A stretch of 26,407 nucleotides of DNA from a virus. The notes under the pieces were generated by a model, which was given only the letters and a program-made list of their open reading frames with translations, ran no database searches and was not told the origin of the DNA. Shown here piece by piece: positions 1 to 26,407 of this stretch. A program made the position numbers and the translations under genes. How positions within the stretch are numbered: the stretch's first letter is position 1; each line of letters opens with the position of its first letter. Location of the stretch: the IMG/VR virus record IMGVR_UViG_3300020197_000137, positions 1 through 26,407 of that record. One strand, given 5' to 3'.

Positions 1-260
1 GCAGTGGATGCGACTGCATTTCCACCACCAACTCCAGTTGGAACTCCGTCAGGATATTGAGTTACTTGTCTTGCGTTTGGTGGCAAAGAACCAATTTGTG
101 GTTTAGCAGAACCAGCAGCACCTCTTCTAGCACCCCGACGACCAGATGGAGTATATACATTTGGATTGGAACCAGTTCTTCTACCCTGTTCATCGAGAAC
201 TTCTTCCTCAATATAAACATCATTATAATACGATTCAACTAAATCTCTAATTCCAGACAT
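1..260 (-). CDS. Unrecognised late phage protein, 5' part only
   Basis: Open frame starting at ATG 260 and running off the left edge of the window, so only the first 86 codons are seen. The protein begins MSGIRDLVESYYNDVY, followed by an acidic stretch (EEEVLDEQGRR), an arginine-rich patch (GRRGARRG) and a glycine/proline-rich segment. I do not recognise the family. A consensus T4-type late promoter (TATAAATA, 281-288 on this strand) lies 20 bases upstream of the start, so it is probably expressed late, which fits a virion or assembly protein. The acidic-then-basic, low-complexity N-terminus looks flexible. Function unknown; the call rests on the open frame, the promoter and the terminator just upstream that isolates it from hsp20. 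Confidence 0.7.
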   Translation of the reverse strand, partial: MSGIRDLVESYYNDVYIEEEVLDEQGRRTGSNPNVYTPSGRRGARRGAAGSAKPQIGSLPPNARQVTQYPDGVPTGVGGGNAVAST

Positions 261-280
261 TTTACTACTTAGTTTTCTTT

Positions 281-288
281 TATTTATA
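281..288 (-). promoter_or_regulatory. T4-type late promoter
   Basis: Reads TATAAATA on the minus strand, an exact match to the T4 late -10 element recognised by gp55. It lies 20 bases before the ATG at 260 and overlaps the U-rich tail of the hsp20 terminator. Confidence 0.75.
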
Positions 289-310
289 AAAATAGGAGGG
301 TTTCCCCTCC
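286..310 (-). terminator. Rho-independent terminator after hsp20
   Basis: Perfect 6-bp GC-rich stem (GGAGGG at 295-300 with CCCTCC at 305-310), four-base loop, followed on the minus strand by the T-rich tail TATTTTTA. It starts 7 bases past the hsp20 stop. Confidence 0.75.
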
Positions 311-316
311 AATAAT

Positions 317-787
317 TTATTCAGTTAGAAGTTGTTTTTCCCCAGTAACTCCACCAATTGAATATACCTTTTTCTTTTGATGCTCTGGAACTACCTTAAT
401 AAGTTTCACTACCAAGAGCCCATTGTCATAAGAAACATCTCGAACTTCAACATCATCAGAAAGATTGCGACTCCAAGTAAATGCTCGTTGGGCTAAACCT
501 TTATGAAGATACGTTTCTTCACCAGTTTCTGATTTCTTGGAACCAATCGTTAAAATATTTCTTTCCGTTGAAACTTCAATATCTTCTGGTTTATAACCAG
601 CAAGAGCAAACTCAAGTCTGAATTCTGTTTCACTTTCTTTTACATAATTGTATGGAGGATAACATGATTGTGGTTCTTGCAGGGTTGCAAATCTACGAAC
701 CCATTCATCCATACCGATGCCCCATCTGGTAGCATCATTGAGAAGACGATCAATATCGTTGATTGAATATTTTACAGTTGTATGCAT
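317..787 (-). CDS. hsp20: Hsp20 small heat-shock protein
   Basis: A 156-aa member of the alpha-crystallin/Hsp20 family, an ATP-independent holdase chaperone that keeps unfolding proteins soluble. The alpha-crystallin domain spans about residues 45-140: it opens with ESETEFRLEFALAGYKPEDI, has the strand pair around ILTIGSKK, and ends with the typical NGLLVVKL segment. The N-terminal arm contains a motif (IDRLLNDATRWGIGMDEW) like those of bacterial IbpA-type proteins. The C-terminal IxI anchor is not canonical; VYSI stands in its place. Hsp20 genes are a known hallmark of T4-like cyanophages. The start is supported by a strong ribosome binding site (AAGGAG, 795-800). It stands alone between two terminators, so it is its own transcription unit. 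Confidence 0.95.
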   Translation of the reverse strand: MHTTVKYSINDIDRLLNDATRWGIGMDEWVRRFATLQEPQSCYPPYNYVKESETEFRLEFALAGYKPEDIEVSTERNILTIGSKKSETGEETYLHKGLAQRAFTWSRNLSDDVEVRDVSYDNGLLVVKLIKVVPEHQKKKVYSIGGVTGEKQLLTE

Positions 788-794
788 TTTAGTT

Positions 795-800
795 CTCCTT
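795..800 (-). promoter_or_regulatory. Strong Shine-Dalgarno for hsp20
   Basis: AAGGAG on the minus strand, 7 bases before ATG 787; one of the few full Shine-Dalgarno sequences in the window. It fixes the hsp20 start. Confidence 0.7.
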
Positions 801-818
801 AAAAAGCGAGATGGATAG

Positions 819-841
819 TGTCAAACCCGAAGCATTTGACA
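819..841. repeat. Inverted repeat upstream of hsp20
   Basis: Perfect 7-bp arms TGTCAAA (819-825) and TTTGACA (835-841) separated by 9 bases. It lies in the hsp20 leader between the regA terminator and the ribosome binding site. There is no T-run after it, so it is not a normal terminator; it could be an operator or an mRNA hairpin. Confidence 0.45.
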
Positions 842-862
842 TTATTATTTAACCATAAACAT

Positions 863-897
863 AAAAAAGAGGACAGGGTAGAACCCGATCCTCTTTT
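863..897 (-). terminator. Rho-independent terminator after regA
   Basis: On the minus strand, AAAAGAGGA pairs with TCCTCTTTT (outer arms 889-897 and 865-873). A further inner GGGT/ACCC pairing sits around a 3-base loop, and the outer arm runs into a six-T tract at 863-868. It closes the clamp-loader/regA operon 48 bases past the regA stop. Confidence 0.85.
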
Positions 898-945
898 GGG
901 TATGTTCCGAACTCGTAGAGACGCACGAAAGTCGCTACGTTCTAT

Positions 946-1380
946 TTATTCCTCATCAACCTTTTTCTTCTTACCAATGTTATATTTCGTTTCAAGTAAC
1001 CACTCGTTCTTCTCTTTAAAAGCAAGAACTTTGATTTGATTCAGAGGAGCAAGATCTGAGATCTTATCCACATCAGGAACTTTTACAAGCCCCCAATCTG
1101 CAACCAGTTGAATAATACGGTTGCGTCTCTGAACATCATTTACAGTCAGATTTGCATACTTACCATCAAGGGCAAATAGTTCCTTGAAGTGAACAATATA
1201 ATATCTACCTTGTTTATGCAGAATATGGCAAGACTGGTATAGTTTCTTTTCTTTTCGAGATGCAACACCAATTCTGGTTAAGGTTTCACGAACCTTCAGA
1301 AAGTCATCTGGTTCATTCAGAATCACTTCCACCATTTTATCAGGTGCCCACTTTACTTCAGGTTCAATAACAACGCTCAT
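946..1380 (-). CDS. regA: RegA translational repressor
   Basis: A 144-aa homologue of T4 RegA, the RNA-binding protein that blocks ribosome binding on many early phage mRNAs, including those of gp44 and gp45. The diagnostic core is visible at residues 30-80: a VRETLTRIGVASRKEKKLYQ stretch, then SCHILHKQGRYYIVHFKELFA and the GKYANLTVND segment. It is longer than T4 RegA (122 aa); the extra residues are a charged C-terminal tail ending GKKKKVDEE. Its ATG overlaps the gp62 stop as ATGA, the usual sign of translational coupling, and gene order gp44-gp62-regA matches T4 apart from the inserted gene. The operon ends in a terminator just downstream. Confidence 0.95.
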   Translation of the reverse strand: MSVVIEPEVKWAPDKMVEVILNEPDDFLKVRETLTRIGVASRKEKKLYQSCHILHKQGRYYIVHFKELFALDGKYANLTVNDVQRRNRIIQLVADWGLVKVPDVDKISDLAPLNQIKVLAFKEKNEWLLETKYNIGKKKKVDEE

Positions 1381-1754
1381 TTTTTTCCTCCAACATCAAG
1401 TTTTTGTTTAATGTAATCTAGTTGTTCTTTATTTAGAATTCTCAAAGCTTGTTGAGCTTTTTCTATACTATAACCATAGTAAGATTTGACTGCATCAAGA
1501 TCTTGAATTTTATCTTTTTTAAGCCAAGGAGAAAATCTTTTCCTTTTCCTCAGACTATTTATAAAAAAGTCATATTGCAAACGGTTCGGTAAGAATGAAT
1601 ACTTATTCATCTCATTTGCATACATGATCGTATCTAAAAAACCAGAAAGACATCGGTTAATAATATAAGGAGGATACTCCTTCTCATTAGAATCTTCCAT
1701 AATATATTCTTTTGTGTGGTTAACAGAGTTCAACCAATCTTTCAATTCAGTCAT
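1377..1754 (-). CDS. 62: Clamp loader small subunit gp62
   Basis: A 125-aa protein in the gp62 position between the clamp-loader region and regA. T4 gp62 (187 aa) forms a complex with four gp44 subunits and helps load the gp45 clamp on primer-template junctions. Cyanophage versions are shorter than T4's, and this one fits. Visible features are an N-terminal ELKDWLNSVNHTKEYI helix, a YPPYIINRCLSGF segment, and a basic LRKRKRFSPWLKKDK patch that may contact DNA or partner subunits. The ATG overlaps the previous stop as ATGA, and its own stop overlaps the regA ATG the same way. The assignment rests on weak sequence resemblance plus very strong gene order. Confidence 0.85.
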   Translation of the reverse strand: MTELKDWLNSVNHTKEYIMEDSNEKEYPPYIINRCLSGFLDTIMYANEMNKYSFLPNRLQYDFFINSLRKRKRFSPWLKKDKIQDLDAVKSYYGYSIEKAQQALRILNKEQLDYIKQKLDVGGKK

Positions 1755-2887
1755 CGGATAATATCAATCTCCATATCTTTACTCCAAACTTCAAGTTCGG
1801 TTCTCAATCTACCCTCAGACTTCAATGTTTCATAACGAGTAGAAGCTTTGTTCTTCCACCAGTTGATTAGATTCTCGGCATGAAACTTATCATAATTCTG
1901 AGGATTCTTAATCAGAACATCAGTCTCTCCATTAATAACTTCTCTTGCATTGAGAAATCCATAGTCAGACATGTAGAACCTCTTCTTCTGAGTCAAATCC
2001 TTTGCAGATTGAATTGAAGAGTTGAAACTGGAAAGTTTCTCTATTAACTGTGGATATTCCTTCAAAGATGCACGGATGATTGAAATCATTTTCTGTTGTG
2101 TCTTAAGTTTACGACTCGAAGCATCTTCTTTGACAAGAAGTTTATCTCCATTCCGAAACTTGAACCACTTGTTTAAATCTCCAAACACAGAATCATGCAT
2201 CAGAGGAGTAAAGTCACTCTCTGTCAAACCACGATATCTCATATAGGGTTTCAAACCATCATACTGAGATGATGACTTTGTGGAACCATAAAGAGAAGTA
2301 GTCTCAAACAGACAAATATTTGCATCATACTTTGCATTGAGTTGTTCTCTTGCTTCATGAGAACAACAAAGAAGTGCAAGGAGTTTACCTCCCAGATAGT
2401 TGAACCCAAAAGGTTGAGTGGGAACAATAATGAATCCCATGATTGCATGTCGATTGAATCGAGTTAGATCTGGAACTGATCCAAGCCAATCATTTCTAGG
2501 TTTAGAATTGATTGTAGGAGAACCAAATCGGATGAAACCAACAATCTTCTTACTGTTAGTTTCCATGACAATCCACTTCAATGATTTGCCAGGAATACTA
2601 TTCTCAATCGCATGAGAAGTCGTTACCTGCAATCTTTCATTGAAGAACTCATTTGTAAATCCACCCTTCTCACCTGCACAATAGATTTTGAAATCCATCT
2701 CATTCGGATGCATGTCAAAATCACAGAACATATCATCCTCTGGGCCCATTCCCAGAAGAGATGTCTGCATCTCTTTCATTCTATCTAATTTTACATTACG
2801 CAAATACTCATCGATCCTTCCCAGATTGGAGAAGTAATCGATGAATTTATCTGCAGCATATATTGCATCTGGCGTATCTAATATCAT
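1751..2887 (-). CDS. DruA/DUF4338-like protein inserted between gp44 and gp62
   Basis: A 378-aa protein between the two clamp-loader subunit genes, where T4 has nothing. Its centre (about residues 100-225) follows the pattern of DUF4338, the domain of DruA from the Druantia anti-phage system. The signs are a GKSLKWIVMETNSKKIVGF strand pair, a PRNDWLG element, an R-x-x-x-N-R-x-A segment, FIIVPTQPFGFNYLGGKLL, then KYDANICLFETTSLYGSTK with the conserved E-T, and a YMRYRGLTE end. The C-terminal 150 residues are charged and helical, ending in W-W and W-S-K segments. Both ends overlap neighbours as ATGA, so it is translationally coupled with gp44 and gp62. Function is unknown. The DUF4338 relation is read by eye, not searched; counter-defence, host takeover or DNA processing at the fork are all inferences. 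Confidence 0.7.
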   Translation of the reverse strand: MILDTPDAIYAADKFIDYFSNLGRIDEYLRNVKLDRMKEMQTSLLGMGPEDDMFCDFDMHPNEMDFKIYCAGEKGGFTNEFFNERLQVTTSHAIENSIPGKSLKWIVMETNSKKIVGFIRFGSPTINSKPRNDWLGSVPDLTRFNRHAIMGFIIVPTQPFGFNYLGGKLLALLCCSHEAREQLNAKYDANICLFETTSLYGSTKSSSQYDGLKPYMRYRGLTESDFTPLMHDSVFGDLNKWFKFRNGDKLLVKEDASSRKLKTQQKMISIIRASLKEYPQLIEKLSSFNSSIQSAKDLTQKKRFYMSDYGFLNAREVINGETDVLIKNPQNYDKFHAENLINWWKNKASTRYETLKSEGRLRTELEVWSKDMEIDIIR

Positions 2888-3828
2888 TTGATCTCACACT
2901 CCATCATGAGTTCAGTCAATGCTGCTAAAAGGTTAATCTCCTGATCAGCCACGAACGCAATTTGGTATTGATACTTAGCAATAATAAGAACGGCAGCGGG
3001 AATAGAGCTGGGTGAAAGCCAATCATAAGAGGCGTCATAAATCCGACGCAGAATGATACCAGGATCGTTATCCAGGTTGGCGACTATCCACTTGCGAACT
3101 TCCGTGAAGTTTTTATCCTTGAGACATTTAATGAGATCATTTATTGCAACGTCCGAGAAAGATGTAAGAATTCCTGTGTCAATTTCTCCCCCCACTGAAT
3201 ACCTTTGACATTCATTGAGAACACGTCTCCAATCAGGGAAATGTTTGTTAATGATTTCGATGAGAACTTTCTGATCGTATTTGACACCCTCTTTCTGCAA
3301 AATGTCTTGAAGTCTTGTATAAAAACTTGCAGCAAGTTTAGCCTTTTCTTTTCCTTTGATGGAGAAGTCAATGACGGCACATCTGGAGTGCAAAGGTTCG
3401 ATGATCTTGTTCTTGTAGTTGCAGGTAAAGATGAATCGACAGTTGTTATAAAACGTCTCAATATTAGCCCGTAAGAGGAGTTGAACGTCGTTGGTTGTAT
3501 TATCTGCCTCATCAATGATGATGACTTTGTGTTTACCAAGGCCTTGAAGTGACACGGTAGACGCAAAGTTTTTTGCTTGGTTCCGTACCGTGTCCAGAAA
3601 TCGTCCTTCGTCAGATCCGTTAATGACATAATAATCAGCACCTATCTCTTCACATAATGCTTTTGCAACAGTAGTCTTACCAATACCAGGAGGCCCAGAA
3701 AGAAGAAGATTTGGGAGATTACCATTCTCCACAAACTCCCTCAAATTCTTTTTGATCTGTTCAGGAAGAATGCAATCCTCGATTGCATGAGGCCTATATT
3801 TTTCAACCCAAAGGAAGTCATCACGCAT
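2884..3828 (-). CDS. 44: Clamp loader large subunit gp44 (AAA+ ATPase)
   Basis: A 314-aa AAA+ ATPase, the catalytic subunit that opens the gp45 sliding clamp and places it on DNA. From the chosen start it shows the clamp-loader N-terminus FLWVEKYRP, Walker A GPPGIGKT (45-52), Walker B VIIIDEADN (102-110), sensor-1-like FIFTCNYKNKI, and the SRC arginine-finger motif LHSRC (146-150). Length matches T4 gp44 (319 aa). The frame continues four codons upstream to a TTG, but ATG 3828 puts WVEKYRP where the family has it and lies two bases after the stop of the upstream gene, so I chose it. The stop overlaps the next ATG as ATGA. Confidence 0.95.
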   Translation of the reverse strand: MRDDFLWVEKYRPHAIEDCILPEQIKKNLREFVENGNLPNLLLSGPPGIGKTTVAKALCEEIGADYYVINGSDEGRFLDTVRNQAKNFASTVSLQGLGKHKVIIIDEADNTTNDVQLLLRANIETFYNNCRFIFTCNYKNKIIEPLHSRCAVIDFSIKGKEKAKLAASFYTRLQDILQKEGVKYDQKVLIEIINKHFPDWRRVLNECQRYSVGGEIDTGILTSFSDVAINDLIKCLKDKNFTEVRKWIVANLDNDPGIILRRIYDASYDWLSPSSIPAAVLIIAKYQYQIAFVADQEINLLAALTELMMECEIK

Positions 3829-3830
3829 AA

Positions 3831-4241
3831 TCAAAAACAATACTTTTTCATAAAACGATTTACCATATGAGGTTTATCCTCTAGGTAATAAGCTTCAGTC
3901 TCATAAACAACTGGAGATCCTGTAATCTTAGATGATCTAAGAACATCTAACAATTTATCAGTAGGTAAAATTGCATCTCGAATACTAATTGGCCCACCAA
4001 TACAAGAGTGAATTACATGAACTGCTTCATGATAAACAGTCTCATTCACATAGTAACTGACAGGGCTCACAGTATTCTTGATGTTGTCTGTACAAATCAC
4101 AAGATTTGGAGCTTTGGTATATCCAAAGAGTTCCTTTTGTTTTTTACAAATCGGTGCATTTTCTTGCACCTGATAATTTTTCATCAAAATTCCCGTTAGG
4201 ATTTCACGCCCAATAGGAGTCAAATAAAGAAGAAAGTCCAT
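3831..4241 (-). CDS. Small HExxH putative zinc metallopeptidase
   Basis: A 136-aa protein between gp45 and gp44. It contains a zinc-protease helix, VNETVYHEAVHVIHSC (HExxH at about residues 71-75), followed some 35 residues later by YETEAYYLEDK, which offers glutamates for a third zinc ligand as in gluzincins. N-terminal residues include LTPIGREILTG and a KKQKELFGY segment. I know no T4 counterpart at this place. ATG 4241 overlaps the gp45 stop as TGATG, so the start is clear and the gene is coupled to gp45. A soluble intracellular protease or a metal-binding inactive relative both fit; there is no signal peptide or membrane segment. The motif is seen directly; the activity is inferred. Confidence 0.75.
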   Translation of the reverse strand: MDFLLYLTPIGREILTGILMKNYQVQENAPICKKQKELFGYTKAPNLVICTDNIKNTVSPVSYYVNETVYHEAVHVIHSCIGGPISIRDAILPTDKLLDVLRSSKITGSPVVYETEAYYLEDKPHMVNRFMKKYCF

Positions 4242-4906
4242 CAACTAAAAGTAGAATCAGGTTCAAGAGCGATGTGATAAGTCACACCCATCTGAGTATT
4301 CACAAATCGAGAGATGTTAGATTTAGAAATCACAACATCATACTTACCAGGAAGAATCTTGATATTTTCAACCTTAAAGTTCATTACAAAATTGTCACTG
4401 GTTTCACCCACTTCAATTGAATATTCGTTAGAAGTTTCATTCTTACGATCACGAACCACAAGAGAAATCTTCTGCCCATTACCGATTGCACAGAGATCAG
4501 GAACCTGATAAACCGCTGCAGCTTTCAGAAGTTGATTCAGTTGATCAGAGTCAAGTTGAAAACAGATATCTTCACTCGGAAGAGTCAGTTCTTTCTCTGG
4601 AGGGCTAATGATCACGTTTGGATCAGAGTAGTAGTATTTGGTTTTACGAGAACCTTCTTTGATGACTGCATAAGAGTCTGCAGTAAAATCCAACTCAGCA
4701 TTATGATGCAGAGACAAACCATTCAAGAACTGGTTAAGATCATAAATACCAAATTCTTTCGGAAGTTCTTCATCAATCTTAGCAGATGCAAGAATATTCT
4801 TCATCACTGAAATGGTGCGAAGTTTGTTACCAGTCTTGAATAGAAGAGACTGGTTAATCGAAGAGAAGTTCTTCAGAATCGAGATTGTTTTTTCAGAAAG
4901 TTTCAT
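4241..4906 (-). CDS. 45: Sliding clamp gp45 (DNA polymerase processivity factor)
   Basis: A 221-aa homologue of T4 gp45 (228 aa), the trimeric ring that tethers the phage DNA polymerase and, with gp55, activates late transcription. Recognisable parts are the N-terminal MKLSEKTISILKNFSSINQS, the FKTGNKLRTIS strand, the KYYYSDPNVI segment near residue 90, and the C-terminal VVISKSNISRFV and YHIALEPDSTF. The frame is open for 11 more codons upstream, but ATG 4906 is preceded by AGGGA at proper spacing and gives the family N-terminus. The start lies inside the end of the upstream gene (14-base overlap), and the stop overlaps the next ATG by one base. Confidence 0.95.
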   Translation of the reverse strand: MKLSEKTISILKNFSSINQSLLFKTGNKLRTISVMKNILASAKIDEELPKEFGIYDLNQFLNGLSLHHNAELDFTADSYAVIKEGSRKTKYYYSDPNVIISPPEKELTLPSEDICFQLDSDQLNQLLKAAAVYQVPDLCAIGNGQKISLVVRDRKNETSNEYSIEVGETSDNFVMNFKVENIKILPGKYDVVISKSNISRFVNTQMGVTYHIALEPDSTFS

Positions 4907-5240
4907 AGTTTCCCTTAGTTTCATTATGTAGCCCAGCAAAGTGATATAGAAGAATACAATAATGGATTGCTTTCAGAATGTCAAGTTTAGACTTACCATT
5001 CTTTTTACCAAATCGAGAAAGATATTTGATTGCATTGGATCTTACAAAAGGTTCTGCATCACCAATACTCTCAATCAGATCAAGAGTTTGAGTTTTAGAT
5101 TGTTCAGAAGTATAATGAGCTTTATATGTGCTGATAAGATAAGATTCTACTTCTTTTATAGTCTTATCTTCATTATATTTCCAAAAGTTATTTTGATCTT
5201 CAGTCATTTTTAAATTCAAAACGATAGTGTCATTTTCCAT
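4893..5240 (-). CDS. DUF3310-like small protein
   Basis: A protein of 115 aa with the start used here. The C-terminal half, with VRSNAIKYLSRFGKKNGKSK followed by LDILKAIHYCILLYHF, matches the pattern of DUF3310 proteins in phages (AIKYLxRxxxKNGxxDLxKAxHY), a family of unknown function sometimes labelled nucleotide kinase without proof. The start is uncertain: candidates are ATG 5306 (inside the upstream ATPase gene), ATG 5240 and ATG 5207, none with a clear ribosome binding site. I prefer 5240 because a hairpin and the upstream stop precede it. The gene is upstream of gp45 in the same direction and overlaps it by 14 bases. Confidence 0.7.
   Translation of the reverse strand: MENDTIVLNLKMTEDQNNFWKYNEDKTIKEVESYLISTYKAHYTSEQSKTQTLDLIESIGDAEPFVRSNAIKYLSRFGKKNGKSKLDILKAIHYCILLYHFAGLHNETKGNYETF
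4911..4917 (-). promoter_or_regulatory. Shine-Dalgarno that fixes the gp45 start
   Basis: TAAGGGA on the minus strand, 4 bases before ATG 4906 and inside the coding end of the upstream gene. It supports the shorter gp45 over the upstream ATGs. Confidence 0.55.
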
Positions 5241-5246
5241 AGTAAA

Positions 5247-5270
5247 GGGGAAGTCACAATTACCTTCCCC
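5247..5270 (-). other. Hairpin between CobS-like gene and DUF3310-like gene
   Basis: Perfect 7-bp arms GGGGAAG (5247-5253) and CTTCCCC (5264-5270) with a 10-base loop, starting 8 bases past the CobS-like stop and ending 6 bases before ATG 5240. It is followed by TTTACT rather than a long T-run. It may be a weak terminator, a processing site or a translation-control hairpin. Confidence 0.5.
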
Positions 5271-5277
5271 AATTATA

Positions 5278-6372
5278 TCAAGATTCGGAGGAGTTGTCAA
5301 CTTCATCTAGATTAACCGATGCATCGATTTTATCATAGAGTTCCAAGAAAGAAGTCTTTGTCTCATCATCAAAGCGATTCACACAAACTTGAATTGCTTT
5401 CATACGCTTACCAAAGATAGAATAAGCATGAATGATGTGAGTCAGACGACGAGTTGAGATCACTTCATCAATGCCTCCATCTCGGAAAGTCTTACGAATG
5501 ATATCAGCCCAAGAAGCAAGTTTCTCACAGAACTCCAGATCAGTTTCTCCCAGAGAAGTCATCAACTTTTCCAGAATCTTTTGTTCAGTTTTGGAACCAG
5601 GGTATTCTTGTTCAAACGTAAGAGCAAATCGTTCAAGGAATGCTTCGTTGAGAACATTGGTGCCAATGAATCGCCCGTCATCAGATCCCTTTCCTTTAGT
5701 GTTAGCAGTAGCAACCACAGTGAAACCACTAGCAGGATTGACATACTTACCAATTTTTTTTAGAAAAACACCTTTACCTTCAAGAACAGACTGGAGACAC
5801 AAAATCTTATTGGAAGCAAGATCGATCTCATCCAGAAGAAGAACAGCACCACGTTCAAGTGCTTCGATCACAGGGCCATTGTGCCACACAGTCTCACCAT
5901 TTACTAGACGGAAACCACCAATCAGATCATCCTCATCAGTTTCAATCGTAATGTTAACACGAATCAGTTCACGTTTCAGTTGAGCACAAGCTTGTTCAAC
6001 ACTGAAAGTTTTTCCATTACCAGAAAGGCCAGTGATGAAGACAGGATAGAAAATACGAGAAGAAATAATCTTTTTAAGATCAGAAAAGTTCCCGAACGGG
6101 ACAAAGTTAACATCTTTAGCAGGAACAAGGTTCTGTTCTTCTCGCTCGGTAACAGCAGGGACAGCAGCAGGTTGATTGAAAGTTTGTTCGAGTTTTTCTT
6201 GCACAGTCAGATTCCAAACACCACGGCGAATTTTGAATTGTTCAAGACGTTTCGTGATTGTGGGATAAGAGATCCCAGTTTCAGTAGAGTATTCACGAAT
6301 ATTGTCTGTAGTGATGGAAGAACCATAACGATCTTGAAGATCAGAAATTTCAAAAGAAGACTTGCGAGGCAT
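5278..6372 (-). CDS. cobS: CobS-like AAA+ ATPase (MoxR type)
   Basis: A 364-aa AAA+ ATPase of the kind annotated cobS in T4-like cyanophages, after the ATPase subunit of aerobic cobaltochelatase. Motifs: Walker A GLSGNGKT (115-122), Walker B VLLLDEID (177-184), sensor-1 region VVATANTKGKG (219-229) and an arginine-finger-like NEAFLERFA (242-250). Residues 20-55 (TTDNIREYSTETGISYPTIT and following) look like a helix-turn-helix or winged-helix DNA-binding segment, which bacterial CobS does not need. It follows the VWA-metallopeptidase gene, its likely partner, so the pair mirrors CobS-CobT or MoxR-VWA modules. A role in cobalamin synthesis is doubtful without a CobN gene here; remodelling of a protein or nucleoprotein target is equally likely. 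Confidence 0.9.
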   Translation of the reverse strand: MPRKSSFEISDLQDRYGSSITTDNIREYSTETGISYPTITKRLEQFKIRRGVWNLTVQEKLEQTFNQPAAVPAVTEREEQNLVPAKDVNFVPFGNFSDLKKIISSRIFYPVFITGLSGNGKTFSVEQACAQLKRELIRVNITIETDEDDLIGGFRLVNGETVWHNGPVIEALERGAVLLLDEIDLASNKILCLQSVLEGKGVFLKKIGKYVNPASGFTVVATANTKGKGSDDGRFIGTNVLNEAFLERFALTFEQEYPGSKTEQKILEKLMTSLGETDLEFCEKLASWADIIRKTFRDGGIDEVISTRRLTHIIHAYSIFGKRMKAIQVCVNRFDDETKTSFLELYDKIDASVNLDEVDNSSES

Positions 6373-6395
6373 GATTGTTGATTGATTATGTAGTA

Positions 6396-6401
6396 ATTAT
6401 A
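6396..6401 (-). promoter_or_regulatory. Possible -10 element upstream of CobS-like gene
   Basis: TATAAT on the minus strand 24 bases before ATG 6372. No good -35 box lies at 16-18 bases, because that position is taken by the preceding hairpin, so this is a weak call. Confidence 0.3.
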
Positions 6402-6410
6402 GTGGATAAA

Positions 6411-6429
6411 TGGGGAGGAAGAACCTCCC
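6411..6429 (-). terminator. Possible weak terminator after VWA-metallopeptidase gene
   Basis: Stem GGGAGG (6413-6418) with CCTCCC (6424-6429) around a 5-base loop, 22 bases past the gene's stop. The tail on the minus strand (CATTTATCC) is poor in T, so termination may be partial. Confidence 0.45.
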
Positions 6430-6450
6430 AGTAGACGGTTTGGGAACTGG

Positions 6451-8589
6451 TTATGCGACAAAAGATGCAAATGAAGAAAGAATCTTTTTATTGGTTCCCT
6501 TGTTCTTCAACATCTTACGAAATGCCCTACCAATTTGAACATCCGAAGCTTCCTCTTCAACTTCAAACTCAGAATTCTTAGAAAGATTAGTTGAAGAGAT
6601 TGCATAAAGAGCATCATAACCAAATCCATTGAATTCAGTAGATTTTTCTTTTTTCCATTTATCATAAATTTTTGCATACTTTTGAGATTCATCGTAAAAA
6701 TTACGACGACAGAAAGAATTGAATTCATAACCAGAAAGAATACGGAATCCAATCAGATTAACTTCAGGAAAGTTATGTTTGACATTCTCAAGAAGAATTG
6801 TTGTCATACAATCATTCTGATTGTTCCAATTAAAATTACGATAAACGTGGCCAGTTTTACGATCCCGAAGAGCAGTATTATGCCCACAACGATTTTGCCC
6901 AAGATAAGGGCTGGTGGTTACATCAAGTTGAATATCAAAAGTCATATGATTTGCTTCACCATCAGTCAAAAGAACAACATTTACTTTTTGAACTTTGTTT
7001 TGATTCTTAAACTGAGGAATAATCTTATGAAGACAAATGATTGATTCATTCAAAGGAGTTCCACTCAATTCAAGCCCAAGAGGAATATTGTAACTTGCAT
7101 GACTACCTCGATCATGACGATATGCAAGTCTCCAGATATTTTGAAGATGATTTTCAAGTTCCCGAGAATTACACTTGGAAGAGAAGAAGTTTAGAAGATG
7201 AAAATACTTATGGATGGAGATTGTTCCATTCTTAGGATCATATTTTTTAGGAACTCCATCCAATTGAGGATTAATAATATAATCTGAGAAGTCATAAGTG
7301 AAAGCATAGACTTCAAAAGGAATTTGAACTTTCTTACAGAACCACACAAGGTTGAAAAGTTGTTTGACAGTATCGAGAAGGTAATCACCCATCGATCCAC
7401 TCCAATCAAGAATAAAGATCAATCCATGATTCTTACCATCAGGAATCACAGAAACTTTACGAAACAAATCTTCGTTATATTTAAACGTATGAAGTTTACT
7501 AGTATCAAGAACCCCAGTGCGAGAAGTCGAAGAACGAGAATAAGAATCAGCTGACTTCTTACACTCAAACTCTTTTACCAGATAGTTAACTTCTTTTTGA
7601 GCAGAAGTCTTGTATTGACGATACTCGGAGTCAACTTTTTCATAAGGATTGGGCCAATATTTGGCATCTCTCTCAACGAGAAAATCATTCCAAGATTTGT
7701 TGATATGTTTGTGAAGATCCTCATAACCAATAATCACATCATCAATGTGAATATTAGGAACTTCCACATATTTGGTTTCGTGGACAAAGGTTTCACCATT
7801 CAATTCTTTCAATTCTTCATCAAAAGAGCGTTGAGTTTTAGAGATTTCTTCATCAGTAGAACTACCAGCCGTGCCACCATAAGAAGAATCACCGCTACCA
7901 TAATCAGACTCATCAGAATCGGTAGAAGATGATTTAGAATCAGATTGATCACTATTTGCATATTGTTCTTCAGACTCGCCCTCAGGGGTGCCAGAACCGC
8001 CCTGAGGCGCTTCAAAAGTATCAAGTTGAGCCGAATCCTTTTTATTGTTTTTAATATATTCCATAAGTTTACGGCACACACTCAGAACATCTTCAAAGGT
8101 TTCAACCTTCTCAGTCATTTCAATAAACTGATATTCTTGTTCATTGAACGGAACACGAGCATATGCACCAATCTTGAAATGAAGGTTGATACGATCAATC
8201 AAAGAAAAAGTATTTAAATCTTCATCTTGAATGGAGAAGAAATCATCATCATTCAGTTCGTTGTAACCTTTATAGAAAGACTTTGCAAGTCCAGGATACT
8301 TACGCTTCATCAGTTTTTCGATACGAGCATCCTCAATCACATTCACATAATCCTTAGGAATCTCATTCAGAAAATCCCACTCATCACTAGGAGTATAAAG
8401 AGCATGCCCCACTTCATGTCCCACGAGCATATCATAAACAGTTGCAGATGCCTTCTCCCACAAAGGAAGAACCAGAACACGATTCAGAACATCAAAAGAT
8501 GCAGTTGAAACTTTCTTGTGTTCAACAATCAGGTTCTCAGTTGCAAGAAGACGAGCGAGACTACCTTTGACTTCGTGATTGATGGGCAT
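6451..8589 (-). CDS. Metallopeptidase-VWA protein, CobT-like
   Basis: A 712-aa protein with two recognisable parts. The N-terminal 180 residues hold a zinc-protease motif HEVGHALYTP (HExxH at 58-62) and, 24 residues on, NVIEDARIE (83-91), the third-ligand region of gluzincin-type folds; CobT of cobaltochelatase has a comparable E-D-A-R region. A serine/aspartate-rich linker spans about 185-250. A von Willebrand A domain follows, with an intact MIDAS motif FILDWSGSMG (392-401) and a later VNVVLLTDGEANH strand. The frame continues 36 codons upstream, but ATG 8589 starts the conserved-looking MPINHEVKG and avoids a terminator. It lies directly before the CobS-like ATPase, so the two probably form an AAA+/VWA pair. 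No signal peptide is visible; substrate unknown. Confidence 0.85.
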   Translation of the reverse strand: MPINHEVKGSLARLLATENLIVEHKKVSTASFDVLNRVLVLPLWEKASATVYDMLVGHEVGHALYTPSDEWDFLNEIPKDYVNVIEDARIEKLMKRKYPGLAKSFYKGYNELNDDDFFSIQDEDLNTFSLIDRINLHFKIGAYARVPFNEQEYQFIEMTEKVETFEDVLSVCRKLMEYIKNNKKDSAQLDTFEAPQGGSGTPEGESEEQYANSDQSDSKSSSTDSDESDYGSGDSSYGGTAGSSTDEEISKTQRSFDEELKELNGETFVHETKYVEVPNIHIDDVIIGYEDLHKHINKSWNDFLVERDAKYWPNPYEKVDSEYRQYKTSAQKEVNYLVKEFECKKSADSYSRSSTSRTGVLDTSKLHTFKYNEDLFRKVSVIPDGKNHGLIFILDWSGSMGDYLLDTVKQLFNLVWFCKKVQIPFEVYAFTYDFSDYIINPQLDGVPKKYDPKNGTISIHKYFHLLNFFSSKCNSRELENHLQNIWRLAYRHDRGSHASYNIPLGLELSGTPLNESIICLHKIIPQFKNQNKVQKVNVVLLTDGEANHMTFDIQLDVTTSPYLGQNRCGHNTALRDRKTGHVYRNFNWNNQNDCMTTILLENVKHNFPEVNLIGFRILSGYEFNSFCRRNFYDESQKYAKIYDKWKKEKSTEFNGFGYDALYAISSTNLSKNSEFEVEEEASDVQIGRAFRKMLKNKGTNKKILSSFASFVA

Positions 8590-8621
8590 AACTTTCTTTG
8601 CGTATGAAAATACTATACGAC

Positions 8622-8644
8622 AAAAAACCCATCGAATCGATGGG
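8622..8644 (-). terminator. Rho-independent terminator after gp46
   Basis: Stem CCCATC (8628-8633) with GATGGG (8639-8644) and 5-base loop, followed on the minus strand by six T. It starts 15 bases past the gp46 stop and ends the gp55-gp47-gp46 unit. Confidence 0.85.
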
Positions 8645-8659
8645 CTTGTGACGGTTTGA

Positions 8660-10369
8660 TTACTGTCTGAGCTTGGAGAACCCTTTGACTTTTTCAAACT
8701 TTAACACATGTTCAAACTTATCATTCAAGTCAGACTTATGAGAGATCACGAAGATATTAGCATCTTTAATGATGTATCTGATAATCTTGAGGAACTCATC
8801 GGTGCCGAATCCATCAAGAGAAGAATCAAAAACCTCATCCATAATCAACAAATTAGTATTGACTGAATTCTTGATTCTGGCAACCTCCCTCCAAGTGAAT
8901 AGAAGAGACAAGTCTACTCTCATCTTTTCACCTTCAGAGAAAGATGCATAAGAAAAGTTCTCATGGAGAGGAGATTTAATTGACTCGTTAAACTCTTCAT
9001 CCAATTGAAAGTTAATATAGAAATCCATCATCTGCAAATAACGATTTACCTGTTGATTGATCAAAGGTAGATAGTTCTTGATGATTTTAGATTTTACTCC
9101 CCCATCTTTTAGGAGGGAGTAAATAAAATCGTGATAGGCGATTTGTTCTTTTTTAGTCGAAAGTTCTTTAGTTTTATCTTGGAAATCTTTTTGAAAAAGT
9201 TTTAACTTCTCATGCTCAGAATTTCTGTTCTGTAATTGTTCGGTAATTGTTTGAACTTCAGATTCAAGATCTCTGATTTGTCTCTGACATCCAGAGATCT
9301 TAGTATTGTTTTGAGAAATCTCATGTGTTAGTGAAGTAATCTCCTTACTGAGTGAATTGAATTGGCGCTCTCGCTGTTCTTCCTCTTTAATAGTTTCTTC
9401 AAGATCTTTTAAACCTTGATTCAACTCTTCTGTTTTATTTTGAGCGTCTGCAACTTTATTTAGACGAAACTCATCTTCAATGGACTGTGTGCAAGTAGGG
9501 CATACCGCATTCTCTTGAAAAAACTTATAATCTTTTGTAATCATTGATATTTTTTGAGAGATCTTTCCTTTTAAATTATTGAGTTTTACCAACTTACTTG
9601 TATCAATAATCAGTTGTTCTTGAAGAGTGGTTTTCTCGGAAAGAGAAGACTCAACAATTGAATTATGAGTCATGTAATCGCCAATTTCTGTATCTAACTT
9701 GGCGATCTTTCCTTTGTTGGCGTTTATCTTGGTGTTTCCACTACTTTCTAGTTCAGCAATAAAGTTATTTTGCATACCAATTTTTTCTTGAATCAAGTTC
9801 TTATTTGACTCAAGATTTCTTACTTCTTCATTGAATGAACGAATACGATCTTTTACAATTCCATTCATAGAAGAGAATACTTTGATATCCAAAAGATCTT
9901 CAATCACTTCTCTACGATGAGCAGCAGGAAGTTGCATGAATGGAACAAATGTACTACTACCAAGCACAACAATTTGAGTAAAAGACTTATAGTTCAGTTT
10001 AAGAATATTTTGTTCAAGATTACGTTGATCATCTTTTGCATCAGAACTTTGAGACAACATTTGCCCGTTGCGATAGATCTCAAAGATGTTTGGTTTCATT
10101 CCACGACGAATCAACCAATCAACTGAGGCTGCGGAAAACTCAATTTCCACAAGGCAATCTTTTTCGTTCTGTGAATTTAAAAGTTGGGGTTTATTAATCT
10201 TACGAAATGGTTTGTTAAACAAAACAAAGGTAAGAGCATCAAGTACAGTTGATTTCCCTGCACCATTTGTTCCAACAATCAGAGTTGTTGCATGATCAGT
10301 AAAACTGATCTCAGTAAACTGGTTGCCAGTTGAAAGGAAATTCTTCCAGCGGATTTTCTTAAAGATCAT
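8660..10369 (-). CDS. 46: Recombination endonuclease subunit gp46 (Rad50/SbcC-like)
   Basis: A 569-aa SMC-type ATPase that with gp47 resects DNA ends for recombination-dependent replication and helps degrade host DNA. Visible elements are the N-terminal FKKIRWKNFLSTG strand, Walker A GTNGAGKST (33-41) and a long coiled coil (about 170-430) broken by a zinc hook CPTC (290-293). After it come the ABC signature SFSEGEKMR (476-484) and Walker B LLIMDEVFD (507-515). Length is like T4 gp46 (560 aa). The ATG overlaps the end of the small DUF3110-like gene by 11 bases, and a good terminator lies downstream. All ATPase motifs are intact, so the enzyme should be functional. Confidence 0.96.
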   Translation of the reverse strand: MIFKKIRWKNFLSTGNQFTEISFTDHATTLIVGTNGAGKSTVLDALTFVLFNKPFRKINKPQLLNSQNEKDCLVEIEFSAASVDWLIRRGMKPNIFEIYRNGQMLSQSSDAKDDQRNLEQNILKLNYKSFTQIVVLGSSTFVPFMQLPAAHRREVIEDLLDIKVFSSMNGIVKDRIRSFNEEVRNLESNKNLIQEKIGMQNNFIAELESSGNTKINANKGKIAKLDTEIGDYMTHNSIVESSLSEKTTLQEQLIIDTSKLVKLNNLKGKISQKISMITKDYKFFQENAVCPTCTQSIEDEFRLNKVADAQNKTEELNQGLKDLEETIKEEEQRERQFNSLSKEITSLTHEISQNNTKISGCQRQIRDLESEVQTITEQLQNRNSEHEKLKLFQKDFQDKTKELSTKKEQIAYHDFIYSLLKDGGVKSKIIKNYLPLINQQVNRYLQMMDFYINFQLDEEFNESIKSPLHENFSYASFSEGEKMRVDLSLLFTWREVARIKNSVNTNLLIMDEVFDSSLDGFGTDEFLKIIRYIIKDANIFVISHKSDLNDKFEHVLKFEKVKGFSKLRQ

Positions 10370-10625
10370 TATCTCTCGGCGGTATCACAAGATCGTTTTC
10401 ATCTATTATAACATAGTTGTATTTGTTTTCCTCACAGATCTTAATGGTTGGTTCTTCATCAACCTCAATAACTGCAAGTGGTGGAAAGTCATCAGCTTCT
10501 AGAAGGCCAGCAAATCTCATTGCATCATCTTCTTCTTTGAAGAGATATAAAATACGATCACCATCGCCATCTTCAACAGCGTATAATCCTTCTTCTTCTC
10601 TACCTTCTAAAGCTAAAACAAACAT
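10359..10625 (-). CDS. DUF3110-like small acidic protein between gp47 and gp46
   Basis: An 88-aa acidic protein. The pattern MFVLALEGREEEGLYAVED, ILYLFKEEDDAMRFAGLLE, FPPLAVIEVDE and the end IDENDLVIPPR resembles DUF3110, a small domain known from cyanobacteria and plants and carried by cyanophages in this gp46-gp47 gap. Its function is not known. The ATG overlaps the gp47 stop as TAATG, and its end overlaps the gp46 start by 11 bases, so it is made together with the nuclease subunits. It could be an adaptor or regulator of the gp46/gp47 complex, but that is inferred only from position. No membrane segment or catalytic motif is visible. Confidence 0.85.
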   Translation of the reverse strand: MFVLALEGREEEGLYAVEDGDGDRILYLFKEEDDAMRFAGLLEADDFPPLAVIEVDEEPTIKICEENKYNYVIIDENDLVIPPRDNDL

Positions 10626-11665
10626 TATTCTACTTCACAAGCTTCCTTATATATTGAACCGATGAGTTTCTTTACAATTGACTTATTCAATTGAACTTCA
10701 CTATCATCAATATATCGACTGAGAATAGACATTGTATCTTCATTTTCAGAAACTTCGAACTCAACATTATCATTTAGATCATAGTTTTCCACAACCTTGA
10801 TATCTAAGGTATTGACTTTAGATAGTTTGTCAAGAAAAGTTTCAAACTGTTTGTCATTTGTTTTCTTCTTAACAATGACTTTTACAAACTTACTCTCATA
10901 CTCAGAATAGTTAAAAATCTGATGAGGTGTATCAGAATACTGAATTTTTTTATAAATTGAAAATGGATTATTGATATGAGAATGTTCTAGAGTTTCGGTA
11001 TCAAAAATTGTAAACCCACGATTATCATCTACATCATTCCAGTAGATCTCATATGGATTTCCAAGATAGAAAATTTTACCATCACTTGAACGAGTATGGA
11101 AATGCCCAGAGAAAACTTTAGTAAACTTATTAAAGATTGACTTATCATCTCCATGATCCATTACGAATCCACGATAAGGAGAAAATCCAGTCAGTTCCAA
11201 ATGCCCCATTGCAATTTGAGCATTTGTCTTTGCAATCATCTGCAAAGTATGATCACGGTTCTCTTGATTGATCCAAGGAATAAACAAAACTTTTCTATGA
11301 TCAATCATCACTTCTAAAGTTTCAGAAATCACATTGACATTCTGATATTCACGAAGTAGAAGTTCAACACCACTTACATCATTTGTGTTTTTGTAGTAAG
11401 CAGTATGATTACCAACAATAGTATGAACTTTGCATCCCATCTCTTGAAGACGATCATAGTAATTCTCCTGAGCCCATTTCAAAGCCCAGAAGTCAACTGA
11501 CTTACGATTATCGAAAGTATCACCCATATCAATGACTGTAGTGATACCTTCTTTTTCTAGGGTTGGAAAGAATACTTCATTATAAAATTTAAGAAAAAAA
11601 TCATGAAATACTTTAGATCCCTTTCGAGCACCGAAGTGAGTATCTGTAATAATTGCAACCTTCAT
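10625..11665 (-). CDS. 47: Recombination endonuclease subunit gp47 (Mre11/SbcD-like)
   Basis: A 346-aa calcineurin-type phosphoesterase, the nuclease partner of gp46 in recombination and host DNA breakdown. All metal-binding motifs are present in order: DTHFG (8-12), GDTFDNR, GNHT, GHLELTG and GHFHTR, followed by a YLGNPYEIYW segment. Length is close to T4 gp47 (339 aa). The C-terminal 120 residues are charged and probably cap the active site and contact gp46. The ATG lies one base after the gp55 stop, and the stop overlaps the next ATG as TAATG. Confidence 0.96.
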   Translation of the reverse strand: MKVAIITDTHFGARKGSKVFHDFFLKFYNEVFFPTLEKEGITTVIDMGDTFDNRKSVDFWALKWAQENYYDRLQEMGCKVHTIVGNHTAYYKNTNDVSGVELLLREYQNVNVISETLEVMIDHRKVLFIPWINQENRDHTLQMIAKTNAQIAMGHLELTGFSPYRGFVMDHGDDKSIFNKFTKVFSGHFHTRSSDGKIFYLGNPYEIYWNDVDDNRGFTIFDTETLEHSHINNPFSIYKKIQYSDTPHQIFNYSEYESKFVKVIVKKKTNDKQFETFLDKLSKVNTLDIKVVENYDLNDNVEFEVSENEDTMSILSRYIDDSEVQLNKSIVKKLIGSIYKEACEVE

Positions 11666-11666
11666 A

Positions 11667-12164
11667 TCAATAGTTGTTCAATCTATATTGAATATTATTT
11701 TTAATTGTGTTGAGATCTGAGTTACTACTTGCAAGAATAGTATCATCAGACACAAATACTTCATCAAATCCAGAATGATCTAAAAGTTTTGACTTGACTT
11801 CTAGTTGTCTCTTTTCTTTAGCAATACGACGAAGAAACGCATAATAGATGACTTGAGTGAAATAGGCAAATGGATTGGAAGACTTTTCTGGATTAAATCT
11901 ATCGATATATTGAACGCAGTTTTCTATACCATCAGAAATCATATCTTCTCGGAACATGTAATTGACAAAATTTGGTTTGTATGATAAGTGTGTAGCAATC
12001 TTCAAGAAACACTCACCAAGATAATTTGTGATTCGTGGTTTTGTAGTATTTTCTGTTTGAGATTTGAGCACCAAACGCCGATATTCCACGATAGCCTCAA
12101 AGAACTCTTTGTTATTTACATAGTGTTCTGATTCTCTTCTGCTTTTTATCATTGTGAATGCCAT
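11667..12164 (-). CDS. 55: Late sigma factor gp55
   Basis: A 165-aa homologue of T4 gp55 (185 aa), the small sigma-70-family factor that directs host RNA polymerase to TATAAATA late promoters together with gp45. The sigma region 2-like part is residues 60-125: YMFREDMISDGIENCVQYI, then RFNPEKSSNPFAYFTQVIYY and AFLRRIAKEKRQ, the familiar promoter-melting block. The C-terminal end is short and polar. ATG 12164 gives MAFTMIKSRRESEHYVNN; ATG 12152 is an alternative, and neither has a clear ribosome binding site. A sigma70-like promoter is 29-57 bases upstream, so gp55 and the genes behind it can be made before late transcription starts. Exact TATAAATA sites elsewhere in the window are its presumed targets. 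Confidence 0.93.
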   Translation of the reverse strand: MAFTMIKSRRESEHYVNNKEFFEAIVEYRRLVLKSQTENTTKPRITNYLGECFLKIATHLSYKPNFVNYMFREDMISDGIENCVQYIDRFNPEKSSNPFAYFTQVIYYAFLRRIAKEKRQLEVKSKLLDHSGFDEVFVSDDTILASSNSDLNTIKNNIQYRLNNY

Positions 12165-12192
12165 TACATTTTTTAACTCAAATCATGTTCGC

Positions 12193-12221
12193 ATTATAAC
12201 ACATTTTTACGAGCTTGACAA
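12193..12221 (-). promoter_or_regulatory. Sigma70-type promoter for gp55-gp47-gp46
   Basis: On the minus strand TTGTCA (12216-12221) and a perfect TATAAT (12193-12198) with a 17-base spacer, about 30 bases before the gp55 ATG. This is the best host-type promoter I found and suits early or middle expression. Confidence 0.75.
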
Positions 12222-12270
12222 TATACTAAAACATGAGTAGGATAACTCTGTCAGGGTTCAAGGGAACGGT

Positions 12271-12672
12271 TTAGATATCTTTATAAAGCTTTTCTAAGTT
12301 CTTCTTGAACTCTTCCACGTTTGAGACATATCCCATATCCTTTGTAATCTTAGATCTACAAGATTCTTTTTTATTGTATCTTGTAGATCTGCTTACAAAC
12401 TTTTTATAAATCATGAGTATATCAGAATTTATAATCTCAGTCATTGTAAGAACCTTTTCCATATCTAAAATGAACATTGTATCATCTGACATTTTGATCC
12501 AAGGTTCAAACTGCATTCCCTTGATTCCAAAACGAGAGAGATTAATATCTTTAACTAAAACAGGAGATTCAAGAATTAAAACAATACGATCTTGTTCATC
12601 ACAAGGGCAAACCTTAGCCATGATTTCTTCACCAGAAATTAATTTTAAGGTTGCATAAAATTCTTCTTCCAT
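12271..12672 (-). CDS. Unknown 133-aa protein, possibly Sm-like fold
   Basis: A protein directly after uvsW, with ATG 12672 abutting the uvsW stop. The first 75 residues look like a small beta barrel: FYATLKLISGEEIMAKV, a DRIVLILESPVLV strand, a QFEPWIKMSDD strand and a FILDMEKVLTMTEI strand. That order (xxSGExIxAKV then LxxPxxI) resembles Sm/LSM-like proteins, but I cannot confirm it by eye. The remaining 60 residues are basic and helical (SRSTRYNKKESCRSK). Its partner is unknown; an RNA- or protein-binding adaptor is a guess from the fold. The gene lies between the recombination helicase and late sigma factor and ends before the 106-base promoter gap. Confidence 0.7.
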   Translation of the reverse strand: MEEEFYATLKLISGEEIMAKVCPCDEQDRIVLILESPVLVKDINLSRFGIKGMQFEPWIKMSDDTMFILDMEKVLTMTEIINSDILMIYKKFVSRSTRYNKKESCRSKITKDMGYVSNVEEFKKNLEKLYKDI

Positions 12673-14139
12673 CTATTTTCTTAAATTAACGTTAATAATA
12701 GTATAGTTGAAATACTCTTCATTGTAAATTTTTATTCTTTCTGTAAGATGATTAAGAGTATAATTTCGAGATGAGTTATGAGTAATATCGTCAGCAATGT
12801 CATATAGAACTGCCTTAGTTTTTTGATTACCTTTTCTTAAAACTCTTCCGATTGATTGAAGATTTCTGATTCTAGATTTGGATGGTGAAGCAAAGACTAC
12901 GTTATGGAGATTTTTAATATTGATGCCTGTTGAGAAAGTTCCGTAGGATGCAATGATGATTGCGTCGGATTCTTGTTCCGTAATTTTACGAACTTCTTCT
13001 CTATCTTCAGCATCAACTCCACCATGAACGAAAAAAATCTTACGATTCTTTTCCTTATCAGTATTTATAAGTTCGTAAAGTATCTGCCCATGAGTTTCAA
13101 CTCTGGAATATAAAATCAAAGTATTACCTTTGAGATCTAAAGAAAGATTTTTGATAAAGTTATTTCTCTTATCATGACTGATGAGATATTGAATCTCATC
13201 TTCATACTTTTCAAACTTCTGTCCATTATGTTTGAGGAGTAAGATTTTGATATCAAGTTTAGATAAATGCCCTTTATCGATCAGTTCTTTTGTTTTTGTA
13301 ACATTGTATGATGGGCCAAATAAGCCTTCGAGAACCCACTTGTGTGTTTGTGTTCCATCAAGAGTTCCTGTAAATCCAAATCGGTATTTACAATCTAGAA
13401 GTTTTGACATAATATCTACCAGTGACTTAGATTTAAACTGGTGAGCTTCATCTCCTATAACGACATCAAATCGATCAAACCACTTTATTGGTTCTTTGAA
13501 AATAGACTGCCAAGTTGTGATAACAACAGGTGCATCAATATCGTATCGTTCTTTTCCTGAATAAATTTTGTGACAATAATGTGATACATCCCAACCATAA
13601 TCTTCAAAGTCTTTATACATCTGTTCCACGAGTGAAGTAGTGGGAACAATAATGAGAGTTGACAAATTCTTTTCTGTGTAGTATCTTGTGATTGCATAAA
13701 TCATCAAAGATTTACCAGAAGCAGTTGGTGAAATTAATAACTTACGATTAAAATATAATGCACTATAGATACCATCGAGTTGATAATCTCTTGGTTCGTG
13801 TGTAGATATTAACTTTACATAATCTACAACACCTTCTCTGGAAATCATCTCATTAACTTCGAATGGATCTCCGTAAAATTTTGAATGTTTGAACTCATAT
13901 TTGTAGTTGCTCTTATCTGCAAATGCAACTAACTTATCGAGTAATCCAACATAGATTTCTTTTTTTTGTAAATTGAAAAGACGAATTTTTCCATCCCAGA
14001 ATCTTCTTCGATACTGGGGCATAAACTTTGCTCCAGGAACTTCGAATGTAAAACGATCTAAAAGTTCTTGTAAGATATATGGTTCTGCTTCGACTCTGAG
14101 ATATACTTCGTTCTTCTTTTCAATTACAATATCACTCAT
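12673..14139 (-). CDS. uvsW: RNA-DNA and DNA helicase UvsW
   Basis: A 488-aa superfamily 2 helicase homologous to T4 UvsW (about 500 aa), which unwinds R-loops at origins, migrates branched DNA and drives the switch to recombination-dependent replication. It has the UvsW N-terminal domain with PQYRRRFWDGKIRLF (residues 41-55). The helicase motifs follow: Q-like PRDYQLDGI, motif I SPTASGKS, Ia IIVPTTSLVEQM, II VIGDEAHQF, III FGFTGTLDG, IV TLILYSRVETHG, V ASYGTFSTGINI, and VI QSIGRVLRKG. The open frame begins with a TTG, but ATG 14139 overlaps the uvsY stop as TGATG and is the likely start. All motifs are intact. Confidence 0.96.
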   Translation of the reverse strand: MSDIVIEKKNEVYLRVEAEPYILQELLDRFTFEVPGAKFMPQYRRRFWDGKIRLFNLQKKEIYVGLLDKLVAFADKSNYKYEFKHSKFYGDPFEVNEMISREGVVDYVKLISTHEPRDYQLDGIYSALYFNRKLLISPTASGKSLMIYAITRYYTEKNLSTLIIVPTTSLVEQMYKDFEDYGWDVSHYCHKIYSGKERYDIDAPVVITTWQSIFKEPIKWFDRFDVVIGDEAHQFKSKSLVDIMSKLLDCKYRFGFTGTLDGTQTHKWVLEGLFGPSYNVTKTKELIDKGHLSKLDIKILLLKHNGQKFEKYEDEIQYLISHDKRNNFIKNLSLDLKGNTLILYSRVETHGQILYELINTDKEKNRKIFFVHGGVDAEDREEVRKITEQESDAIIIASYGTFSTGINIKNLHNVVFASPSKSRIRNLQSIGRVLRKGNQKTKAVLYDIADDITHNSSRNYTLNHLTERIKIYNEEYFNYTIINVNLRK

Positions 14140-14570
14140 CAACTATAACCTGCCTGGAATTTACTCCACTCAATTGCGTTTTTGATTTGAAAGGTTCTAT
14201 TGTTTAGATTTTTAATAATCTCTTCCAAATATTTTAAAACTGTTTCGTAGTATTCATTTTTAAGTTTGAGATGCCCCAGTTTCTCATCAGCTTCGAGATA
14301 ACGAGTCATTGATTCCTTATCTCTCACTTTGAACGGAAACGGTTCCTCTGCATAGATTTCTGGCGATGCCTTTCCGTTATAATATTCGTAACGATCTTTT
14401 TTTAAACTGTTAATATCTTGAATACACTTCTTATTTAGAAGCATTGTATTGTTGTAAATTTTATAATATTTTGCATGAAGTTGTGGTATCTTCAAAGATT
14501 CAAGATGTAAGTTGTCAGGATCCATATTTGAATCTTCTTCCCACATCTTTTGAATTTCATCAAGGTTCAT
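14139..14570 (-). CDS. uvsY: Recombination mediator UvsY
   Basis: A 143-aa homologue of T4 UvsY (137 aa), the hexameric mediator that loads the UvsX recombinase on gp32-coated single-stranded DNA. The N-terminus MNLDEIQKMWEEDSNMDPDN and the following SLKIPQLHAKYYKIYNN are characteristic of the family, and the rest is charged helical sequence ending in RTFQIKNAIEWSKFQAGY. The basic KKDRYEYYNGK region around residue 60 would fit DNA contact. ATG 14570 overlaps the stop of the preceding gene as ATGA, and its stop overlaps uvsW. The gene order uvsY-uvsW is conserved in T4-like phages. Confidence 0.94.
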   Translation of the reverse strand: MNLDEIQKMWEEDSNMDPDNLHLESLKIPQLHAKYYKIYNNTMLLNKKCIQDINSLKKDRYEYYNGKASPEIYAEEPFPFKVRDKESMTRYLEADEKLGHLKLKNEYYETVLKYLEEIIKNLNNRTFQIKNAIEWSKFQAGYS

Positions 14571-15103
14571 AATTTGGTGCCAAGTATGTCAGTGATATTG
14601 TACATAGTATACTTGAAAGTTACGTTAGCTGTAAAGTAGGTGTAATCTCTTTCCCTTGCATCAAACTGCAATGTGGTTAAACTGAAAGGAAAAACTCCTC
14701 TAAATTTAACGTTTGCTGCAGGCCTGTAGTTACTGTTTAGAATTTGTAATGTTGCATCAGCTTGTTCTGGGAAGTTATTTGTAAACTTTCCTTTTTTGTA
14801 TTGATCTTGATAATCTATAAATTGTTCAATGCTTTCTGGAAATCCTAGAGCAGTCATCCAATTCCAGATTTCCATATAGTTTTCAAGATCTTCATCAACT
14901 AAGAAACTTAGAGTGAGATCTTCAAAAGTTAACATATCTCCAGGATGATCAATCATCTTGAGATAGTTTGGTTGAACAGCAACTCCCAAATTAATGCCTG
15001 GGATATTTGCAGAGTTGCAAAAGAAGTCTACTTTTGGAGCATGATCAAGCATAAATTTGAATCCAATCGGAGACAAATAATTTCTATTGTTTGGTTGATC
15101 CAT
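14567..15103 (-). CDS. 3: Probable tail completion and sheath stabiliser protein gp3
   Basis: A 178-aa protein between gp23 and uvsY, the place where T4-like cyanophages carry a gp3 homologue; T4 gp3 is 176 aa. T4 gp3 caps the end of the tail tube and stabilises the sheath. The fold reads like a tail-tube relative: a strand-rich start YLSPIGFKFMLDHAPKVDF, an IPGIN loop, MLTFEDLTLSFLVDEDLENY, a helix WNWMTALGFPES, and a C-terminal VKFRGVFPFSLTTLQFD and VTFKYTMYNI. gp19 in this window shows the same scheme (LVKTAGLPAS, SFDSWTITVIND, and a final strand). I see no Shine-Dalgarno. The gene follows the strong gp23 terminator, so it depends on read-through or an unseen promoter. A paralogous tube or baseplate-tube protein is the alternative. 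Confidence 0.65.
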   Translation of the reverse strand: MDQPNNRNYLSPIGFKFMLDHAPKVDFFCNSANIPGINLGVAVQPNYLKMIDHPGDMLTFEDLTLSFLVDEDLENYMEIWNWMTALGFPESIEQFIDYQDQYKKGKFTNNFPEQADATLQILNSNYRPAANVKFRGVFPFSLTTLQFDARERDYTYFTANVTFKYTMYNITDILGTKL

Positions 15104-15120
15104 TTTTATTTTTATTTAGA

Positions 15121-15147
15121 TAAAAAAAGAGTCCCTTTCGGGACTCT
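15121..15147 (-). terminator. Strong rho-independent terminator after gp23
   Basis: Perfect 8-bp stem AGAGTCCC/GGGACTCT (15128-15135 and 15140-15147) with a GAAA tetraloop on the minus strand and a seven-T tail. It starts 22 bases past the capsid gene stop. Confidence 0.92.
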
Positions 15148-15168
15148 GAGTGTCTTGTGAGAAATAAC

Positions 15169-16581
15169 TCACATGAGGTTCTTAACTTGAACTCTTCTGT
15201 AATAGCGGTTCGAGTTAGTCTTGAGTCTACCGAGTCCTTGTGCATCGGCAGCTGAACCTTCAGCGAATGGGTTGGCAACCATACCATATCTGGTTTTGAA
15301 GCCAATCTTAGGCTGGAAGGTGTCCTGTCCAACGGCACGAACCATTTGGAGAGGAACATATGGGCAGTAGAAGAGTCCTGCGTCATAAGGATTAGTGCCC
15401 TTATAACCGATGACATAATACTGTCCACCAGCAGCGTTGGGGTTAACACCACCCGAATATGGATCGATGTAAACCTTGTACTTACCGTTGATAACACCAG
15501 CGAAGGTGTTACCAGTGTCATCAACCTGAAGGTTTGCATTGAGTGCAGGGGTGTAATCAAGAACACCTGCCATGGTTAGAGCTGAAGCAACGTCTGATGA
15601 ACAAACGATGGTGTTGCCCTTTCCACGACGAGTTCTGATTGCGATTGCATTAGCATCTCTCTCAAGTTGGAAAAGAAGTCCCTTGAACTTCTCAACGCTC
15701 CAACGTCCGTTTGAATCAACGTCTAAGTCAAAGATACCAGCAGTTGCGGTATTGTTCTGAGCACCAGCTTCAGCAATGTTGTAGATGGTACGAACAACTT
15801 CTCTGTTGATTTCAGCAAGAATCTCGGTTGAGAGAATGTTTGCTAACTCAGCTTCTGCATCAAGTCCATGAATAGCCTTGAGATCTTGTGCGAGTTCTAA
15901 TGAATACTCGGCCTTAAGTGCTCTTGACTTTGCAGCAACAGTAACTTTCTCGATTGAGAATGCCATCTCTGCGAAAGCATTACCAGCTGCATCGCCAAGT
16001 GATTCAGCAGATCCAGTTGCCATTGCCTGCCCTACATTGTAGGTTCCAGGTGAAGCATCGTTGAGAACACCAGGATTCGAACCTGATTGAGCAGCAGTGG
16101 TTGCAATACCAACAGAAGCCTGAGCGGTGTAGTCACTTGCAGCAAGTGAACCAGCTGCGTTTTGTCCAGAGAATCTGGAATCTGGTTCGTTGAAGAATGC
16201 TTCAGTTCCGCTGTTGTTGGTGTAACGAGTTCTCATTGCGAAGATGAGTCCCGTTGGGCCATTCATTGGTTGAACACCGCAAATATCATATGCGATGAGT
16301 TGAGGCATTGAACGTCTGATTAATGAAATCAGAACTGGATCGAAACCGGCTACAGGGCCCGCAGCAGCTGCGGTTCCGTAGGTTCCACCACCGAAACCAC
16401 CAGTGCCAGTTGACATGGTTGGGCCAGCTTCTGAAATGAAACCACGCTCTTCACGGAGGAAGCGCTCTTGGTTCTCTAAAAGTTGAGCTGTAACAGCTCT
16501 TCTGTGAGGATCTTTGATTGTATCTAGTCCCTCACAATTAAGAAGTGGAGCCCACTTCTCTTGTAAGTTTTCGTTAAACAT
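15169..16581 (-). CDS. 23: Major capsid protein gp23
   Basis: A 470-aa HK97-fold major head protein. The N-terminus MFNENLQEKWAPLLNCEG with TAQLLENQERFLREE is typical of cyanophage gp23, followed by a glycine-rich linker, RSMPQLIAYDICGVQPMNGP and RTRYTNN. Further on come EYSLELAQDLKAIHGLDAE and the C-terminal PLQMVRAVGQDTFQPKIGF. A prohead-protease-type site ([IL]-x-E) lies at ISE (49-51), before AGPT, so mature protein may begin near residue 52; T4 gp23 is likewise trimmed by gp21. It has a good Shine-Dalgarno and a very strong terminator, as expected for the most abundant virion protein. No TATAAATA late promoter is visible in the 60 bases upstream. Confidence 0.97.
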   Translation of the reverse strand: MFNENLQEKWAPLLNCEGLDTIKDPHRRAVTAQLLENQERFLREERGFISEAGPTMSTGTGGFGGGTYGTAAAAGPVAGFDPVLISLIRRSMPQLIAYDICGVQPMNGPTGLIFAMRTRYTNNSGTEAFFNEPDSRFSGQNAAGSLAASDYTAQASVGIATTAAQSGSNPGVLNDASPGTYNVGQAMATGSAESLGDAAGNAFAEMAFSIEKVTVAAKSRALKAEYSLELAQDLKAIHGLDAEAELANILSTEILAEINREVVRTIYNIAEAGAQNNTATAGIFDLDVDSNGRWSVEKFKGLLFQLERDANAIAIRTRRGKGNTIVCSSDVASALTMAGVLDYTPALNANLQVDDTGNTFAGVINGKYKVYIDPYSGGVNPNAAGGQYYVIGYKGTNPYDAGLFYCPYVPLQMVRAVGQDTFQPKIGFKTRYGMVANPFAEGSAADAQGLGRLKTNSNRYYRRVQVKNLM

Positions 16582-16588
16582 TTAAGGT

Positions 16589-16593
16589 TCTCC
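16589..16593 (-). promoter_or_regulatory. Shine-Dalgarno of gp23
   Basis: GGAGA on the minus strand, 7 bases before the gp23 ATG at 16581. Confidence 0.6.
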
Positions 16594-16641
16594 GTGTCTT
16601 GTTTTAGTGTTGTAACTTAGTTTGTTCTAATGATTTAAAAA

Positions 16642-17772
16642 TCACTTAGAGTGTTTTTGAACTGCTCTAACGTAAGCCTCCATTGATTCCGAAATGGTTT
16701 CAACAGAAGTTCCAAGCATTTCTTCATCTCTTGTATGAGAGACAGGATTTCTTGGGAAATATGACTCTCTGAGAGTCTCCAGTTTCTCACGATAGTCTTC
16801 CTCACTTACAAACTCAACACTTTCAGCAAGACTAGAGAGCTTACTCTTTTGAGTTTCTGCGAGTCCTCTAGCAACTCCATAGAAGATGCTGTCTGACACA
16901 GACTCACTTAGTCTCTGATTAAGGTGAACATTTCTTTCGATTTGTTCGTTGAGTTTTGACTCCATTTCATCAAGTTTTTCTACCATTTGCTCAAGAACAT
17001 CATATTTCTCTTCAGGCATTTCTACATAATTTTCTTCAAAAAGGCCCTTGAGCCCAGTCATGAAGTTCTCAGCAAGCTGAGACTTCAATCCGTTCTCAAC
17101 TTGTAGAGCATTCTCTACAAGCCATTCATCTGCAACATACTCAAGATAAGAATCAACTCTTTCGGTTAATTCTTCTTGAATTGCAATAACATTATTTTCT
17201 AACGCTGCCTCATACTTAGCAGCGATAATGTCAGCAGCTTCTTGAACCTTAGTTCTTACTGCTGCTTCAAGTACGATTCTTGCTTTTTCTTTGAATTCTT
17301 CGGAGAGATCTTCATCACCAAATAGAGCTTGAACGTCTTCTTCCACATTTATTTCAATTTCATCAGGAAGTTCTTCTTCCCCTTCTTCTTCGTCTACATA
17401 CTCTTTCTCCTCTTCCTCTTCACCCTCTTCTTCCTCTTCATCTTCGTGTGAAGCTTCTAGGAGTTCTTCATCTTCATCATATTCAAAATCTTCGGCTTTT
17501 GCTGCCTTAGCACTGACAACATCTCTAACAGTTTTAATATTTCCAGTCGCTAACTTAGCAGAATCATCAGTTGATCTGTAATTATCAGGAGTAGGGCCAC
17601 CTAAATCGGTGATCGACTGGCCAGGGGTAGAACCAACAAAAGGATTGGAAACCATTCCGTCTCCAGCTTGTGCATTGGCGTTGACAGCTGTTTGTGATTG
17701 TTTAGCTGCTTTAGTGGAAGCATACATTGGTGCTCCCTCTTCTTGCAAATTACTCATCGTTTTTCTAGACAT
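16642..17772 (-). CDS. 22: Prohead core scaffolding protein gp22
   Basis: A 376-aa protein in the gp22 position between the protease and the capsid gene. gp22 is the main scaffold of the prohead core and is cut to peptides by gp21 before DNA entry. The sequence fits: a polar alanine/glutamine-rich start, a very acidic stretch at about residues 95-140 (runs of glutamate and aspartate such as EEEEEGEEEEEKEY), then 180 residues of charged coiled coil (KARIVLEAAVRTKVQEAADI onward). The C-terminus has SVETISESMEAYVRAVQKH. ATG 17772 has a good Shine-Dalgarno (GGAGAGA, 17776-17782); ATG 17757 is a second candidate. T4 gp22 is shorter (269 aa). A late promoter lies 45 bases upstream. Confidence 0.9.
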   Translation of the reverse strand: MSRKTMSNLQEEGAPMYASTKAAKQSQTAVNANAQAGDGMVSNPFVGSTPGQSITDLGGPTPDNYRSTDDSAKLATGNIKTVRDVVSAKAAKAEDFEYDEDEELLEASHEDEEEEEGEEEEEKEYVDEEEGEEELPDEIEINVEEDVQALFGDEDLSEEFKEKARIVLEAAVRTKVQEAADIIAAKYEAALENNVIAIQEELTERVDSYLEYVADEWLVENALQVENGLKSQLAENFMTGLKGLFEENYVEMPEEKYDVLEQMVEKLDEMESKLNEQIERNVHLNQRLSESVSDSIFYGVARGLAETQKSKLSSLAESVEFVSEEDYREKLETLRESYFPRNPVSHTRDEEMLGTSVETISESMEAYVRAVQKHSK

Positions 17773-17775
17773 TGA

Positions 17776-17782
17776 TCTCTCC
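17776..17782 (-). promoter_or_regulatory. Shine-Dalgarno of gp22
   Basis: GGAGAGA on the minus strand, 3 bases before ATG 17772; supports this start over the internal ATG 17757. Confidence 0.55.
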
Positions 17783-17816
17783 GAATAAAATAGGTATTTT
17801 CCTTTATTCTAATATT

Positions 17817-17824
17817 TATTTATA
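17817..17824 (-). promoter_or_regulatory. T4-type late promoter for gp22-gp23
   Basis: Exact TATAAATA on the minus strand, 45 bases before the gp22 ATG and directly after the gp21 stop codon. Confidence 0.8.
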
Positions 17825-17827
17825 ATT

Positions 17828-18472
17828 TTAAATATTTTCCAGATATTTATTGAACAACTTCAATAATCTCTCTTCACGCACTCTTTTATCAAGAGTAGGA
17901 GTGAGTGAATTTAGACTATTTAGTGTCTTTTCGGCTAGGATGCCGTTGTTCCAAACCCACTCTCTACCTTCCATAATTCCCTGAACAAAAGCGTCAGGAG
18001 CAGAAGGATCTGCAACAATATCTGCTGCAGTTGATAACATGAAGTCATCAGAGACAACTTTAACTCCACCTTGTTCAACTAATGAGCCCACACCTCTAGA
18101 AGAGACGCCAAGTTTCACACCTTCATCCAAAAGATTTTTTGCAATTTTACCCATTGGAGTCTCAAGGATTTGAGCTTTTCCGATGAAATTCTTACCTTCT
18201 GGAATTAGTGAAACAATCTTATGAGAAACTCGATCAAGATTAACTGAAGGGCCATCTGGATGCCCAAGTTCTCCAAGAGCTCTTCCGCACTTTACATACT
18301 GATCATTATATCTTTTAACTTCACGATCTAAAGTTTCATAACGATACATTCTACCGTTACGATTCTTTAAATCAGCTTGAAGAAAGATACCTTCAATATA
18401 AAGTCGTTTTTTGCCGCCAACTTCTTCGGTAAGAATCTTGATGTCTTCGATCTGTTCGGTGATGAGTTTCAT
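17828..18472 (-). CDS. 21: Prohead protease gp21
   Basis: A 214-aa homologue of T4 gp21 (212 aa), the serine protease that cleaves scaffold and capsid proteins during head maturation. Diagnostic parts: LYIEGIFLQADLKNRNGRMY (24-43), the catalytic-histidine block GRALGELGHPDGP (H71), the serine block LGVSSRGVGS (121-130) and the following SDDFMLSTAADIVADPSAP. These match the herpesvirus-type assemblin fold family. The C-terminal third is a tail (LAEKTLNSLNS onward) that may be trimmed. The gene lies 4 bases after the 88-aa gene and is followed by a late promoter. Confidence 0.96.
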   Translation of the reverse strand: MKLITEQIEDIKILTEEVGGKKRLYIEGIFLQADLKNRNGRMYRYETLDREVKRYNDQYVKCGRALGELGHPDGPSVNLDRVSHKIVSLIPEGKNFIGKAQILETPMGKIAKNLLDEGVKLGVSSRGVGSLVEQGGVKVVSDDFMLSTAADIVADPSAPDAFVQGIMEGREWVWNNGILAEKTLNSLNSLTPTLDKRVREERLLKLFNKYLENI

Positions 18473-18476
18473 TTTT

Positions 18477-18743
18477 TTAGTTTGTAAATCCTACTTTTGC
18501 TGATTTTATTGCTGGAGTCGTATAAATGACATCAGTTCCAGTTTTTTCTAAAAATTCGACTGAGTTGCCAGGCATACTGAAAAATATTGTGGATGCGGCA
18601 CCAACAATCGTAGAAACTCCTACTGTTGCAACACCACTAGTATTGTTATGAAGTCTCACACAAGTAGCACTATCAATACTACTGGCTGTGCCAGCAGTTG
18701 TTGGAGTTGCAGTTTCAGTTGCAATAATCTTCGTTCTTTGCAT
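18477..18743 (-). CDS. Unknown 88-aa protein in the gp68 position
   Basis: A small protein of 88 aa between gp67-like and gp21 genes. It starts MQRTKIIATETATPTTAG, is rich in Ser, Thr, Ala, Val and Gly, and seems all-beta: ATCVRLHNNTSGVATVGVST, STIFFSMPGNSVEFLEKT, DVIYTTPAIKSAKVGFTN. T4 has gp68, a charged prohead core protein, at this place, but this sequence is not like a helical core protein. It reads more like a small virion surface or decoration protein. The ATG overlaps the gp67-like stop as TAATG, and the stop is 4 bases from the gp21 start, so it is co-expressed late with head genes. Function not established. Confidence 0.8.
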   Translation of the reverse strand: MQRTKIIATETATPTTAGTASSIDSATCVRLHNNTSGVATVGVSTIVGAASTIFFSMPGNSVEFLEKTGTDVIYTTPAIKSAKVGFTN

Positions 18744-18916
18744 TACTCAGCATCCTCGATTTCTAGTGGTGAAGTTCCAAACATACTCGCAGCCACATAA
18801 GGAGTCAGTTCCTCAATCTTTTCTACAGATTTGGCAAAAAGCATTCCTTTAATCGCATCAGAAATATCGGATGGTGAAGCATCCGACATAACCATACTTA
18901 CAAAATCATCTTCCAT
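18743..18916 (-). CDS. 67: Prohead core protein gp67-like, 57 aa
   Basis: A short gene, easy to miss: ATG 18916 to TAA 18743, 57 aa. The product begins MEDDFVSMVMSDASPSDISD, continues AIKGMLFAKSVEKIEEL and ends in an acidic tail LEIEDAE. T4 gp67 (80 aa) is a small acidic prohead core protein encoded right after gp20, and cyanophages carry a similarly short gene here. A consensus late promoter lies 26 bases upstream, and the stop overlaps the next ATG as TAATG. The presence of a real gene is well supported by promoter, coupling and position; the gp67 name rests on position and composition more than on sequence. Confidence 0.75.
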   Translation of the reverse strand: MEDDFVSMVMSDASPSDISDAIKGMLFAKSVEKIEELTPYVAASMFGTSPLEIEDAE

Positions 18917-18941
18917 ATGTTTATTGATATAATCTAATATT

Positions 18942-18949
18942 TATTTATA
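18942..18949 (-). promoter_or_regulatory. T4-type late promoter for gp67-like, 88-aa gene and gp21
   Basis: Exact TATAAATA on the minus strand, 26 bases before ATG 18916. It overlaps the stop codon of gp20. Confidence 0.8.
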
Positions 18950-20642
18950 TTTTGCCCCCTTTAGGCATCTTAACTTGCGGAGCTTCCTCACCTGGAGGTG
19001 GTTCAGTTCCTGGATTTGGAACTTCTGGTTCTTTTGGAACTTGCCCTATATCTTGAACTGTTCCCAATCCTTGATCTCCACCGTCCATTGGCATTCCTGT
19101 CATTGGATCCATTGGTGGTGGAATAATTCCAAGTTGTTTTTCAAGATCAATTTGTATATCAATTTCAATAAGTTCTTCATCTGTTTGACGGAGAACCTTC
19201 CTTCTTACATAATCAACGGAATAATATTTACCAACATAAGGTTCAACTTGTGATAATAGAGCAATTCTTTCATTCATTAACTCAGTTTCTTTGAGTTCTG
19301 CAAAATGATTGTCATATAAGAAATCATATTGAATATGATCACTCATATACTCCCAATCTTCTGGGGTTACGACATTTTTGAGAATAAGTTGAGTCTTCAA
19401 CATATCATGAAAGATTTGACTAAATCTCTTTCTCAATCTTCCAACAAACTTGGAGAACATCAATTCATCACGAAGAATTTCTGATGATCTACCTAGATTG
19501 AATCCATCCCCAGCACCAATTCTGGATTCTGGAACGTTCAATGAACGATAAAGTTTCTTTTGGAAATACTCAACGTCAGTGAGTTCTCCAAGATTTTGCC
19601 CGCCAGGAAGAGTTGTGATTTCAGTTCCTCTACCACCTTCTCTTCTTGGAAGCCAGAAATCTTCCATCATTGAAAGATGTTTTTTATCATCCTTGATTTC
19701 ACCAGTCGAAGCATCGTAAACAAGTTTATTACGATAACGACTCATAACCTCACGAAGGTATTGTTCTGCTTTTACCTTAGGGAGATTACCAACATCAATA
19801 TAAAAAATTCTTCTTTCTGGTGCTCTTGAAAGTCTGTAGATGACAAGACTATCTTCAATCATTCTTAATTGATTAAGAGCCTTAATTGCTTTGTGAAGAT
19901 AGGATAAAGTAGCTTGTTTGTTCCTATCAACTAATCCTGAGGTAATGTATGTGATTGCATCTTTTGCAATTTTAATTCCTTTTCCATATGCACTTCCAAC
20001 TTGCATACCGCCAGAAGCTTGAGGATTATAGACAAAATACTCATCAACATTTGGAGACTCAAACATTGTGAGTTCTTTTTCTGGATCCTGATTTACATAG
20101 GTTAGATTACCAGCATCATTGATTGATCTCTTTTTAAGTTCACGAACAAACTTAATTTTCAATGCGTCAATATATCTAACTTCTTTAATTCCCTCTTCTG
20201 GACGTTTTAAATCAATGACTTTATGGTAGAAAATTCTTCCATCAACATACCAGTTTCTAAAAATTTCATGAGCTTTTTTATCAAAATCCATGATTTCTTT
20301 GATATATCTAAACTCTTGTCTAATAATATTTTTGATGTTATCATCAACATCTAAATTAGAGAGTTCAATTTCAACTGGAGAATCATTAAGATCTGCAACA
20401 ATTGCTTCGTTTACAACATGTTCAATTGCAGTATCGCATTCTGGGTGCAAAGACATCTCACGATATCTTTTTAATAAATCATATTCGGTTCTGTAAACAC
20501 CTTCAATATCTACATATTGTCCATAAAAACTACTTGCAACATAAAAATCAGAACCGTCCTCATTATTTTTGGGGACGGGACTGATCGTAGTTGGAGATTT
20601 TACTTCACCTTTTTGAATGTTAAAACCGAACAACTTAGACAT
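18945..20642 (-). CDS. 20: Portal vertex protein gp20
   Basis: A 565-aa homologue of T4 gp20 (524 aa), the dodecameric portal through which DNA enters the head and to which the neck attaches. Family signs include YRTEYDLLKRYREMSLHPEC near residue 50, EAIVADLNDSPVEIELSNLD, FRNWYVDGRIFYHKVID, and LVIYRLSRAPERRIFYIDVG. They continue with EQYLREVMSRYRNKLVYDAS, EDFWLPRREGGRGTEI and LNVPESRIGAGDGFNLGRSS. The last 50 residues are proline- and glycine-rich (DPMTGMPMDGGDQG and following) and end in a short basic tail, an extension beyond T4. No Shine-Dalgarno is visible. A near-consensus late promoter (CATAAATA) lies 29 bases upstream. Confidence 0.97.
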   Translation of the reverse strand: MSKLFGFNIQKGEVKSPTTISPVPKNNEDGSDFYVASSFYGQYVDIEGVYRTEYDLLKRYREMSLHPECDTAIEHVVNEAIVADLNDSPVEIELSNLDVDDNIKNIIRQEFRYIKEIMDFDKKAHEIFRNWYVDGRIFYHKVIDLKRPEEGIKEVRYIDALKIKFVRELKKRSINDAGNLTYVNQDPEKELTMFESPNVDEYFVYNPQASGGMQVGSAYGKGIKIAKDAITYITSGLVDRNKQATLSYLHKAIKALNQLRMIEDSLVIYRLSRAPERRIFYIDVGNLPKVKAEQYLREVMSRYRNKLVYDASTGEIKDDKKHLSMMEDFWLPRREGGRGTEITTLPGGQNLGELTDVEYFQKKLYRSLNVPESRIGAGDGFNLGRSSEILRDELMFSKFVGRLRKRFSQIFHDMLKTQLILKNVVTPEDWEYMSDHIQYDFLYDNHFAELKETELMNERIALLSQVEPYVGKYYSVDYVRRKVLRQTDEELIEIDIQIDLEKQLGIIPPPMDPMTGMPMDGGDQGLGTVQDIGQVPKEPEVPNPGTEPPPGEEAPQVKMPKGGKI

Positions 20643-20670
20643 TATAATTTGACTATTAAACCTACTGATC

Positions 20671-20678
20671 TATTTATG
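20671..20678 (-). promoter_or_regulatory. Variant late promoter for gp20
   Basis: CATAAATA on the minus strand, one mismatch from TATAAATA, 29 bases before the gp20 ATG and just after the gp19 stop. Confidence 0.5.
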
Positions 20679-20681
20679 ATC

Positions 20682-21305
20682 TCATCGTAAATCAGCTTCG
20701 CCTTGAGAGGTCTTAAATGCTTCCCACCACTGAACTTCAAATGTTACATCATACTGTTCAATAGAATTGGTTTCATCGTAAGAAAGTGGAATCGCACCTA
20801 CGTTTGAAGGCCAAGCACCATACAGTTTATATGATCTTAATACTGGAACAGCACTATTGCTTATATTTCCTTTTACATACGGAGATCTTCCAAGTTGGTG
20901 AACTGCAATGGTTTGTTGATATCCATCAGTTCCATTTGGATTAATGTATCCAGAGGTATCTTCATGTTTATTGATGCCATTCATCCATTTTTCAAAACAT
21001 CTTCTGATGCCAAAGTCGGCATCGTTAATAACGGTAATTGTCCAAGAATCAAATGATCTATCTCCAGCAACTGATAATGTTCTTCCTCTAAAAGGAATTT
21101 GAATTGGAGAAATAGTTGATGCAGGAAGTCCAGCGGTTTTAACAAGAAGTCTTAATTTTTCATCAAAATCATTTACACCATCTGGACGAGCCCAAGTTGG
21201 GACTGGAATCACACATTCAAACAGATTGGGCCTAGCACCCCCGCCAGTGAGTTTAGACTTGAATGAATCTAATGTTCTGTTTTTTAACTTAATTTCTTCA
21301 GCCAT
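20682..21305 (-). CDS. 19: Tail tube protein gp19
   Basis: A 207-aa homologue of T4 gp19 (163 aa), the inner tube of the contractile tail. Recognisable parts: SKLTGGGARPNLFECVIPVP near the N-terminus, KLRLLVKTAGLPASTISPIQ, IPFRGRTLSVAGDRSFDSWT, ITVINDADFGIRRCFEKWMN and a C-terminal QYDVTFEVQWWEAF strand. It directly follows the sheath gene in the transcription order, as in T4. The start has a strong ribosome binding site (AAGGAGAT, 21314-21321), suggesting high translation as expected for a protein present in many copies. Confidence 0.96.
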   Translation of the reverse strand: MAEEIKLKNRTLDSFKSKLTGGGARPNLFECVIPVPTWARPDGVNDFDEKLRLLVKTAGLPASTISPIQIPFRGRTLSVAGDRSFDSWTITVINDADFGIRRCFEKWMNGINKHEDTSGYINPNGTDGYQQTIAVHQLGRSPYVKGNISNSAVPVLRSYKLYGAWPSNVGAIPLSYDETNSIEQYDVTFEVQWWEAFKTSQGEADLR

Positions 21306-21313
21306 GGGTTTTT

Positions 21314-21321
21314 ATCTCCTT
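21314..21321 (-). promoter_or_regulatory. Strong Shine-Dalgarno of gp19
   Basis: AAGGAGAT on the minus strand, 8 bases before ATG 21305. Confidence 0.65.
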
Positions 21322-21329
21322 AAAGTGAG

Positions 21330-23429
21330 TTAGAATCTACCAATTACTTCTTCAAAGTTGATGCCAGTTTTAGTGGCAACAAATGTCAATCCAATAAAGT
21401 TGATAGAACGAGCTGGTTTGACATAAAATTCAGCAACAAATTCATTGCGATCAATGACTTCTGGTGTATTATTTGTTTGATCACAAACAACCACATACTC
21501 AGTAATTCCTCTCTTAGCAGCAATATCTCTTAGGTATGGATCAACTTGTGAAACAAATGAAGTTCTTGTAAACTCATCGTTAAACTCAAATAAGTATGTT
21601 TTTGCAATATTTGAGATTGTTTTCTCAATTTCCAAGAAGAGTCTACGAACATTGATTCTGTCAAATGCAGATACAAACGTTTGAGCTGTTTTATCTCCGA
21701 ATAGAATTACTCCAGATCCAGGTGAGTAGATCACTGGATTTACTCTGTTAGTATAAAGTTGATCTCTTTGGGATTGATTTGGATTATATGCAAGTTTAAT
21801 TGCATTTTTTAAAGTGCCACGATCTGCTCCAGCAGGAGAATACCAAGAATAGTTATCAACAGAAGTTCTAACCATCAATCCAGCAATGTCTCCATTGCAA
21901 GGAATGTATCTATATTTGTTAGAGAACCTATCATAAATGTACTTATATCCAGAGTCAAAAACGGCAAAAGAACTTGAATCGATTCCATTAAAGAATTCAA
22001 CGGTATCATCTGTCTGCGACTGAGCATCTGATACTGCAACCACGTCATCTTTAAATGGTGAAATAGTAACGATAGTATCTTTTCTTGATTCTGCAATTTC
22101 AATAAGTTTATTTGCTTTTGCTTGAGATTCTTCCTTAGTTAACATTGATGGGCCATAGATCAAGAAGTCAATTTCTTCTTGATCTTTGCTTGCAACGATA
22201 TCATAAGCATCACTCAATTCACCAAGTGATGGGTTAAATCCTCCACCTGTATAGTTAACTCCACCAACTAATAGGATGGTTTGATTTCCAATAACATTAA
22301 AATCGACAGAATCGACTGCTTTTAATCCCCACAAACCGTTTGAAGTAGTAATACCTGCTTTAGAAACATTGCCGTCTTGTGGGTATCCAGCATAAACATA
22401 TGTTGATTCGAGAGCTATTCTCTCTTTGTAATAAAGGGTTTTTCCAGAAAGAGTTGCATCTAAGGCTTTTGAAAGATTGGTAAACTTCTCAATAATATTT
22501 CCTGAAACACCAGTTGCGGTTCCTTTATCATCAATGACTAAAATGTGAACTGAATCATTGTATGATCTTCTCTCAATTGCAAACGAACTTGAAATTGGTT
22601 TTGGAGCCAAAGACTTCCAATAAACTGGAATGCCGTTTATGACTACAGTTTGTCCATCATACCAGTCTGTAATTGTTGCATCATCAGCAGGGCCCATTGA
22701 GACACCACCGACGATGATATCCCCATCGCTAGATTTTACTTCAAAATTACTACCTTTTTTGTACTGAACAAAAGTTGAAACTCCTGTATTATAAGTATTC
22801 CACTTAACATAAATTTCACTTACTCCCAATCCAGTTAAAGTTCCTTCTAAAATTGTGTCTTGGTTCCAAGAAGAAGTAACACCAACTCCAATTGTTACCC
22901 TTGCACCTTCTAATCGACATGTTACTGCCATTCCAACAGTAAGTGAACTTGTAGAAAGTCCAGCAAATGTTTGATCAGCAAAGTCATCGATTATAGCAAC
23001 TTTTAAATTATTTGCCCAAGCTCCTGGTGTTTTTGCTGCCCACTCCCAAGAAACACTGTCAGAGTGGTTTTCTGTATAATCGTCGTAATTTTTAATATTT
23101 AATGTTACTGAGGTTGTTGATCCAACTCCAACATTAGCTGAATTTAAGTTAGCATCAGAACATCTGATAACTTTTAAAACGCCTCCATAACTTAAGAATG
23201 ACTCTGCTACATGATAGTAATCAGATTGATTATCAGTTGTTACTGGTTTTCCAAAAGTTTCAATAAATTCATTTTCATTTCTAATGACAACAGCTTCTTC
23301 TACTGGGCCTTTTGGAAAAGGGCCAGCAATAGCTCCAATAAACTGGTTATCTTCTACTATCGAACCTTTAGTGAGATCAATCTCTCTTATAGTAATACCT
23401 GGGGAAACTAATCCGAGCCCTAATGACAT
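21330..23429 (-). CDS. 18: Tail sheath protein gp18
   Basis: A 699-aa contractile sheath protein (T4 gp18 is 659 aa). The N-terminus LVSPGITIREIDLTKGSI is typical of sheath proteins, followed by FIGAIAGPFPKGPVEEAVVI and FGKPVTTDNQSDYYHVAESF. The C-terminal conserved domain contains NNPVIYSPGSGVILFGDKTA-like sequence (actual NRVNPVIYSPGSGVILFGDK) and INVRRLFLEIEKTISNIAKT, with FEFNDEFTRTSFVSQVDPYL after it. The middle 250 residues are beta-rich and variable, the surface domain. A consensus late promoter lies 38 bases upstream. It is the first gene of the tail pair gp18-gp19. Confidence 0.97.
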   Translation of the reverse strand: MSLGLGLVSPGITIREIDLTKGSIVEDNQFIGAIAGPFPKGPVEEAVVIRNENEFIETFGKPVTTDNQSDYYHVAESFLSYGGVLKVIRCSDANLNSANVGVGSTTSVTLNIKNYDDYTENHSDSVSWEWAAKTPGAWANNLKVAIIDDFADQTFAGLSTSSLTVGMAVTCRLEGARVTIGVGVTSSWNQDTILEGTLTGLGVSEIYVKWNTYNTGVSTFVQYKKGSNFEVKSSDGDIIVGGVSMGPADDATITDWYDGQTVVINGIPVYWKSLAPKPISSSFAIERRSYNDSVHILVIDDKGTATGVSGNIIEKFTNLSKALDATLSGKTLYYKERIALESTYVYAGYPQDGNVSKAGITTSNGLWGLKAVDSVDFNVIGNQTILLVGGVNYTGGGFNPSLGELSDAYDIVASKDQEEIDFLIYGPSMLTKEESQAKANKLIEIAESRKDTIVTISPFKDDVVAVSDAQSQTDDTVEFFNGIDSSSFAVFDSGYKYIYDRFSNKYRYIPCNGDIAGLMVRTSVDNYSWYSPAGADRGTLKNAIKLAYNPNQSQRDQLYTNRVNPVIYSPGSGVILFGDKTAQTFVSAFDRINVRRLFLEIEKTISNIAKTYLFEFNDEFTRTSFVSQVDPYLRDIAAKRGITEYVVVCDQTNNTPEVIDRNEFVAEFYVKPARSINFIGLTFVATKTGINFEEVIGRF

Positions 23430-23466
23430 GTTTATCTACCTCTGATAAAACATTTAATCTATAACA

Positions 23467-23474
23467 TATTTATA
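23467..23474 (-). promoter_or_regulatory. T4-type late promoter for gp18-gp19
   Basis: Exact TATAAATA on the minus strand, 38 bases before the gp18 ATG, in the 57-base gap after gp17. Confidence 0.8.
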
Positions 23475-23486
23475 GAAATACTATTT

Positions 23487-25142
23487 TTAACGATACTCCC
23501 ACATGTAAGCTCGATCACCATACTCATCTAGCTTCCATACATCACCAGAGTTGTCTACAAAGGTATTTTCATGATCATCTAAACCATCCAAAATAAATCC
23601 AAAAGGAGCCATGTCTTGTTCGATCTGGTTCTTTTGTTCTTCATAGATGCGTTTACGAACATCATTCTCAGTCATCTCCTTGAAATAAGGTTGAACAACT
23701 AACCAAGAGAAGATCACAAGACACATTGATAAGTCATCATTTGCGCCTTCTTCAGCTTCAAATGATTGATTCTTTTGAATAAAAGTTGTCAGTTCGGAGA
23801 TAATGTCATAATCATTGAACATTAACTTGTCATCTTCTACCAAAGTCTTGAGGTTTGAACATCCAATCTTTTTGACTGTCTTTGACATCTTCAATCCAAG
23901 TTGAGACTTATTACCAGAGAATCCTTGCCCAACAATTTGCCCAGCTCTACCTCGCATGGCGCACATTAAGATGTGATCATACTCAAGATCAAAATGTAGG
24001 ATATTTGCAACTTGTTCCCCAATGTCGTTGATTTCAACCAACACATAAGCTTTATTATATGCCTTTGCAACATCTTCAATGATGTTGGGGAACAACATTG
24101 GTTTGATCTGATTGTTTCGATATTTACCAACTACTCTCCAAGGAAAACTTGTAATATCAAAAATGACGAAAGCCGAGTAGTCACTTTCAACTCCTCTTGC
24201 AACGTCAACTGTCATAATATAGTTATGATCTTCGATTGGTTCTTGATAGATATCCAATCCTTTATTTGATTGAATTGGATCATCAAAAACCATTGACTTG
24301 AGTTTTGATGCAGAAATCAAAGTATCAGAAGATCCAAGGAAGTCACACTCAAATTCCTGTTGGAACTGTTGAGGTGAAGTGTTTGCAATCGTTTGTTCCT
24401 TCCATTTTGCGTCTCTACCAGGAACTTCACTCCAATGAACCTCTGTTGGGATATATTCGTTTCTACTCCTCTCGGCGTCATGCCAGAGGCGGTAGAAGTG
24501 ATTCATACCCTTAGGGGTAGATACGATAATAACCTTTGTAGTTTTACCAGATGAAATGGTAGGATAAACTGAACTGAAGAAATCGTCAGCGATATGATTT
24601 GGAATGAACGCAAATTCGTCAAGGAAGATGATATTGAATGACATACCACGAACAGCAGATGCTGATGTGGATGCTGCAATAATCTTTGATCCATTTTCAA
24701 GTTCTAAAGATGCCTTGTTCCAAACCATGACACCCTGTTGCATCCACTTAGGTAGATTCTCATAAGCCAACTGAAGTCTTCCCAAAAGATCTTTTGCAGT
24801 TGAAGCTTTGTTTGCAAGAATACCAACATTCACGTTAGCATTAAAAACAACATAATGCAATAGATAAGATACACAAGTCGTTGACTTACCTGACTGACGA
24901 GGCATCTTACAGATATTGAATCTGTTATTATGAAAATTATTAATTAATTTTTGTTGAAATGGATAAAGGTTAAAAGAAACTAAACCTTCATCCAGAGAAA
25001 CAATCTTGATATAATTTTTAGCAAAGTATACTGGATCATCCTTACACTTTAAAAATTCTTTAATTTGTTCCTCAGTAAATTCAATCGGAACATTTGCTTT
25101 CTTAAGCTGAGGGTTGCCCAAATAATGTTGATCATTAGACAT
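23487..25142 (-). CDS. 17: Terminase large subunit gp17
   Basis: A 551-aa packaging motor (T4 gp17 is 610 aa) that pumps DNA through the gp20 portal and cuts concatemers. ATPase part: an adenine-motif-like FNLYPFQQKLINNFHNN, Walker A PRQSGKST (81-88), Walker B IIFLDEF (171-177), and the coupling motif IIVSTPKGMNHFYRLW. Nuclease part: the first acidic residue in YIMTVDVARGVESDYSAF (about 308-325), then VEINDIGEQVANIL and the late NDDLSMCLVI with catalytic aspartates. All key residues seem intact. No small terminase subunit (gp16) is recognised in this window. The start at ATG 25142 has no clear Shine-Dalgarno. Confidence 0.97.
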   Translation of the reverse strand: MSNDQHYLGNPQLKKANVPIEFTEEQIKEFLKCKDDPVYFAKNYIKIVSLDEGLVSFNLYPFQQKLINNFHNNRFNICKMPRQSGKSTTCVSYLLHYVVFNANVNVGILANKASTAKDLLGRLQLAYENLPKWMQQGVMVWNKASLELENGSKIIAASTSASAVRGMSFNIIFLDEFAFIPNHIADDFFSSVYPTISSGKTTKVIIVSTPKGMNHFYRLWHDAERSRNEYIPTEVHWSEVPGRDAKWKEQTIANTSPQQFQQEFECDFLGSSDTLISASKLKSMVFDDPIQSNKGLDIYQEPIEDHNYIMTVDVARGVESDYSAFVIFDITSFPWRVVGKYRNNQIKPMLFPNIIEDVAKAYNKAYVLVEINDIGEQVANILHFDLEYDHILMCAMRGRAGQIVGQGFSGNKSQLGLKMSKTVKKIGCSNLKTLVEDDKLMFNDYDIISELTTFIQKNQSFEAEEGANDDLSMCLVIFSWLVVQPYFKEMTENDVRKRIYEEQKNQIEQDMAPFGFILDGLDDHENTFVDNSGDVWKLDEYGDRAYMWEYR

Positions 25143-25185
25143 AAAATATTTTTATTCTTGATACACTACAGAAGTTGCGTAAATG

Positions 25186-26407
25186 TCAGTTACAGTTCCA
25201 ACGACGGAGGGCTTTATTGATTCGTGAATCTGGATCTCTTGCAGTTTTTGTTGAAGTGAGTTTAGATTTCATGCCGCTCATTCTTGAACAGAATGATTTG
25301 CGACGAGATGCTCTTTTACCTTTTGGATTTTTTTCAGTGACTGCAGTTTGAAGTTTTGATCCTGGATTTTCACGGCGATAAGCATTAACTGCTTTTTGAC
25401 TCAATCCATCAGTTTTATCTTTACGATTCACTGATTGCCAATCCTCACCAATCACTCCGATATTGAGTAGATAGTTCTTTCTTCTTTTCTCTTTATCTGG
25501 ATCTAAAACAATTGCAAGAGCTTGTTCTGCAAAATCTTCTTTTGTTGGGAGATCAAATTCTTCAGCAGCAAGAAGAGTTGGTTTAGTTGGATCAATTCTT
25601 GAAGGCATATAAGCGTTTAACAATGCACCTGGATATACCTTATGAATTGCATCCTCCACTTCCTTTCTGGATGGAATTGTAGGAGTCGAAAAGAAGATTT
25701 GAAGTTTGTAAGTTGATCCGTGCCAAGTTAAAATGATGGTATAAGTTCTCCCATACTGTTGAATCTTATCAATATTTTCTTTTACACAATCAGGAACCAT
25801 GCGATTTCCTTTCTTCTTCATACCAACTTGTTTGTGGGTGCTCCAACATGCTTCTGAAACATCTTCATCACTTGACATATAATCTGCTGCAGTATCAATA
25901 AAATCTGCTGCTCTTGTGATCTTAGATTGAACCCATGCAGGAAGTTGTTGATTTGGATTCTTTACAAGTTTTCTTAAAATATTGATTGATCTTTCAATCT
26001 GATCAAACTCAACATTTGACATGTATCCTTCTTCATCCTTCTTTTTACCAGAAGCAACCTCTTTATGATTTTCTGGAATGAAATCTTCAGACTTGTTCCC
26101 CCAATTTTTTGCTCCCGCTTTACGACACTTGACAAGTGCTCCAGATGCATATGCACTTGGCCAAACACTATAACGAGATTTGACTTTATGATAACAAGCA
26201 TCTTTAGTACCACTACCCTTTCCTGGTCTATCTTTTACTTCTTGTAAGTCTAATTCTTCTTTCATTTTTTTGGGTTTATCTGTTGGAACATAAGTTGGTT
26301 TTGCAGCACCAGTTTTTGCCTGTTGTCCAGGATCTGCTGCCTTCTTTCTTCTTGCAGCAGATAACCTTTCTGCTTTCGTCATGCTTGCTCTTTTTGCAGA
26401 AGAGACA
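25186..26407 (-). CDS. Lysine-rich modular protein with paired cysteines, probably 5'-truncated
   Basis: A protein of at least 398 aa. The first ATG in the window is 26382, but the frame is open to the edge and the preceding residues (SSAKRAS) are similar in character, so the gene may start outside. It is built of short basic modules, each with two cysteines. One is a KDACYHKVKSRYSVWPSAYA block ending in VKCRKAG; another is EACWSTHKQVGMKKKGNR with VPDC; a third, C-terminal, block resembles DUF6321 (YRRENPGSKLQTAVTEKNPK, a KSFCSRMSG motif, and final RRWNC). Between them are a helical segment (LPAWVQSKITRAADFID) and a small alpha-beta domain (RTYTIILTWHGSTYKLQIFF). Such modules recur in cyanophage proteins of unknown function. 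A DNA-binding or virion role is inferred from the basic composition and its place before the terminase. Confidence 0.75.
   Translation of the reverse strand, partial: VSSAKRASMTKAERLSAARRKKAADPGQQAKTGAAKPTYVPTDKPKKMKEELDLQEVKDRPGKGSGTKDACYHKVKSRYSVWPSAYASGALVKCRKAGAKNWGNKSEDFIPENHKEVASGKKKDEEGYMSNVEFDQIERSINILRKLVKNPNQQLPAWVQSKITRAADFIDTAADYMSSDEDVSEACWSTHKQVGMKKKGNRMVPDCVKENIDKIQQYGRTYTIILTWHGSTYKLQIFFSTPTIPSRKEVEDAIHKVYPGALLNAYMPSRIDPTKPTLLAAEEFDLPTKEDFAEQALAIVLDPDKEKRRKNYLLNIGVIGEDWQSVNRKDKTDGLSQKAVNAYRRENPGSKLQTAVTEKNPKGKRASRRKSFCSRMSGMKSKLTSTKTARDPDSRINKALRRWNCN

Follow-up and report, generated by a model that had tools for sequence, protein, structure and literature searches.

A DruA-like protein with a predicted GNAT fold alternates with a DNA-adenine methyltransferase between the clamp-loader genes of T4-like cyanophages

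The window analyzed here is an entire 26.4-kb virus record, a fragment of a T4-like cyanophage whose gp44 is 98% identical to that of Synechococcus phage DSL-LC02. The genes of interest lie on the minus strand in the order gp45, a 137-amino-acid (aa) open reading frame (ORF), gp44, a 378-aa ORF, gp62, regA, and hsp20 (Table 1); the listed TTG start of gp44 may be too early. A sequence-only reading of this DNA had described the 378-aa ORF as spliced between the two clamp-loader subunits and joined to each by ATGA, and both observations hold, the borders being identified by phrog_168 on one side and phrog_225 and Phage_clamp_A on the other. The gp62-regA junction is also an ATGA overlap, and therefore the coupling is a general style of this operon and nothing peculiar to the druA-like gene, which is itself just one kind of cargo in a slot of variable content; among phages carrying a druA-like gene in the slot, it touches both borders directly at a minority of loci (19 of 178). 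The 137-aa ORF between gp45 and gp44 (3831-4244, minus strand) contains a HEAVH stretch, matches phrog_16003, in which function is unassigned, and weakly resembles peptidase M76 (E 0.09).

Table 1. Features of the clamp-loader region and of the DruA-like protein, in window coordinates
Feature	Position	Strand	Basis
DruA/DUF4338-like protein, predicted GNAT fold, 378 aa, ATG start	1751..2887	-	PF14236, phrog_19197, AlphaFold model
Core of DruA/GNAT domain, residues about 97-221	2225..2599	-	PF14236 match 2294-2599, extended to conserved GxT at 220-222
Candidate acyl-CoA loop PTQPFGFNYLGGKLL, residues 156-170	2378..2422	-	Alignment and model; putative function
Second hallmark motif TTSLYGSTKSSSQYD, residues 196-210	2258..2302	-	Invariant residues
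gp44, clamp loader large subunit, upstream slot border	2884..3840	-	phrog_168 E 7e-134; Gp44_lid
gp62, clamp loader small subunit, downstream slot border	1377..1754	-	PF16790 (Phage_clamp_A) 1e-10, phrog_225 9e-48
regA, translational repressor	946..1380	-	PF01818 4e-43; ATGA overlap with gp62
ATGA overlap, gp44 stop / druA start	2884..2887	-	Sequence; TCAT on plus strand
ATGA overlap, druA stop / gp62 start	1751..1754	-	Sequence; TCAT on plus strand

The resemblance of the 378-aa protein to DUF4338/DruA, originally noticed by eye, is now statistical. The Pfam DruA profile PF14236 matches residues 97-198 with an E value of 5e-12 and 46 bits, above the gathering score of 27, while covering only positions 78-180 of its 297; the PADLOC DruA profile matches at E 2e-6, and the NCBIfam profiles gave no match to the protein. 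In a non-circular hhalign comparison, the phage family aligns with a Meiothermus protein annotated as DruA at E 2e-9 over 186 columns, with shuffled controls at E 0.2-0.5 (an earlier run against bacterial DruA, E 1e-68, was discarded because related sequences were common to both sides). The motifs of the family, defined by eye from bacterial members (an R[DN]x[WY][IL] hairpin, LGGKL, and TxSxxG..SxY), are all present. The full-length match is to phrog_19197 (E 5e-192), a PHROG entry of the same family catalogued as of unknown function. Homologues occur in 31 records of the phage collection, nearly all of them Synechococcus or Pelagibacter myoviruses, and the PF14236 cut-off is exceeded in 13 of 14 phage records with homologues; in IMG/VR, five different queries confirmed 246, 121, 114, 145, and at least 594 stretches, in overlapping sets. 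A DruA likeness is already on record for six Synechococcus phages, S-PRM1 among them, in a paper of January 2026, where the structural likeness between the S-PRM1 protein and DruA has a TM of 0.73 (PMC12774648, the Phold paper); the S-PRM1 homologue is 64% identical to the window protein.

Several observations on the wider family are recorded here in their own right. HTVC008M-type pelagiphages have two different DruA-family proteins each, as seen in L003 (KC465899, 86386-86916 and 99793-100128) and in the IMG/VR records of loci L255, L257, L268, and L273. A 586-aa ParB_N-DruA fusion is found in a marine single-cell genome (L494:1154-2911), which fits a DNA-bound role. In CP070751.1 (L488), the 5.16-Mb "chromosome" of Thermoplasmata archaeon bin33, the series druA-gp62-regA-hsp20-gp43 stands directly after a run of N and is most likely a phage scaffolded into the chromosome of an archaeal metagenome-assembled genome.

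The name of the family raises the question of whether the protein is a stand-alone relic of a Druantia defense system, serving superinfection exclusion or counter-defense as had been proposed. Like DruA of Druantia type I, the phage protein matches PF14236 above the cut-off and has the LGGKL and TxSxxG..SxY motifs, and the Phold paper places such proteins among defense-like phage proteins (PMC12774648). The phage family differs from Druantia type I in having N- and C-terminal parts of its own, a replication-operon setting, and no Dru neighbors: among the 20 other proteins of the 26-kb fragment, there was no PADLOC match to the DruE helicase or any other Dru protein. The helicase and SMC matches in the window belong to the phage itself, which encodes a UvsW-like helicase and gp46-like proteins. 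In the literature that we searched, we found no activity for DruA, so the name carries no mechanism. A defense or superinfection-exclusion role thus finds no support beyond family membership, and we regard the relic as very improbable.

What the protein might do is better approached through its predicted structure. An AlphaFold2 model built from 45 sequences has a mean pLDDT of 90.9, with long helical additions at the N and C termini, and the lists that Foldseek and VIA-align return for it consist almost exclusively of GNAT acyltransferases. Based on this model, the 378-aa protein is predicted to be of the GNAT fold; so is a relative at 25% identity, taken from a metagenome-assembled genome and modeled with a pLDDT of 82.6. 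For the window model, VIA-align ranks Mom of phage Mu first (8bv8; Z 9.5, 3.7 A, 166 aligned), tied with many other GNATs within 1 Z, including spermidine acetyltransferases and protein acetyltransferases such as RimI and Naa60. For the relative, Mom again comes first (Z 9.8, 173 aligned, against 9.1 for the next), which counts as a tie. Mom is a DNA-adenine-modifying enzyme, and GNAT enzymes act on many different substrates. Among the first named viral structure matches, a Mom protein stands at rank 8. The best viral structure matches also include uncharacterized proteins of the giant viruses Faunusvirus, Yasminevirus, and Dasosvirus (BFVD A0A3G4ZXG3, A0A5K0UAJ3, and A0A3G4ZRA1), with E values down to 3e-16, and giant viruses may therefore carry DruA-like proteins. 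DUF4338 has been described as a GNAT domain in print (PMC10853773).

Two conserved segments stand out in this fold. In PTQPFGFNYLGGKLL, residues P156, Q158, P159, G161, N163, G166, G167, K168, and L169 are invariant in the 45 aligned relatives; the QPFGFNYLGGK part of this candidate acyl-CoA loop sits where the GNAT pattern [QR]xxGx[GA] would be expected, after strand 148-156 and before helix 166-174, but its spacing differs from that pattern. In TTSLYGSTKSSSQYD, T196, T197, S198, L199, Y200, G201, S207, Y209, and D210 are invariant, and the motif is found in bacterial DruA proteins as well. It is here that the protein departs from Mu Mom (PF25680, PDB 8bv8). The two are alike in GNAT fold, in being phage borne, and in having DNA as the target, proposed in our case, and Mom ranks at the top for two models; however, SFAD...YQASNF of Mom is replaced by TTSLYG...YDGLK, and there is no significant sequence match. 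The Mom profile PF25680 gave no match to the 378-aa protein at E<=1, hhalign of the phage family against the Mom alignment gave E 0.2, and no pairing tried reached significance; therefore, we do not claim Mom membership. Direct sequence searches of the PDB gave no match, whether started from the protein or from the 45-row profile. One GenBank record names a homologue "methylcarbamoylase mom." A DUF4338 protein encoded on a Thiodictyon plasmid (L622:1817-2692), with an integrase and an IS91-family transposase as neighbors, scores 167 bits to PF14236 and has a weak Pfam Mom match (E 0.008); its Mom-like motif TFVETPRFRGTCYRAANW has in common with Mu Mom the pattern [TS]F[VA][DE]..G..YxAxN[WF]xxxG, and judging by these sequence features the protein may be a bridge between the DruA and Mom families.

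Further evidence comes from a survey of gp44-gp62 gaps, in which slots hold dam or druA and none holds both. Six phages lacking druA (S-RIM14, S-RIM8, MED4-213, S-SSM5, S-WAM1, and S-WAM2) have a DNA methyltransferase before gp62, in all six cases of the D12 N6-adenine type. This cyanophage Dam-type enzyme (PF02086, T4-GC161) takes the same place directly before gp62 and alternates with druA, but it belongs to an unrelated protein family, that of SAM-dependent methyltransferases. In the phage collection, homologues of cyanophage Dam occur in 421 records, related gp44 in 512, and druA homologues in the 31 mentioned above. For a sample chosen for neither occupant, we took IMG/VR loci by gp44 similarity alone; among the 64 with both borders, 40 held dam, 14 druA, 10 neither, and none both, against 8.75 expected with both (P 4e-8 assuming independent rows, which they are not). 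Across all slots, druA is present in 190-191, dam in 46, and the pair in none, nor do they occur together in any of the 503 fetched loci. Both lie mostly directly before gp62, at median distances of 6 and -7 nt for the two occupants. At locus L155, the dam gene after gp44 is split into two pieces that lie in different frames. A gp44 tree of 129 rows, a quick build with many open forks, requires at least 24 changes among the three slot states, and the starred branches alone force 5 changes for druA and 4 for dam. Other cargo accompanies the occupant in 156 of 191 druA slots and 33 of 46 dam slots, comprising small ORFs, an oxygenase, denV, an HNH gene, and many unrelated families, some of them found with both occupants. 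Since other genes sit beside either occupant and slots reach 2.5 to 4.5 kb, the exclusion is not due to lack of room. In the open-access papers searched for cyanophages in connection with Druantia, or for dam within or close to their clamp-loader genes, we found no account of this alternation; the DruA likeness and the assignment of DUF4338 to the GNATs are already in print.

The alternation largely extends to whole records. A D12 methyltransferase is encoded in 1 of 14 phage records with druA versus 8 of 8 without, and one above the cut-off in 0 of 19 IMG/VR records with druA versus 5 of 5 without; jointly, with HTVC008M, which is in both sets, counted once, the figures are 1 of 32 and 13 of 13, where 11 of the 13 records without druA had been picked for dam seen in the slot and several IMG/VR records are fragments. 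The two records that were not picked for dam, ACG-2014f and S-CAM7, have D12 enzymes elsewhere than in the slot. The one exception is S-SCSM2R, with druA plus a D12 methyltransferase at 48 kb, outside the slot. druA itself is not confined to the slot: it lies between gp43 and uvsX in HTVC008M-type pelagiphages, near gp46/47 in S-B68, and at another place in Mosig, and none of the eight records of this kind (these three and five from IMG/VR, some of them fragments) has a D12 enzyme.

In total, these observations are consistent with a model, to which we give about even odds (roughly 0.5), in which the protein is a GNAT acyltransferase of the DruA/DUF4338 family, Mom-like, that takes Dam's place in modifying phage DNA. 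The DruA-like protein would be produced alongside the clamp loader while DNA is being replicated, and would move an acyl-type group from a CoA donor, the use of which we infer from the fold, to a base in newly made phage DNA. The base is plausibly adenine, at N6. If the alternation reflects a common substrate, the DruA-like protein would fill the job that the D12 N6-adenine methyltransferase performs in most other T4-like cyanophages, and the either-or slot suggests that DNA is chemically marked by DruA-like proteins too. If modification brings protection, the marked DNA would probably be shielded from host nucleases or restriction. Thus, of the three roles proposed by the sequence-only reading, DNA processing fits best, here as base modification, on the basis of the GNAT fold, the first rank of Mu Mom, and the way in which the gene and a DNA-adenine methyltransferase replace each other in the slot and, for the most part, across whole records; the defense and superinfection roles are not supported beyond family membership.

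Palindrome counts in 100-kb samples of isolates bear on the last step of this model. The 4-bp palindromes are less avoided in druA isolates than in dam isolates (mean log2 O/E -0.56 versus -1.33, p 0.0007), most strongly at GGCC and CCGG (for GGCC, -0.23 versus -2.52), which would fit protection but is a hint only, the comparison controlled for ancestry having just 3 usable pairs. In the same isolates, 6-bp palindromes showed no difference between druA and dam phages, and GATC counts did not separate them (p 0.76).

The main rival is allelic cassette exchange, in which recombination in the conserved gp44 and gp62 flanks swaps the contents of the slot, and dam and druA are functionally unrelated. 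By itself, such exchange can produce the alternation, and it sits well with the repeated swaps of occupant between near relatives on the gp44 tree (L158 with dam and L161 with druA; L100 with druA and L115 with dam), with slot cargo drawn from many unrelated families, and with the D12 methyltransferase that S-SCSM2R retains elsewhere. Against it, D12 is likewise missing from the records that have druA at another position (0 of 8), and other cargo families are found with both occupants, each in few lineages. Taken together, the missing D12 with off-slot druA and the coexisting cargo point to an alternative that is functional and not purely positional; we consider exchange alone the less probable account, though one to be reckoned with. 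Is it possible, then, that the GNAT fold is turned on protein and not on DNA? Phage Rac, for example, acts on the alpha subunit of RNA polymerase (PMC7552054). The acylated partner could be a host or phage protein or a co-translated replisome subunit, as the structural tie with RimI, Naa60, and similar enzymes, the coupling to clamp-loader genes, and the long helical terminal additions would all allow. However, this leaves the exclusion of Dam unexplained, and the clamp-loader link is not kept in the pelagiphages, with the gene at gp43-uvsX, or in S-B68, with the gene near gp46/47. We therefore think a protein target unlikely.

That a DruA-like GNAT protein and a DNA-adenine methyltransferase have repeatedly been swapped in one slot points directly to DNA modification, and the slot pattern spans many marine and freshwater cyanobacterial viruses. 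The either-or slot makes the job of DruA testable, given that cultured phages of each allele share Synechococcus hosts (on WH8102, S-8S53 and Sf-CH8 versus S-SSM5). If modification of phage DNA by the DruA-like protein is true, abundant marine viruses have an unrecognized kind of modified DNA. To generalize further, we speculate, quite tentatively and leaning against it, that all DruA-family proteins, Druantia DruA included, form a second large class of Mom-like DNA-acylating enzymes. If the family is indeed Mom-like, then cyanophages would routinely put a DruA-like protein in the role of Dam, and in Druantia type I a DNA-marking subunit would accompany the helicase.
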